Positions 1 to 56,246 of a stretch of DNA of 56,246 nucleotides are shown here, piece after piece. Positions within the stretch are counted from its first letter, which is position 1; each line of letters opens with the position of its first letter. Origin of the DNA: an uncultured Ruminococcus sp. (GTDB lineage Bacteria > Bacillota > Clostridia > Oscillospirales > Acutalibacteraceae); assembly GCA_905234535.1 (NCBI GenBank), contig CAJOII010000021.1:1-56246 (forward strand). Direction: 5' to 3'. The position numbers and the translations under genes were made by a program. A model generated the notes under the pieces. That model searched no databases, was not told the DNA's origin, and was given only the letters and a program-made list of their open reading frames with translations.

Positions 1-435
1 TGTTTTGACAAATTCACACTGTGACAGCTTCTCGACATCTACGCCGAGGCCGATGAAGTGTTTCGCGTTTTCGATCCGCGAACTGCAACGGGAGAGCTCT
101 TCTTCAATGTTATCGAGCTTTTCGATCAGAGAGCCGACAGATCCGTTCATTTCTTCGACAAAAGAGAAAAGTGTTTCATCTATAGCGTCATCATATGTTT
201 TCGGATTGACGATATCCGGTTTTAAACCGGCCTTCAGCATCAGCGCTTTCAAAGTCTCCAGTGGTTCTGTGTAAATGTTGTTGAAGACGATCGGGATCAG
301 ATCATCTTTTTCAGAATAGAACTCTGCCGCGTCATCGGGCTGAAAGACTCCCGATGTCCCCAACAGGTTTGTGACATCATCGAGAAGATCCATCGGACCG
401 ATGATATTCAGCAATTTCATTTTAGCAAGTGCCAT
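1..435 (-). CDS. ntpI: V/A-type ATP synthase subunit I, N-terminal part (cut by window edge)
   Basis: Absent from the ORF track because it runs off the left edge; I translated it from the complement (145 codons, open to base 1). It begins MALAKMKLLNIIGPMDLLDD, the usual opening of the large membrane subunit I/a, which anchors the peripheral stalks and forms the ion half-channels with the K ring. Only part of the cytoplasmic N-terminal domain is present; the membrane half lies outside the window. A GAGGTG site sits a few bases before the ATG. It follows the C subunit by about 45 bases in the same direction, so it belongs to the same operon. The identification rests on the N-terminus and on the neighbours. 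Confidence 0.85.
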   Translation of the reverse strand, partial: MALAKMKLLNIIGPMDLLDDVTNLLGTSGVFQPDDAAEFYSEKDDLIPIVFNNIYTEPLETLKALMLKAGLKPDIVNPKTYDDAIDETLFSFVEEMNGSVGSLIEKLDNIEEELSRCSSRIENAKHFIGLGVDVEKLSQCEFVKT

Positions 436-480
436 TCAATCACCTCTGTGTGAGAGAAAATGTATATAAATTGTTGTCAG

Positions 481-1518
481 TTAAAAAATCAGAAGCATTT
501 GTGAGATTTCCGAGGGAGAGAGAGAATACCTGACGCCCTCAATGATGTTGATCACATTTTTGAGCTCTGTTTCGGAGAGAATATAAAACGACAGCAGAAC
601 GACTTCGGGCTCTGAGGAGAAGTAAAGCTGATGCTTACAGATCTCAAAGCGGCCTTCTGACGCGACCTCACCTTCAAATTCAAAGTTTTTGTTTCTGATC
701 TTTTTGCCGATCTTGGTCTCCATCAGCTCCCTTCGGATATCCGCAAAGCTTTCTTTTGAGAAAATTCTATCCAGCTTTTTACCGGTCAGAGAGCCATAGG
801 GGTAAAGATGAGAGCGGATCAGGTCATTTTTCATATTGTAATATTTCTTCAGTCGAATAATTCTGGAAAAGTTCGAATAGTCGACCAATCGGTCAAACAA
901 CTCGGTCAGCGCGGTTTTCTTCGATTTATTCTTTATTTTTTCGATAAAAGAATATAATTCTCTCAAAGAATAAAGATGCAGGGCGTCCTCAATTGCCGCA
1001 ATATCCCATCTCCCGAGATGATTGGGGGAGAAGTCTTTGAGGATTCTTCTGTAATCGGTTGATTCCAGCGCATCCAAAAAATCATCGTAGTTTCTCGCTT
1101 TTGTCAGTTTTTGAAGATTGATATCTGTGTGTTCGATAAAGTATAATGGAAGAGAGAAGAGGTAGTCCTCGGGTTTACCGATGGACAAGAGCGTGATGAA
1201 CTTAACGATCTCGCCCGCTTCTCTCTGCCGGATAATAAATTTTGTCACGGGAGAGTCAGAAGAATTATAGCGGCACAAGCTCATGAAATTCTCAAAAAGC
1301 TTTTGTCTAAGGATTTGTTCGACCGCTCCTCTGTGAACATCGTGATTGGATACGGACTGTAGAAAGTTCTGATAGTAAGTATATGATTTCAGATAGAGAA
1401 CGACCTCGGTCACGCTGTTCGATTTGATCAGCGCAGAATAGTCTTTCTGCGTCAGCCTTCTGCCGTATTTAGCTCTTGCTTTCGCGGTCATCGCGGAAGA
1501 AGGATCTATCAGCGCCAT
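481..1518 (-). CDS. ntpC: V/A-type ATP synthase subunit C (AC39/d family)
   Basis: A 345-residue, all-helical, charged, soluble protein with the family's expected length. It opens MALIDPSSAMTAKARAKYGRRL and contains the repeated helical pattern of AC39/NtpC, the funnel-shaped subunit that couples the central stalk to the membrane K ring. It lies between a small stalk subunit gene and subunit I, an order seen in archaeal-type V-ATPase operons. Such enzymes in anaerobic Firmicutes often act as Na+ or H+ pumps; which ion cannot be told here, because the K subunit is outside the window. Confidence 0.88.
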   Translation of the reverse strand: MALIDPSSAMTAKARAKYGRRLTQKDYSALIKSNSVTEVVLYLKSYTYYQNFLQSVSNHDVHRGAVEQILRQKLFENFMSLCRYNSSDSPVTKFIIRQREAGEIVKFITLLSIGKPEDYLFSLPLYFIEHTDINLQKLTKARNYDDFLDALESTDYRRILKDFSPNHLGRWDIAAIEDALHLYSLRELYSFIEKIKNKSKKTALTELFDRLVDYSNFSRIIRLKKYYNMKNDLIRSHLYPYGSLTGKKLDRIFSKESFADIRRELMETKIGKKIRNKNFEFEGEVASEGRFEICKHQLYFSSEPEVVLLSFYILSETELKNVINIIEGVRYSLSPSEISQMLLIF

Positions 1519-1559
1519 ATACTCACCGCCTTTCTCAAAACTTGGTCAACCGGATGGCT

Positions 1560-1868
1560 TTATCCGATAACTTCTTCTGTAATCTCGTCGATCCACAGAT
1601 CCCTATGCCTGTCAAAATTTGACTGCAAAATCGCTTTTTTCTCATCAATGGATTGAGCGAACTTCTGCCATCGTTCATCGGCGAGATCGCGGTCAACCTT
1701 GATATTTTTTTCAATTCTGGATTTTGCCCGTTCAATATAGTCATCGTGGATTTGTTGTTTGAGCTTTTCGATTTCTTTTTCACTCAGGACTTTATTCTCC
1801 TGGGCGTCATCGCGAATCTTTCTCGCCTTTTCATCCATCTCGATGATTTTATTCAGCATTTCCTGCAT
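1560..1868 (-). CDS. V/A-type ATP synthase peripheral stalk subunit (G/H-like)
   Basis: About 102 residues, almost entirely one charged coiled coil (for example KARKIRDDAQENKVLSEKEI). This fits the small peripheral stalk subunit (G or H) of V/A-ATPases, which pairs with subunit E. The track starts at 1874, but that ATG lies directly against the GGAGG site; the second ATG at 1868 has a normal 7-base spacing, so I chose it. It is the first visible gene of the ATPase operon and sits 41 bases before the C subunit. Coiled-coil proteins recruit weak matches, so the identity relies partly on context. The overlapping 82-aa ORF 1535-1783 is a shadow. Confidence 0.75.
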   Translation of the reverse strand: MQEMLNKIIEMDEKARKIRDDAQENKVLSEKEIEKLKQQIHDDYIERAKSRIEKNIKVDRDLADERWQKFAQSIDEKKAILQSNFDRHRDLWIDEITEEVIG

Positions 1869-1901
1869 AAACATACCTCCGAATCGGGTCTTTGCAGTGA
1901 T

Positions 1902-1921
1902 GGGCGGGACAAAGCCCGCCC
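1902..1921 (-). repeat. GC-rich hairpin between UPF0210 and ATPase genes
   Basis: A perfect 7-bp inverted repeat, GGGCGGG-N6-CCCGCCC, in the 69-base gap between the UPF0210 stop and the stalk-subunit start. No U-tract follows on either strand, so it is not a convincing intrinsic terminator. It could be an mRNA processing or stabilising structure, or a dispersed intergenic repeat. Confidence 0.5.
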
Positions 1922-1937
1922 TATATGATAGGTTATA

Positions 1938-3296
1938 TCAGTTCTTGAGACTTTGCAGCGGAGCGGGGATCCTGCCGCCGAGATTGATAAACTTCTCGGG
2001 GTTTCCGATTCTTAAATCCATCACGGGACCCGATCCTAACAGACCTCCGAAGTTGAGGGTGTCTCCGGCTTTTCTGCCGATGGCGGGGATCACTCTTACC
2101 GCGGTCGTCTTGGAGTTGATCATACCGATCGCCGCTTCATCCGCGATGATCGCCGAGACAACCTCGGGAGTGGTGTCTCCGGGGATCACAAGCATATCGA
2201 GACCGACCGAGCATACGGCGGTCATCGCCTCGAGCTTGGTAATATCGAGGGCTTTTTTGTTGACAGCGTCGATCATTCCCGCGTCTTCGGACACCGGTAT
2301 GAACGCGCCGGAGAGTCCTCCGACATGAGAGGACGCCATCACGCCGCCTTTTTTGACAGCGTCGTTGAGAAGCGCGAGCGCCGCCGTAGTACCGTGACAA
2401 CCGCAGATCTCCAAGCCCATTTCTTCCAAAATATGCGCGACCGAGTCGCCGACAGCGGGAGTGGGGGCGAGGGAGAGATCGACGATCCCGAACGGAACAG
2501 AGAGCCTTTGAGACGCCTCTTTGGCGACCAGCTGACCCATTCTCGTGATCTTGAACGCGGTTCTCTTCACAAGATCCGCTACCTCGGTGATATTCTTGCA
2601 TTCATTCTTCTCGAGAGCAGCTCTGACAACGCCGGGACCGGATACGCCGACATTGATGACACAGTCCGCTTCGCCTACACCGTGAAAAGCGCCCGCCATA
2701 AAGGGATTATCCTGTACCGCGTTGCAGAAGGTGACTAACTTCGCAGCGCCGATACAGTTATCGTTTTCAGTCAGCTTTGCGGTGTCAACGACGGCTCTGC
2801 CCATCATCTTGACGGCATCCATATTGATGCCTGCTTTGGTAGAACCGATATTGACGGATGAGCATACTCTTTTTGTCTCCGCTAAAGCCTCGGGGATGCT
2901 CTCGATCAGCGCGTAGTCACCCGCGGCAAAGCCTTTCTCTACCAATGCGGAATATCCGCCGATAAAGTTGACGCCCAATGTATCCGCCGCACGGTCAAGA
3001 GCAACCGCGAATTTTTTGATTTTTTGTGTCTGACATACGCCCGCCAAGATCGCGACAGGCGTAACAGAGATCCGTTTGTTGATGATCGGGATGCCGTACT
3101 CTCTGGTGATATCTTCTCCGGTCTTGACGAGATCCTGCGCGTAACGGCAGATCTTGTCGTAGATCTTATCACAAGCCTTGTCGATATCCGAGTCAATACA
3201 GTCGATCAGAGAGATCCCCATAGTGATGGTTCTGACATCGAGGTTCTCGTTGTCGATCATATTGATGGTTTCTAATATATCTTTTGTTTCAATCAT
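1938..3296 (-). CDS. UPF0210 / PFL family protein (DUF711)
   Basis: A 452-residue soluble protein, the usual length of this widespread but uncharacterised family. The N-terminal stretch [10 protein letters not shown]-type sequence (here [13 protein letters not shown]), the glycine-rich GVSGPGVV and [10 protein letters not shown] motifs and the C-terminal [10 protein letters not shown] are typical. The fold is known to resemble glycyl-radical (PFL-like) barrels, but no activity is established. It lies 18 bases after an ACT-domain gene; the UPF0210 plus UPF0237 (ACT) pair is a conserved neighbourhood in bacteria, suggesting that the ACT protein is a regulatory partner. An AAGGA site precedes the ATG. 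Confidence 0.88.
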
Positions 3297-3314
3297 TGTA
3301 AATATCCTTTTTTA

Positions 3315-3584
3315 TCAGATTCGGTGCATACTGTTGAAGATATCCTCATGCATCACATGGATCTTGAGGTTGTTCTCACTGCCGAGTGCATCGAGCTTTT
3401 TCACAAGATCATCAAAAGCGACGGTCGCCTTGTCAATCTGGGCGAGCATGATCATCGCGAACATATCCTGCAGGACACTCTGGGTAACCTCGATGATGTT
3501 GACGCCCACATCCGCGCAGGCTGTCGAGACCTTCGAGAGAATGCCGACCGAGTCTTTTCCGATAACTGTGATAACCGCTTTCAT
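3315..3584 (-). CDS. ACT-domain protein (UPF0237 family)
   Basis: An 89-residue protein that is a single ACT domain: MKAVITVIGKDSVGILSKVS opens with the beta-strand and glycine turn where small ligands, often amino acids, bind. Such stand-alone ACT proteins are thought to regulate a partner by ligand-induced oligomerisation. A good AGGAGG site lies six bases before the ATG. It is first in a two-gene operon with UPF0210. The ligand cannot be deduced from sequence. Confidence 0.88.
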   Translation of the reverse strand: MKAVITVIGKDSVGILSKVSTACADVGVNIIEVTQSVLQDMFAMIMLAQIDKATVAFDDLVKKLDALGSENNLKIHVMHEDIFNSMHRI

Positions 3585-3672
3585 ATGATGCCTCCTAAAA
3601 TATTTTCTGTTACATTATACTCTTATTTTTTCCGTGTATTTTATAGATTAGAATTAAAAAAAATAAATCGGT

Positions 3673-3708
3673 AAAAAGAAAAAAGAGCGACAAATTCGCC
3701 GCTCTTTT
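3673..3708 (-). terminator. Intrinsic terminator after galU
   Basis: On the minus strand AAAAGAGCG pairs with CGCTCTTTT across a short loop and is followed by a T-rich run (TTTTTTCTTTTT in part). It lies about 36 bases past the galU stop and ends the zinc-ribbon protein/galU operon. Confidence 0.8.
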
Positions 3709-3743
3709 GTCGATAAATTTTAGTAAAATTTGATCCGGTATGA

Positions 3744-4616
3744 TCAGAGAGTTTTCGAGAGCTCTTTGATATACGCTTTGAGACCTTCTGAAATCTCGGG
3801 GTGTTTCAGACCGACTTCGATATTCGCCTCAAGTATGCCGAGCTTGTTGCCCATATCATATCTTCTGCCCGAAAACTCCACCGCTGTCATACCGACCGTA
3901 TTCGCAAGCTCCTTCATCGCGTCGGTCAGTTGGATCTCGCCGCCCGCGCCGGGCGCAGTGTGGTCTAAGATCTCGAAGATCTCTGCGGGTAAGATGCATC
4001 TGCCGAGAATGGAATATAACGAGAGGATATCTTCTTTTTTCTGCGGCTTTTCGATCATATCAGTGCAGCGATAGATATTGTCATGAATATTCTCGACTTT
4101 CAGAGAACTGTACTTTTTGATCGCTTCTTCGTCGACTTTTTTGATGCCGAGAACGCCCTTGCCGAATGTACCGTAAGCGTCGATCAGTTCTTTTGTCGCA
4201 GGGACATCGCCGATAATGACATCGTCGCCGTATAAAACAGCGAAGGGGTCGTTTCCGATAAAGGTGCGGGCTCTGGAAACAGCGTGTCCCAAGCCCTTGG
4301 TCTCGATCTGACGGATGTAGTGGATGTTCGCGAGCTTGTGGATGTGTTCAATAGATTTTAAAAGCTCGTATTTCTCTCCTTTTCTAAGACTGTCTTCAAG
4401 ACTCAGAGCGCGGTCAAAGTGATCCTCGATGACGCCTTTTCCTCTGTTGGTGATGATCAGGATATCCGTGATCCCGGATTCTACCGCTTCTTCGACGATG
4501 TACTGGATCGCGGGCTTGTCTACGATGGGAAGCATCTCTTTCGGCATCGCTTTGGTCGCGGGAAGAATCCTTGTTCCGAGACCAGCCGCGGGGATGACAG
4601 CTTTGGTAATTTTCAT
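3744..4616 (-). CDS. galU: UTP--glucose-1-phosphate uridylyltransferase
   Basis: Makes UDP-glucose from UTP and glucose-1-phosphate, supplying cell-wall polymer and glycolipid synthesis. The 290-residue length is normal. The N-terminal nucleotide-binding loop AAGLGTRILPATKAMPKEMLP and the metal/sugar region VLYGDDV identify the GalU nucleotidyltransferase family. The track begins at a TTG at 4628, but that lies inside the ribosome-binding site (TTGAGGTGCGTTATG); the ATG at 4616 is the sensible start. It follows the RING/zinc-ribbon gene by 8 bases. The pgcA gene at 23.4-25.1 kb could supply its substrate. Confidence 0.93.
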   Translation of the reverse strand: MKITKAVIPAAGLGTRILPATKAMPKEMLPIVDKPAIQYIVEEAVESGITDILIITNRGKGVIEDHFDRALSLEDSLRKGEKYELLKSIEHIHKLANIHYIRQIETKGLGHAVSRARTFIGNDPFAVLYGDDVIIGDVPATKELIDAYGTFGKGVLGIKKVDEEAIKKYSSLKVENIHDNIYRCTDMIEKPQKKEDILSLYSILGRCILPAEIFEILDHTAPGAGGEIQLTDAMKELANTVGMTAVEFSGRRYDMGNKLGILEANIEVGLKHPEISEGLKAYIKELSKTL

Positions 4617-4624
4617 AACGCACC

Positions 4625-5617
4625 TCAAATAAAGTTTGATAATATAAACGGCAGATAGTTCACAACGAGAAAAGTGATCATCATGGTTACACCGATCGCT
4701 GTATTGACGCCGCCTTTGGTTTGCAGCTGTGATTCGGCTTCCTGCGGGGAAGGAGCTTCAGCTTTGACTTTGTTGATCTGTTTCTTACAGTGCTGAAAGT
4801 ACAGACGGTTGAATGTGAACCCGATCGCCAGCATAAAACCGATCCTGATCAGATCATATGCGAGTAAGAAATAGATCATAAAGATTTGCAGGGAACTCAG
4901 ACCGGATGCGTAGCTGAGAAAGTCAGAAAACGCGTTTACATCCGTAAAGCTCAGCGAGGGCATATTATTTAATACATCCTGATAGGGAGCCGAGTAATAG
5001 ATGACGGTGTACAGAATAAACAGTGAAAGCTGAATTGCCGAGATCAGAGCTCCGATCTTGTACATTTTGCGGTACAGAAGATATATCCCGGTAAAAAGCG
5101 CAGCCGAGAAGTTGAATCTTGACTTTGCGTATTTCTGAATATTCGAGAAGATCCGGATGAAGTAGGGGGGATTCTGCTTGACATATTTTGCGGCTTCTCC
5201 CGCGGTCACACCGTCGCCAAAGTCTTCATCTTTATCCACCCCGCCCAAAGGGTCAAACATATCGTACTGAAATCCCTGTGAGCCTTGAGCGCCGGGATTC
5301 TGATACTGCGTGCGGGGATCGTTCTGCCTTTGCGCCTGCTGTTCAGTATTGTGCAGCGGTACGCCGCAGTGTTTGCAGAAGAACGAGGTCTTGTCGTTAT
5401 GTGTTCCGCAGTTAGAGCAGACATGCTCTTCTTCGTCGGTCTCGGATGCAGTATTATAGTCAAAGGCCTGCGCGTGAAGGGCGTGATTCGCGCACTGATT
5501 CTCTTTTTCATAGCACTCTCTGTGATGGGGAGTACCGCAGTCGGGACATACAACGATGTCATCTCCCGCGTGAAAATACCGGTCACAGACAGGGCACTTC
5601 TTGCCTAAATAATCCAT
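4625..5617 (-). CDS. RING-like/zinc-ribbon membrane protein
   Basis: A 330-residue protein in three parts. Residues ~7-45 form a prokaryotic RING-like cysteine/histidine cluster (CPVCDRYF, CPDCGTPHHRECY). Residues ~66-90 are a classic zinc ribbon (CSNCG...CKHCG). After a linker, residues ~150-330 hold several hydrophobic segments resembling DUF2628-type membrane proteins. Function is unknown; such proteins may sense or traffic at the membrane. It is the first gene of the operon with galU. Its promoter must lie in the 120-base AT-rich divergent region shared with prfB. Confidence 0.7.
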   Translation of the reverse strand: MDYLGKKCPVCDRYFHAGDDIVVCPDCGTPHHRECYEKENQCANHALHAQAFDYNTASETDEEEHVCSNCGTHNDKTSFFCKHCGVPLHNTEQQAQRQNDPRTQYQNPGAQGSQGFQYDMFDPLGGVDKDEDFGDGVTAGEAAKYVKQNPPYFIRIFSNIQKYAKSRFNFSAALFTGIYLLYRKMYKIGALISAIQLSLFILYTVIYYSAPYQDVLNNMPSLSFTDVNAFSDFLSYASGLSSLQIFMIYFLLAYDLIRIGFMLAIGFTFNRLYFQHCKKQINKVKAEAPSPQEAESQLQTKGGVNTAIGVTMMITFLVVNYLPFILSNFI

Positions 5618-5687
5618 ATCGGATACACTCCTCTTAAGTGTGTCATATTATTATACCAAATAATTCCATTTTTATATCACATTATTA

Positions 5688-5716
5688 TTTACATTTCTTT
5701 GCTTTTATATTATAAT
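5688..5716 (+). promoter_or_regulatory. Sigma-A promoter for prfB
   Basis: TTTACA, a 17-base spacer, then TATAAT; only one base of the -35 differs from consensus. It lies 33 bases before the prfB start chosen here. Confidence 0.75.
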
Positions 5717-5748
5717 TACTTTTAAAAAAGTATAAGAGGATGAATGAA

Positions 5749-6867
5749 ATGTTACAGTTTGAAGAACTGAGACTCAAGCTCGAAGCAAAGAAGCCGGAGA
5801 TCGACGACCTCGCGTCAGCGCTTGGACTCTCCGGCATGAAGAAGGAGATTGAGCAGTTGGAGAACCGCGCCGCGGAACCGGGCTTTTGGGATGATATGGA
5901 GAATTCTCAGAAGATCCTTCAGAAAACTTCCAACCTCAAGGCAAAGGTTGAAAAGTATGAGAAGCTGGTCGCTTCATACGAAGACGCCCTTGCGCTGATC
6001 GAACTCGGCGACGAGGCGGAGGATCTGTCTCTTGTAGAAGAAGCTCAGGGTGAGATCGAGAGTATCGAGAAAGAATTGGAGCGTCAGCGTCTTGAAACTC
6101 TTCTGACCGGCGAATATGATAAGAATAACGCGATCCTGACCTTCCATGCGGGCTCGGGCGGTACCGAAGCGCAGGACTGGGCGGAGATGCTCTATCGTAT
6201 GTATACCCGCTGGGCGAGCGCTCACGGCTTTGAGGTCAAAGAGATCGACTATCTTGACGGCGATGAGGCGGGTCTGAAGAGCGCAGTGCTGCTGATCGAA
6301 GGAGAGAACGCCTACGGGTATCTCAAGAGCGAGGCGGGCGTTCACCGCTTGGTGCGCGTCTCTCCCTTTGACTCCGCTGGCAGAAGACACACGAGCTTTT
6401 CATCTTTAGAAGTGATGCCCGAGATCAACGATGATATCAAGGTTGAGATCCCTCCCGAAGAGATCAAGATGGATGTCTACAGAGCGTCGGGCGCCGGCGG
6501 TCAGAAGGTCAACAAGACCTCATCTGCGGTGCGGCTGACACATATCCCCACCGGTATCGTCGTCGCTTCTCAGGTGGAGCGCTCTCAGTATCAGAACCGT
6601 GATGTCGCGATGAAGATGCTGATCTCTAAGCTGATGGAGATCAAGGAGCGCGAGCATCTCGAGAAGATCGAGGACATTAAGGGCGTTCAGAAGGAGATCA
6701 CCTGGGGCTCACAGATCCGCTCCTATGTATTTATGCCGTATACTTTGGTCAAGGATCACCGTACGAACTTTGAGACCGGCAACATCAACGCCGTGATGGA
6801 CGGCGATCTCGACGGATTCATCAACGCGTATCTCAAGGCGCTTTCCTTAGGCGAGTTAAATAAATAA
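5749..6867 (+). CDS. prfB: Peptide chain release factor 2
   Basis: Class I release factor that recognises UAA/UGA and triggers peptide release. The universal GGQ motif (SGAGGQKVNKT) and the RF2 recognition tripeptide SPF (RVSPFDSAGRR) are both present. The track start at 5740 abuts the AGAGG site with no spacing; the in-frame ATG at 5749 sits nine bases after it and gives MLQFEELRLKLE, 372 residues. The reading frame is continuous from the start, so the programmed +1 frameshift (CUUUGA) that autoregulates prfB in many bacteria is absent. It is monocistronic, with its own promoter and terminator. Confidence 0.95.
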   Translation: MLQFEELRLKLEAKKPEIDDLASALGLSGMKKEIEQLENRAAEPGFWDDMENSQKILQKTSNLKAKVEKYEKLVASYEDALALIELGDEAEDLSLVEEAQGEIESIEKELERQRLETLLTGEYDKNNAILTFHAGSGGTEAQDWAEMLYRMYTRWASAHGFEVKEIDYLDGDEAGLKSAVLLIEGENAYGYLKSEAGVHRLVRVSPFDSAGRRHTSFSSLEVMPEINDDIKVEIPPEEIKMDVYRASGAGGQKVNKTSSAVRLTHIPTGIVVASQVERSQYQNRDVAMKMLISKLMEIKEREHLEKIEDIKGVQKEITWGSQIRSYVFMPYTLVKDHRTNFETGNINAVMDGDLDGFINAYLKALSLGELNK

Positions 6868-6890
6868 TTGTGAGTTTATCACAAAATGAT

Positions 6891-6919
6891 AACAGCGCCC
6901 TTTTGACAAGGACGCTGTT
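6891..6919 (+). terminator. Terminator after prfB
   Basis: AACAGCGcCCTT pairs with AAGGaCGCTGTT (one mismatch, loop TTGAC), then a modest T-rich stretch. It lies 24 bases after prfB. Confidence 0.7.
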
Positions 6920-6960
6920 CTTGTATCTGTTATGTTTCGGATGACTTATTACCGAAATAA

Positions 6961-7209
6961 TTACTCTCCGATCGCTTTCCTCAATGCTTTCGAGAGTTGG
7001 TCGGGGCAGGAGGTGCCTCGTCCGGCACAGTCGATGCCTTCTAATCTTTCGATCGCGGTATGAACATCCATGCCCTTGACCAGCGCAGAGATGCCCTGGG
7101 TGTTTCCGCTGCAGCCGCCGATGAAGCGGCAGTCTTTGACGGTATCGCCGTCAAGCTCGATCTCGATCATCCGCGAGCATACGCCGCGGGGGATATAAGT
7201 CGTTTTCAT
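6961..7209 (-). CDS. TSCPD domain protein (TIGR03905 type)
   Basis: An 82-residue protein with the family signature TSCPDQL near the C-terminus and conserved cysteines in GVCSR, GGCSGNTQG and GIDCAGRGTSCPDQ. The TSCPD domain also occurs at the C-terminus of some ribonucleotide reductases; stand-alone versions are of unknown function, with cysteines that could bind metal. It is a single gene between prfB and tRNA-Gly, downstream of the tRNA on the same strand. Confidence 0.8.
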   Translation of the reverse strand: MKTTYIPRGVCSRMIEIELDGDTVKDCRFIGGCSGNTQGISALVKGMDVHTAIERLEGIDCAGRGTSCPDQLSKALRKAIGE

Positions 7210-7243
7210 ATGATCATTCCTTTTTGATTTTTATGTATAGCAA

Positions 7244-7268
7244 TAGGGACACCGCCGGATGTCCCTAT
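7244..7268 (-). terminator. Hairpin after tRNA-Gly
   Basis: ATAGGGACA pairs with TGTCCCTAT around a short loop, starting six bases past the tRNA 3' end on the minus strand. The T-run is weak (TTGCTAT), so it may be a leaky terminator leading into the TSCPD gene. Confidence 0.55.
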
Positions 7269-7273
7269 CATCA

Positions 7274-7345
7274 AGCGGATAACGGGGCTCGAACCCGCAA
7301 CATCAACCTTGGGAAGGTTGCGCTCTACCATTGAACTACATCCGC
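7274..7345 (-). tRNA. tRNA-Gly (anticodon CCC)
   Basis: Complete 72-nt cloverleaf on the minus strand: acceptor GCGGATG/TATCCGC, D arm GTTCAATGGTAGAGC, anticodon arm CAACC-TTCCCAA-GGTTG, T arm with TTCGAGC. The anticodon is CCC and reads GGG. CCA is not encoded. Confidence 0.95.
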
Positions 7346-7415
7346 ATTTATCAAATGTATTATAAGATATTATTTTTCTTTAGTCAAGATTTTTATTCGA
7401 TATTATTCTAATTTA

Positions 7416-7445
7416 GTAGCATAGAATCATTTTTTATGCTATAAT
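7416..7445 (+). promoter_or_regulatory. Extended -10 promoter with inverted repeat before the DnaD-like gene
   Basis: An extended -10 (TGCTATAAT) lies 36 bases before the DnaD-domain start. It is overlapped by a perfect 7-bp inverted repeat, TAGCATA...TATGCTA, whose right half covers the upstream edge of the -10. No good -35 is seen. The repeat could be an operator or just a structural coincidence. Confidence 0.5.
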
Positions 7446-7480
7446 CAAAATACTCTTTGAATATTCGGGAAGTACTGTCT

Positions 7481-8473
7481 ATGTCATATATCATCCATCC
7501 AAACAGCTGGGGCTCTGTGTTCGCGGTGCCAAGTGCTGTTGTCGAACAGCATCTGAAGTTTGCGAACGAGGCTTCGCTGAAGGTGATCCTGTATCTCTTA
7601 AAATACCCCGATCGGGAAAATACGCCTATGTCGCTTTCCAAAGCGCTTTCTGTATCCCATGAAGAGGTCGAGAACGCGATCAGTTTCTGGACTGAGCGAG
7701 GACTGATTCTTTCTTCCGAAAATGCGGATACGGCTTTCCACGCTGCCGAGAAGCCGCAGGATCTGCCTGTACATAAAGAAGATAATGATATCAAGGCCAA
7801 AGCCCCCATCGTTACGCGAGCCGTGCGTCCAGATTCCGCGTTTGTCGCTCAAATGCTGAAGGATGATCTGAGCCTCAGAGGACTGCTTGAAGAAGCGCAG
7901 ATCGCACTCTCAAAGCCGCTCTCTTCCGGAGACACTGCAACGATCGTGATGCTGTACAGCACCTTTGGTCTTCCGTGTGAGGTGCTCGCATTACTGATCC
8001 ATTTCTGTGTATCATCGGGCAAGTCTAATATGCGCGCGATCGAACGGATGGGGCTCTCATGGTCGGATAAGGGGATCTATACCGTGGAGCTTGCCGAGGA
8101 AGAGATCAAAAGGCTCAACGCGAGCAAGAGCGCATGGACGCATATTTCTTCTCTGTTCGGGATCCATAATATCGGCAACCCCACCTCTTCACAGCTCGAG
8201 CACGCCGACCGCTGGATGAATATCTGGAGCTTCTCCGATGAGATGCTCTTAGAAGCGTATGAGCGCTGCGTCAACACCAAGGGAGAGTATAATATCCGCT
8301 ACATCAACGCGATCCTCTCAAAATGGTATGAAAAGGGGATCAAGTCCCTCGATACGCTCAAAGAGTCGGAGACTTCTTTAAAGAAGCCCGCGAAGGGCAA
8401 GAAGAAATCAGCGTTTACATTCGAGAATACCTCCTATGATGTTTCAAAGCATAAGAGTTTATTTGATGATTAA
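7481..8473 (+). CDS. DnaD-domain replication/primosome protein
   Basis: A 330-residue protein with an N-terminal winged-helix region (SLKVILYLLKYP...SVSHEEVENAISFWTERGLI) and one or two C-terminal DnaB/DnaD-type domains (IHNIGNPTSSQLEHADRW...ILSKWYEKGIKSLDTLKE). The motif YxxxIxxxWxxxGI is represented by INAILSKWYEKGI. Such proteins help load the replicative helicase. The track start is a TTG; I use the ATG at 7481 (MSYIIHPNSWG). It lies 8 bases before a DnaC-like ATPase gene, the expected helicase-loader partner. Confidence 0.83.
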   Translation: MSYIIHPNSWGSVFAVPSAVVEQHLKFANEASLKVILYLLKYPDRENTPMSLSKALSVSHEEVENAISFWTERGLILSSENADTAFHAAEKPQDLPVHKEDNDIKAKAPIVTRAVRPDSAFVAQMLKDDLSLRGLLEEAQIALSKPLSSGDTATIVMLYSTFGLPCEVLALLIHFCVSSGKSNMRAIERMGLSWSDKGIYTVELAEEEIKRLNASKSAWTHISSLFGIHNIGNPTSSQLEHADRWMNIWSFSDEMLLEAYERCVNTKGEYNIRYINAILSKWYEKGIKSLDTLKESETSLKKPAKGKKKSAFTFENTSYDVSKHKSLFDD

Positions 8474-8481
8474 GGTGATAG

Positions 8482-9471
8482 ATGATGTCATATTCAAAAG
8501 AAGTACAGCAGATTGCGCGCGAGAAGCTCTCTGATCGCCGTATGGCAGCAATCGGGTATGCTGACAGCAGACGAGAGCAGATTTACCGTCAGATCCCCCG
8601 CGTTGAAGAGATCGAACGAGAGCTTTCTGTCATCGGTGCGGATATATCCAAATGTATATTAAAAGGCGCATCCGGCGCTGATTCGATAAAGGAACTCTCG
8701 GAAAAGAGCTTAGCTCTGCAACAGGAGGAAGAAGCGCTTCTCAGGAGCAACGGATCCTCTATGGCCGCGCTGGAGCCTCATTTTTTCTGTGAAAAGTGTC
8801 ACGATACCGGCTATTTTGAAGAGAATAACAAGACTCTTATGTGTGACTGTTACAGAAAGTTGCTCACGGATACTGCGTGCGAACAGCTTAGCGCTGTTTC
8901 TCCCTTAAAGCTCTCCACCTTTGAATCATTTAAGCTCGACTATTACAGCGACAAGCCTGACGCGCTCAACCGCGTTCCGCTCGACAGGATGTCGAAGATC
9001 TATAACTATTGCAGAAATTATGCCGATACCTTTTCACTTTCGTCCAAGAGCATCCTGATGAGGGGCTCCACGGGACTCGGGAAAACTCACCTAAGCCTTG
9101 CGATTGCGAACGAACTGATTAAGAAAGGCTTCTCTGTGATCTATGTATCCGCTCCCGATATTATTCATAAGCTTGAGAGAGAACATTTCTCCGGAAATTA
9201 CAGCGGGGAAGAGGATTCGTTCAAATTCCTGCTTGAGTGTGATTTATTGATCATCGATGATCTCGGCACGGAGTTCAAGACTCAGTTCTCGGTCTCTGCC
9301 GTGTATAATATTTTCAACACCCGCATCCTCTCCGAGAAGCCGGTGATCCTCAATACCAATCTTTCGTTTGAGGATTTGCAGGAGACTTACTCCGCTCGTT
9401 TTACATCCCGTGTGATGGGCGTCTGTGACGATCTTGAATTTATCGGCTCAGATATCCGCGCTAATTTTTAA
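8482..9471 (+). CDS. DnaC/DnaI-like helicase loader ATPase
   Basis: A 329-residue protein with a helical N-terminal region, a four-cysteine zinc-binding segment (CEKCHDTGYF...CDC) and an AAA+ domain with Walker A GSTGLGKTHLS and Walker B LLIIDDLGTE. This is the layout of chromosomal DnaC/DnaI-type loaders in Clostridia, unlike the shorter IstB partners of IS21. The gene directly follows the DnaD-like gene, supporting a role in placing replicative helicase at origins or stalled forks. ATGs at 8482 and 8485 are both acceptable after GGTGA. Confidence 0.83.
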   Translation: MMSYSKEVQQIAREKLSDRRMAAIGYADSRREQIYRQIPRVEEIERELSVIGADISKCILKGASGADSIKELSEKSLALQQEEEALLRSNGSSMAALEPHFFCEKCHDTGYFEENNKTLMCDCYRKLLTDTACEQLSAVSPLKLSTFESFKLDYYSDKPDALNRVPLDRMSKIYNYCRNYADTFSLSSKSILMRGSTGLGKTHLSLAIANELIKKGFSVIYVSAPDIIHKLEREHFSGNYSGEEDSFKFLLECDLLIIDDLGTEFKTQFSVSAVYNIFNTRILSEKPVILNTNLSFEDLQETYSARFTSRVMGVCDDLEFIGSDIRANF

Positions 9472-9477
9472 CGATCC

Positions 9478-9504
9478 GCCTTGGTATGTAAATTATACCA
9501 GGGC
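9478..9504 (+). terminator. Terminator after the helicase-loader operon
   Basis: A 10-bp stem, GCCTTGGTAT/ATACCAGGGC (one G-T pair), loop GTAAATT, then TTTCGTTT. It starts 7 bases after the stop. Confidence 0.8.
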
Positions 9505-9539
9505 TTTCGTTTGAAACGGAAAAATTTTACGGATATCTC

Positions 9540-9567
9540 TTGACATCTTGAGAAATTTGGTTATAAT
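9540..9567 (+). promoter_or_regulatory. Promoter for tRNA-Gln and tRNA-Pro
   Basis: TTGACA, a 16-base spacer, then TATAAT, ending 12 bases before the tRNA 5' end. Both hexamers are perfect. Confidence 0.85.
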
Positions 9568-9579
9568 TATATAGTGCGA

Positions 9580-9653
9580 TGCGGAATTGTGTAAGGGTAG
9601 CACAGCAGACTCTGACTCTGTATGTCTGGGTTCGAATCCTAGTTCCGCAGCCA
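9580..9653 (+). tRNA. tRNA-Gln (anticodon CTG)
   Basis: Cloverleaf: acceptor TGCGGAA/TTCCGCA with the U1-A72 pair typical of glutamine tRNAs, D arm GTGTAAGGGTAGCAC, anticodon arm GCAGA-CTCTGAC-TCTGT, T loop TTCGAAT, discriminator G and encoded CCA. The anticodon CTG reads CAG. Confidence 0.92.
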
Positions 9654-9657
9654 TTCG

Positions 9658-9676
9658 GCCCCGATGATTTCGGGGC
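9658..9676 (+). terminator. Hairpin between tRNA-Gln and the tRNA-Pro remnant
   Basis: GCCCCGA-TGATT-TCGGGGC, a perfect 7-bp stem starting a few bases after the CCA of tRNA-Gln and followed by TACATTTTT. It looks like an intrinsic terminator; it would cut off the tRNA-Pro remnant or allow partial read-through. Confidence 0.7.
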
Positions 9677-9685
9677 TACATTTTT

Positions 9686-9744
<59 letters not shown>

Positions 9745-9751
9745 ATTTGAC

Positions 9752-9797
9752 AAAAGCCAGTAATCATGCGAGAAACCGCATTTTTACTGGCTTTTTT
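9752..9797 (+). terminator. Two-tier hairpin with T-run after the tRNA-Pro break
   Basis: Outer stem AAAAGCCAGTAA/TTACTGGCTTTT (12 bp, perfect) and inner stem ATGCG/CGCAT with loop AGAAAC, followed by TTTTTTG. A strong intrinsic terminator that begins eight bases after the point where tRNA-Pro homology ends. It probably came in with the foreign or rearranged sequence. Confidence 0.85.
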
Positions 9798-9878
9798 GTT
9801 TTTGAGTTCTGCTCTCTGTCAATAGTTGGGGTAAAAAAGGGAGAAGAGGACGGTACGAGTATATTTCAGTTGCAAATG
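9798..9878 (+). other. Non-coding remainder between the tRNA remnant and the polymerase promoter
   Basis: No credible gene. The 104-aa ORF 9579-9893 reads straight through the tRNAs and is spurious. One frame near 9838-9928 reads GRRGRYEYISVANETNVLKSIEILHGL before a stop and has no start; it could be the 3' tail of a lost gene, but the resemblance is too weak to call. Confidence 0.4.
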
Positions 9879-9890
9879 AAACAAATGTTC
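9879..9890 (+). promoter_or_regulatory. LexA-like box upstream of the Y-family polymerase
   Basis: AAACAAATGTTC matches the Gram-positive LexA palindrome GAACATATGTTC at 10 of 12 positions and lies 9 bases upstream of the -35 of the polymerase promoter. The gene it precedes belongs to a family usually under SOS control, which raises its credibility; the match itself is imperfect. Confidence 0.5.
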
Positions 9891-9899
9891 TAAAATCTA

Positions 9900-9928
9900 T
9901 TGAAATCTTGCATGGATTATGATATAAT
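9900..9928 (+). promoter_or_regulatory. Sigma-A promoter for the polymerase/YolD operon
   Basis: TTGAAA, a 17-base spacer, then TATAAT, 30 bases before the start codon of the Y-family polymerase. Confidence 0.75.
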
Positions 9929-9958
9929 TATTTCAAAGTATAAAAGGAGAGAGGCAAA

Positions 9959-11467
9959 ATGAAAGAGAGGAAATATATCGCGATCGATCTGAAGTCTTTC
10001 TATGCCTCTGTTGAGTGCGCGGACAGGGGGATCGATCCTCTGGATGCTTTTCTGGTTGTCGCCGACGAGAGCAGAACCGCGAAGACCATCTGTCTCGCGG
10101 TTTCTCCCGCGCTGAAGGCGTACGGCGTTTCGGGCAGGGCGAGGCTGTTCGAAGTGATCTCAAGGGTGGATGAGATCAACAGAGAGCGCGAGAAGAGGAT
10201 TCTTCCTCGCCGCTTATCGGAGGACTCTGCTGAGTTTGAGTCTTTTCTCAGAAAAGATCCTTCGATTAAGCTCGGATTCATTATTGCGAAGCCCCGTATG
10301 CGCTTGTATGAAGAGGTCAGCGCGAAGATCGTCAATATTTACCTCAACTTTGTCGCGCCCGAGGACATCATTGTATATTCGATCGATGAGGTGTTCATTG
10401 ACGCTACCGACTATCTTGATACCTATCATATGACCGCCTACGAGCTCGCCGACGCCATGGTGAGAGAGGTGCTCTCTCAGACGGGCATCACCGCTACCGC
10501 GGGGATAGGCACGAACCTCTATCTCGCGAAGGTCGCGATGGATATAGACGCCAAGCATATCAAAGCGGATAAGGATGGGCTCAGGATCTCAGAGCTTGAC
10601 GAGATGAGCTATCGCAGACGGCTGTGGGCTCACCGCCCGCTCACCGATTTCTGGAGAGTGGGCAGAGGCACCGCGAGGAGATTGGAGAGCAGCGGGATCT
10701 ACACGATGGGGGATATCGCCCGCTATTCTGTCCATAACGAGGATTTTCTATACAAGATGTTCGGGAAGAATACCGAGCTTCTGATCGATCACGCGTGGGG
10801 ATATGAACCCTGTACGATCGCTGACATCAGAGCGTACACTCCATCTGTGAACAGCCTGAGCTCCGGTCAGGTGCTTCAGATGCCGTATGAGAACGACAAG
10901 GCGCGCCTGATCATCAAAGAGATGACCGACTCGTTGGTACTCGAATTGGTGGAGAAGCATCTCGTCACCGATCAGATGGTGCTGTATGTCGGCTATGATA
11001 TCGAGAATCTGAACGATAAGAAGCGGATGAAAGCGTATGCGGGCGGTATCGAGACCGACCATTACGGCAGAAAGGTGCCGAAGCCTGTTCACAGCTCTAT
11101 CAACCTGGGGCGTTATACCTCTTCGACTAAAATCATCACCGAGAAAATCATGGAGTTATATGACAGGATCACCGATCCGAACCTGCTTGTGCGCAGGATG
11201 AGCGTCTGTGCGAATCATGTCATCGACGAAAACAGCGAAAAGGCAAAGAAGAGACCCGAGCAGCTGAATCTTTTTTCCGATATATCTCAGCAGGCAGAGA
11301 ACCTTGAGAGAGAAGAATCTCAGCTTCAGAGTGAGCGAAAGATCCAGGAGGCAGTGATCGGAATCAAGCATAAGTTCGGGAAGAACGGTATCCTCAAAGG
11401 GATGAACTTTCAGGAAGGAGCGACCGCCAGAGACCGCAACGCTCAGATCGGCGGTCATAAGGCGTAA
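9959..11467 (+). CDS. Y-family (UmuC/UvrX-type) translesion DNA polymerase
   Basis: A 502-residue error-prone polymerase for lesion bypass. The catalytic carboxylates are in IAIDLKSFYASVE and YSIDEVFID, followed by helix-hairpin-helix and little-finger regions. A beta-clamp binding motif QLNLF is visible near residue 435, and the C-terminus ends GATARDRNAQIGGHKA, typical of the Firmicutes UmuC-like branch paired with YolD. That pairing, with the YolD gene five bases downstream, distinguishes it from housekeeping DinB. A LexA-like site upstream suggests SOS induction. Confidence 0.9.
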   Translation: MKERKYIAIDLKSFYASVECADRGIDPLDAFLVVADESRTAKTICLAVSPALKAYGVSGRARLFEVISRVDEINREREKRILPRRLSEDSAEFESFLRKDPSIKLGFIIAKPRMRLYEEVSAKIVNIYLNFVAPEDIIVYSIDEVFIDATDYLDTYHMTAYELADAMVREVLSQTGITATAGIGTNLYLAKVAMDIDAKHIKADKDGLRISELDEMSYRRRLWAHRPLTDFWRVGRGTARRLESSGIYTMGDIARYSVHNEDFLYKMFGKNTELLIDHAWGYEPCTIADIRAYTPSVNSLSSGQVLQMPYENDKARLIIKEMTDSLVLELVEKHLVTDQMVLYVGYDIENLNDKKRMKAYAGGIETDHYGRKVPKPVHSSINLGRYTSSTKIITEKIMELYDRITDPNLLVRRMSVCANHVIDENSEKAKKRPEQLNLFSDISQQAENLEREESQLQSERKIQEAVIGIKHKFGKNGILKGMNFQEGATARDRNAQIGGHKA

Positions 11468-11472
11468 GAATA

Positions 11473-11916
11473 ATGACAGACCGAGAGACACATATATATG
11501 ACGATATCATCCACCTGCCGCACCATGTATCCAAGACGCGCCCGCAGATGTCGATGCACGACCGCGCTGCGCAGTTCTCGGCTTTCGCTGCGTTAGTGGG
11601 TTTTGACGCGATCATTGAAGAGACCAAACGCTTCACAAATTCAAAGGTCGAACTTTCAGATTATGAGACAGAGATCATCAACGAGAAGCTGATGATCCTC
11701 AGCGACAACCTCTCGCTTCATCCATCGGTAACGGTTCGGTTCTTTCTTCCGGACGAGAGAAAAGACGGGGGAGAGTATATCACCTTTCGGGGTACCGTCA
11801 AGAAAATCGACCCAATCGGTCAGGTGATGATTTTTATGGACGGCAGCAAAATCCCGCTTGAAAACATCTATTCTGTTAAGTCCGATTTGTTTGCGTCGTT
11901 TTCTCGGGATGATTGA
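11473..11916 (+). CDS. YolD-like family protein
   Basis: A 147-residue protein with the YolD signature region SMHDRAAQFSAFAALVGFDAIIEET followed by a small beta-rich domain (GTVKKIDPIGQVMIFMDGSKIPLENI). YolD-like proteins are habitually encoded next to UmuC-type polymerases in Firmicutes and have been likened to the accessory subunit UmuD. It starts 5 bases after the polymerase stop with a weak ribosome site, so translational coupling is likely. Its exact activity is not established. Confidence 0.85.
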   Translation: MTDRETHIYDDIIHLPHHVSKTRPQMSMHDRAAQFSAFAALVGFDAIIEETKRFTNSKVELSDYETEIINEKLMILSDNLSLHPSVTVRFFLPDERKDGGEYITFRGTVKKIDPIGQVMIFMDGSKIPLENIYSVKSDLFASFSRDD

Positions 11917-11941
11917 CAAAAACCGTTTTCGATTATATACT
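11913..11941 (+). promoter_or_regulatory. Sigma-A promoter for the DUF4358 lipoprotein
   Basis: TTGACA, a 17-base spacer, then TATACT. The -35 overlaps the YolD stop codon, so the lipoprotein gene (and perhaps pcrA) can be expressed apart from the SOS operon. Confidence 0.75.
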
Positions 11942-11971
11942 GAATAAGCAATCGAAAAGGCGGTGAGAGTA

Positions 11972-12436
11972 ATGAGAAGAGCATATTGTCTGATTTGCTT
12001 TGTATTGATTTTCTCCCTGCTTCTTTCGTCGTGCTCTGAAACATATGCTGACCTTAACACGCTCGGCGAGATGATCAACGAAGAATTCGATATGGAACAC
12101 ATTACAGCGGTGAAGTCCCTAGAAGAACTTGAAAAGCTCTATCAGCTTGACCGCGATATGATCGCCGATTTCTTCGCGGAATATACCGAGGACTCTTCCG
12201 AGATAGCAGAGATCATCCTCGTCAGAGCGAAGGATACGGATTCTGCCCGATATGCGGAGACGATGCTCTTTAACCGCTTAGATGCTTTTCTCATGAACAG
12301 CAAAAGCTACTCTCCGAATGAGTATCTGATCTATTCGAAGTGTTCGGTGGAGGTATATCGGGAGATCTATGTTACGCTGATATTATCCGATAAAGCAGAC
12401 GAAATCAACGCGTTTATCCGCGAAAAAATATCATAA
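11972..12436 (+). CDS. DUF4358-type lipoprotein
   Basis: A 154-residue exported lipoprotein: a short basic start, a hydrophobic core and lipobox LLLSSC with Cys21. The mature part is acidic and helical (EIILVRAKDTDSARYAETML), as in DUF4358 proteins of Clostridia. Function is unknown. The track begins at GTG 11963, but that GTG is inside the GGTGA ribosome site; ATG at 11972 has normal spacing. It lies 12 bases before pcrA, so the two may be co-transcribed. Confidence 0.72.
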   Translation: MRRAYCLICFVLIFSLLLSSCSETYADLNTLGEMINEEFDMEHITAVKSLEELEKLYQLDRDMIADFFAEYTEDSSEIAEIILVRAKDTDSARYAETMLFNRLDAFLMNSKSYSPNEYLIYSKCSVEVYREIYVTLILSDKADEINAFIREKIS

Positions 12437-12448
12437 AAAGGAAGAACT

Positions 12449-14659
12449 ATGCAAAACTTGGATGAAGTAAAATCACTGTTCAGCTCAATGAACTCTAAAC
12501 AGCAGGAGGCGGTTTTTCATACCGAAGGGCCGCTTCTGATTTTGGCGGGCGCAGGGTCCGGCAAGACTACCGTGCTTGTCAACCGTATCGCGTACATCAT
12601 CAAAGCGGGTCTCGCTCAGCCGTGGCAGATCCTTGCCATCACCTTTACGAATAAGGCGGCGGGAGAGCTCAAAGACAGGATTCAGGCAGTCTGCGGAGAA
12701 GGCTCCGACGAGGTCTGGGCGGCCACCTTCCATTCCACCTGTGCGAGGATCCTTCGAAGATACGGTGACAGGCTGGGCTTTTCGAATCATTTCACCATTT
12801 ATGACACCGATGATTCCAAGCGCCTGATGAAAGAGATCTTAAAACAGCTGAATATTGATGAGAAGTTCCTGCCGCACAGAGCGGTACTCAATGAAATTTC
12901 AAAATATAAAGATAAACTCAAAACGCCCGCGATGGCGAAGAAGGACGCCGAGACTGACAGCCGTCTGCGTCTGGTGGTACAGGCGTATGAGCTGTATCAG
13001 CAGCGCCTTTTGACATCTGACGCGATGGACTTTGACGACCTGATCTGTAACACCGTGATGCTTTTTGAGAAGAACCCCGATGTTCTCGAGTATTATCAAA
13101 ACCGCTTCAAGTATATTATGGTCGACGAGTATCAGGACACCAACAAGTCACAGTACCGTTTTGTCAGCTTACTCGCAGCAAAAAGGAACAATATCTGCGT
13201 AGTCGGAGACGACGATCAGAGCATCTATCGTTTCAGAGGCGCGACGATCGAGAATATCTTATCTTTTGAGAACGAGTTCAAGGGCGCGGCTGTGATCCGT
13301 CTGGAGCAGAACTACCGCAGCACCGGTAATATCCTCGACGCCGCGAACCATGTTATCAAAAACAACTTTGAGCGCAAGGGCAAGACCCTTTGGACCGAGA
13401 ATGTCAAGGGCGACAAGATCGTTCTGCACACCGCCCTCTCCGAGAGAGAAGAAGCGATGTTCATCTCGAAGACGATCCAGGACGGCGTCGCCGCGGGGAG
13501 AAGCTTCTCCGATTACGCGATCTTATACCGTATGAACGCTCAGTCCAACGCGATCGAGCAGGCGCTCTCCCGCTCGGGGATCCCGCACAGACTGATCGGC
13601 GGTCACCGCTTCTATGATCGAGAAGAGATCAAGGATATGACATCCTATCTGCAGATTATCAACAATCCCCACGACGATATCCGCCTCAGGCGTGTGATTA
13701 ACCGTCCCAAGCGCGGGATCGGCGAGACCACCATGAGCAAGGCGTCCGATATTGCGGCGTCGGTCGGCGAGTCTGTTTATTCTGTGATCAAGAACGCCTC
13801 CGACTATCCGACATTATCCCGCGCTTCTTCTAAACTAATGGATTTCACAAAGCTTTTAGACGGCTTGATAGAGGCGCATGAAAGTAATGATTATTCTCTT
13901 GCGGAATTATATAATCTGATTTTAGATCATACTGATTATAAAAATTATCTTAAATCAGAGAAAGAAGACTATGAACAGCGTATCGAAAACATCGACGAGC
14001 TGCTGTCCAACATCATCAAGTTCGAAGAAGACTACGGGGAAGAGGCGTCTCTGGAGAATTTCTTGGAAGAGATCTCTCTGATGACCGATATCGACAACTA
14101 TGACGCAGACGCGGATACCGTCGTGATGATGACGCTCCACTCCGCAAAGGGTCTCGAGTTTCCAGTGGTGTTTATCCCCGGTATGGAAGAGGGAGTGTTC
14201 CCGTCCGTGCAGACGATGATGGATTCGTCTGAGCTTTCGGAAGAACGAAGAATTGCATATGTTGGTATTACAAGAGCAAAAGAGAAGCTCTATCTGATCA
14301 AAACCCGGGAGCGTATGCTGTTCGGTTCAACTACACACAACCGTGAGTCACGCTTTGCGGCAGAGATCCCGGATGAACTGCTCGAGAAGACCGGCAGTGA
14401 GAACACCTTCTCCGCGCATAAGTATGAATATAAGGCGGAGCAGAATTTCGATCCCTTCGCGAAGAGAAAGTCTCCCGCCGCGCCTCCATCCGGCAATACA
14501 TACGCGGTCGGGAATGTTGTTCTCCACAAAGTGTTCGGTAAGGGAATGGTGCTCTCCGCTACGCCGATGGGCAAGGATACCATGCTCGAGATTGCCTTTG
14601 ACAATGTCGGCACTAAGACACTGATGGCGAACTTCTCAAAGATGGAAATCATTTCATAA
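12449..14659 (+). CDS. pcrA: ATP-dependent DNA helicase PcrA/UvrD
   Basis: A 736-residue SF1A 3'-5' helicase of repair and replication. Motif I GAGSGKTT, motif II MVDEYQDTN, motif III GDDDQSIYRFRGA, motif IV QNYRS, motif V TLHSAKGLEFP and motif VI VGITRAKEKL are all intact. The C-terminal tail (AVGNVVLHKVFGKGMVLSATPMG...) is the Tudor-like domain that binds RNA polymerase in PcrA. Length and order are normal. Confidence 0.94.
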   Translation: MQNLDEVKSLFSSMNSKQQEAVFHTEGPLLILAGAGSGKTTVLVNRIAYIIKAGLAQPWQILAITFTNKAAGELKDRIQAVCGEGSDEVWAATFHSTCARILRRYGDRLGFSNHFTIYDTDDSKRLMKEILKQLNIDEKFLPHRAVLNEISKYKDKLKTPAMAKKDAETDSRLRLVVQAYELYQQRLLTSDAMDFDDLICNTVMLFEKNPDVLEYYQNRFKYIMVDEYQDTNKSQYRFVSLLAAKRNNICVVGDDDQSIYRFRGATIENILSFENEFKGAAVIRLEQNYRSTGNILDAANHVIKNNFERKGKTLWTENVKGDKIVLHTALSEREEAMFISKTIQDGVAAGRSFSDYAILYRMNAQSNAIEQALSRSGIPHRLIGGHRFYDREEIKDMTSYLQIINNPHDDIRLRRVINRPKRGIGETTMSKASDIAASVGESVYSVIKNASDYPTLSRASSKLMDFTKLLDGLIEAHESNDYSLAELYNLILDHTDYKNYLKSEKEDYEQRIENIDELLSNIIKFEEDYGEEASLENFLEEISLMTDIDNYDADADTVVMMTLHSAKGLEFPVVFIPGMEEGVFPSVQTMMDSSELSEERRIAYVGITRAKEKLYLIKTRERMLFGSTTHNRESRFAAEIPDELLEKTGSENTFSAHKYEYKAEQNFDPFAKRKSPAAPPSGNTYAVGNVVLHKVFGKGMVLSATPMGKDTMLEIAFDNVGTKTLMANFSKMEIIS

Positions 14660-14675
14660 CAGTAACAAATATCAG

Positions 14676-14732
14676 AAACCTCCATAAAATATATTGATGT
14701 AAAGTGAAAACATCAATACAATATGGAGGTTT
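14676..14732 (+). promoter_or_regulatory. Hairpin that encloses the ribosome-binding site of the next gene
   Basis: The outer stem AAACCTCCATA/TATGGAGGTTT (11 bp, perfect) and inner stem TATTGATG/CATCAATA (8 bp, perfect) are separated by a small internal loop; the apical loop is TAAAGTGAAAA. The 3' outer arm contains GGAGG, the Shine-Dalgarno for the ATG at 14738, and the 5' arm supplies a CCTCC anti-Shine-Dalgarno. It could mask translation, serve as the pcrA terminator, or both. The inner palindrome could also be a protein operator. Confidence 0.65.
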
Positions 14733-14737
14733 TACTT

Positions 14738-15565
14738 ATGGCAGAAAATAATTTTGATGCCGGCAGGACTGCCGACACCGCCGGCTCCGATCCGGTATGT
14801 GTAGATGCCAGAAGAGTCTACGACAGCTGCGGCGACAAAGACTGTCTGTCCGATCTTCGCGTTTTCTTTACGGAAGAAGGACAGTGCATCGTCGACGAAG
14901 CCGCGAGTGTGAGGCTCAGAGACGCGGATGTACTGAATGTGATGCTCAACATCGAGCCCGTTCCGTTCCACCGCGGTTTCTATTCGATCGATATGACATA
15001 TTTCTTTGAGGTTACGCTGGATGTGTTTACGACTCCGTGCACCACTCCGACCTGTGTCAAGGGTCTGTGTATTTCCGATAAGAAAGTGATCCTCTACGGC
15101 TCTGAGGGCAGCGTTCGGATTTTCTCATCCGACTTCTCGAACGATGAGTACGATATGCAGAATATCCCTGCTCAGAATCTGCCCGTCGCTACGGTGCAGG
15201 TGGCTCAGCCGATCGCGCTAGCCGCAAGCCTCAAGCCCAGAAAGCACTGTCATAATTGCTGCATCCCCTGCAAGGTCCCCGCGGGTATCTCCAAGGCGAT
15301 CGGCGGTGATGTGACAGACAGAGGCGAGAATGTTGTGCTCGCTACACTGGGCGTATTCTCGATCGTTCAGCTTTTAAGAAATGTGCAGATGCTGATCCCG
15401 GCATACGACTTCTGTATTCCTGAGAAAAGCTGCACAGGAGGCACCGACAGTCCCTGCGAGATGTTCTCGCGGCTCGACTTCCCGACAGACGAGTTTTTCC
15501 CGCCTTCGGTTTCGGATACAAACAGCGAAGGCGGCTCAGGCTGCGGATGTAATAACGAAGAATAA
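14738..15565 (+). CDS. Uncharacterised cysteine-rich Clostridial protein (possible spore-surface)
   Basis: A 276-residue soluble protein without signal peptide. It carries scattered cysteine clusters: VCVDARRVYDSCGDKDCLSDLRVFF near the N-terminus, HCHNCCIPCKVP in the middle and GCGCNN at the end. I recall similar VCV-D-RVYDSC-DKDCL proteins as conserved, unnamed proteins in spore-forming Clostridia; a coat role would fit cysteine cross-linking but is inference. The track start (14723) lies inside the GGAGG region, so ATG 14738 is used. A masking hairpin controls the start and a terminator follows. Confidence 0.6.
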   Translation: MAENNFDAGRTADTAGSDPVCVDARRVYDSCGDKDCLSDLRVFFTEEGQCIVDEAASVRLRDADVLNVMLNIEPVPFHRGFYSIDMTYFFEVTLDVFTTPCTTPTCVKGLCISDKKVILYGSEGSVRIFSSDFSNDEYDMQNIPAQNLPVATVQVAQPIALAASLKPRKHCHNCCIPCKVPAGISKAIGGDVTDRGENVVLATLGVFSIVQLLRNVQMLIPAYDFCIPEKSCTGGTDSPCEMFSRLDFPTDEFFPPSVSDTNSEGGSGCGCNNEE

Positions 15566-15581
15566 GAACAGAAGAAAAAAG

Positions 15582-15602
15582 GGGAGAGCCATCAGCTCTC
15601 CC
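15582..15602. terminator. Bidirectional terminator
   Basis: GGGAGAGC-CATCA-GCTCTCCC, a perfect 8-bp stem between two convergent genes, preceded by A-rich and followed by T-rich sequence. It serves the cysteine-rich gene and probably the HAD gene. Confidence 0.85.
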
Positions 15603-15642
15603 TTATTTGTTTAAATGATACGATTGCTGTTTGGAGACAATC

Positions 15643-16227
15643 TTACAGATGAATATTCTTTTTATGGATTTCAAAGTTCCACGGTATGATCTTTTCGCCT
15701 TTTACGATGAAGGCACTCTCCGCAAGCTTTGCAAGCGGCTCGTCAGAGTAGCTGTCGGAATAAAACTTTTCAACATGAGCGTCGGAATATTCGGTGTATA
15801 GTCTCCTTACCTTCTCTTCGTGATAGCAATTCTCAGAGAGCGTTGTGCCGTCAAGAGGGGAGATCTGAGAAGCGATCACGCGGATGTTGAGTTTTTCTTC
15901 GAGCGGCTTGAGAAGAAACTCCGGAGACGCGGAGATGATGATGTCATCTTCTCTTTTTTGATGCAGATAGAATCTCTTTATTTTTGACAAATGCTTCTCC
16001 CAAAAGGCGGCGACTTCTTTCTCTGTGTTGATCACTTTGAGAAAAGTGTATATCTTCTCTTTGAACTGTGTTTTGGTTCCGATATGAAAGATGTAGTATT
16101 TAAAGAACGCACCGATCATCTTCGGGATACAGAGCAGCACTTTCGGACGGTGAAACACACAGTGAATAAAAAAGTCCGCTGTGGAGTCACCGTTGTATAT
16201 TGTTTTGTCCATATCGTAAATATTCAT
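15643..16227 (-). CDS. HAD-superfamily phosphatase
   Basis: A 194-residue HAD hydrolase. The nucleophile motif YDMDKT (DxDxT) is at residues 4-8, motif II is IISAS, and the acidic motif is in FYSDSYSDEPL, giving a complete catalytic set. The insert region resembles the PSPase-like/HAD-IB group. The substrate is unknown. The track ORF starts 19 codons earlier, but ATG 16227 follows AGGTG at good spacing and starts directly at the catalytic strand. It is divergent from the DUF5685 gene. Confidence 0.8.
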   Translation of the reverse strand: MNIYDMDKTIYNGDSTADFFIHCVFHRPKVLLCIPKMIGAFFKYYIFHIGTKTQFKEKIYTFLKVINTEKEVAAFWEKHLSKIKRFYLHQKREDDIIISASPEFLLKPLEEKLNIRVIASQISPLDGTTLSENCYHEEKVRRLYTEYSDAHVEKFYSDSYSDEPLAKLAESAFIVKGEKIIPWNFEIHKKNIHL

Positions 16228-16372
16228 AATGCACCTACTGTTTTCACTGCACATAATTATAATGTCAAAAAATGTAAAATACAATACTCTTTCTCTAAAA
16301 ATTCATATTTTGTTAATGTATACTTATTTGGGGTATGGTAAAATAATTCTAAATAACAGAGGGAGTGGAGCT

Positions 16373-17281
16373 TTGTTCGGATATATCAAAATCGACAAAA
16401 ACAGTCTCAGTGAACAAGAATACGAGCAATACCGTGCCTTATACTGTTCCTTGTGCCGACAGCTCGGAAAAGACTACTCTGTTTTTGCGCGGATGATTCT
16501 GAGCTTTGACTGCACTTTCTATGCGCTGCTTATAATGTCGTTATCCGCAGAGTGTCCCGAGTTTGCAGAGGGCAGATGCCGATTTAATCCGACCAAGAAA
16601 TGCTCCTACTGCATCAGCGACCGAAAGGCGCTCTCTCAGGCGGCGGCGCTCTCTGTATCGTCCGCGTACTTCAAGCTGATCGATAATATCAACGATTCTA
16701 AATGGTACAAGCGTCTCTTTTACAGGATTCTGAAGCCTGTCTTCTCCCGATGGAGAAATAAAGCAAAAGAGAAATATCCCTTTATTGACAGCTGTGTTGA
16801 AAAGATGATGATCGCGCAGCAGAAGGTAGAAAGTGACGCCTGCTGTGATATCGACAGAGCGGCGCATCCTACCGCGACGATGCTCTCAGAGATTTGCGAA
16901 GGTATTCCCGAGAGCTTTCATCTCAAGCAGAGCTTTGATAAGCAGAAGCAGAAGCGGATCCTGAACACTTTCGGATATTTCTTAGGCAGATGGATCTATC
17001 TGATGGACGCCGCCGACGACTTTGAGAAAGATTTAAAGTCCGGCTCCTTTAACCCGTTTGTGGTTGCGGGATACAGCAAGGAGGATCTCGAGGAACATAT
17101 CCTTCCGATCCTCAACCACAGCCTCTCGGAGATACTGCTTTCGTACAGTTTGCTCGACGAATGCAGGTACGACGCTATCATATCCAATACATTATATTCC
17201 GCTTGTGTGAAGATCCAGAAGAATATTCTTTCAAAATACACTGACCAACCTGTTGGAGAAAAGAATGAAGAATCCATATGA
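16373..17281 (+). CDS. DUF5685 family protein
   Basis: A 303-residue protein. It has the family's early motif [31 protein letters not shown] and a cysteine set (YCSLC, KKCSYC, ACCDID) suggestive of metal binding. Start choice: the track ORF opens far upstream in non-coding sequence; family members begin MFGY, and here TTG at 16373 (LFGYI) lies seven bases after GGGAG. It overlaps the J-domain gene by 17 bases. The DUF5685/DnaJ/membrane-protein set seems a functional unit, but no activity is known to me. Confidence 0.75.
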
Positions 17282-17867
17282 GGTTTTGGGCGTTTCCGAA
17301 ACCGCTACAGATGACGAAATCAAAACCGCATACAGAAACTTAGCTAAGAAGTATCATCCCGATAACTACAACGATTCTCCCTTGGCCGATGTCGCCGAGG
17401 AGAAGATGAAAGAGATCAACGAGGCATATGATACGATCTGCGATATGAGGAAGAACGGAGGCTCAAGCTCATACTCCTCAGGCAGTTACGGCGCACAGGG
17501 CTCTTATCGAAAGACTTCCTATCCTGATGTGAGAACCTATATTCAGAACGGCAGACTTAACGACGCCGAGGCAATATTAAACGGCGTATCTGCGGACTCA
17601 AGAGACGCTGAGTGGTATTTCTTGATGGGAATGATCTTCTCACGCAGAGGATGGAGCGAACAGGCATATAGCTACTTTGTGAGAGCGTACCAGATGGAAC
17701 CGAACAATGTCGAGTTCAAAAGTGCGTACGAGAATATGAACCGCAGGCGCACTTATCAGAATCCGGGGTATAATACCACGGATTACGGCGGATGTTCGGC
17801 ATGTGATGTCTGCGCGGGGATCATGCTTGCTGACTGTCTGTGTAACTGTGGAAGGATGTGCTGTTGA
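17265..17867 (+). CDS. J-domain protein with cysteine-rich tail
   Basis: A 200-residue protein. Residues 2-65 form a J domain with the HPD motif (KYHPDNYND), needed to stimulate DnaK. After a Ser/Gly linker, residues ~90-160 resemble a TPR-like helical pair ([13 protein letters not shown]...[15 protein letters not shown]). The end is cysteine-rich (CSACDVCAG...[10 protein letters not shown]). It lacks the zinc-finger and substrate domains of DnaJ, so it is a specialised co-chaperone. ATG 17265 follows GGAG. The stop overlaps the next start (TGATG). Confidence 0.83.
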
Positions 17868-18403
17868 TGAAAACATCCGTAAAAGTATCTTTAGGCGGCA
17901 TTATTGCCGCCTTATCAATTGTACTGATGTTTCTGACCTCGCTCCTTCCGTTCGGTACCTATGCTTTTCCGACACTCTCAGGGATCCTGCTGATCATCAT
18001 TGTTATAGAGATCGGATACCCGTGGGCGTTCTCGGTTTATGCTGCGGTAGCGATTCTCTCATTTCTTTTGCTTTCGGATAAAGAGGCCGCGCTGTACTAC
18101 GCGCTCTTCTTAGGCTTTTATCCGATCGTAAAGAGCTTTATTGAACGGATCCGCTCCCGCGCAATACAATATCTGATCAAGTTCGCGCTTTTCAACGCGT
18201 GTATGATCGCGGCTTTTTATATCGGGATCAGTCTTCTTTCCATTCCGAAAGAGAGCTTTGAGCTGTTCGGAGTGTATCTCCCATGGGTGTTTTTGATCTT
18301 GGGAAATCTCTTTTTCACCCTCTATGATATAGGTGTTACAAAATTTGTTACAATTTATCTGAATAAGTGGCATAAAAAAATCAGAAAGAATACAAAGCTG
18401 TAA
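17867..18403 (+). CDS. Predicted integral membrane protein
   Basis: A 178-residue protein with about five hydrophobic segments and a basic C-terminus (NKWHKKIRKNTKL). The start [40 protein letters not shown] recalls the substrate-binding S components of ECF transporters and related small membrane proteins, but I cannot assign a family or substrate. Its ATG overlaps the stop of the J-domain gene, so it is translationally coupled to it. Confidence 0.65.
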   Translation: MKTSVKVSLGGIIAALSIVLMFLTSLLPFGTYAFPTLSGILLIIIVIEIGYPWAFSVYAAVAILSFLLLSDKEAALYYALFLGFYPIVKSFIERIRSRAIQYLIKFALFNACMIAAFYIGISLLSIPKESFELFGVYLPWVFLILGNLFFTLYDIGVTKFVTIYLNKWHKKIRKNTKL

Positions 18404-18474
18404 TTCACATTGCAATTATAATTCTTTTATAGTAAAATAAAAATACTGGATACTTGTCGAAAGGGGATGTTCCG

Positions 18475-20331
18475 ATGCGTTTGAAAAGATCAATAATGAC
18501 GACTTTTTTATCGATTTTGCTTACTGTTTGTATCCTTTTCTCTACATGCGCTTTTTCTTTTGCCGCTTCTGCTGCGGCTGAATCATCTTCCGATGCCGAA
18601 GGTTCGGATGTATCTTATCAAAATAATGAGAGTGTTTCTGCCGATTCCTCTTCTGCGAAGGAGAAGCTGACCCATAGTATTGAACCGAAAGAAGAGCTTG
18701 CGCCGTCGGGCGCCCAGAACAGCTCTAAGGTTTCTGATCAGTCTTCTTCGAAGACGGTCCAGGCAGCTACTCAGGCTCCGACACAGAAGCCTGCTGAGAC
18801 GCTCACTCTCAGCGCGAAAACCGCAAAGACTTATGTCGGCTGTTACTATCAGCTGATCGCAAAGTCTAATGCGGCGGTTAAGTTCTCTTCTTCCAACACT
18901 GCTGTTGCAACGGTCACCGCTGACGGCTTTGTTTACGCTAAAAAGGCGGGTACCGTTAATATCACCGCAAAAACATCCGCAAAGTCCGCTGTCTGCAAGG
19001 TCACGGTCTCAAAGGGCAGCGCTGTGAATATCTCGCACAAGACCGCTACCGTGAACGAAGGAAAGACCTTCTTCGCGGCATCCACCACTTCAAAGGTCAC
19101 ATGGAAAACTTCCGACAACTCTGTCGCTACCGTTAAGGATGGATTTATCCTTGCGCTGAAGACCGGCAAAGCGGTGATTACCGTGTCAACATCTTCGGGC
19201 GCCGCTACCTGTCTTGTGACGGTTGTCGCTGCGGCTCCTTTCCGTATGTCTTATACCACGCCCAACTGTGCTTTGAAGAATTCGACCGTTACTTTTGTCG
19301 CGATCACAGATAAAAAGCGTACGGATGTGAAATTTGAATTCACAGTCGGATCTTCCAAGAAGACCGTGAAGGCGAGCTCCAAAAAGGCAGAGGGCAACAC
19401 CTATGTCTGGAAGGGATCTTATAAGTTTACCGCTGCGGGTACATATACCATCAAGGCTTACTCGCTCTGTAACAACAAGTGGTCGACCTCTCCCAACGGT
19501 CAGACTACCGCTTTTGTTGCCTCGTCCTCTGATACCAAGACGACCGTCTGTGCGAACCGCAGAGCCTCTGATAACTGTCTGAAATTTATCGCAGGCTGTG
19601 AAGGCTTCTTATCCTCCGTATACTATGATTCCTTCACCGGAGATCCTACCATCGGCTACGGCAGACTCGTATATAAAGGTCAGCAGTTCTATAACGGAAT
19701 GACGCAGACCGAGGCGTACGCGCTCTTAGCGTATACCGTCAATAACAACGGATTTTCCGCTGATGTCAACTCGTTCTTGGTCAAGAACAATATCAAGTTC
19801 AATCAGCAGCAGTTTGACGCACTGGTCGCGTTTGTCTATGGGACAGGCACCGGCGTACTCGTTGATGACGATGAGATCCGCGACGCGCTTTTGAAGTGTT
19901 CCGACGGTTCCGCAAAAAAAACGACCTATTATATCAACGATTCCTATGTCAACTTCAGAAAAGGCGCCGGCACCAACTACGGTGTGATCCGTATGCTTGA
20001 CAAGGGTACTGTTGTCACACTGATCAAGAAGACCAGCGCAAAGTGGTACAATGTCAAGTTAGCGGACGGCACCAAAGGTTATGTTTGCGCCGATTATGTA
20101 TCCTCGCGTACCACGGGCGGCAATCTTGATCTGAACTATATTAACAAACAGTATTTTATCAACAAATTCTGCCAATATCATCATGCCGGCGGCAAGTGTG
20201 TCCGCGGTCTCTTGGACAGACATATCGACGAGATGGAAATGTTCTTCTACGGAGACTACATCGATAACTATGGCGCGAATTCGCACAAATTCACCTTCAA
20301 ATGCGCCGTCAATCCTTCCTTCCACACCTGA
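18475..20331 (+). CDS. Secreted Big2/GH24 lysozyme with an SH3b domain inserted in the catalytic fold
   Basis: 618 residues. Signal peptide ~1-35 (hydrophobic core, then SFAASAAAE), Ser/Gln-rich linker to ~108, two Big2 (bacterial Ig-like) domains ~110-180 and ~181-252, and a further beta domain ~255-350. Then a GH24 lysozyme: FIAGCEGFLSSVYYDSFTGDPTIGYG (catalytic Glu ~376) to ~475. An SH3b domain follows at ~482-545 (YVNFRKGAGTNYGVI...GTKGYV). The tail AGGKCVRGLLDRHIDEMEMFF (~571-591) looks like the last helix of GH24, so SH3b is nested in the fold. ATG 18475 follows GGGGA; the track start is upstream. It likely cuts peptidoglycan at the cell surface or in competitors. Confidence 0.85.
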   Translation: MRLKRSIMTTFLSILLTVCILFSTCAFSFAASAAAESSSDAEGSDVSYQNNESVSADSSSAKEKLTHSIEPKEELAPSGAQNSSKVSDQSSSKTVQAATQAPTQKPAETLTLSAKTAKTYVGCYYQLIAKSNAAVKFSSSNTAVATVTADGFVYAKKAGTVNITAKTSAKSAVCKVTVSKGSAVNISHKTATVNEGKTFFAASTTSKVTWKTSDNSVATVKDGFILALKTGKAVITVSTSSGAATCLVTVVAAAPFRMSYTTPNCALKNSTVTFVAITDKKRTDVKFEFTVGSSKKTVKASSKKAEGNTYVWKGSYKFTAAGTYTIKAYSLCNNKWSTSPNGQTTAFVASSSDTKTTVCANRRASDNCLKFIAGCEGFLSSVYYDSFTGDPTIGYGRLVYKGQQFYNGMTQTEAYALLAYTVNNNGFSADVNSFLVKNNIKFNQQQFDALVAFVYGTGTGVLVDDDEIRDALLKCSDGSAKKTTYYINDSYVNFRKGAGTNYGVIRMLDKGTVVTLIKKTSAKWYNVKLADGTKGYVCADYVSSRTTGGNLDLNYINKQYFINKFCQYHHAGGKCVRGLLDRHIDEMEMFFYGDYIDNYGANSHKFTFKCAVNPSFHT

Positions 20332-20345
20332 TATTTTTCATATTG

Positions 20346-20387
20346 ACCATCAGGGCTCTTATGTATTTTGCATAAGTCCCTGATGGT
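20346..20387 (+). terminator. Long hairpin after the lysozyme gene
   Basis: ACCATCAGGG/CCCTGATGGT (10 bp) extended by an inner TTATG/CATAA stem. There is no U-tract, so Rho-independent termination is uncertain; it may act as a 3' stabiliser. Confidence 0.55.
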
Positions 20388-20432
20388 TATAAATCATACA
20401 AGCCTTGCATAGCTTATCTTAGGAGGATTGCT

Positions 20433-21098
20433 ATGAAAGGTATTGTGTTTAATGTAAGAAGAAATCTGCGTCTGCCGAAGCTATCGAAGCCGAAGATTTC
20501 TTTGAAGGAATTTGTCTCAAAAAAGGGAGCCGAGGTTTTTTTGATCCTGACTTTTCTCTTCGGTCTGATCATCGGCGCGATGAGCTCGAGATCTGCCGAT
20601 ACCGAGCTGATCGAACGGCTTGACTTTTTGTTCTCAACCAATCTTCACACGAGAGCAGAGCTGTCTTCGTTTGAGATCTTTGTCTCGTGCTTCGGTTCTG
20701 ACTTTATCTTTTTGCTGGCGGTTTTTCTGATGGGACTGTCGGTGTGGGGGAGTATCACACTTCCTTTTGTTATTTTGTTTAAAGGGTTTTCGGTTGGACT
20801 GTCGTCAGCGTTGATCTTCTCTTTATACAGAGCGTCGGGCATCGGATTCTATATTCTTGTACTGCTGCCCGGTATCGTGATGTTTCTGCTGGCGCTGATT
20901 TATTATTCTAAAGAGAGCTTCTCGCTTTCTATGAGATACATACGGCTGTCGATATTCGGCAGCGTCAAAGAACCGTATCTAAGCAAGTATCTGAAGAGAT
21001 TCTTCATCAGAAGTCTTATGGCGTTATTGCTCACCGCGGGCTCCGCGCTGCTTGATATGCTGCTGTGGATCCTGTTTGCGCATATGTTTGACTTCTAA
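20433..21098 (+). CDS. spoIIM: Stage II sporulation protein M (SpoIIM) family membrane protein
   Basis: A 221-residue protein with about five membrane segments, matching the size of SpoIIM. The glycine-rich helix pattern FGLIIGAMSSRS and the segment LPFVILFKGFSVGLSSALIF...GIGFYILVLLPG resemble the family. SpoIIM acts with SpoIID and SpoIIP in peptidoglycan remodelling during engulfment. This copy is not next to its partners. It has a strong AGGAGG site. SpoIIM-like proteins outside sporulation exist, so the role is probable rather than certain. Confidence 0.72.
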   Translation: MKGIVFNVRRNLRLPKLSKPKISLKEFVSKKGAEVFLILTFLFGLIIGAMSSRSADTELIERLDFLFSTNLHTRAELSSFEIFVSCFGSDFIFLLAVFLMGLSVWGSITLPFVILFKGFSVGLSSALIFSLYRASGIGFYILVLLPGIVMFLLALIYYSKESFSLSMRYIRLSIFGSVKEPYLSKYLKRFFIRSLMALLLTAGSALLDMLLWILFAHMFDF

Positions 21099-21120
21099 TT
21101 TTATATATACTGAGGGGTTT

Positions 21121-22077
21121 ATGAACAGGGAAAGAAAAAAGATGAAATTCGAAATACTGCTTGAGCGGTATTTCACGAATTTTCACAGGATTTTACTTTT
21201 GAATCTGATTTTTGCGGTCCCGAGCGCTTTCGCTTTCGGTATCGTATATTTGATCAATCACATTTTGCTTTCGACGCCGGTGATTTTTGTCTATTTTCTC
21301 TCGATCATTCTGCTCTGTCCGTTCTATTCCGGTGTTGTGACGGTTGTCAGAAATATTGCGAGAGGCGATGAGGATGTCAAGGTCCTATCGACCTATCTGA
21401 ACGCGCTGAAAGAGAATTTCTTCTCTTTTCTGCTGCACGGAGTGGTGATCTGCGCTGCGGCGATTTTGAGCTACTTATCTCTCTCGATGTATATCGGGAT
21501 GCTCAAGCTCTCGTGGTTCTTCTATGTACTGCTGTTTATCTGTATTGTGATCGTGGTATTTGTCACTTTCACGGTGTATTATATCCCGCTGATGAGTGTG
21601 ACCTTTGACATCAAAAAGAGATATATCTACAAGAACAGCTTTCTGATGTCGTTCGGTGAGTTCAAGAACAACTTCTTCGCGACCTTCGCGCTGGCGATCG
21701 TACTTGCTTTATTCTTTACGGTAACGGTTTTCTGCACCAGCGTGACCGCTCTCGTACTCGTTTGCGTTGGATTCTGGGTGTTGCTGCTTCCCGCAACCTG
21801 CACATTTGTTGTTATATTCTTCATTTACGACGGAATGTACAATCTGATCGTCAATAAAGAATCAAAGAAGAAGAATATCGAAGAGAAGATCCAAAACGGC
21901 GGTAAAGCTCCCGCGAAAACAGAACCCGAGTTTGATTATTCCGAGATTGATCTCTCTTCGCTGAAGGATCCGGACGCCTATATCTACTTTAACGGCAGAA
22001 TGGTTAAGCAGAGCGTGGTGATTGAGAAACTGCGCGCCAAAGAAGCTGAAAATCACGCTGACGAACCCTCGGATTAA
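21121..22077 (+). CDS. Integral membrane protein (DUF624-like)
   Basis: 318 residues, about six hydrophobic segments to residue ~245, then a charged cytoplasmic tail (KESKKKNIEEKIQNGG...DEPSD). The N-terminal pattern MKFEILLERYFTNFHRILLLNLIFAVP and the overall spacing resemble DUF624/YesL-type membrane proteins. ATG 21121 is preceded by GAGGGG with short spacing. It lies 22 bases after SpoIIM, so the two are probably co-transcribed, but no function is clear. Confidence 0.65.
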   Translation: MNRERKKMKFEILLERYFTNFHRILLLNLIFAVPSAFAFGIVYLINHILLSTPVIFVYFLSIILLCPFYSGVVTVVRNIARGDEDVKVLSTYLNALKENFFSFLLHGVVICAAAILSYLSLSMYIGMLKLSWFFYVLLFICIVIVVFVTFTVYYIPLMSVTFDIKKRYIYKNSFLMSFGEFKNNFFATFALAIVLALFFTVTVFCTSVTALVLVCVGFWVLLLPATCTFVVIFFIYDGMYNLIVNKESKKKNIEEKIQNGGKAPAKTEPEFDYSEIDLSSLKDPDAYIYFNGRMVKQSVVIEKLRAKEAENHADEPSD

Positions 22078-22090
22078 TTTGATTACAGCA

Positions 22091-22125
22091 AACGCCGTAA
22101 CGAAGTTATGCTTCATTACGGCGTT
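22091..22125. terminator. Bidirectional terminator
   Basis: AACGCCGTAA/TTACGGCGTT with an inner GAAG/CTTC pairing, ending in TTGTTTTATTTT; it separates convergent genes and the right arm ends four bases from the epimerase stop. Confidence 0.85.
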
Positions 22126-22128
22126 GTT

Positions 22129-23031
22129 TTATTTTATATATTGATCAATATATGACAGATACGGCTTGCGGTTTTGAACACTGTCGGGATTTGCGCGATA
22201 CCACTCAAACTCTTCTTTTAATCCCTCAGACAGCGTGACCGTAGGCTTTAATATTTCGTTCTGTTTGGACACATCCAATACATATTCGTAATCATAAAAG
22301 CAGAAATAATCTCTTTGCGGGATACTCTTATCAACAGATATAAATCGGGGAGTTTTGTCCGCTGCACGATAACACAGCTCCACCCATTCTTTGATGGTGA
22401 CGGTCTCTTTGTTTCCGACATTGAGGATATGATGATCGGGGTGCTGTCTGACGAGGATCTCTATCAGCCAGCACAGATCTTTTACATGGAAGAACTGCAG
22501 CTTCATCCTGCCGTCCTGCGGCAGACAGAACGGTCTGTCATGGACCGCACAGTCGAAGACAAACGGCTCCCGGTACAGATTCTCGTATTTTCCGTAAAAA
22601 TACGGTGGGCGCAGGATATACGAATGGGGAACACGGGCGGTCAGATACTGCTCTGCTTTGAGCTTGTTGATCCCGTAGTTTCCCCAGATATGATTGTATC
22701 CGCAGACTTGCTCTTCGCTAAACGGCTGTGGATTGGTCTCGGGATAGACGGCGCTCGAGCTGATAAGGATATAATCGTCGAAGCTGACACCCGATGAGAG
22801 GAGCGCTCTGATATGCTCTTCTGTATAGGCGGTGATATCCAAGACCGCGTCAAAGTGAGAGCCTGAGAGCGCATCTCCTAAGGAGAGCCTGTCTGCTTGT
22901 ATCAGGCGAACCCCCTCGATCTGTTCTTTGCTTCCTCGGTTGAGTACGGTCACATCATATCCGTTTGTGACAAAGTACTCTGCCGTATATTTGCTGACGA
23001 ACGCGGTGCCTCCCGTGATCAGTATTTTCAT
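22129..23031 (-). CDS. NAD-dependent epimerase/dehydratase (extended SDR)
   Basis: A 300-residue protein with the Rossmann start MKILITGGTAFVSKYTAEYF (a variant of TGxxGxxG), the Ser of ILISSSAVYP and the catalytic pair in YGINK. The fold and substrate-binding half (ILRPPYFYG...) indicate an extended short-chain dehydrogenase acting on a nucleotide sugar or similar. The glycine motif is altered (GGTAFVS), as in several atypical SDRs. It lies 11 bases after the small SOS-linked gene and is likely driven by the same LexA-box promoter. Confidence 0.8.
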   Translation of the reverse strand: MKILITGGTAFVSKYTAEYFVTNGYDVTVLNRGSKEQIEGVRLIQADRLSLGDALSGSHFDAVLDITAYTEEHIRALLSSGVSFDDYILISSSAVYPETNPQPFSEEQVCGYNHIWGNYGINKLKAEQYLTARVPHSYILRPPYFYGKYENLYREPFVFDCAVHDRPFCLPQDGRMKLQFFHVKDLCWLIEILVRQHPDHHILNVGNKETVTIKEWVELCYRAADKTPRFISVDKSIPQRDYFCFYDYEYVLDVSKQNEILKPTVTLSEGLKEEFEWYRANPDSVQNRKPYLSYIDQYIK

Positions 23032-23042
23032 GAATGCTCCTT

Positions 23043-23270
23043 TCAGTTTTCGATGAACCAGCGGTTCTTCTCGAGGAAGATGAATTTATCCTTCGCCTTG
23101 ATTCTGCATTTATACCTCAGTCCGGCAGACTCTGCTTTGACAGACGCGGCATATCTGAGATCGGTGATCCGATCAATCGGAAAGCTCCTGCCGTCATCCC
23201 AGTTGACGCACAGCGGTAAAATATTTCCTTCTTTGTCAAACTTAGCAGTAACAGATATATACTTCTTCAT
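23043..23270 (-). CDS. Small conserved-looking protein under a perfect LexA box
   Basis: 75 residues, one compact, probably beta-rich domain: MKKYISVTAKFDKEGNILPLCVNWDDGRSFPIDRITDLRYAASVKAESAGLRYKCRIK... followed by FIFLEKNRWFIEN. I do not recognise a named family, though the pattern WDDGR...I.D...AAS..A...G.RY.C.I looks like a conserved core rather than random sequence. The ATG at 23270 is chosen because AGGAG lies eight bases before it; the track start is a GTG two bases after the site. The promoter contains a perfect LexA palindrome, so it should be induced by DNA damage, probably together with the epimerase. Confidence 0.7.
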   Translation of the reverse strand: MKKYISVTAKFDKEGNILPLCVNWDDGRSFPIDRITDLRYAASVKAESAGLRYKCRIKAKDKFIFLEKNRWFIEN

Positions 23271-23302
23271 ATTCACATCTCCTGTTATTATGTTACATCA
23301 AT

Positions 23303-23331
23303 ATTATAGAACATATGTTCTTGTTTGTCAA
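23303..23331 (-). promoter_or_regulatory. Consensus promoter with perfect LexA box in the spacer
   Basis: On the minus strand: TTGACA, a 17-base spacer, TATAAT. The last 12 spacer bases are GAACATATGTTC (23309-23320), an exact match to the Bacillus-type LexA/SOS palindrome and directly abutting the -10. A repressor bound here would block RNA polymerase fully. Confidence 0.88.
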
Positions 23332-23370
23332 CAGGAAATTGCTGCATATCTATTCTCGCTATATGTTAAA

Positions 23371-23396
23371 ACCCGCCGAGTGATCACCTCGACGGG
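23371..23396 (-). terminator. Terminator after the phosphoglucomutase gene
   Basis: On the minus strand ACCCGtCGAG and CTCGgCGGGT pair around GTGATCA, followed by TTTTAAC. Starts just after the stop of pgcA. Confidence 0.75.
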
Positions 23397-23403
23397 TCAA
23401 ATT

Positions 23404-25122
23404 TTATAATCCCATATACGCCTTCATATCATCGGCGATTTTCTGTACAAAGCCGGCCGCTTCTTCGGGGGTGGCGCCGACGCCGGTGATATAGAGCTTG
23501 ATCTTCGGCTCGGTGCCGGAGGGGCGAACGATACAGCCGTTACTGCCCTCCAGAGAATAGGAGAGGACATTGGACTTCGGCAGGGTAAGCGCGGTCTTCT
23601 CACCGGTGAGAAGATCTTCAGAGACTCTCTCAAAGTAGTCGGCGATCGCGGTGACCTTGAATCCTGCCAGGGACTTCACGGGATTCTGTCTCAGAGAAGA
23701 CATCATATCGGACATCTTCTGCATACCGGACGCGCCCTCAAAGTAGAAGCTCAGTGTCTCGTTGATATAATAGCCGTGTTCTTTATAGATGGACTCCATC
23801 ACTTGCATCAGGCTCTTGCCCTGAGACTTGTAGTAAGCGGCCATCTCGCAGATCAGCATAGAGGCAACCACTGCGTCCTTATCTCTGACATAGGTGCCGG
23901 AAAGATATCCGCAGCTTTCTTCAAAGCCGAAGACATATCTGTCTTCTTCGCCTTTCTGCTCTAAGCCCAGGATCACCTCGCCGATGTATTTGAAACCGGT
24001 CAGGACATCTGTGGGAGAAAAGCCGTATTTCTTGCAGATGGAGTCGATGATCTTTGAAGTGACGATCGTCTTAACAAGGACAGGATTCTCGGGAAGATCG
24101 CCCTGCTCTATTCTGGATGATAAGATATATTCGGTCAAAATAGCGCCGGTTTCGTTACCGGTGAAGATTCTGTAGCTGCCGTCATCATTTCTGGCGGCGA
24201 TGCTGACGCGGTCAGAGTCGGGGTCAGTCGCGAGCAGCAGATCAGGCCGGACAGTCTCGGATAGCTTAAGTCCGTATTCAAGCGCTTCGGGAAGCTCGGG
24301 ATTCGGGAACGGACAGGTGGTGAAGTTGCCGTCGGGCATCTCCTGCTCCTTAACGATATGGACATCCTTGACGCCGATATCAGAAAGAACTCTTCTGACA
24401 AGGACATTTCCCGCGCCGTTTAGCGGAGTATAGACGACCGAGATGGGGGAGGAGTTGCAGATACCTTTGTGGATCTGCTGCTTCTCGACCTCCTCGAGGT
24501 ACGCGTCATAAGCTGAGTCGTCAACATATTTGATCAGTCCGCGCTCAACCGCTTCGTCAAAGTCGCATAGCTTGATATCATCAAACAAATCCAGCTTGCA
24601 GATCTCATCATAAACCGCGCCTGCGTTGGTATCGGTCATCTGACAGCCGTCTTCGCCGTAGGCTTTGTAGCCGTTATATTTTGCGGGATTGTGGCTTGCG
24701 GTCACCATAACGCCCGCCTGGCACTGATAGTGTCTGACTAAGAAGCTCAGCACGGGGGTCGGCTGGAGTTCTTTCGTGATATAGGCAGTGATACCGTTAG
24801 CGGCAAGAACACGCGCGGCTTCTCTCATGAATACATCCGCCTTGATCCTCGAATCATGAGAGATCGCTACGGCGCCCTTGCCATATTTGTTGAGAACAAA
24901 GTTCGCGAGTCCCTGTGTCGCCTGACGGACAACATAAATGTTCATCCGGTTGGTACCCGCGCCGATCGTGCCTCTCAGTCCCGCAGTGCCGAACTGAAGC
25001 GCAGTATAGAATCTGTCATAAATCGCGTCTTCATCATCCTTGATAGATTGAAGCTCGTCGATAATATCCTGATCCTCGGTTGCTTTTTGGAGCCATTCCT
25101 GATAAAGTTCGGTATGTGTCAT
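23404..25122 (-). CDS. pgcA: Phosphoglucomutase/phosphomannomutase (alpha-PGM family)
   Basis: A 572-residue enzyme interconverting glucose-1- and glucose-6-phosphate (or mannose phosphates). The phosphoserine loop TASHNPAKYNGYKAY, the metal loop ATDPDSDRVSI, the sugar loop GFEESCGYLSG and the phosphate-binding RPSGTEPKIKLY are all present in order. The length fits PgcA-type enzymes. The track's TTG start is replaced by ATG 25122, preceded by AGGTGATTG. It would supply GalU with glucose-1-phosphate. Confidence 0.93.
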   Translation of the reverse strand: MTHTELYQEWLQKATEDQDIIDELQSIKDDEDAIYDRFYTALQFGTAGLRGTIGAGTNRMNIYVVRQATQGLANFVLNKYGKGAVAISHDSRIKADVFMREAARVLAANGITAYITKELQPTPVLSFLVRHYQCQAGVMVTASHNPAKYNGYKAYGEDGCQMTDTNAGAVYDEICKLDLFDDIKLCDFDEAVERGLIKYVDDSAYDAYLEEVEKQQIHKGICNSSPISVVYTPLNGAGNVLVRRVLSDIGVKDVHIVKEQEMPDGNFTTCPFPNPELPEALEYGLKLSETVRPDLLLATDPDSDRVSIAARNDDGSYRIFTGNETGAILTEYILSSRIEQGDLPENPVLVKTIVTSKIIDSICKKYGFSPTDVLTGFKYIGEVILGLEQKGEEDRYVFGFEESCGYLSGTYVRDKDAVVASMLICEMAAYYKSQGKSLMQVMESIYKEHGYYINETLSFYFEGASGMQKMSDMMSSLRQNPVKSLAGFKVTAIADYFERVSEDLLTGEKTALTLPKSNVLSYSLEGSNGCIVRPSGTEPKIKLYITGVGATPEEAAGFVQKIADDMKAYMGL

Positions 25123-25272
25123 GATCAATCACCTGCAATTTTAAAATTGAATTGAACGAAAGCTCAGTGCTTTACTATCAAATTGACATATATTATATCA
25201 TAAAACAGAGATATTTACAATAATATAATCCTATAATTTTATACAAATCAAGATGGTAATAAAGAAAAATGA

Positions 25273-25301
25273 TTGATTTCTTTAACAGAATGTAGTAATA
25301 T
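25273..25301 (+). promoter_or_regulatory. Probable sigma-A promoter
   Basis: TTGATT, a 17-base spacer, then TAATAT, 33 bases before the membrane-anchored acidic protein. The rest of the 25123-25334 gap is AT-rich and holds nothing else I can identify. Confidence 0.6.
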
Positions 25302-25334
25302 ATATCGTGAAATCAATATTTGGAGGTATAAAAT

Positions 25335-26312
25335 ATGGGATTCAACGATGAACTGGAGATCAAAACCGCTGATGACTTAGTCAAAGAACAGCTTGATACC
25401 GATATGGATCTCACCGCTGAAGAGCTCAACGAGAACGCTGAGGAAAAAACGGTTGATTCTTCTGAAGATGATGTGTCTGAGCAGAAGGATGAGACGGCAT
25501 CAAACGAAGAAGCAGAAGAACAGGACGGAGAGATCACTGACGCTGATGCTTCTGAAGAGCCGAAGAAAAAGCGCAAATTCCCCTTGCAGGTACCCGTGAT
25601 CATTTCTACCTTCATCGTTCTGGGAGCTCTGCTCGGATATTTTATATTCATCGCGTTCTTCCTTCATGAGCCGGAGGGTTTGTGGATGATCACCGTCAAG
25701 CAGGACGCCACCGGAGCGATCACTGATGAGGACACCGGCGCAGAGACAGATGTCACCTATTATTATGAATTCAAGAAAGACGGCACCTGTATCATGTCTA
25801 TCGGATCCATCGACAACTACGGCGGTTTCTATAAGACACAGACGGAAGACGCTAACTCACTGTATGTCAACCAGTATTACGGGATCATTTACGGCGATCT
25901 GAAATATACTGTCACAGGCTCCAAGATCCTGAATAATCAGAAGCTCATCTTAGAGGGTGAGAGCGGCTCCTTTGAGCTGACACAGGCGAGAGCCAAAGAA
26001 AATCATCTTGAGGTAGACAAAGATTTCGTTCCGAACGAAGAGCTCTTAGGTGAGTGGGAGTATGTGATCCCCGAATACAATGTTTCCTACACCTTCACCT
26101 TCAACAGAGACGGCACCATGACATATAACCAGCTCGATACAGTCGTCTACAACGCTACTTATACCGTAGATGAAAAGAATGTTCATATGTCGTTCTACGC
26201 GACCGAACCGGTAACGGTCGATTTGCCGTATACTATCAACGGCGATACCATCTCTCTGATGGATATGGTCTGTACCAGAGTGACCGATCAGGCGACCGCT
26301 GACGAAAAGTGA
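25335..26312 (+). CDS. Membrane-anchored protein with acidic N-terminus and two extracytoplasmic beta domains
   Basis: 325 residues. Residues 1-80 are very acidic and disordered-looking (Glu/Asp/Ser-rich), then a KKKRKF stop-transfer signal, one membrane helix (~87-111) and an outside part. The latter has two similar beta units beginning EPEGLWMITVK...YYEFKKDGTCIMS and EELLGEWEYVIPE...YTFTFNRDGTMTY. The motif of a GxW start followed by F..DG is typical of lipocalin-like DUF5640-type domains common in Clostridia. The function is unknown. A perfect GGAGG site precedes the ATG. Confidence 0.7.
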   Translation: MGFNDELEIKTADDLVKEQLDTDMDLTAEELNENAEEKTVDSSEDDVSEQKDETASNEEAEEQDGEITDADASEEPKKKRKFPLQVPVIISTFIVLGALLGYFIFIAFFLHEPEGLWMITVKQDATGAITDEDTGAETDVTYYYEFKKDGTCIMSIGSIDNYGGFYKTQTEDANSLYVNQYYGIIYGDLKYTVTGSKILNNQKLILEGESGSFELTQARAKENHLEVDKDFVPNEELLGEWEYVIPEYNVSYTFTFNRDGTMTYNQLDTVVYNATYTVDEKNVHMSFYATEPVTVDLPYTINGDTISLMDMVCTRVTDQATADEK

Positions 26313-26327
26313 TAACAGTGATCTGAG

Positions 26328-26365
26328 ATAACAAAACCCCGACAATTTCGTCGGGGTTTTGTTAT
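26328..26365. terminator. Perfect 16-bp bidirectional terminator
   Basis: ATAACAAAACCCCGAC and GTCGGGGTTTTGTTAT pair without mismatch around AATTTC, with runs of A before and T after. It separates convergent genes, and the stop codon of the dockerin gene lies inside its right arm. Confidence 0.92.
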
Positions 26366-27777
26366 TTTACTACCATTCTGCAAAGATACATCGTATCCAC
26401 CAGATCGATCACTCCGTCACGGTTGAGATCGGCGGTATCAAGATAGACGCCGGTAAACATCCATTCATCGAGCAAATAATCCATCAGCGCGTATAGGTCC
26501 TTGGTGTTGACGCCGCCTTCACCGGTGAGATCTCCGGTAACAGAAAGCTCAAAGGTATAGGTGTTTCTGCCCGAGAATACCGCCGTCATCGCGGTGGCCG
26601 CTTTGCCGGATTTTTGCAGAGCGCCGTCGCGGTAAAAGCTGACGGTGTAACCGTCATAAAAGATATTCTTTTTGAGCTGCGCCAAGGTGGTACCGGCGGG
26701 AATGTTGCGGATATAATATCGCTCAAAGTCGATATCATATAGCTGACTGGAAATCGTATCAGCGGATTGATTTTGAACGCTGCTGTCTGTGCCGGAAGAT
26801 TGTGCGTCGGGAGAATCGGCGTTACCTTCGTTCGGAGTATTAGGGATCGTCTGTCCGGAATCAAGCAAAACAAAGTCGTGCTCCGAGAGGAAGTTGATCC
26901 TGATGCCGGACTCATTTGTCGCGGCGATCACCTCATCATTACAGCAGACGAGGGCGAAGATATCGGCAGAGAGGTTACACTGAGCGTCTTTGACTCCCGA
27001 CAGAGTATACCGCCATACTGTGTTGCGGGAAGCGATGTAGATATATTCCCCGATAACACCGGCATAAGAGGCGTTCTGCACAGAAATAATCTTTTCAATA
27101 CCCGCGGAGGAGATCCTGAATACCGATCCCGTCGCATCATAAAACAGGTCGTTGCTGATAAATGTTCCGCTTTGGATCACATTCGGACCCGCAATCGATG
27201 TGATCGCTGAGGGCTCCAGCCGGAACAGCCGGTTGTCGGAAATCGCGTATATATGATGAGAACCATCACAGAAGATATCCGTGACCGTACCGACAAAAGA
27301 ATAATAGTATTCGAACTTTCCGGTATGGGAATATCGGTTGACGGTTCTGCCGTTAGCATCAAGAATATAAAAACAATCCGAATCATATGCGATTAGAGAA
27401 TCATCATACGCTGTCAGCGATCTGACAGGCGCGCTGTCGAGAACATCTGAGGAAATATCATAGTAATACACGATCGCGGATGCGTTGGAGACATCGTTAC
27501 ACAGCGCGACGACCGTATCACCAAAGAGCGCCGCGCAAGTTACCGGATAGGAGAGAGGTACCGTTATATAAAAGGAGTCAGGTGAAAGCTGTTCAAGATA
27601 TAATTCGCTGTTTTTATACGACAAGAGCCACACTTTGTCGGAAGTCGTGTACAGATTTGTTCGATCGGCGTTTAATGAGGAGTAGTTCAAATAAGAATAC
27701 GCGTCCGTTCGAAAAGCAGAGAAAAAGATAATCATTATTGACAGCATCAGCGCAAGCGCTGGCTTTGACCTATGCAT
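26362..27777 (-). CDS. Secreted beta-propeller-like protein with C-terminal dockerin
   Basis: 471 residues. Signal peptide at the N-terminus (MHRSKPALALMLSIMIIFFSAFRTDA), then a ~300-residue region of repeated short strands (LWLLSYKNSELYLEQL, YDSDCFYILDANG, DNRLFRLEP, YIASRNTVWRY) resembling a beta-propeller. A Ser/Asn linker follows, then a small beta domain, then a type I dockerin (~413-471) with two calcium-loop repeats, GDLTGEGGVNTKDL and ADLNRDGVIDLVDT. Dockerins bind cohesins in cellulosome-like complexes; none is in view. Start ATG 27777 follows GAGGGGG. Its stop overlaps a terminator stem. Confidence 0.82.
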   Translation of the reverse strand: MHRSKPALALMLSIMIIFFSAFRTDAYSYLNYSSLNADRTNLYTTSDKVWLLSYKNSELYLEQLSPDSFYITVPLSYPVTCAALFGDTVVALCNDVSNASAIVYYYDISSDVLDSAPVRSLTAYDDSLIAYDSDCFYILDANGRTVNRYSHTGKFEYYYSFVGTVTDIFCDGSHHIYAISDNRLFRLEPSAITSIAGPNVIQSGTFISNDLFYDATGSVFRISSAGIEKIISVQNASYAGVIGEYIYIASRNTVWRYTLSGVKDAQCNLSADIFALVCCNDEVIAATNESGIRINFLSEHDFVLLDSGQTIPNTPNEGNADSPDAQSSGTDSSVQNQSADTISSQLYDIDFERYYIRNIPAGTTLAQLKKNIFYDGYTVSFYRDGALQKSGKAATAMTAVFSGRNTYTFELSVTGDLTGEGGVNTKDLYALMDYLLDEWMFTGVYLDTADLNRDGVIDLVDTMYLCRMVVK

Positions 27778-27913
27778 ACATATCCCCCTCTCAGCTTTCA
27801 TATGTTTGTATTATATCCTAATAGTCGATATAATTCAACCGGATTCTGCACAAATCGGCTGATTTTGCATAGAATGAAACGGCAGCGAGAGGATTTTAAA
27901 TTGAATCTTTTAC

Positions 27914-27943
27914 TTGACTTAGCTGATACAAATGTTGTATAAT
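27914..27943 (+). promoter_or_regulatory. Promoter for tRNA-Leu
   Basis: TTGACT, an 18-base spacer, then TATAAT, ending 13 bases before the tRNA. Confidence 0.75.
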
Positions 27944-27956
27944 AGCTAAGACATCA

Positions 27957-28040
27957 GCCGGTGTGTCGGAATTGGCAGACGAGACAGACTCAAAATCTGT
28001 TGTCTTCACGGGCGTGTGGGTTCGAGTCCCACCACCGGCA
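27957..28040 (+). tRNA. tRNA-Leu (anticodon CAA)
   Basis: 84-nt class II tRNA: acceptor GCCGGTG/CACCGGC, anticodon arm ACAGA-CTCAAAA-TCTGT, a long variable arm and T loop TTCGAGT. The anticodon CAA reads TTG. CCA is not encoded. Confidence 0.94.
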
Positions 28041-28043
28041 TTG

Positions 28044-28077
28044 AAAAAGTCACAGCAAATTTTTGCTGTGACTTTTT
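28044..28077 (+). terminator. Terminator after tRNA-Leu
   Basis: AAAAAGTCACAGCAAA/TTTGCTGTGACTTTTT, 16 bp, perfect, with flanking A and T runs, so it can serve the convergent XRE gene as well. Confidence 0.92.
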
Positions 28078-28087
28078 ATATTTAAGG

Positions 28088-28945
28088 TCATGTAATAAAT
28101 GCTCTTTTTCTTTTTCTATTCAAAATAAACGCCAAATAGCAGATCAGAACAGGGAAGAGAAGATCGGCAACCGCGACAGTAATCGAAGACATCAAAATAT
28201 ACATTTCATCGCTGAATAATATCAGCTTGATAATTCTGATCATAAAGATCACTTCAAAGACAAAATATACGCAAAGAAGAATGTATACCGGGATCGGATT
28301 CTTTGTCCTATCACCTGTAAAATACCAAATAGATATAATAACAGCCGCCAAATTGAATAGAATCACACAAACATCATAGATCATCATCTTCGTATCGGGA
28401 TACAGCTTTTGAGAGATGCTGTCAAAATGGACGAACAACCTCTCGAGCATTCTTGTCCCGAAGAACACGGCGGATATAAGACCCGCGATCTTCGGCGTGA
28501 TCCGATCCTTGACAGACATCACCGTGCTATATCCGAATACAATCGTCAAAAAGATCATCGTGACCTGCGGGATCAGAAAAAGCCACTCGATCGTTGACAT
28601 CGTCAGGGAGAAGTTATGCAGATTAACTGCCAGCCACAGTATCCGAAAAGAGTAGACAGTAAGCATCACCGCGAAGAACGCGGTCGTGACCCTCTTGTCG
28701 ACAGGATATTCCGTGACCGGGTTATTCTTGACAAGCTTAGACATATCGTCGTCAGAGAGCAGATCGTCCAAGCCGGTGCCAAGCGCTTGTGAGAGCTTTC
28801 TCGCGGTGAGAAGATCGGGATAGCGCGAGCCGTTCTCCCATCTCGATACCGCCTGTCGCGTGACATAGAGCTTCTCGGCTAAAGTCTGCTGTGTCATTCC
28901 CAGTTCTTCTCTGATCCTTTTGATATTTTCTCCGAATTCTGCCAT
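28088..28945 (-). CDS. XRE-family regulator with membrane domain
   Basis: 285 residues. Residues ~5-60 form a clear XRE helix-turn-helix (IKRIREELGMTQQTLAEKLYVTRQAVSRWENGSRYPDL). After a short linker come about five to six hydrophobic segments. Membrane-tethered XRE proteins of this type are common in gut Firmicutes and may sense the envelope. ATG 28945 follows AGGA at good spacing; the longer track ORF extends into promoter sequence. A single gene; the target is unknown. Confidence 0.83.
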   Translation of the reverse strand: MAEFGENIKRIREELGMTQQTLAEKLYVTRQAVSRWENGSRYPDLLTARKLSQALGTGLDDLLSDDDMSKLVKNNPVTEYPVDKRVTTAFFAVMLTVYSFRILWLAVNLHNFSLTMSTIEWLFLIPQVTMIFLTIVFGYSTVMSVKDRITPKIAGLISAVFFGTRMLERLFVHFDSISQKLYPDTKMMIYDVCVILFNLAAVIISIWYFTGDRTKNPIPVYILLCVYFVFEVIFMIRIIKLILFSDEMYILMSSITVAVADLLFPVLICYLAFILNRKRKRAFIT

Positions 28946-29086
28946 AACTATAATCCTTTCATCATTTGATATGATAAAATTATAGCAGATAAAGGAAACA
29001 AAATAAAGCAACATCCCTGAGAATCTGTGTTGACAGAACGGTGCGCGGGGATTTTGAAAAAAATTTCGTATTATTCTATTTTGCGA

Positions 29087-29114
29087 TTTACTCCGTTAAA
29101 GTATCATATATAAT
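29087..29114 (+). promoter_or_regulatory. Promoter for the CofE-like gene
   Basis: TTTACT, a 16-base spacer, then TATAAT, 33 bases before the ATG. The rest of the 28946-29147 gap is AT-rich with no other element seen. Confidence 0.6.
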
Positions 29115-29147
29115 AGGTAGGTCAAAAACAGGAAAGGAATTTGAAAT

Positions 29148-30347
29148 ATGAGTAATGAAAGATTAGTCGGTACCGTTTCCCGCGGCATCCGCTGCCCGAT
29201 CATCCGCACAGGAGACAACTTAGGAGAGATTGTCTCTAAGAGCGTCTTGGACGCGGCTGACTCCGAGGGCTTCTCGCTCCGCGATCGCGATGTCATCGCG
29301 GTGACAGAGTCTATCGTCGCCCGCGCGCAGGGCAATTACGCTACCGTTCAGAATATTGCCGATGATATCAAGGCGAAGACCGGCGGAGAGACCTTAGGCG
29401 TGATATTCCCGATCCTGTCGAGAAACCGCTTTGCGATCTGCCTGCGCGGTATCGCGATGGGCGTCAAGAAGATCGTACTGATGCTCAGCTACCCGTCCGA
29501 TGAAGTCGGCAACGAGCTCGTATCCATCGATAAGATCGACGACGCAGGTGTCAACCCCTACAGCGATGTCCTCACCTTAGAGAAGTATCGAGAGCTCTTC
29601 GGTGTGAACAAGCACGAATTCACCGGCGTCGACTATGTTGAATATTATCAGAACCTGATCCGTGAGAGCGGGGCAGAGGTAGAAATCATCTTCGCTAACC
29701 ACGCGAAAGAAATCTTAAACTATACCGATACCGTGCTCACCTGCGATATCCATACCAGAAAGCGCACCAAGTGGATCTTAAAAGAAGCAGGCGCGAAGAT
29801 TGTCCTCGGTCTTGACGATATCATGAACGCTCCCGTCGACGGCTCGGGATATAACGAGAACTACGGTCTGCTGGGTTCTAACAAGTCCACAGAAGATACC
29901 GTCAAACTCTTCCCGCAGAACGCGCAGCCGCTCGTGGAGGATATTCAGAAGCGCATCAAAGAAGAGACCGGCAAAGATGTAGAAGTTATGGTCTACGGCG
30001 ACGGTGCCTTCAAGGATCCTCAGGGCAAGATCTGGGAGCTTGCCGATCCGGTCGTTTCTCCCGCACACACAAGCGGGCTGATCGGCACTCCGAACGAGCT
30101 AAAGCTCAAGTATTTAGCGGATAACGACTTCAAACATCTCTCGGGAGACGAGCTCAAAGCGGCGATCTCCGAGAGCATCAAGAGTAAAGAATCCGACCTG
30201 GTCGGCAATATGGCGTCTCAGGGTACCACGCCGAGACAGCTTACCGATCTGATCGGTTCCTTATGTGATCTGACCTCCGGATCGGGCGATAAGGGCACTC
30301 CGGTCGTACTGGTCCAGGGTTACTTTGATAACTACACAAACGAATAA
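29148..30347 (+). CDS. Coenzyme F420-0:L-glutamate ligase-like (CofE family) protein
   Basis: A 399-residue protein in the CofE/FbiB-type family, with the start GIRCPIIRTGDNL, VIAVTESIVARAQGN and LGLDDIMNAPVDGSGYNENYG regions. CofE adds glutamate to F420-0. Most Clostridia lack F420, and no other F420 gene is in view, so the family name probably overstates the activity; an amide-forming ligase on another substrate is possible. It is a single gene with its own promoter and terminator. Confidence 0.75.
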   Translation: MSNERLVGTVSRGIRCPIIRTGDNLGEIVSKSVLDAADSEGFSLRDRDVIAVTESIVARAQGNYATVQNIADDIKAKTGGETLGVIFPILSRNRFAICLRGIAMGVKKIVLMLSYPSDEVGNELVSIDKIDDAGVNPYSDVLTLEKYRELFGVNKHEFTGVDYVEYYQNLIRESGAEVEIIFANHAKEILNYTDTVLTCDIHTRKRTKWILKEAGAKIVLGLDDIMNAPVDGSGYNENYGLLGSNKSTEDTVKLFPQNAQPLVEDIQKRIKEETGKDVEVMVYGDGAFKDPQGKIWELADPVVSPAHTSGLIGTPNELKLKYLADNDFKHLSGDELKAAISESIKSKESDLVGNMASQGTTPRQLTDLIGSLCDLTSGSGDKGTPVVLVQGYFDNYTNE

Positions 30348-30359
30348 TATATTACTAAG

Positions 30360-30391
30360 TACGGGGCGGATTAACCGCTCCGTATTTTTTT
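30360..30391 (+). terminator. Terminator after the CofE-like gene
   Basis: TACGGGGCGG-ATTAA-CCGCTCCGTA, a 10-bp stem with one G-T pair, followed directly by TTTTTTT. Confidence 0.9.
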
Positions 30392-30412
30392 GGAAATTTT
30401 TGAAAGAATCTA

Positions 30413-30460
30413 TTGACATCTCCGAGGAATTGTGTTACTGTATTAATACAATAATACAGT
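30413..30460 (+). promoter_or_regulatory. Promoter and palindromic operator of the GntR/ABC operon
   Basis: TTGACA at 30413, 17 bases, then TACTGT with a TGn extension. A perfect 9-bp inverted repeat, ACTGTATTA-ATACAA-TAATACAGT (30437-30460), overlaps the -10 and runs to just before the ribosome site. It closely resembles the operators of YtrA-type GntR regulators, so autorepression is likely. Confidence 0.8.
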
Positions 30461-30473
30461 TAAGGAGGTAACT

Positions 30474-30836
30474 ATGACTTGGATTCTTGACAAAAAGCGT
30501 CCTCTGTGTCCGCAGATCAGCGAACAGCTGTGCATCCTGATCGCGTCAGGTCAGCTCAAGGCAGGGGATCGGCTGATGTCGGTGCGAGATGTCGCTGTCG
30601 CCGCCTCGGTAACGCCGAATACCGTCCAAAAATCATTTGAACAGTTAGAGCAAACCGGCGTAATCTACTCGAAGCGCGGCTCGGGATGGTATGTATCGGA
30701 GAACTCCGAGATCGCCAAAACCGTTCTCTCAGGTCTGATCAGAGAGAAGACGAAGGCGTATCTTGACGATATGCGGTCTCTCGGGCTGAGCATTGAACAA
30801 ATCTTAACGAATATAAAGGAGTACAGCTATGAGTGA
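30474..30836 (+). CDS. GntR-family (YtrA subfamily) repressor
   Basis: 120 residues: a winged helix typical of GntR proteins (QISEQLCILIASGQLKAGDRLMSVRDVAVAASVTPNTVQKSFEQLEQTGVIYSKRGSGWYV) plus a short helical tail, which is the YtrA pattern. YtrA regulators control ABC transporters in response to envelope stress or antimicrobials. The gene is first in the operon and overlaps the ATPase gene by 8 bases. A palindrome at its own promoter fits autorepression. Confidence 0.9.
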   Translation: MTWILDKKRPLCPQISEQLCILIASGQLKAGDRLMSVRDVAVAASVTPNTVQKSFEQLEQTGVIYSKRGSGWYVSENSEIAKTVLSGLIREKTKAYLDDMRSLGLSIEQILTNIKEYSYE

Positions 30837-31527
30837 ATTACTTGTATGCAGTCATCTCTCCAAGCGCTACGGTTCCAAGCAGGCGCTGAATGATATCTCT
30901 CTGTCGATCGAAAGCGGAAAGATCATCGGCTTGCTCGGACCCAACGGCGCCGGAAAGACAACACTGATAAAAATTATTAACGGGCTCTTGAAGCCCACAT
31001 CCGGTATGGTTTCGATAGGCGGGTATCAGCCGTCTGTTGATACGAAGAAGATCATCAGCTATCTGCCTGATGTCAACTATCTCTATCACTGGATGACGGT
31101 CGAGCAGATCGTCTCGATGTTCTCGGAGTTCTACGAGGATTTCAGAACAGAGCTCGCGTACGAGATGCTCTCGCGCCTCGGCATCGAGAAGAAGGCGCGT
31201 CTCAAGACGCTCTCAAAGGGTAATAAGGAGAAGGTCTCCCTGATCCTCGTGATGAGCCGCAACGCGCTCTTGTATGTGCTTGACGAGCCGATCGCGGGGG
31301 TTGATCCCGCTACGAGAGACTACATTATTACCACCATCATCAATAACTATAATCCTTCTGCATCGGTGCTGATCTCTACTCACCTGATCTCGGATATCGA
31401 AGAAGTGCTCGACGATGTCATCTTTATCAAAGGCGGCAGGATCGTCCTGCACAACACTGTCGACGAGATCAGAGAGCAGCATCAGAAGAGCGTGGACGAC
31501 TTGTTCAGGGAGGTGTTCAAATGGTAA
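30829..31527 (+). CDS. ABC transporter ATP-binding protein (YtrB-like)
   Basis: 232 residues with Walker A GPNGAGKTTLI, a signature LSKGNKEKV (LSKG in place of LSGG, as in the YtrB/BcrA branch), Walker B LLYVLDEPIAGVDP and a switch His in ISTHLIS. It energises the permease encoded next. Overlap with both flanking genes (8 and 7 bases) shows tight coupling. Likely role: efflux or envelope-stress transport under GntR control. Confidence 0.9.
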   Translation: MSELLVCSHLSKRYGSKQALNDISLSIESGKIIGLLGPNGAGKTTLIKIINGLLKPTSGMVSIGGYQPSVDTKKIISYLPDVNYLYHWMTVEQIVSMFSEFYEDFRTELAYEMLSRLGIEKKARLKTLSKGNKEKVSLILVMSRNALLYVLDEPIAGVDPATRDYIITTIINNYNPSASVLISTHLISDIEEVLDDVIFIKGGRIVLHNTVDEIREQHQKSVDDLFREVFKW

Positions 31528-32339
31528 GAAAGCTCGTCAAATATGACTTTATGTCCTTTTTCAGACTGTTGTTCCCGGTACAGCTGATCCTGCTCGGAAT
31601 CGCGTTGATCAACCGGATGATCCAGTTCTTTGAGACTAAGGATTCTGTCGCGTACGAATCCGCCTTCACATCATCGATCGTACTGCTTGTGATCGCGTGT
31701 ATCGCGGCGCTGGTGATGACAGTGATCCTCTCTATCGTCAGATTCTATCAGGGACTCTATTCCTCCGAAGGATATCTGAGCCACACGCTGCCCGTGACCG
31801 AGTCGCAGCATATTTTCTCAAAGCTGCTTGTATCGATGCTTTTCGTCCTCGGGACACTGTTCTCGATCTTCCTCTCGGTTTGTGTCGCTACCTTCGGCGA
31901 GGTGAACATCGAGCTGTTCAAAGCGGCGGGTTTCCTCTTCGGAAAGCTCTTTACCGAGACCGGCGTACACGGTGCGTTCTTTATCCTCGAGCTTCTGCTC
32001 ACCGCTCTGTTCTATGCCGCCAATATCCTGCTTGTATTCTACTTCTGTATCTCGATCGGTCAGTTGGCGCCGAGGAAAAAGATCCTGCTCGCGTTCGGTG
32101 TGTTCTTCGGTTTATACGCGCTGATGCAGATCACCTCGACCGTTATGGTCATCGTCTTCTCCGTCAATCCCGAGATCCTGGATAAGCTGATGGAGATGAT
32201 CAAGGAGATCTTTGAGAAGAGACAGTACTTAGGTATGCATCTGGTCTTCATCATTCCGATGGCGGCAGAGATGATCGTCAGCGTGATCTTCTTCTTTATC
32301 AATCGTCTGATCATGAAGAAGAAACTCAATCTTGCGTAA
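31521..32339 (+). CDS. ABC transporter permease
   Basis: 272 residues with six hydrophobic segments starting from MVRKLVKYDFMSFFRLLFPVQLILLG, the organisation of ABC-2 type permeases in YtrC-like systems. It contains the LSHTLPVTE-like cytosolic motif (SEGYLSHTLPVTESQHIFSKL) seen in this family. It overlaps the ATPase gene by 7 bases. The substrate is unknown. Confidence 0.85.
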   Translation: MVRKLVKYDFMSFFRLLFPVQLILLGIALINRMIQFFETKDSVAYESAFTSSIVLLVIACIAALVMTVILSIVRFYQGLYSSEGYLSHTLPVTESQHIFSKLLVSMLFVLGTLFSIFLSVCVATFGEVNIELFKAAGFLFGKLFTETGVHGAFFILELLLTALFYAANILLVFYFCISIGQLAPRKKILLAFGVFFGLYALMQITSTVMVIVFSVNPEILDKLMEMIKEIFEKRQYLGMHLVFIIPMAAEMIVSVIFFFINRLIMKKKLNLA

Positions 32340-32356
32340 TAGGGGAGGGAAGAACG

Positions 32357-33190
32357 ATGAAAAACTTGATCAAAATCGCCTCGCTGGTTTTATGCTTGAT
32401 CCTCATCTGTATGACCCTGTGTTCCTGTATGCAGCTGGATGAAATGAAGTATAATCACGCGGTTTTTACGAAAGATGACAACTCTGAGCTGCTCTTCAGA
32501 GACAATACCTACAAGAGGATCGACATCAAGGACTCGTTTATCATCCGTAACGAAAGCTATGACGGCACCGTATCAGAGCCGAATGTTCCGATACTGCTCG
32601 CAAGCAGCTTTGGAACCACGATCTGCTACTCCCGCACCGATGAGACACCGACTATCCTGATGATCCCGTATTATGATATGTTCAAGCAGACCGCATATTA
32701 TAATGACAAAGGGGAAGAGGCGATCGCGTTCTTCTGCCTTGAATCCGAGTATGACCGTCTTAAAGATATCTCTGAGAACGCGCAGTTTGATCATATGTAT
32801 ATCGAGTACTATGACTACAATGAAGGCGCGGATGTGTTCAACGGATACTATTCCTTGGAGAAAACAGAGCTTATCGACAAAAAATACCAGGATGCGATCG
32901 AAAGAACTATCAAGAACAAAAAAGCCGAGAAGATCACATCCGATAACTACGACGGTGTTTTTGAAACGGTTCAAGTCACACGATGTGATAAGGATATCAT
33001 AATCGCCAAAAAGGATTCACAGATCGAGATCATGAAAAATGATAACGATTATTATGTCGCTGTAGGAACAGAGTTCAACCAACAAGAAGATTATTACATT
33101 ACCACCTATCAGAAAGCGTCAGATAGGGATATACCGATTTTCGAAGAGCTTTTTGAAAAGTACGGTGAGAAAGATATCGTATATGACTGA
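32357..33190 (+). CDS. Lipoprotein encoded with the ABC transporter
   Basis: 277 residues with a lipoprotein signal (hydrophobic core then LCSC, Cys24) and a soluble, mixed-charge outside domain with many Tyr/Asp. No family recognised. It follows the permease by 17 bases and precedes the operon terminator, so it is a likely accessory factor of the transporter, for example a surface receptor or modulator. Confidence 0.7.
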   Translation: MKNLIKIASLVLCLILICMTLCSCMQLDEMKYNHAVFTKDDNSELLFRDNTYKRIDIKDSFIIRNESYDGTVSEPNVPILLASSFGTTICYSRTDETPTILMIPYYDMFKQTAYYNDKGEEAIAFFCLESEYDRLKDISENAQFDHMYIEYYDYNEGADVFNGYYSLEKTELIDKKYQDAIERTIKNKKAEKITSDNYDGVFETVQVTRCDKDIIIAKKDSQIEIMKNDNDYYVAVGTEFNQQEDYYITTYQKASDRDIPIFEELFEKYGEKDIVYD

Positions 33191-33205
33191 TAAGTGATAA
33201 GAAAA

Positions 33206-33230
33206 AGGGAGGATCAAATGATCCTCCCTG
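33206..33230. terminator. Bidirectional terminator
   Basis: AGGGAGGAT/ATCCTCCCT around a short loop, between the lipoprotein and the convergent recombinase gene; preceded by AAGAAAA. Confidence 0.8.
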
Positions 33231-33252
33231 AATTTCTATAAAAGAATAATAA

Positions 33253-34236
33253 TCACTTTTTAGATTTTACTTTAGAGAGCGGATTTGCGTTCGCTGCCTG
33301 TTCCATCTGGGTCGTGTTGAGATGGGTGTATATCTCTGTGGTGCCCAAGTTCTCATGACCCAAGATCTCCTTCAAGACGCGGATATCGACATTCCCGTTC
33401 TGATACATCAGCGTCGCCGCGGTGTGGCGCAGCTTGTGGACAGAGTACCCTTGGGCATTGAGCCCAATTTTCTCGAGATATTTGTAGACGATCTTCTGCA
33501 CCATTTCCCGCGAGATCCGACGGTTGCGGGAGGAGAGGAAGAGAGCGTATTTATCCGCTTGGGCGAGCCCATCGGTCGGTCTGACCTTCATATAGTTCTG
33601 ATAGGCAGAGATACAAGCGGAGTTGAGATAGATCAGGCGCTCTTTGTTGCCTTTGCCGACGATGCGGGCGGTGTTGTCGGAGCGGATGTCCGTGTAGTTG
33701 AGCCCCACGAGCTCAGAAAGCCGCATACCACAGTTTAAGAAGAAAGTTAGGATGCAGTAGTCCCGTTCCTTAAACTTGCCGTCAACGGCATTCAAGAGCT
33801 CAATAGACTGCTCTAAGGTGAGATATTTAGGCAGCGATTTCTTTTCCTTCGGACGGTCGAGGGATTCGAGCGGATTTTTTTCGAGCAGATTCTTCTTAAC
33901 GGTCAGGAAGTTGAAGAAGCCCTTGATTGCGGAGGTCTTTCTTGCGCGGGTGGAGGCGTTGTTGTTGCGATCCCGGCGAAGATAATTCATAAATTCATAC
34001 GCGTCGGTCAGTGTGATCGATTTGATAAAACCGAGATCAATGTCGTCGATCTTGATCTGAGAGATCTCATCCGGGGAAGAGCCGCCCGTTTTGCGTTTCA
34101 ACTTGATATACCGCAGAAAGAGACGAATATCTGAGTAATACTCATCAACAGTATGGGTGGATTTACCTTTGATCGTCTGTAGATAATACAGATAGTCTTT
34201 TAAGATCTCCGGCGCTTCATATGAAAAATCACTCAT
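33253..34236 (-). CDS. Site-specific tyrosine recombinase, XerC/XerD type
   Basis: 327 residues: an N-terminal SAM-like core-binding domain (LKDYLYYLQTIKGKSTHTVDEYYSDIRLFLRYI) and a catalytic domain with R (CGMRLSELVGL), K (VGKGNKERLIY), HxxR (VHKLRHTAATLM), H (LGHENLGTT) and nucleophile Y (EIYTH). Full set, so it should be active. No phage or element genes sit beside it and the sequence style is of the host, favouring a chromosome-resolution recombinase over an integrase. ATG 34236 follows GGAGA. Confidence 0.87.
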   Translation of the reverse strand: MSDFSYEAPEILKDYLYYLQTIKGKSTHTVDEYYSDIRLFLRYIKLKRKTGGSSPDEISQIKIDDIDLGFIKSITLTDAYEFMNYLRRDRNNNASTRARKTSAIKGFFNFLTVKKNLLEKNPLESLDRPKEKKSLPKYLTLEQSIELLNAVDGKFKERDYCILTFFLNCGMRLSELVGLNYTDIRSDNTARIVGKGNKERLIYLNSACISAYQNYMKVRPTDGLAQADKYALFLSSRNRRISREMVQKIVYKYLEKIGLNAQGYSVHKLRHTAATLMYQNGNVDIRVLKEILGHENLGTTEIYTHLNTTQMEQAANANPLSKVKSKK

Positions 34237-34382
34237 AATAATCTCCAAAAAATTTTAAAAATAACAGTTAAATGTATTTCAAATCGTAATCATATAAACG
34301 GATCTTCCTTTTAGAAATATCCAATATTCATTTTCATCCTGATTATATCGTCAAAAGGGGAGCTGTAATTTCTTATACAGAA

Positions 34383-34412
34383 AATTACATAAAATTAATA
34401 TTTTATGTAATT
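34383..34412. repeat. AT-rich perfect palindrome
   Basis: AATTACATAAAAT-TAAT-ATTTTATGTAATT, a 13-bp perfect inverted repeat. Its left arm can also pair with TGTAATTT about 25 bases upstream, giving two mutually exclusive hairpins. Confidence 0.65.
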
Positions 34413-34724
34413 CAGGGGATATGCAAATCAAGAATAACAGACTGAATAGCCGCTTTTTACCATCTGCACCTATATAAAAACTTATGATATTTATTATTTT
34501 ATTTCCTTGACTTATATTTATATAATTACAGAAAGAAACAGATATGATGAACTGTCACTTCTTACAGAGTGGCTATTCTGTTGCTTTGACCATGTACGGC
34601 ACGCACGGTATGCGGTCTTTTCTTTATCAGTTTTTAAATAGAAAATGCTGCGATGAACATTTCATCATCTCAAAAAAATTGAAACGAAAATTTTGCGATC
34701 TTTTTCAAGGAATTATATATAAAA

Positions 34725-34767
34725 AAATAATCTCTGCCGGAAATATGATAGCCGACAGAGATTATTT
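34725..34767. terminator. Hairpin with flanking A and T runs
   Basis: AAATAATCTCTG/CAGAGATTATTT, 12 bp, with a T run of seven on the minus strand. It could end a long 3' tail of the radA-DUF6873 transcript or a plus-strand small RNA. Confidence 0.65.
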
Positions 34768-34947
34768 CTTTATAATAGTTTCATCTTTAAAAAATAAATG
34801 ATCGTTTTAGATAAAGATGAATTGATCATAATGAATGTCTTTGTTATTGAAGTCAGAAACCATAGGAGTATTTCCTATTTGAGGTTGATGGATGTTGATT
34901 TTATTTCATAAAAAGAAAATTAAACATATACCCTATTCGTTAAAAAA

Positions 34948-35640
34948 TTAACAAAATATAATCCCACCTATATCGGTTAGAGGTAATTCTTCGTTCAGTA
35001 CGATCACATTTGTGTGATGCTGTTCACAAAAACGCCTGATCCTCAAATAGTCGGGATGCGCTTTGATATTTCCCGTGAAATATAATCTGTGATCGATATA
35101 TCCCGAAGCGCCGCCGATGAAGCCGTGGGAAGCGCCTTCGAGAGCTACTCTCCCCTCTTCGATCAAGAGGACATCGATATCAGTCTCTTTCAGAGAGCGA
35201 GTAACTCCCCTATCCGCTGTGATGATCGCATCTTCTCCCGCAACCGCGCAGGAACACTTGGTATAACCTTGGTTGACATGGATCATTTCATAACCCCAGT
35301 TTTTACAATACTCAAGCAGTTTCCTATCTAAATAACGCAGATTGCCGATCAGCTTATGATGGAGAATCAGCGCATTCAGGGCTATGTTGTGCGGGTATTC
35401 TCCGCAGATATTATCTCCGCATATTTCGATATGGTATCTGTCGGAGAGATTTTCGATGATTCTCTCGCATCCTTTCAGGACAAAAGCGGTATCATCAAGT
35501 ATCAGGCACTGCATATCTGCGTGATCTCTCTCATATTCTATGAAGCTGTCGACTGTATGAGACGGGATAATATCATATTCATACGCTTTGAGACTGTCAG
35601 AAAACGCGGGGTATTTTAAAGATAGGATCGCCTTATTCAC
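34948..35640 (-). CDS. DUF6873 family (GME-fold) protein
   Basis: About 230 residues. The repeating pattern (CLILDDTAFVL..., EYPHNIALNALIL..., KCSCAVAGEDAIITADRGVTRSL..., GGASGYIDHRLYFTGNIKAHPD) matches what is annotated as the DUF6873 group of the guanidine-modifying (GME, pentein-like) fold. No enzyme activity is established. The ATG at 35667 would overlap radA by 35 bases; GTG at 35640 lies six bases after GAGG at the radA end and overlaps it by 8, so I prefer it. It is co-transcribed with radA. Confidence 0.7.
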   Translation of the reverse strand: MNKAILSLKYPAFSDSLKAYEYDIIPSHTVDSFIEYERDHADMQCLILDDTAFVLKGCERIIENLSDRYHIEICGDNICGEYPHNIALNALILHHKLIGNLRYLDRKLLEYCKNWGYEMIHVNQGYTKCSCAVAGEDAIITADRGVTRSLKETDIDVLLIEEGRVALEGASHGFIGGASGYIDHRLYFTGNIKAHPDYLRIRRFCEQHHTNVIVLNEELPLTDIGGIIFC

Positions 35641-36997
35641 TGATCGCCTCAAACGCCTGTCTGACATTTGATACCGGAATCAGGATGATATCCGGATCAC
35701 TTATGATAATATCCTTCTGATTATGTTTCGGAACAATAATCTTCTTGAAGCCGAGACGCACCGCCTCGTTGACTCTCTGCTGTGCGTGGCTGACGGAGCG
35801 GATCTCTCCCGCAAGACCGATCTCACCGAACGCGATCGCATCAACGGGGATCACCGTATCTTTGAGTGATGAAATCAATGCCGCCGCAACCGCGAGATCG
35901 ACCGCGGTCTCGTCAAGCCGCAGACCGCCGATGACATTCACATACACATCCGTGTTGGAGAAATAGTAACCCGCACGCTTCTCAAGAACTGCTAATATCA
36001 GATTGAGACGGTTATAGTCAAATCCGGTGCTCATTCTTCTGGGGTTACCGAATCCGGTGGAGGTCGCGAGCGCCTGAATCTCCGCCAAGATTGGTCGCGA
36101 GCCCTCCATCGCGCAAGCGATACAGGTGCCGGAAACATTGACCGGTCTGCCGGAGATCAGCTTCAAAGACGGGTTATCTACCTCGACAAGTCCTCTGTCG
36201 GTCATTTCGAAGACGCCGATCTCGTTGGTGGAACCGTAACGGTTCTTCACCGCGCGAAGGATGCGGTAGGACATCTGCTTGTCTCCCTCGAAGTGCAGCA
36301 CCGCGTCGACAATATGCTCCAATACCTTTGGTCCCGCGATGGAGCCTTCTTTATTGACATGACCGACAATGATCATCGGGATATCGAGCGCCTTTGCTAC
36401 CCGCATCAGAAAGTTCGTACACTCTCTGACCTGTGTGACAGACCCGGGAGACGATGAGAGCTCTGTCAGCGTCATAGTCTGGATCGAGTCGATCATCACG
36501 ATATCGGGATGATCCTGACGAATCGTCTCCGCAATCAGCTCGACATCGGTCTGGGTCAGGATCATCAGATTATCGGAGTTCACATTCAGCCGCTCTGCTC
36601 TGAGCTTTAGCTGGCGCTTCGATTCCTCACCGGATACATAGAGGATCCTGTGATTTCTACCGAGATGCTCACAGATCTGCAGAAGAATCGTAGATTTGCC
36701 GATGCCCGGATCGCCGCCGAGCAAAACAAGACTTCCTTTAACGATACCGCCGCCCATTACGCGATCGAGCTCTTTAGAGCCGGTGTTATAGCGCACTTCA
36801 TCGGTCGTAGAGATCTCCTTGATCGGTACCGGCGCTATGTATGCAGACGAGCGAGATGGCACCGATGCTTTGGATGAGACATCCTTGATCTCTTCATTCA
36901 TCGTATTCCATTCTCCGCAGGACGGACACTTGCCGTACCACTTTGCGCTTTCATAACCGCACTGAGAACAGATATAAACACTTTTTACTTTCGCCAT
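35633..36997 (-). CDS. radA: DNA repair protein RadA
   Basis: 454 residues: an N-terminal C4 zinc finger (CSQCG...CPSCG), a RecA-like ATPase core (Walker A GGDPGIGKST, Walker B IVMIDSIQT), the RadA-specific KNRYG motif and a Lon-like C-terminal domain (GGLRLDETAVDLAVAAALIS). RadA is a branch-migration and D-loop helicase in recombinational repair. Length and motifs are normal. Confidence 0.95.
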   Translation of the reverse strand: MAKVKSVYICSQCGYESAKWYGKCPSCGEWNTMNEEIKDVSSKASVPSRSSAYIAPVPIKEISTTDEVRYNTGSKELDRVMGGGIVKGSLVLLGGDPGIGKSTILLQICEHLGRNHRILYVSGEESKRQLKLRAERLNVNSDNLMILTQTDVELIAETIRQDHPDIVMIDSIQTMTLTELSSSPGSVTQVRECTNFLMRVAKALDIPMIIVGHVNKEGSIAGPKVLEHIVDAVLHFEGDKQMSYRILRAVKNRYGSTNEIGVFEMTDRGLVEVDNPSLKLISGRPVNVSGTCIACAMEGSRPILAEIQALATSTGFGNPRRMSTGFDYNRLNLILAVLEKRAGYYFSNTDVYVNVIGGLRLDETAVDLAVAAALISSLKDTVIPVDAIAFGEIGLAGEIRSVSHAQQRVNEAVRLGFKKIIVPKHNQKDIIISDPDIILIPVSNVRQAFEAISE

Positions 36998-37022
36998 ATT
37001 GATCTTCCTTAATTTTGTTTAT

Positions 37023-37757
37023 TCAGTAATTCATATGATAATATTCCAAGAAGCCAAGCATGATTGAAAATGCCATCTGCTTCTGATACGCTTCATCACA
37101 CAGTTTCTGCCGTTCATCGGGATTTGAGAGAAAGCCGCACTCCACGATCACCGCGGGAACCGTCGTCTTGTCAAGAATAAAGATATTCTCATCCGCTTTC
37201 TTGAGTTCTCGGGTGTTGTCGTGCTGCAACAGCATCGTCACCGCGGTTCTGATACTCTCCGCGAGCTTAATGCTGTCCTGATGATTCTCTGAATAGAACA
37301 CCTGTGTGCCGCTGTACTTCGGATCGGTAAATTTGTTCTGGTGGATACTGATGACGACATTATTCTCGTCGGATTCGAACAGCTTCAGACGGTTATTAAG
37401 ATCCGAGGTTTTCTTTTCTGAGAGGGTCTCGGCGTCACCGGAATAGACAGAGATATCATCCTCTCTGACATCAGTCACATCAAACCCGTTTGCTCTGAGC
37501 ATATCCGAGAGGATCATAGCGATACTGAGGTTGAGATCTTTTTCGAGAATCCCGTCGACCTCGGCGCCGCCGTCCTCACCGCCGTGACCGGCATCTATGA
37601 TGATATGCGGTTTTGTGATAACGCTGTCGGAGCTGACCTTGACATCCTTAAAGGAAGAAAGCAGGATCAGAACAAACCCGCATAAGAGTACCGCACATAT
37701 CAGAATATACAGCGTTTTCATTTTGATTTTCAATGGCTTCACTCTCCCCCGCTTCAT
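37023..37757 (-). CDS. cwlD: N-acetylmuramoyl-L-alanine amidase, CwlD type
   Basis: 244 residues: one N-terminal membrane anchor (~14-34) then an Amidase_3 domain with the zinc ligands in IIIDAGHGGEDGGAE, the second His in SIHQN, and the catalytic Glu in VECGFLSNPDE. CwlD removes side chains for muramic-delta-lactam formation in spore cortex, and its single anchor and size fit; proximity to sigK supports this. The start is uncertain, because the first ATG has no clear ribosome site and a TTG 8 codons later follows GGGGGAG. Confidence 0.85.
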   Translation of the reverse strand: MKRGRVKPLKIKMKTLYILICAVLLCGFVLILLSSFKDVKVSSDSVITKPHIIIDAGHGGEDGGAEVDGILEKDLNLSIAMILSDMLRANGFDVTDVREDDISVYSGDAETLSEKKTSDLNNRLKLFESDENNVVISIHQNKFTDPKYSGTQVFYSENHQDSIKLAESIRTAVTMLLQHDNTRELKKADENIFILDKTTVPAVIVECGFLSNPDERQKLCDEAYQKQMAFSIMLGFLEYYHMNY

Positions 37758-37846
37758 CTTATGCGAAAGAGTAAGTGAAAATCACCGAAACTATCAAAAA
37801 GATACCGCATCTATTATAAAATGAAATCAAATATTAGTCAATGGAT

Positions 37847-38533
37847 TCAGCCCTTTTCATATCTCGATCTCAGCTTTTCGAGCGCCTTTTTCTCAATACG
37901 GGAGATATAAGATCGCGAGATGTTCATCCGCTTCGCCAGTTCTCTTTGCGTCAGAATATCTTTAGAGAATAAGCCGTAGCGGTAGATGATCACCTCTTTT
38001 TCTCTTTCTGTAAGTGTTTCCGTGATGTATTTAGATAGCTTTTGGATATTGATTTTGGTATCGATATCTTCATCAATGTTTTCATCCGATGCCATAATAT
38101 CCATCAGTGTCAGCGGATTGCCGTCCTTGTCGGTATCGATGGTATCGTTCAGAGATACATCCTGCGCGCTCTTCTTGTTATTTCGAAAATACATCAGGAT
38201 CTCGTTCTCGATGCAGCGAGATGCGTAGCTTGAGAGCTTGATGCTCTTCTCGGGGTCAAAGGTGTTGATCGCTTTGATCAGACCGATCGTGCCGATCGAG
38301 ACAAGATCATCCTGGATAGATGTATTCTGGTTATACTTTTTGATGATATGCGCGACAAGACGCAGATTGTGTTCGACAAGGATGTTCCGCGCTTTGATAT
38401 CTCCGTTTTTGACCTGTTCAAGATACTTTTTCTCCTCACTCTTATTAAGCGGCTTCGGGAATGTCTCGCTGTGAACGACATGAAGAATAAACAGAAACAG
38501 ATATTCGCCGATAAAAGATAAGAATTCTAACAT
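37847..38533 (-). CDS. sigK: RNA polymerase sporulation sigma factor (pro-sigma-K)
   Basis: 228 residues. The N-terminal hydrophobic stretch MLEFLSFIGEYLFLFILHVVHSETFPKPL is the inhibitory prosequence cleaved by SpoIVFB-type protease. Region 2 (ARNILVEHNLRLVAHIIKKY...DLVSIGTIGLIKAINTFD...YASRCIENEIL) and region 4 (LTEREKEVIIYRYGL...TQRELAKRMNISRSYISRIEKKALEKLR) are complete. It is one intact gene with no skin element. The track ORF extends 129 codons too far upstream; ATG 38533 follows AGAGGTGG. Drives late mother-cell genes. Confidence 0.95.
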   Translation of the reverse strand: MLEFLSFIGEYLFLFILHVVHSETFPKPLNKSEEKKYLEQVKNGDIKARNILVEHNLRLVAHIIKKYNQNTSIQDDLVSIGTIGLIKAINTFDPEKSIKLSSYASRCIENEILMYFRNNKKSAQDVSLNDTIDTDKDGNPLTLMDIMASDENIDEDIDTKINIQKLSKYITETLTEREKEVIIYRYGLFSKDILTQRELAKRMNISRSYISRIEKKALEKLRSRYEKG

Positions 38534-38591
38534 AAAACCACCTCTTGAAATTCTATTCAAGAAGTGGTTCAAATTTGACATGATATTCGAT

Positions 38592-40181
38592 TTATTCGGC
38601 GTTGCCGAATTCCTGCAGAGAGAGTCCTTTGTTGTGCTCCAGAGCCCAGTCGATAGACCATTCGCTCCTGAATAATAAGAGCTTGTTCTCTTTGAAGTCA
38701 GCGACAACCTTCGTGTCAGACGCAAGATCGAGTTCTTTGTAATCAACGACATCGGAGGTGATCCAGCGAATGAACTGATACGGGGTGCTCTCCATGATGA
38801 TTTCGACATTGTATTCGTTCTCAAGACGGTATTTAAGGACATCAAACTGGAGTACGCCGACGACGCCGACGATGACCTCCTCCATACCGCTCTGAGGCTC
38901 ATGGAAGATCTGTATCGCACCCTCCTGAGCGATCTGGTTCATTCCTTTGACAAACTGCTTACGCTTCATGGTGTCCTTCTGGCGTACAAGAGCGAAGTGT
39001 TCGGGAGCGAAGGTCGGGATCCCCTTGAACTTGAACTTCTGCCCGACAGAGACGATCGTATCGCCGATGGAGAAGAGTCCCGGATCAAATACGCCGATGA
39101 TATCGCCGGCATACGCTTCGTCGACGATCTCCCTCTCCTGCGCCATGATCTGTTGGGGCTGGCTTAATTTCATCTTGCGGTCGCCCTGCACATGGTAGAC
39201 ATCCATATTCTTATCGAACCTGCCGGAGCAGATACGCATGAACGCGACTCTGTCGCGGTGGGCTTTATTCATATTCGCCTGAATTTTGAACACAAACGCG
39301 GAGAAAAAGTCCGACTCGGGAGCGATCAGCTCGTCCCCCGCCTCTCTCGGAAGCGGTCCTGTGGTGATAGACAAAAATTCCTTGAGAAACGGCTCAACGC
39401 CGAAATTCGTCAAAGCGGAACCGAAGAATACAGGAGTCAGCTCTCCCCTTCTGACCATATCAAGATCAAATTCATCCCCGGCGCCATCTAAAAGCTCTAT
39501 ATCGTCAAAGAGGCTGTCCTTCTGACCGTAGAAGAGCTTAGAGTCGAGATCGGGATCATCTAAGGACAAGAACTCGGTATCGACCTCTCGCTGACCGTTG
39601 TTGGCGGTATACGACATGATCTGTCTTGTTTTTCTGTCAAAAACGCCCTTAAACTCCTTGCCTGAGCCGATCGGCCAATTGACGGGACAGGTGTTGATCC
39701 CTAAGACATTCTCGATATCTTCAAGCAGATCGAAGGGATTCATCGCGTCACGATCCATCTTGTTGATAAAGGTGATGATGGGGATATGGCGCATGACGCA
39801 AACCTTGAAGAGCTTTTTTGTCTGATTCTCAACGCCCTTGGAGCCGTCGATTACCATCACAGCGGAGTCCGCAGCCATCAAAGTACGATAGGTATCCTCG
39901 GAGAAGTCTTGGTGTCCGGGAGTATCCAATATATTGATGCAGTAGCCATCATAGCGAAACTGCAGCACGGAAGAAGTGACGGAGATACCTCTCTGCTTCT
40001 CAATCTCCATCCAGTCCGAGACCGCGTGCTTGGCGGTTTTCTTCCCTTTGACAGAACCGGCTAAGTTGATCGCGCCGCCGTAAAGCAGGAGCTTCTCGGT
40101 CAGAGTAGTTTTGCCCGCGTCGGGGTGCGAGATAATCGCAAAGGTTCTGCGCTTTTCTATTTGACTTTTTAAATCACTCAA
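38592..40181 (-). CDS. prfC: Peptide chain release factor 3
   Basis: 529 residues, a translational GTPase that recycles RF1/RF2. G1 SHPDAGKTT, the switch II DTPGHQDFSEDTYRTL, and G4 NKMDRDAMNPFDLLEDIE mark RF3. Domain order and length are normal. It is 58 bases upstream of sigK in the same direction, so it could be co-transcribed, though sigK normally has its own sporulation promoter. Together with prfB at 5.7 kb it gives the RF2/RF3 partnership in one window. Confidence 0.94.
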   Translation of the reverse strand: MSDLKSQIEKRRTFAIISHPDAGKTTLTEKLLLYGGAINLAGSVKGKKTAKHAVSDWMEIEKQRGISVTSSVLQFRYDGYCINILDTPGHQDFSEDTYRTLMAADSAVMVIDGSKGVENQTKKLFKVCVMRHIPIITFINKMDRDAMNPFDLLEDIENVLGINTCPVNWPIGSGKEFKGVFDRKTRQIMSYTANNGQREVDTEFLSLDDPDLDSKLFYGQKDSLFDDIELLDGAGDEFDLDMVRRGELTPVFFGSALTNFGVEPFLKEFLSITTGPLPREAGDELIAPESDFFSAFVFKIQANMNKAHRDRVAFMRICSGRFDKNMDVYHVQGDRKMKLSQPQQIMAQEREIVDEAYAGDIIGVFDPGLFSIGDTIVSVGQKFKFKGIPTFAPEHFALVRQKDTMKRKQFVKGMNQIAQEGAIQIFHEPQSGMEEVIVGVVGVLQFDVLKYRLENEYNVEIIMESTPYQFIRWITSDVVDYKELDLASDTKVVADFKENKLLLFRSEWSIDWALEHNKGLSLQEFGNAE

Positions 40182-40289
40182 TGTAAAAACCTCATTATCA
40201 GAATTTGCCTTCCATATTTTACTATTATCTTATGGTAAAAGTCAATAAAAATAAGACTGAATTTTCTACATCAAAATGCACAAAAGTTA

Positions 40290-40318
40290 TTGACATTTCC
40301 CGCCTGTTTTATTATTAT
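40290..40318 (+). promoter_or_regulatory. Promoter for hemW
   Basis: TTGACA, a 17-base spacer, then TATTAT. It would make a leader of roughly 90 bases containing two hairpins. The gap 40182-40289 has no other feature I can identify. Confidence 0.75.
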
Positions 40319-40328
40319 ATATATACAA

Positions 40329-40350
40329 ATTAGATTTCATCTAAGTTTTT
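40329..40350 (+). terminator. Small hairpin with T6 in the hemW leader
   Basis: TTAGAT-TTC-ATCTAA followed by GTTTTTT, close to the probable transcription start. It resembles a weak early terminator or attenuator. Confidence 0.5.
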
Positions 40351-40369
40351 TCATATACCTTCCAAATCT

Positions 40370-40395
40370 GAGGCGGGAACTTTGGTTCCCGCCTC
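40370..40395 (+). promoter_or_regulatory. Strong hairpin just upstream of the hemW ribosome site
   Basis: GAGGCGGGAAC-TTTG-GTTCCCGCCTC, an 11-bp perfect GC-rich stem, then AACCCTTTTAGGAG. The T-run is short, so it may be an attenuator or a structure that positions the ribosome site, which itself lies outside the stem. Confidence 0.6.
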
Positions 40396-40414
40396 AACCC
40401 TTTTAGGAGTTTTT

Positions 40415-41524
40415 ATGTCAGACACAGGACTATATATCCATATCCCGTTTTGCAAAAGCAAATGCAATTACTGCAATTTCTTCAGCGTATGTCATCATGA
40501 GATCGACTATGATACCTATACCGCTCAAATGCTGGGTCTGATTGATAAATACGCTGAGCGTCATCAAAACAGATCGATCGATACCGTCTATTTCGGCGGA
40601 GGAACGCCTTCTGTTATAGGTACAAAGCGGCTGTGCCGGATTCTATCGGAGATAAAATCCGCTTTTAATGTCATCGATAATGCCGAGATCACCTTCGAAG
40701 CGAATCCTACCTCATCCGATTTGCTTGACTTCTCCCGCCTATATCAAGCGGGATTCAACCGTATCTCCTTCGGACTGCAATCGGCTGATCAAAATGAGCT
40801 TTCTGTCTTAGGAAGACAGCATACCGCCGAAGAAGCGAAGGCAGTTATTGAGACCGCGAAAGAAGCAGGTTTTCGAAATATCTCAATCGATATCATGCTC
40901 GCGATCCCGTATCAGACAGAAGAATCTTTACTGCGTACCATCAGCTTCTGCTATGAATGCGGTGTACAGCACATCTCCGCGTATATCCTGAAAATCGAAG
41001 AAGGCACGCCCTTCGATAAGATGAGAGACCGTTTAGAGCTGATCGATGAAGACAGCCAGGCATTGTTATATGAATTTACCGTGAGAGAGTTAGAACGCCG
41101 CGGCTATCATCAGTATGAGATCTCGAATTTCGCAAAGAACGGCTTTGAGAGCCGACATAATCTTCACTACTGGCACGACGAAGAGTATATCGGGCTCGGG
41201 CCATCCGCTCATTCTTTCATCGACGGAGAACGATATTATTACTCGAACAGCTTTGAGGATTTTTATAACGACAAAACAGTCTTTGAGTCACAGGGCGGAG
41301 ATCGGGAAGAGTATATCATGCTGGCGCTCAGGCTGAGAGAAGGTCTTATTTTTCAAAAATACGAAGAACGCTTCAAAGAAAAGATAGTCGATCAAATCCT
41401 CAAAAGAGCCTCTTCCCTGCTCAAAGAAAATTATATAGAGCTTGACGAGAAAAGCCTCAGACTGACGGTCAAAGGATTCTTGGTGTCGAATCTGATTATC
41501 GGATATTTGCTCAATAACACTTGA
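40415..41524 (+). CDS. hemW: Radical SAM protein HemW (coproporphyrinogen III oxidase-like)
   Basis: 369 residues. The radical SAM cluster motif CKSKCNYCNFF (CxxxCxxC), the GGGTPS SAM motif (YFGGGTPSVI) and the HemW-like signatures GFNRISFGLQS, YEISNFAK and GLGPSAHS are present. HemW is thought to deliver heme rather than to oxidise coproporphyrinogen. The track start is upstream in the leader; ATG 40415 follows TTAGGAG. The stop overlaps the tRNA-Ser promoter. Confidence 0.88.
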   Translation: MSDTGLYIHIPFCKSKCNYCNFFSVCHHEIDYDTYTAQMLGLIDKYAERHQNRSIDTVYFGGGTPSVIGTKRLCRILSEIKSAFNVIDNAEITFEANPTSSDLLDFSRLYQAGFNRISFGLQSADQNELSVLGRQHTAEEAKAVIETAKEAGFRNISIDIMLAIPYQTEESLLRTISFCYECGVQHISAYILKIEEGTPFDKMRDRLELIDEDSQALLYEFTVRELERRGYHQYEISNFAKNGFESRHNLHYWHDEEYIGLGPSAHSFIDGERYYYSNSFEDFYNDKTVFESQGGDREEYIMLALRLREGLIFQKYEERFKEKIVDQILKRASSLLKENYIELDEKSLRLTVKGFLVSNLIIGYLLNNT

Positions 41525-41549
41525 CAATACGAAGAAAACAAAGTAAAAT
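41521..41549 (+). promoter_or_regulatory. Promoter for tRNA-Ser
   Basis: TTGACA, a 17-base spacer, then TAAAAT. The -35 overlaps the hemW stop codon. Confidence 0.8.
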
Positions 41550-41568
41550 AGTCCTTGCAAATAAATAC

Positions 41569-41657
41569 GGAGATGTATCGAAGTGGTCATAACGGGCCTG
41601 ACTCGAAATCAGGTAGTCCTCACGGGCTCGTGGGTTCGAATCCCACCGTCTCCGCCA
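41569..41657 (+). tRNA. tRNA-Ser (anticodon CGA)
   Basis: Class II tRNA of 89 nt including CCA: acceptor GGAGATG/CGTCTCC, anticodon arm CCTGA-CTCGAAA-TCAGG, long variable arm, T loop TTCGAAT, discriminator G and encoded CCA. The anticodon CGA reads TCG. Confidence 0.94.
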
Positions 41658-41660
41658 AAG

Positions 41661-41695
41661 CAAGACAGAGGCTCCATTATGGTACCTCTGTCTTG
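41661..41695 (+). terminator. Terminator after tRNA-Ser
   Basis: CAAGACAGAGG/CCTCTGTCTTG, an 11-bp perfect stem starting three bases after the CCA; the T-run is short (TGTATTTAAG). Confidence 0.75.
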
Positions 41696-41755
41696 TGTAT
41701 TTAAGTGGACTTTATTGATGTGAAATAAATCATTACGACAAGAGCAGGTGAGTTG

Positions 41756-42388
41756 ATGAACTTATGGTCTGAAAATAAACACGCTGACTGGAAAAAAATT
41801 GAGCAGGAGAAATATTCTCACTATGTTCCGAACGCTACCCGAAAGATTGAAGAAGAGATCGAGAACATCAAATTCGATGAGCTGAAGATCCATTCTGATG
41901 AACAGTTCTTCACTTTTCTTAAAGAAAAGTATTATCCGTGGAAATATACCGACGGCAGATGGCTAAAGAACAACCTCAAGCATCTGGAATATTATCGGGA
42001 TCATATGGAAGAGCTCTCGCTGATTCGGCGCGCGCTGTTCTCCTTTACCCCATCGGATATCGAGCTGGGTTTTAAGATCGCGATGCTGATCAAGGGTCTC
42101 GGAACAGCGGGTGCGTCAGGTCTGCTGTCTATTCTGTATCCTGAACACTTCGGAACGGTCGACCAATTTGCAGCAGTTGCGCTGAATAAGACAAAGACAT
42201 TTGAACGATCATTTAATCCTGATAAGATCACTCTGAGTGATGCGCTCGATATGGAACGAATCATGATCGTTAAAGCGAACAAACTCAATCATGCAAACAA
42301 CATCAATTACTGGACGCCGAGAAAGGTTGACAAGGTACTGTGGACCATCGGACATCCGGATAAAGAAAACGAGCGCTACTTTCTGTAA
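41756..42388 (+). CDS. Uncharacterised protein with an HhH-like segment
   Basis: 210 residues, soluble, charged, helical. The core IKGLGTAGASGLLSILYPEHFGTVDQFAAVAL looks like a helix-hairpin-helix plus following helix as in the DNA glycosylase/HhH-GPD fold (compare the G-G...A..L...P...P.VD pattern), and WKYTDGRWL upstream is another conserved-looking block. No catalytic Lys/Asp pair is certain, so glycosylase activity is not claimed. I recognise no named family. It stands alone beside tRNA-Ser. ATG 41756 follows AGGTGA; the track TTG is one codon earlier. Confidence 0.6.
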   Translation: MNLWSENKHADWKKIEQEKYSHYVPNATRKIEEEIENIKFDELKIHSDEQFFTFLKEKYYPWKYTDGRWLKNNLKHLEYYRDHMEELSLIRRALFSFTPSDIELGFKIAMLIKGLGTAGASGLLSILYPEHFGTVDQFAAVALNKTKTFERSFNPDKITLSDALDMERIMIVKANKLNHANNINYWTPRKVDKVLWTIGHPDKENERYFL

Positions 42389-42394
42389 CGCTCG
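42370..42394 (+). terminator. Terminator overlapping the stop codon
   Basis: CGAGCG/CGCTCG with the TAA stop inside the loop region, followed by TATGTTTTTTATTTT. Confidence 0.7.
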
Positions 42395-42402
42395 TATGTT
42401 TT

Positions 42403-43197
42403 TTATTTTACGACGATTGCCTGAGTGCCGAGACGCTCATAGCGCTCTTCGGTGAGAGCTCTCTCAAACTGAGAGACATCACCCGCGCAGGAGTCAGCAA
42501 AGTAATAGTACTCCTCATCATAGCCGATCAGAACTAAACAGTGCTCATTTTGCAGCCACCAGACAGTGTCGCCCTTTTGTGATTTCGCGTTCTCGTCGGT
42601 GTATACGACCGTCCAGGACGCTTTTTCATACGGCTCCGCCATGTCGACCGTTCCCCACACCATGACGGGGATATCATGATCAATGTACTCTTTGCATAAG
42701 CTCTCTAAGGACTGTCCGTCCAGCGGATATGCTGTTAAAGAGGACTTCTGAGAGTTCAAGTAGCTGTTCATCGATTTCGCCATTGCAGGAGCATAGATCC
42801 CATAGCCCTCATACGGAGTTCCGGCAAAAGCGGAATACATATCGGGACCGTAGCGGTTGCCTGCATCATCATAGTAGATATCGCTGCATATCAGATAGTT
42901 ATCCGCAAAACCAACCTCATCGATCTTAAAGCCGAGATACTGTAAGAGCATCGTGCAGGCATAGGTCTCGCATCCCGAGCTGAGCGTCTGTTGAGCGATC
43001 ACGGGAACACCTTCGATATAATGGGTATTAGCCGGCTCAGTAGCAGCCTCGGTGACAGTCTCCGGTTGTGCCGCGGACGCAGTATCGCTGATAGCCTCTT
43101 TCTCTGGAAGGTTCAGTGAAACGATGATGCTGACAACGACCAACACGGCATATGCGATGATAATGATTTTGGTTAACGATAAAAATTTGGGTTTCAT
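42403..43197 (-). CDS. Membrane-anchored C39-like peptidase-fold protein
   Basis: 264 residues: an N-terminal signal/anchor helix (~8-28), a Thr/Glu/Pro-rich linker, then a papain-like C39 domain. The catalytic Cys is in SSGCETYACTMLLQYLG, the His in NEHCLVLIGYD and the acidic residue near YYFADS. This is the C39_2 layout found in exported proteins of Firmicutes, which may cut peptides or act as a binding domain. It is not linked to an ABC exporter or bacteriocin, so a leader-peptidase role is unlikely. Confidence 0.8.
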   Translation of the reverse strand: MKPKFLSLTKIIIIAYAVLVVVSIIVSLNLPEKEAISDTASAAQPETVTEAATEPANTHYIEGVPVIAQQTLSSGCETYACTMLLQYLGFKIDEVGFADNYLICSDIYYDDAGNRYGPDMYSAFAGTPYEGYGIYAPAMAKSMNSYLNSQKSSLTAYPLDGQSLESLCKEYIDHDIPVMVWGTVDMAEPYEKASWTVVYTDENAKSQKGDTVWWLQNEHCLVLIGYDEEYYYFADSCAGDVSQFERALTEERYERLGTQAIVVK

Positions 43198-43273
43198 ATG
43201 TACACCTGAACCACAATAAATGTTGAAGTACAGATATTATAGCACAACCGGATTCATAAATTCAATATTTAAT

Positions 43274-43302
43274 TTGACATTCCTATCCGATCAAGATATA
43301 AT
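43274..43302 (+). promoter_or_regulatory. Perfect consensus sigma-A promoter
   Basis: TTGACA, a 17-base spacer, TATAAT: both hexamers and the spacing match the consensus exactly, before a 71-codon gene. Confidence 0.88.
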
Positions 43303-43332
43303 AATAAAAAACGATAAAGGGAGATTGTTATT

Positions 43333-43548
43333 ATGGCTTCAAGCTTAAAAGATTCTTGGAAAGAAACCGGCAAAGGTTTAGGTCACGCGTTCAAAGACTT
43401 AGGCAAGACAGTCGTCAAGACCGTTGAAAAAGGCGTCAATGAAGCAGTAGACTGGGCAGACAGAGAAGACGCGAAGATCTGCCAAAACTGCAACACCGCT
43501 AATCCTCCTGAGAGCAAGTTTTGTTCCTCCTGCGGAAAAGAACTGTAA
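43333..43548 (+). CDS. Small zinc-ribbon protein
   Basis: 71 residues. The N-terminal half is an amphipathic, Lys/Gly-rich helical segment (SLKDSWKETGKGLGHAFKDLGKTVVKTVEKGVNEAVDW) and the C-terminal half is a zinc ribbon, CQNCNTANPPESKFCSSCG. The helical half resembles repeated amphipathic segments of membrane-surface proteins; that is inference. It has a perfect promoter and its own terminator, so it is probably highly expressed. Function unknown. Confidence 0.78.
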   Translation: MASSLKDSWKETGKGLGHAFKDLGKTVVKTVEKGVNEAVDWADREDAKICQNCNTANPPESKFCSSCGKEL

Positions 43549-43566
43549 AAGATAACGATTATGAAA

Positions 43567-43595
43567 GACCGCACCCGAAAATCTCGGATGCGGTC
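43567..43595. terminator. Bidirectional terminator
   Basis: GACCGCACCCGA/TCGGATGCGGTC (12 positions, one mismatch) around a short loop, then ACTTTTATGTTT; it separates convergent genes. Confidence 0.85.
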
Positions 43596-43599
43596 ACTT

Positions 43600-44073
43600 T
43601 TATGTTTCGTTCGATGTGCTTTTTGAAAAGACTTCGTGAGAGATCAGATTATCCTTCGCGTCATAGCGATAGATCTCTGAGATCACACCGTTTTCAAAAA
43701 GTGTGATGGTGTAGCCGTCACTCATGGTAACATAGGATTCTTTGCTTTTCTCGCCGTTGTCATCGTATTCATACTCATAGTAGAATTTCCCGATGCCGTC
43801 GGCGCCGTAGGTGGATTCCTTGATGAGTCTCTGATCTGAATCATACTCATAAATCACATAGTGATCGTAGTTATCGTCAGCGTCAAAGACATCAAGACGG
43901 GAGAGCAGCCCTTCGGTATTGTGAAATTCTCTCTCGTATCCCGTAAGGACTCCGTCGTCGGAATAGACCGGATACTTTCTGCCGTCTTCCCTCTTCTCAG
44001 AATCAGAGCAAGCGCTCAACAGCAATCCGAAAACCAGAATACAGCAAAGAATAGGAATCAGCCGTCTGATCAT
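43600..44073 (-). CDS. Lipoprotein with RHS/YD-like repeats
   Basis: 157 residues with lipobox LLSAC (Cys22) after a hydrophobic core. The mature part contains short Tyr/Asp repeats ([45 protein letters not shown]), which resemble the YD/RHS-type or MORN-like beta repeats of surface proteins. Its start overlaps the upp stop (ATGA), an odd partner for a metabolic gene. Function unknown. Confidence 0.75.
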
Positions 44074-44765
44074 TTTGCTTTTGCGGGGAGCTTGATGGCG
44101 CTGCCGCGCTTGTCGATCGAAACCTCACCCACGACATCGGTGCCGTAGATGCGGTCGCCGGCATCGCCGAGACCGGGCAGAATGTAGCAGTTTTCGTTCA
44201 GCTTCTCATCCTTGGCTGCGCAGAAGATCTGAACATCGGGGTGCGCCTTTGAGAGCGCTTCGATGCCTTCGGGAGCGGCAATAATGCAAAGGAACTTGAT
44301 CGAGCGCGGGTTGGAACGCTTGATGATGTCAATCGCGTCAACTGCGGAACCGCCTGTCGCAAGCATAGGATCCAGGACAAATACATCTCTCTCCTCGATA
44401 TCACCGGGGAGCTTGTTGTAATACTCAACAGGCTTATGGGTGACTTCGTCTCTGTAGAGACCGATATGACCGACCTTCGCAGCGGGTACTAAGGTGAGCA
44501 TCGCGTCAAGCATACCGCAGCCTGCTCTGAGGATCGGAACGAAGGCGAGCTTTCTGCCGGCGATCTTCTTCGCAACCATCGGCGCCATCGGCGTTTTGAT
44601 GTTGACATCCTGCAAAGGAAGGTCGCGAGTGGCCTCATAGCACATCAGCATCGAGATCTCGGAGATCAGTTCGCGGAACTCTTTGGTGCTGGTATTCTCA
44701 TCACGCAGGATCGCGAGCTTATGCTGCATCAGCGGATGGTCAAAAACAGTAACTTGATTGTTCAT
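44070..44765 (-). CDS. upp: Uracil phosphoribosyltransferase with a C-terminal extension
   Basis: Converts uracil and PRPP to UMP (pyrimidine salvage). The start [25 protein letters not shown] and the PRPP loop [19 protein letters not shown] are typical, and the family's usual C-terminal motif [12 protein letters not shown] is present but is followed by some 22 further residues ([22 protein letters not shown]). The length is therefore ~231 instead of ~209. ATGs at 44768 and 44765 both exist; 44765 has better spacing. The stop overlaps the next start (ATGA). Confidence 0.92.
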
Positions 44766-44808
44766 CATAATTCCTTCTTTCTTATATTTTCAAATAATGA
44801 TTGACTGA

Positions 44809-45258
44809 TTATAACTTGAAAGAGCCGTTCTCGATATCAGTGATCATATCGACTCGCTTCTGATGTCTTCCGCCTTCAAAAACCGTATTCAGGAAGATAG
44901 AGGCGAGCTTGACCGCTTTTTCCTCATCAATCACTCTGCCGCCCATACAGAGGATATTCGCGTTATTATGGCGTCTGGTCATCTCGGCACAGAACTCGTC
45001 CGATACGACGGCGGCGCGGATCCCTTTGACCTTGTTCGCCGCCATCGAGATACCGATGCCGGTGCCGCAGCACAGGATTCCAAGCTCCGCTTCACCGTCG
45101 GCAACAGCAGTAGCCACCTTATAAGCAAAAACAGGGTAATCTACGCTTTCTTCACTGTAACAACCGAAGTCTTTATATTCGATATTATTTTCTTTTAAGT
45201 AATTGATAACAGCATTCTTGAGGTTAATGCCGCCGTGGTCACAGCCTAAAGCGATCAT
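44809..45258 (-). CDS. rpiB: Ribose-5-phosphate isomerase B
   Basis: 149 residues. Interconverts ribulose-5-phosphate and ribose-5-phosphate, feeding PRPP and hence the Upp enzyme encoded next. The family start MIALGCDHGGINLKNAVINYL, the catalytic Cys region CCGTGIGISMAANK and the motif HNNANILCMGGR are complete. It lies between tsaB and upp in one operon. Confidence 0.94.
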   Translation of the reverse strand: MIALGCDHGGINLKNAVINYLKENNIEYKDFGCYSEESVDYPVFAYKVATAVADGEAELGILCCGTGIGISMAANKVKGIRAAVVSDEFCAEMTRRHNNANILCMGGRVIDEEKAVKLASIFLNTVFEGGRHQKRVDMITDIENGSFKL

Positions 45259-45266
45259 AATATCGT

Positions 45267-45959
45267 TTATCCTTTCTGATTTTGTCGTTCTCTCTCAGCT
45301 TGAGACAGACGAAGATATGAGGGAGTTATCTGCGCGCTGTTCAGAATCTCACCTTTTTGATATTTCAATGAAGCGATCAATGCGGTAGAGGACGCGTTCT
45401 GATATCGGATATTCTCCGAAGCAAGAAAAATGCGTTCAACTTTTTTCGCAGCATCAAAGACAAGCTTAGCTCCGTCTCCAAGCAGACAGATCCGCTCATC
45501 AATTCCTTCAAGCTCTGATAAGAGATCATCAACAGAGATTGCTCTGTCATCGCAGATACGCTCCACTGTACCGTTTTTAACGCGAAACAGCGCATTATAA
45601 ACCTGATTCCTTCTTGCATCCATACAGGCGCATACAATGCCGTCAAAGTCAAGCGTATTGTACGCCATGCTCTCCAAAGTGGAGACCGCGACACAGGGCT
45701 TATCTTCGGCGTATGCCATTCCCTTAACTGCGGAGACGCCGATCCTTACACCGGTAAAGGATCCGGGGCCGTTATTCACGGCGAAGAGATCGACCTCGTC
45801 CATGCTCCTGCCGGTGACTTTGAAAACAGAGTCGATCATAGAGACCAGCGTCTGGCTGTGGGTCAGCTTGGTATTGATAAAGTAATCCGCGAGAATCCTG
45901 TCTTCATATAAGCAAACAGAAGCAGGAGTAGCGGTAGAATCAACAGATAGTATCAGCAT
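45267..45959 (-). CDS. tsaB: tRNA t6A biosynthesis protein TsaB
   Basis: ~231 residues. The ASKHA-fold start MLILSVDSTATPASVCL and the conserved block FAVNNGPGSFTGVRIGVSAVKG identify the TsaB partner of TsaD in threonylcarbamoyladenosine modification of ANN-decoding tRNAs. It overlaps tsaE (45940) by 20 bases; ATG 45959 is chosen, with 45965 possible. TsaD is not in the window. Confidence 0.92.
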   Translation of the reverse strand: MLILSVDSTATPASVCLYEDRILADYFINTKLTHSQTLVSMIDSVFKVTGRSMDEVDLFAVNNGPGSFTGVRIGVSAVKGMAYAEDKPCVAVSTLESMAYNTLDFDGIVCACMDARRNQVYNALFRVKNGTVERICDDRAISVDDLLSELEGIDERICLLGDGAKLVFDAAKKVERIFLASENIRYQNASSTALIASLKYQKGEILNSAQITPSYLRLSQAERERQNQKG

Positions 45960-46377
45960 ATTCATCCATCCCGTCTATGGCGATGACGCGCGTGTTCTCA
46001 TCATCGGTTTTAGAGATCTTGATCCTGACAGCGCTTTCGTCAAGCTCGCTCTCAATATTTTCGCTCCATTCGATCACTATGATCCCGCTTTGAAGATAAT
46101 CATAATAACCGGTGGAGTAAAGCTCGTCCTCGGTATGGATGCGATACATATCAAAATGATAGACCACAAACCGTCCGCTGTATTCGTTGACGATCGCAAA
46201 AGTCGGGCTGTGGACTTCATCAATACCCAGTTCTTCGCACAAGCCTCTGGTGAATGCAGTCTTGCCAGCGCCGAGATCCCCGAAGAGCGCGATAATCTCG
46301 TCACCCTTTAATATAGAAGCGATCCTCTTCCCTATCTCTTCTGTGTCTTTTACGGAATGTGAAGTTAATTCTATCAT
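45940..46377 (-). CDS. tsaE: tRNA t6A biosynthesis ATPase TsaE
   Basis: ~145 residues. The P-loop FGDLGAGKTAFTRGL, switch region SPTFAIVNEYSGRFVVYHFDMYRI and EWSEN motif are typical of TsaE, the ATPase of the TsaBDE complex. The track ORF extends upstream to 46440 but GGAGG lies three bases before ATG 46377 (MIELTSHS), so I use that. First gene of the tsaE-tsaB-rpiB-upp-lipoprotein operon, divergent from rodA. Confidence 0.92.
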   Translation of the reverse strand: MIELTSHSVKDTEEIGKRIASILKGDEIIALFGDLGAGKTAFTRGLCEELGIDEVHSPTFAIVNEYSGRFVVYHFDMYRIHTEDELYSTGYYDYLQSGIIVIEWSENIESELDESAVRIKISKTDDENTRVIAIDGMDEYADTIC

Positions 46378-46493
46378 AATCCTCCGCTGTCCTACGATCT
46401 CTTCTGTCTTTACTAAATTCATATTGTAACACAATCCCAACCTCCCATAATGCCACAGGGATAATATAAAAAATTTTGTTACGAAATTAAAAC

Positions 46494-46522
46494 TTGATAT
46501 TGTATGGCGAATTCTATATAAT
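46494..46522 (+). promoter_or_regulatory. Promoter for rodA
   Basis: TTGATA, a 17-base spacer, then TATAAT, 38 bases before the GTG start. Confidence 0.75.
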
Positions 46523-46560
46523 AAATGAGAAAATGAAATGCGTTTTGATCATTAGGATGT

Positions 46561-47745
46561 GTGAAGTTGAGAGCTTTTTTCAAAAGAATCGGAAAATTTT
46601 TTACAAAAACCGATATCCTGCTGTGGCTGCTGACGATCGCCGCGGTAGTCTACAGCCTTTTTCTGATACATTCCATGCAGAGAGCATATGAATATAATTA
46701 TCTTACCTCTCAGGTGCTCGCGATCGCGATGGGCTATGTTGTGGCGGTTATAATCTCTGTCATTGATTACGAGAAAATCTCGCGGCTGTGGTGGATGTTC
46801 GCAATGATTTCGATCGTTATGCTCGGACTGGTATTCTTTATCGGTGTGACCGTTGAAGGTACCGATGATACCGCGTGGATCAACCTGCCGTTCGGACTGT
46901 CCTTTCAGCCGTCTGAGATCATCAAGGTGCTGTTCATCATCACATTCTCCAAGCATATGACTTTTTTGCATCAAAAAGACAGACTCAAGAGCTTTTTGGG
47001 CGTCATGAGTCTTGTGATCCATATGGCGATCCCTGTGGTACTGATCCATATGCAGGGTGACGACGGCACGGTACTGGTGTTCATTTTTATATTTATCATT
47101 ATGACCTTTGTCGGCGGTGTACAGCTGAGATATTTTTTGATCATGCTGCTGCTCCTCGCCGCGGGGGTTCCGCTGATCTGGAACTATATCTTAAATGACG
47201 AACATAAAGCGAGATTCACCGCTATTTTTGATATCGACGGCAACGCGATGGAGAATTACGGCTGGCAGCAATATCAGGGAAAGGTTTCAGTCGCTTCAGG
47301 ATCGCTCAATGGATACGGACTCGAAAAGGGCGCGAGAGTCGCTTCCGGAATCGTCCCCGAACAGGAGAACGACTTTATCCTGACGGTCGCCGGAGAGGAG
47401 CTCGGCTTTATCGGCTGTACGCTGCTCTTCCTGATCCTGCTTTTGATCTGCATCAAAATCATGATGAACGCGATGTCATCGAGAGATTATCTCGGAAAGA
47501 TGATCTGTGTCGGCGTGTTCGCGATGATCGCGGTACAGTCTGTGGTGAATATCGGAATGGTGCTGGGACTTCTTCCCGTGATCGGTATTACGCTGCCGTT
47601 CTTCTCCTCGGGAGGAACATCCGTACTCTCTATCCTGATAAGTATCGGGTTAGTGATCAGTGTCTATTATCATAAAAATGACATCGACACCGAAGAAGGT
47701 GTTCTCAAAGATAAAAAGTATAAATACATGAGATCTTACTATTGA
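46561..47745 (+). CDS. rodA: SEDS-family peptidoglycan glycosyltransferase, RodA-like
   Basis: 394 residues and about ten membrane segments. The SEDS core is present: WINLPFGLSFQPSEIIKV, the conserved Asp in the EQENDFILTVAGEELGFIG loop and the end motif LPFFSSGGTSVLSILISIG. The lack of FtsW-specific extras and a neighbour outside the division cluster favour RodA over FtsW or SpoVE, but SpoVE cannot be excluded. The start is GTG, with a possible AGGA site. It makes glycan strands with a class B PBP. A terminator follows. Confidence 0.87.
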   Translation: MKLRAFFKRIGKFFTKTDILLWLLTIAAVVYSLFLIHSMQRAYEYNYLTSQVLAIAMGYVVAVIISVIDYEKISRLWWMFAMISIVMLGLVFFIGVTVEGTDDTAWINLPFGLSFQPSEIIKVLFIITFSKHMTFLHQKDRLKSFLGVMSLVIHMAIPVVLIHMQGDDGTVLVFIFIFIIMTFVGGVQLRYFLIMLLLLAAGVPLIWNYILNDEHKARFTAIFDIDGNAMENYGWQQYQGKVSVASGSLNGYGLEKGARVASGIVPEQENDFILTVAGEELGFIGCTLLFLILLLICIKIMMNAMSSRDYLGKMICVGVFAMIAVQSVVNIGMVLGLLPVIGITLPFFSSGGTSVLSILISIGLVISVYYHKNDIDTEEGVLKDKKYKYMRSYY

Positions 47746-47756
47746 TCATAAAAGTG

Positions 47757-47786
47757 AAGGCAGAAAGCGTAAGAGCTTTCTGCCTT
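47757..47786. terminator. Bidirectional terminator
   Basis: AAGGCAGAAAGC-GTAAGA-GCTTTCTGCCTT, a 12-bp perfect stem, followed by GATTTTATTT; it ends rodA and, from the other side, cdaR. Confidence 0.88.
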
Positions 47787-47790
47787 GATT

Positions 47791-49050
47791 TTATTTAGGT
47801 GAAACATTCACGGTAGCGGTATATGAATCATATATCCAGCATTTATCATAGGTGCTTGTCAGCGTGATGTTCAGCGGAACCTGTAAAGAGACAGTTGAAG
47901 TCACATCATCGAGCAATCCATCAAAATCAGCGATGACGGAAATCCCCGATGCGGTGATGCTTTCGATCAGGCTCTTCGGGCCGTAGACCGTGATATCAAC
48001 ATTAGTGGACGCAAAATCAGTCTTATACTTTGAAGAATCAATATTAGACGCGATCTTGCAGGTGACGACCGAGCTGACATAAGAGCTGAGATCCATCGTG
48101 ACCTTCGCTGCCGTCTCGCCGGAGATCACCTTACATCCTTTCGGCAAAGATATATCGAAAGAACGGGAGAAATCTGCATTTGTCAGTTTAGTGAAGTCGA
48201 TGGTACCGACAGTGTACTTGTTATCTGTGATCTCATTCAGCGCATCCTGAGGACCCGCTACCTTGATACTGCTCGGAGAAATCGTAATCTTAGGATAAGA
48301 TGCGGGCGCGTTCTGCACCTCAACATTCAGGGATACATCAACAACCGGATAAATGGAGAAGGTAACATCCACCTTATCAATATCGGCTGTTGAGAGCTGA
48401 AGATCCAGCTCGTTGCCGTCTTTATCAAGAAAGATCAGAGACTTCTGGATCGTCTGATTATCGGTCAGACTGCCCTCGATCGTTCCCATCACCGCGACAG
48501 TATCGATCGAGCTGATCTCGGTCTCAGGACCGGTTAGCGTTACTTCGTTGACAGAGAGAGACGCGTTGACATAGGTGCCGTCTTCGACTGTATATACCAA
48601 CTGATTCTCGATCTCAAAGGTAGATTCTTTCTCTTTATCTACGAAGATCGTGATATTGGCGGGTGTAACGGAAGAGACAATATTATAGTTGGTCTTTGCG
48701 CCGGTCTTCTTTGCGGATAAAGAGAGCGTGTAGGTGCCAGCGCCGATAATCGAGCTGGTCTGGTTAGCGGTCACCTGAATATCGGATGATGTCAGAGAAC
48801 CCACCGTGACACGGTTTCCGGTGACCTCAACGGAGGCAGTGACATCGTTGCCGGAGAAGACCTTCAACCCGTCGTTCTGGGCTTCATCGGAGAGCTCAAT
48901 CGCGATCGGGATATCGGAGATCACGACATTCGTCTCTGTCTGAGAATTTGCGCTGATAATAAACCAAGTAACAAACGCGATAATGAACGATAATACAAGG
49001 ATAACCCAGTTATGTGACAGCACACGGGAAATCAAAGATTTATTTTTCAT
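47791..49050 (-). CDS. cdaR: CdaA regulatory protein CdaR (YbbR repeats)
   Basis: 419 residues: one N-terminal membrane anchor (VILVLSFIIAFVTWFIISANS) and several tandem extracytoplasmic YbbR domains, visible as repeats such as VEVTGNRVTVGSL, VTLTGPETEISSIDTV, IKVAGPQDALNEI and ITVYGPKSLIESI. CdaR modulates the diadenylate cyclase. The track ORF has extra codons upstream; ATG 49050 follows AAGGAG. It overlaps cdaA by 11 bases. Confidence 0.9.
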   Translation of the reverse strand: MKNKSLISRVLSHNWVILVLSFIIAFVTWFIISANSQTETNVVISDIPIAIELSDEAQNDGLKVFSGNDVTASVEVTGNRVTVGSLTSSDIQVTANQTSSIIGAGTYTLSLSAKKTGAKTNYNIVSSVTPANITIFVDKEKESTFEIENQLVYTVEDGTYVNASLSVNEVTLTGPETEISSIDTVAVMGTIEGSLTDNQTIQKSLIFLDKDGNELDLQLSTADIDKVDVTFSIYPVVDVSLNVEVQNAPASYPKITISPSSIKVAGPQDALNEITDNKYTVGTIDFTKLTNADFSRSFDISLPKGCKVISGETAAKVTMDLSSYVSSVVTCKIASNIDSSKYKTDFASTNVDITVYGPKSLIESITASGISVIADFDGLLDDVTSTVSLQVPLNITLTSTYDKCWIYDSYTATVNVSPK

Positions 49051-49915
49051 TTTTCTTCTCCTTTCTGTTTTTAAATAATACAGAAAGCAGATTAGAGTTC
49101 TCGGCGCTTCCGTCAATCAGAAGATCGGAGAGCTTAGAATACAGAGACTCTCTGTCAAGGTTTCTGATTAGTTTTCCTCCGACAGCGATCGAGATGATAC
49201 CGTTCTCTTCTGAGACAACAACAACAACCGAATCGCTCTCTTCGCTCATACCGAGAGCAGCTCTGTGTCTGGTACCGAGATCAGAGTTGACTTCATTCGT
49301 TTTCGTCAGCGGAAGGATACAGCCCGCTGAGAGAATCTTGCCCTCTCTGATGATCACCGCGCCGTCATGAAGCGGCGCTTTGTTGAAGAAAATATTTCCG
49401 AAAAGCGCCACAGAAGTATCGCTGTTGAGATAAGTACCGGTGTCGGCGATCTCCTTAAGGATCGAATCTCTCTCAAATACGATCAGCGCGCCGGTTCTGG
49501 CTTTTGAAAAAACCGCGCAGGCATCGGATACATCGCTGACCGCTTTAGCGTTTGAGCCGGGAGAAGAAGAAGAATTCGGCGAAACAATACTTTTCAGCGT
49601 TTTATTATGTCCGAGCTTCTCAAGCGCTTGTCTGAGCTCGGGCTGAAAAACAACAACAAAGATGATAATAGCAAATTCAAACAGCGCTTTTAAAATAAAA
49701 TTAACCATCGTCAGGTTGAATATTGCAGATATTCCATACGCGATCAGCAATATAACAACACCCTTAAGAAGCTGTCCCGCGCGCGACTGGCGGAATAGCC
49801 TCAGAAGGTAGTAAATAATCAGCGCGATAGCGATAATATCTACTGCGTCTTTAAACTGAAAAGTTTTTAATGTCGACCAGATGGTTGACATTACCGAAGA
49901 TAGAAAATCGCCCAT
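49040..49915 (-). CDS. cdaA: Diadenylate cyclase CdaA
   Basis: ~291 residues: three membrane helices (to ~90) and a cytosolic DAC domain with the catalytic DGA (PLHDGAVIIREGK) and the RHR (GTRHRAALG) motifs. Makes c-di-AMP from two ATP to control osmotic and potassium balance and the wall. The track start 49939 is a TTG; ATG 49915 follows AGGGGA, so the protein likely begins MGDFLSSVMSTIW. cdaA-cdaR is the standard operon (glmM usually follows but is absent here). Confidence 0.95.
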   Translation of the reverse strand: MGDFLSSVMSTIWSTLKTFQFKDAVDIIAIALIIYYLLRLFRQSRAGQLLKGVVILLIAYGISAIFNLTMVNFILKALFEFAIIIFVVVFQPELRQALEKLGHNKTLKSIVSPNSSSSPGSNAKAVSDVSDACAVFSKARTGALIVFERDSILKEIADTGTYLNSDTSVALFGNIFFNKAPLHDGAVIIREGKILSAGCILPLTKTNEVNSDLGTRHRAALGMSEESDSVVVVVSEENGIISIAVGGKLIRNLDRESLYSKLSDLLIDGSAENSNLLSVLFKNRKEKKNEK

Positions 49916-49977
49916 AAATGAAAATTCCCCTAATTTCAACTTACTTATTTTTATTTTAGCACAGCGAGTATATTATT

Positions 49978-51129
49978 TCAAGGCAATTTAGAAAATTTAT
50001 GCACGGCATTAATCAGCGTTTTTATCTCATTTTCAGTAGTAAAATATGACGGAGAGACTCTGACGGTTCCTCTTTCCGTTGTTCCCATCATCTGATGCGC
50101 GAGCGGAGCGCAGTGAAGCCCTGACCTGGTCGCTATGGAATAATATCGGTCAAGATATTTGGATACGCTTTCTGAATCTTTATCTTTCACCGAGAAAGAT
50201 AGAACCGGAGCGAAGTGCTGTTCATCAGGAAATTCGGTATATAACTGAATGTTTTCATTTTCTTTAAAAGAATTATAAATCATTTGAATATGCCTGAGTT
50301 CTTTTGAGTACAAATGTTCTCTTCCGATTTTATCGATAAATCCTATCCCGGCGGATAACGCGAGTATTCCCGGGATATTTTGTGTACCCGATTCGAGCCG
50401 ATCGGGATAGAACTGCGGCTGGCTGAGATTCCACGATTCACTGCCGGTACCGCCTTCTGTCAGCGGATCAAGTATCGTGCTGTTATTGATCAGCAGCAGT
50501 CCTGAGCCCATCAGCCCCATCAGTCCTTTGTGTCCTGCGCAGCAGACAAAATCAAATCCCGCGTCACGGATGTCGACATTCAGCACTCCCCCGCTCTGCG
50601 CCGCGTCAAGACAGAACAAAACACCGTACTGATGAGCCAGCGCGCAGATTCTTTCAACAGGAAGTCTGATACCGAATACATTGGACGCGTGGGTACAGAC
50701 GATCATTCGCGTTTTTTCGTTGATACATTCTCTGAAGCTGTCTATCGTTCTTTCGTTATCACATGGAAATACATCCGCGACAGAATAAGTGATGATACCT
50801 CTGTTCTTTAATCGTTCCAACGGTCTCAGAACCGAATTGTGCTCAAGTGAAGAGATGATCACATGATCACCTTGGCTGAGCAGACCTTTGATTACGGTAT
50901 TGAGCGCATAGGTGCACGAAGGAGTAAAGATCACATTCTCTTCTTTTGACAAATGAAAAAATGACGCGATTCTCTCTCTTGAGTGAAAGATCGCCTCTGC
51001 AGTTCTCATAGACATCTTGTGTCCGCTGCGACCGGGATTCGCGCTGTATTCTCTGAGCGCTTTGTCGGCGGCATAGATGACACTCTGCGGCTTTGGAAAG
51101 CTGGTCGCGCTGTTGTCAAGATAAATCAT
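49978..51129 (-). CDS. Cysteine desulfurase-family PLP enzyme
   Basis: 383 residues, class V aminotransferase fold. MIYLDNSATSFPKP start, PLP Lys in CCAGHKGLMGLMGSG, and SGLHCAP active-site cysteine loop. These features match the sub-family often annotated am_tr_V_EF2568, linked to sulfur or selenium handling rather than to Nif/Suf operons. It overlaps the DUF3343 gene by an ATGA, so it works with that protein. Substrate (Cys or selenocysteine) is not determinable here. Confidence 0.87.
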   Translation of the reverse strand: MIYLDNSATSFPKPQSVIYAADKALREYSANPGRSGHKMSMRTAEAIFHSRERIASFFHLSKEENVIFTPSCTYALNTVIKGLLSQGDHVIISSLEHNSVLRPLERLKNRGIITYSVADVFPCDNERTIDSFRECINEKTRMIVCTHASNVFGIRLPVERICALAHQYGVLFCLDAAQSGGVLNVDIRDAGFDFVCCAGHKGLMGLMGSGLLLINNSTILDPLTEGGTGSESWNLSQPQFYPDRLESGTQNIPGILALSAGIGFIDKIGREHLYSKELRHIQMIYNSFKENENIQLYTEFPDEQHFAPVLSFSVKDKDSESVSKYLDRYYSIATRSGLHCAPLAHQMMGTTERGTVRVSPSYFTTENEIKTLINAVHKFSKLP

Positions 51130-51353
51130 ACCGCCTCACGCTCTGCGCGGCCCAAGATTCGGATTCCCTTATTTCTGAGGATCTGTTCCGCTTTGTCGCT
51201 GTCTTTCGGGACAAAAAGACAATACCCGCATGATTTGACCTCGAGCTTTTTCGGAGTTCGCTGTATATAAGCCCTTATATGATATTGATCAAGAATACTC
51301 TTCGCCTTCATCGCGTATGTGACAGAAGGCAACAGTATCAGTTGTTTTTCCAT
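51126..51353 (-). CDS. DUF3343, putative Se/S carrier-like protein
   Basis: 75 residues. Matches the small family annotated as putative Se/S carrier (PF11823 type): MEKQLILLPSVTYAMKAKSILDQ...IRAYIQRTPKKLEVKSCGYCLFV, with two cysteines in SCGYC that could receive sulfur or selenium. Its ATG overlaps the desulfurase start through ATGA. The ribosome site AGAGGTG is inside a terminator-like hairpin. No other selenium gene is visible. Confidence 0.8.
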   Translation of the reverse strand: MEKQLILLPSVTYAMKAKSILDQYHIRAYIQRTPKKLEVKSCGYCLFVPKDSDKAEQILRNKGIRILGRAEREAV

Positions 51354-51360
51354 AAAAAAT

Positions 51361-51398
51361 ACACCTCTGTTTTATAGTATGAACAAAAACAGAGGTGT
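51361..51398 (-). promoter_or_regulatory. Terminator-like hairpin that contains the DUF3343 ribosome site
   Basis: ACACCTCTGTTTT/AAAACAGAGGTGT, 13 bp, perfect. On the minus strand it sits between dapB and the DUF3343 gene and ends in ATTTTTTATG. Its 3' arm holds AGAGGTG, the ribosome site for the ATG at 51353. So it can act as dapB terminator and also mask the next start. Confidence 0.75.
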
Positions 51399-51406
51399 TG
51401 AATATT

Positions 51407-52150
51407 TTATTTTAAAAGGTCGCTCATATCGTAGAGCCCCTCAGGTTTATCCTTGATGAAGACAGCCGCGTTGACGGCGCCGGAGGCGAATACTCCCTTT
51501 GACTGAGCTGTATGCCTGATGGTGACCACTTCGTCATGTCCTGCGAAAATGATCTCGTGCTCACCGACAATGTTACCGCCTCTGACAGAATGGATGCCGA
51601 TCTCGTTCTTCTCTCTTTTTTTGCGATAGGCGTGTCTGTCATAGACATACTGAGCTTTTTCGCGTTCAACAGAAACAGCGTCGGCAATCATCATCGCGGT
51701 TCCGGAGGGAGCATCGAGCTTCTGGTTGTGATGTTTCTCGACGATCTCGATATCAAAGCCGTTGAGCACTGCGGCGGCTTTTTTGGAAAGCTCTATCAGC
51801 ACATTGATGCCTAAGGACATATTGCCTGAGAAGAAAACGGGGATCCTCGCAGACGCTTCTTTGATCTGCTCTACCTGCTTCTCTGAGAAACCGGTGGTGC
51901 AAATGATCACGGGAACTTGCTTTTCTATCGCGAATGAGAGCATATCATCAAGCACGAGAGGATTGGAGAAGTCGATGATCACATCAGCTTCTTCTTTCAC
52001 ATCTACAAAGCAGGAGTAGACCGGATAGGGCTTCTCCCCCTTCGCAATATCCACACCGCAGACGATCACGGTATCTTCTCTCTCTTTAACGCAGTCAGAG
52101 ACAGCCTGTCCCATTTTTCCTAAGCATCCGTTTAATAATATCTTAACCAT
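51407..52150 (-). CDS. dapB: 4-hydroxy-tetrahydrodipicolinate reductase
   Basis: ~247 residues. NAD(P)H loop GCLGKMGQAV, catalytic EKHHNQKLDAPSGTA and HSVRGGNIVGEHEIIF motifs all fit DapB. Second enzyme of the lysine/meso-diaminopimelate branch, also needed for dipicolinate in spores. The track ORF reaches upstream; ATG 52150 follows AGGAGG (52153 also possible). Downstream of dapA. Confidence 0.94.
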   Translation of the reverse strand: MVKILLNGCLGKMGQAVSDCVKEREDTVIVCGVDIAKGEKPYPVYSCFVDVKEEADVIIDFSNPLVLDDMLSFAIEKQVPVIICTTGFSEKQVEQIKEASARIPVFFSGNMSLGINVLIELSKKAAAVLNGFDIEIVEKHHNQKLDAPSGTAMMIADAVSVEREKAQYVYDRHAYRKKREKNEIGIHSVRGGNIVGEHEIIFAGHDEVVTIRHTAQSKGVFASGAVNAAVFIKDKPEGLYDMSDLLK

Positions 52151-52168
52151 CATATTCCTCCTGCAAAA

Positions 52169-52188
52169 ACAGGGCGAAGCCGCCCTGT
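52169..52188 (-). terminator. Hairpin between dapA and dapB
   Basis: ACAGGGCG-GCTT-CGCCCTGT on the minus strand, an 8-bp perfect stem, then TTTTTGC, five bases before the dapB AGGAGG. A compact intrinsic terminator inside the operon, so dapB is likely expressed below dapA. Confidence 0.75.
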
Positions 52189-52203
52189 CTGCTGATTGTT
52201 CAA

Positions 52204-53103
52204 TTAAGCGTATTTGCCGATCAGATTGTATTTTGCAAGACAATCCTTGAGATCGTGATAGCCCGAATAGCTCATCGGAACCAAGGGCAGCCTGCACTCA
52301 CCGGCGTTAAAACCGATCAGATTCATCGCGGTTTTGACAGGGATCGGGTTGACATCCGAGAACATAATATCCATCAGCTCTACATAGTGGAAGTTCATCT
52401 TGGACGCTTCTACAAAGTTATTGTTTAAGCAAAGCTCACAGATATCGTGCATCTCCCTGGGACAGAAGTTCGCAAATACCGAGATAACGCCTAACGCGCC
52501 TAAAGACATGAAAGGTACAGTCTGGTCATCGTTGCCTGAATAGATGTCGAGCTTATCGCCGCACAGAGAACGGGTCTGTGATACAGATGAGATATCGCCG
52601 TTTGCTTCTTTTGTAGCGACGATATTCTCATGCTTGCAGAGCTCCGCGTAGGTCTTAGGCTTGATATTGCAGCCGGTTCTGGACGGAACATTATAGAGGA
52701 TCATCGGCAGATCGATGTTGTCAGCGATGGTCTCAAAATGACGGATCAGACCGGTCTGGGATGTCTTATTGTAGTAAGGCGTGACCGACAGCAGCGCGTC
52801 AGCGCCGGAGAGCTCGGCGGATTTGGAGAGCTCGATCGCGGTGTTGGTATCGTTTGAGCCGGTGCCGGCAATCACAGGGATCCTGCCAGCTACCTTCTCA
52901 CACACAAAGGATAGAACCTCGCAGTGTTCTTTGACAGTCAATGTCGCTGCTTCACCGGTGGTGCCGCAGGCGACGATCGCGTCGGTACCATTTGCGATAT
53001 GAAATTCAAGAAGCTGTTCCAAAACTTCATAGTTTACGGATCCATCCTGATGCATCGGTGTGATCAGCGCAACGCCGGAACCGGTAAATATATGTTTACT
53101 CAT
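52204..53103 (-). CDS. dapA: 4-hydroxy-tetrahydrodipicolinate synthase
   Basis: 299 residues, class I aldolase TIM barrel. GTTGEAATL, the YNVPSRTGCNIKP region with the catalytic Tyr, and the Schiff-base Lys in NIVATKEANGDIS are all present. Condenses pyruvate with aspartate semialdehyde, the product of asd just upstream. Feeds DapB next and diaminopimelate for the cell wall. Confidence 0.95.
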   Translation of the reverse strand: MSKHIFTGSGVALITPMHQDGSVNYEVLEQLLEFHIANGTDAIVACGTTGEAATLTVKEHCEVLSFVCEKVAGRIPVIAGTGSNDTNTAIELSKSAELSGADALLSVTPYYNKTSQTGLIRHFETIADNIDLPMILYNVPSRTGCNIKPKTYAELCKHENIVATKEANGDISSVSQTRSLCGDKLDIYSGNDDQTVPFMSLGALGVISVFANFCPREMHDICELCLNNNFVEASKMNFHYVELMDIMFSDVNPIPVKTAMNLIGFNAGECRLPLVPMSYSGYHDLKDCLAKYNLIGKYA

Positions 53104-53116
53104 CTTTATGCCTCCG

Positions 53117-54202
53117 TTAGTCTATGTAGCCTTCCGCGCACAAGAGCTCTGCCATCAGAACGGCTCCGCCCGCGGCGCCTCGTAAGGTGTTGTGTGACAT
53201 ACACACAAACTTCATATCATACTGGGTATCTTCTCTGAGTCTGCCGACCGATACCGCCATGCCGTTCTCCAAGTTTCTCTCGGACTTGATCTGCGGTCTG
53301 TCAGGCTCAGTGAAGTAATGTAAAAACTGTTTGGGAGCGGACGGCAGAGAGAGCTCCTGCGCTCTGCCCTGGTAGTTGTTCCAGATATCGATGATCTCTT
53401 CGACTGATGGCTTTTCTTCAACACCGAAGCTCATAAATACCGCGGCAGTGTGTCCGTCCGATACCGGAACACGGATGCACTGAGAAGTAATGGAGATATC
53501 GTCGGCGTTGACAATTCTGTCGCCTTCGATATGACCCCAGAGCTTCAACGGCTCGTTCTCGCTCTTCTCCTCTTCGCCGCCGATATACGGAATGACATTA
53601 TCGATCATCTCGGGCCAGCGCTCAAAGGTCTTGCCGGCGCCGGAGATCGCCTGATATGTACAGGCGAGGACCTTGTTGACTTTATATTTCTCTTTCAGAG
53701 GGTGGATCGCGGGAACATAGCTCTGCAGAGAGCAGTTGGACTTGACCGCGATGAAGCCGCGCTTGGTGCCGAGGCGCTTCTTCTGCGCCTCGATGATCTT
53801 CGCGTGATCGGGGTTAATCTCGGGTACGATCATCGGAACATCGGGAGTGAATCTGTTGGCGGAATTGTTGGAGATCACGGGGCACTCGGCTTTGGCATAG
53901 GCTTCTTCAAGAGCTTTGATCTCATCTTTCTTCATATCAACCGCGCAGAATACAAAGTCGACCTTAGCGGCAACCTTCTCTACTTCTGACGCGTCCATGA
54001 TCACCATATCTTTGATATTCTCGGGAATCGGAGCAGTCATCGCCCATCTGTCCTTCACTGCCTCTTCATAAGTTTTACCGGCGGTACGCTTGGACGCGGC
54101 GATCGCGGTAACCGTAAACCACGGATGATTTTGGAGCAGCAGAGAAAATCTCTGACCGACCATACCGGTTACGCCGATAATTCCCACTTTATATTGCTTC
54201 AT
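53117..54202 (-). CDS. asd: Aspartate-semialdehyde dehydrogenase
   Basis: 361 residues. NADP loop VGIIGVTGMVGQRF, catalytic Cys in AVKSNCSLQSYVPA and His in PVSDGHTAAVFM. The length and pattern belong to the archaeal/fungal-type branch of ASADH, seen in several Clostridia. It is first gene of asd-dapA-dapB; dapA follows by 13 bases. The leader upstream is AT-rich; I see no lysine riboswitch or T-box. Confidence 0.94.
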   Translation of the reverse strand: MKQYKVGIIGVTGMVGQRFSLLLQNHPWFTVTAIAASKRTAGKTYEEAVKDRWAMTAPIPENIKDMVIMDASEVEKVAAKVDFVFCAVDMKKDEIKALEEAYAKAECPVISNNSANRFTPDVPMIVPEINPDHAKIIEAQKKRLGTKRGFIAVKSNCSLQSYVPAIHPLKEKYKVNKVLACTYQAISGAGKTFERWPEMIDNVIPYIGGEEEKSENEPLKLWGHIEGDRIVNADDISITSQCIRVPVSDGHTAAVFMSFGVEEKPSVEEIIDIWNNYQGRAQELSLPSAPKQFLHYFTEPDRPQIKSERNLENGMAVSVGRLREDTQYDMKFVCMSHNTLRGAAGGAVLMAELLCAEGYID

Positions 54203-54308
54203 AACAAAATCACTCCTAATTTTTCAAAAAACAGTTGAGTTTTTCTCATTAATAATATATTATTATACAGGAAAATTGATACATTCAATTGATAATAATC
54301 CAACTCAT

Positions 54309-54337
54309 AATATATCATTATAACCGTCTTTTGTCAA
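54309..54337 (-). promoter_or_regulatory. Probable sigma-A promoter for asd-dapA-dapB
   Basis: On the minus strand TTGACA, a 17-base spacer, TATATT; it gives a leader of about 100 bases. A second weaker TATAAT lies nearer the gene. Confidence 0.65.
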
Positions 54338-54507
54338 TTTCAATTGTGTAATATTAGGAATATACATAATACACGAAAGGTAATGAAAATGAAAACTGGT
54401 GAAATTGACATTCTGTATTTGTTCGTGTTTTTTTCTCTATCTAAATCTATTTAAAGCACAAATTCCACCTATTTTTTTCATATCAAAAAACTTATATAAA
54501 AAAACAG

Positions 54508-54542
54508 TACCACCATAGTACCACAAAGGCACTATGGTGGTA
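54508..54542 (-). terminator. Terminator of the small XRE gene
   Basis: TACCACCATAGT/ACTATGGTGGTA, 12 bp, perfect; on the minus strand followed by CTGTTTTTTTATAT. It starts 20 bases past the gene. Confidence 0.88.
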
Positions 54543-54562
54543 TTTGTTTGAAGGAACAAGCA

Positions 54563-54799
54563 TTAACGCTTATTCAGCGGCAGCCGAGAGGTCTTATTCG
54601 GAGTGAACTCAACTATCTCGGATAGATCGCAGTTTAAAGCCTCACAGATAAGATCGAGATACACAAGATTAACTCGGTCATTAAGCTCATGATACATTTC
54701 ATTGATCGTCGCCGGTCTGATTCCTGTCTTTCGTGCGAGGTCAGCCTGCGTCCACCGGAGCTCGCCAAGCTTCCGGGAGAGTAAAATTCTAATCGCCAT
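54563..54799 (-). CDS. Small XRE-family repressor
   Basis: 78 residues, almost only a helix-turn-helix: LSRKLGELRWTQADLARKTGIRPATINEMYHELNDRVNLVYLDLICEALNCDLSEIVE. Such short Cro/CI-like proteins are typical of plasmids, phages and mobile or toxin-antitoxin loci. It lies in an AT-rich segment, divergent from the two membrane-protein genes, so it may regulate them. Ribosome site GGAGGGG is 11 or so bases before the ATG. Confidence 0.85.
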   Translation of the reverse strand: MAIRILLSRKLGELRWTQADLARKTGIRPATINEMYHELNDRVNLVYLDLICEALNCDLSEIVEFTPNKTSRLPLNKR

Positions 54800-55043
54800 T
54801 GCTGTTTTCGCCCCTCCGTTAAGATAATACCTTAAAGTGTAGCAAAAATCAGCAAATCGTAATAATATTTCGATTATCGAAAAAGAAACCGTATTATTTC
54901 GAAAATAACATAAATTAACAAAATTGTTTATATTTTTCTGTTTCTTTTTTATAATTTTATACTTTATTTTTTATGCACATTATGTCTTGAAATCAAAAAC
55001 AAATTAAAGATAAAATATATATGAGGATTTACAGGGGGAAGAA
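54800..55043. other. Divergent AT-rich region between the XRE gene and the membrane pair
   Basis: Contains a probable plus-strand promoter: TTGAAA at 54987 and TAAAAT at 55011, spacer 18. There is no clear operator palindrome. TTTCGATTATCGAAA-like sequence near 54879-54892 (TTTCGATTATCGAAA) is a near-palindrome in the gap and could be bound by the repressor. Confidence 0.5.
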
Positions 55044-55436
55044 ATGGAAGTAAAATTTACAATCAACGACAAAAAACTTGATGGATTTACAAATTCGGCA
55101 AAAAAAGAATTAGTGGAATACACTAATAAATATGCAGTAGATGTAGTGAATGAGGCTGTAAGATCTGAAGCATCTTTACGCGAACATGGTAATATACGAG
55201 AAATAACAGCAAATATTATATTTCAATCTGTTAGAAAATTAAAAAGTAAACCTCATAAGCGTTTTAAAGCATTATTCATTATACTTAACTTACTTTCAAA
55301 TATTTTATTTGCGGTAGCTGGATGGATGTTTGACCTTGACGAAATGTCTAATAATCATACTTTACTATTTGTGTTCCTTTTGATTAGTATAGCGTCTATT
55401 GCATTAACTATTTTTTTAAGGTTTAGGGAGGATTAA
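55044..55436 (+). CDS. Unknown two-helix membrane protein (first gene of a coupled pair)
   Basis: 130 residues. Residues ~1-70 are soluble, charged and helical (NSAKKELVEYTNKYAVDVVNEAVRSEASLREHGNIREITANIIFQSVRKLKSK). Two membrane helices follow (~76-96 and ~105-125), then a short basic end. No family recognised. GGGGGAAG precedes the ATG. The stop is one base before the next ATG, so the two proteins are made together. Codon and base use are much more AT-rich than the backbone, which suggests acquisition. Confidence 0.65.
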   Translation: MEVKFTINDKKLDGFTNSAKKELVEYTNKYAVDVVNEAVRSEASLREHGNIREITANIIFQSVRKLKSKPHKRFKALFIILNLLSNILFAVAGWMFDLDEMSNNHTLLFVFLLISIASIALTIFLRFRED

Positions 55437-55437
55437 A

Positions 55438-56142
55438 ATGTTAGCTAATTCATCTAATAAACAAATTGGTGATTTTGTAGATAGACTTGGAGAAGAGTAT
55501 AAAGAAATACTTGTTAATGAAGTCTTAGATTCAAAAAAGGAAAAAGAAATTTCACAAGATGACATGATTTCAATTTTAAAACTAGATAACCAAGCAAAGA
55601 GCACTTTAAAACTTTTCTATCAAAAAAGATTGTTTCATAAATATTTTAAAACTGTTTCAATTTTAGGGGGAGTGTATTGTTTCTTTGCATTGATTCTTCT
55701 GTTTTTATCTCTAAATAACAATAACTTTTTCTTTGGCGAAAAAATATCAAGTAAAATATTTTATTATATTGGGCTAATGAGCTCGCTCATATCGTTACTT
55801 TCATCAATTTTAGTAATTTTGATTGATAAAATAGATATTCGTATATTTAAATTATCAAAAAGGTATGACTTATATCGTGAGGTAGTTATACTTTGTAAAG
55901 AGCTTGAAGCACTATCCATACAGATATCTCCTATTGACAATAAAACAGACTTCAATAATAACATCTCTCATTTAATGGATATACATTTATTGTCAACACA
56001 AAATATAAAAACAATAGAAAAATTAAACTTAACAAGAAATCAAATTCTAGAAAAAGGATCATCTGAATTTTCCGACAAAGAAATTGAGCAGTTAATACTG
56101 GATAGCAAAAAAATAGTAAAAAGAATGGAAAAATTTGCATAA
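55438..56142 (+). CDS. Unknown two-helix membrane protein (second gene of the pair)
   Basis: 234 residues: a helical soluble N-terminus (~1-70), two membrane helices (~72-92 and ~106-129) joined by a short Asn-rich loop, and a helical cytosolic C-terminus (~130-234; RYDLYREVVILCKELEALSIQI...). The arrangement of two close helices between soluble helical regions recalls SLATT-type 2TM effectors of conflict systems, but I see no diagnostic motif. Strong GGGAGG site overlapping the upstream stop region. AT-rich like its partner. Function unknown. Confidence 0.65.
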   Translation: MLANSSNKQIGDFVDRLGEEYKEILVNEVLDSKKEKEISQDDMISILKLDNQAKSTLKLFYQKRLFHKYFKTVSILGGVYCFFALILLFLSLNNNNFFFGEKISSKIFYYIGLMSSLISLLSSILVILIDKIDIRIFKLSKRYDLYREVVILCKELEALSIQISPIDNKTDFNNNISHLMDIHLLSTQNIKTIEKLNLTRNQILEKGSSEFSDKEIEQLILDSKKIVKRMEKFA

Positions 56143-56165
56143 TATACTTAAGGCAACACCGCACA

Positions 56166-56180
56166 ATTTGCATGGCAAAT
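56166..56180. repeat. Short inverted repeat near the right edge
   Basis: ATTTGC-ATG-GCAAAT just after the cassette, in sequence GGCAACACCGCACAATTTGC that looks like the end of a dispersed repeat; the window ends before it can be judged. Confidence 0.35.
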
Positions 56181-56246
56181 GAGCAGTGAAGCGATTATCT
56201 GTAAATGGTTGTGGAAAACTTTTATTATCCCTTTTTAGGGTAGTCT

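Follow-up and report, generated by a model that had tools for sequence, protein, structure and literature searches.

An orphaned ImuB-C-like small gene under putative LexA control in an uncultured Ruminococcus

The small gene and its promoter

The window (the whole stretch of 56,246 nucleotides, analyzed throughout in silico) carries on its minus strand an ORF of 75 aa that runs from an ATG at 23270 to a stop at 23043, with AGGAG upstream as a good ribosome-binding site; initiation at an in-frame GTG two codons upstream would extend it to 77 aa. On the basis of homologues, profiles and dN/dS, the product of 23043..23270 was designated an ImuB-C-like (DUF6504-related) protein, the orphan of its Y-family polymerase. 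The promoter of this gene, TTGACAAACAAGAACATATGTTCTATAAT at 23331..23303 on the minus strand, occurred once in the window. It is of the sigma-70 type, TTGACA-N17-TATAAT, and matches the consensus at every position, with the -35 element at 23331-23326, a 17-nt spacer and the -10 element at 23308-23303. The palindrome GAACATATGTTC (23309-23320), called as a LexA box from sequence, genome counts and conservation, lies in the spacer and abuts the -10 element, 33 bp before the ATG. Direct reading of the sequence thus bore out the initial annotation, which had reported an exact SOS palindrome touching the -10 of such a promoter. As in the LexA regulon of Bacillota, an operator of the GAACN4GTTC type overlaps the promoter of the small gene; for Bacillus and Clostridia this class of motif has been established (PMC4234289).

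In the 1.93-Mb genome (87 contigs), GAACNTANGTTC occurred a single time. Three sites matched RAACAWATGTTY: one precedes the small gene and one, at window 9879, the sole Y-family polymerase found; the third lies 186 bp ahead of a secD-like ORF and was taken as probably due to chance. No genome-wide enrichment was observed for the plain motif GAACNNNNGTTC (GAACN4GTTC), with 20 sites versus 48 for the reversed control, and the evidence therefore consists of the position and conservation of the box and not of motif counts. A lexA gene was found in the same genome (contig 72; LexA_DNA_bind, E=8e-17), and its own promoter holds GAACAAACATTT. We infer that in undamaged cells LexA would occupy GAACATATGTTC between the -35 and -10 elements and block RNA polymerase; DNA damage would then lead to RecA-driven LexA cleavage, freeing a strong promoter and inducing the gene.

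The next ORF on the strand had been annotated as an SDR-type epimerase, and the Pfam search agreed (SDR/NAD-dependent epimerase, 22129..23031, minus strand; Pfam Epimerase, E=1e-15). It begins at 23031, 11 bp after the stop of the small ORF, and is possibly co-transcribed. This close spacing favors a reading in which the operator's true target is the SDR gene, induced by damage for an envelope or sugar function, and the small ORF only happens to lie in between. However, the flanks of the small gene in 28 relatives contained no SDR gene, while the box and the small gene stayed together. The SDR gene was rejected as an SOS target on this synteny, and the reading is largely refuted, with hardly any probability left to it; the SDR gene looks like a passenger outside the conserved unit. 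Elsewhere in the window, positions 18454-20331 encode a secreted lysozyme of the phage type that carries Ig-like and SH3 domains.

Homologues and polymerase operons

Of 200 sampled genomes from the window genome's family, 44 had a homologue of the small protein by single-sequence search; a profile search found one in 64 of 100 genomes of the genus, and 27 of 399 genomes of the phylum also had one. Most of the homologues examined (69 of 109) sit directly behind a Y-family DNA polymerase; the small gene is usually second in an operon that opens with a Y-polymerase of ~415-435 aa, and LexA boxes, often two, precede the polymerase. Among operons with enough upstream sequence, a box at ≤1 mismatch was present in 61/63 and a perfect box in 43/63, compared with 3.0 and 0.14% of background 162-nt windows; the homologue rows are related and the counts not independent, so these ratios are descriptive and not probabilities. 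The operator is thus conserved upstream of orthologues, as in a LexA regulon. Putative LexA (SOS) control of the 75-aa gene, already proposed in the initial annotation, is strongly supported now that the upstream regions of homologues have been checked and the box is present. The same annotation had offered three roles for the protein; gene order favors that of a polymerase accessory, and no support was obtained for a checkpoint or envelope factor.

Standalone ImuB-C proteins have been described as beta-rich, ~80 residues long and bearing a C-terminal Trp, in operons with DinB, LexA, UmuC plus YolD, or a DUF955 peptidase (Aravind et al. 2013, PMC3765255). Operons with a DinB/UmuC-type polymerase or a DUF955 peptidase were likewise found in relatives, the window itself having lost the polymerase. 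ImuB-C has also been reported as coupled to two YqjH subgroups, mostly from Clostridia (Timinskas and Venclovas 2019, PMC6511836), and these may include the small-protein branch.

Two further arrangements were observed. A sub-branch of six members (L055, L063, L066, L069, L070, L034) carries an insertion ahead of its C-terminal RWF(V/M)E; its genes are mostly coded directly behind an M78/IrrE-like (ex-DUF955) peptidase, Pfam-confirmed in L055 and L070, with no LexA box near the gene. The closed genome G661 holds two near-identical copies of the polymerase-small gene pair (L226 and L228), one per contig end, and the Y-polymerase frame of one copy is broken, a recent duplication followed by decay.

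Relationship to ImuB-C and DUF6504

The 75-aa protein had no match in Pfam or NCBIfam, and nothing significant was found in the PDB by sequence or with Foldseek, in keeping with a published finding that no fold in the PDB comes close to ImuB-C (PMC12926913). No Pfam YolD (PF08863) match was obtained for the protein or its family members. The predicted structure (pLDDT 91.5) has seven strands, and W71 and R52 are invariant; in its length (~80 aa), its all-beta make-up and its conserved basic residues and C-terminal Trp, the protein resembles standalone ImuB-C/DUF6504 proteins.

The link to that group was made through profiles. Weak Pfam DUF6504 matches were obtained for the C-termini of ImuB proteins encoded on rhizobial and other plasmids, and one of these plasmid ImuB proteins carries the annotation 'DUF6504 family protein'. 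Of 399 Bacillota genomes, 110 had standalone DUF6504 proteins; among the shorter of these proteins, many are encoded after a Y-polymerase, with LexA boxes. The profile of the standalone proteins matched ImuB C-termini at E=3e-11. The same Bacillota DUF6504/ImuB-C profile matched the small-protein family colinearly along its entire length (E=5e-5, prob 67%), and none of 100 column shuffles scored as well. Direct comparison of the small-family profile with alphaproteobacterial ImuB C-termini (hhalign) was not significant (E 0.3 and 0.013), so the family link depends on the Bacillota intermediates. Pfam DUF6504 (PF20114) matched 0/32 members at E≤10, a search in which the HMMER filters drop most weak matches, and had no match in the window genome. 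Predicted structures of the small protein and of a standalone DUF6504 protein reached a mean pLDDT of ~91 each and showed the same strand order.

Alternatively, the protein could be a small beta protein with no kinship to ImuB-C that has come by convergence to partner a polymerase, as YolD and UmuD do. The moderate profile probability, the non-significant direct comparison and the blank Pfam result are what such convergence would give; however, the full-length colinearity, a score above 100/100 shuffles, the shared strand order, and the Y-polymerase and M78-peptidase neighborhoods common to both groups argue against it, and we regard it as improbable. That the small-protein family is a divergent ImuB-C-type branch is strongly suggested, not proven, by these comparisons. 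The protein had earlier been described as one that could not be named and might be new; this holds in that neither Pfam nor NCBIfam has a name for the branch, but profile comparison and gene neighborhood assign it to the standalone ImuB-C proteins already in the literature.

Orphaning at the pgm locus

Next to the small gene lies the phosphoglucomutase gene pgm (23404..25128, minus strand), identified by Pfam and synteny, which serves as the anchor of an ancestral pgm-polymerase-small gene locus. L003, of the same genus, has the Y-polymerase between pgm and the small gene; the window, L004, L095 and L201-L203 have pgm followed by the small gene, with no polymerase between them. Together with the finding that the only Y-polymerase of the window genome is a long one, the order in L003 points to deletion of a short polymerase in place, with the SOS promoter of the small gene kept. 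In the ancestor, the small protein would have come from a LexA-controlled operon adjoining pgm, with the short (~415 aa) Y-family polymerase first; in the window lineage this polymerase would have been deleted where it stood, leaving the small gene and its LexA-boxed promoter.

Orphans were defined by the lack of a polymerase in 1.5-3 kb flanks and by a genome-wide Y-polymerase domain search. Among Ruminococcus relatives there were 18 (window, L002, L004, L095, L201-L214), all with an intact ORF and operator; a box was present in 18/18 and perfect in 14. The register TTGAC(A/T)-N5-box-TATAAT was kept in 16/18, the same architecture as in the window, while the four central bases varied freely; a fixed register with free central bases is the pattern expected of a selected operator. 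In the small-protein tree (77 columns, poorly resolved), supported branches forced at least 6 label changes involving orphans. Nearly all orphan genomes retained a UvrX-type Y-polymerase. Two of them, G623 and G678, each also have a partial second Y-polymerase match, and no Y-polymerase was detected in orphan genome G689 (80% complete). The small gene, orphaned of its polymerase, is apparently still damage-inducible, as judged from its operator.

Such a gene might be a decaying remnant of the deleted operon, transcribed but useless. The polymerase has been lost, and a loop, GGxGx(R/K)(Y/F), that is near-invariant in operon members (68/69) was kept in only 9/24 orphans, as decay would predict. 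Against this, the comparison of the window gene with that of L002 gave pN 0.067, pS 0.66 and dN/dS ~0.04, by which measure the small ORF is under purifying selection, and the ORF and operator are intact in 18/18 Ruminococcus-relative orphans. Decay is accordingly very unlikely. The loop was also absent from all nine members adjoining a UvrX-type polymerase (0/9). It thus tends to change with loss or replacement of the polymerase, making it a candidate polymerase-contact site, a role we put forward as a hypothesis; the raw counts are strong, but the association of orphan status with a lost GG loop could be compared in only 3 independent pairs on supported branches, where the sign test was not significant.

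The surviving polymerase and the proposed function

The sole Y-family polymerase found in the genome by domain search (IMS, E=5e-25) is a long, UvrX/YqjW-like protein of 502 aa (9959..11467, plus strand), the proposed current partner of the small protein. Upstream lies a LexA-like box, AAACAAATGTTC (9879..9890), recognized from the sequence and the RAACAWATGTTY genome search. Behind the polymerase is a gene for a YolD-like small protein of the UmuD-analogue family (11473..11916, plus strand; Pfam YolD, E=8e-4, below the curated cut-off). The window gene at 9959-11467 thus joins an IMS domain to an adjacent YolD gene, as in the UvrX/YqjW type, a subtype assigned from length and context and not from a tree; in relatives, YolD homologues likewise come after the long polymerase. 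In the window genome, 12 kb separate the small gene from the UvrX-type polymerase, which counts against the proposed partnership. Just upstream of the polymerase promoter, a tRNA-Pro-like sequence (9686-9745), recognized by eye with no ARAGORN call, stops after the start of the T-arm and is a possible scar of element insertion.

In ten relatives of the genus (L216-L225), the small gene, a UvrX-type polymerase and YolD are coded in one direction (the L219 contig ends before YolD), and GTACATTTGTTC precedes the small gene. The small-protein family can therefore also pair with the polymerase type left in the window genome. These relatives form their own branch (nine are in the tree), and for the window genome the pairing is possible rather than demonstrated. 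Their arrangement is a distinct three-gene SOS cassette (ImuB-C-like gene, UvrX-type polymerase, YolD) in about ten species.

We consider it probable that the small gene encodes a LexA-repressed, divergent standalone ImuB-C-type accessory of translesion polymerases, orphaned and now most likely serving the UvrX-type polymerase, YolD and RecA. Today the protein would act as a small all-beta mutasome adaptor, most likely with the surviving UvrX-type polymerase/YolD/RecA system (9959-11916); its change of partner and its contacts with polymerase, RecA or DNA are predictions of this explanation. The main rival is an ImuB-C-type protein that acts without a polymerase, for instance by binding lesions or recruiting other repair enzymes, and hence outlives it. 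Repeated orphaning, in which the LexA box and purifying selection were nevertheless kept, is consistent with such a role, as is the polymerase-free result for G689; DNA binding has been proposed for ImuB-C, and operons without polymerases listed (Aravind et al. 2013, PMC3765255). The persistence of a UvrX-type polymerase in nearly all orphan genomes, and the Y-polymerase operon as the commonest context, speak against it, and we judge it unlikely, though less so than convergence. A broader proposal, offered tentatively and at somewhat less than even chances, is that ImuB-C works as an SOS effector that is either exchangeable or independent of a polymerase, retained under a tight LexA promoter of its own after repeated loss of the Y-polymerase and re-deployed, with the GG loop lost, to the UvrX-YolD-RecA mutasome or directly to damaged DNA.

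Comparison with known systems

ImuB-C has been described as the least characterized module of SOS mutasomes (PMC6511836), and lineages with a putatively LexA-controlled ImuB-C but without its own polymerase offer natural experiments in which its function is uncoupled from that polymerase. The present analysis also adds to the predicted SOS regulon of gut Ruminococcus relatives and provides a profile for a family invisible to Pfam and NCBIfam.

Like YolD/YqjX, the UmuD analogues of Gram-positive UvrX/YqjW polymerases, the family comprises small LexA-controlled genes adjoining a Y-polymerase, and in Staphylococcus aureus a distant yolD is reported to have its own LexA site (PMC6511836). Unlike them, the small protein has no Pfam YolD match, and behind the UvrX-type polymerase of the window genome there is already a distinct YolD-like gene. 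The Deinococcus imuY-imuB-C-dnaE2 cassette (PMC8072749) is similar in having a standalone ImuB-C of ~80 residues under RecA/LexA control, but there it is coupled to DnaE2 and an inactive polymerase, and no such gene adjoins the small gene of the window. Close in form, too, are standalone ImuB-C/DUF6504 proteins (PF20114; PMC3765255, PMC6511836): both groups are small, all-beta proteins with a conserved C-terminal Trp, linked by a colinear profile match, both occur in LexA-boxed Y-polymerase operons, and a neighboring M78 (DUF955) peptidase, seen in one sub-branch of the small family, has been published for ImuB-C. The small family differs in its divergent sequence, missed by Pfam DUF6504, in having the GGxGx(R/K)(Y/F) loop where DUF6504 has a W-D-T-G-x-WW segment, and in being repeatedly orphaned with its own LexA promoter.
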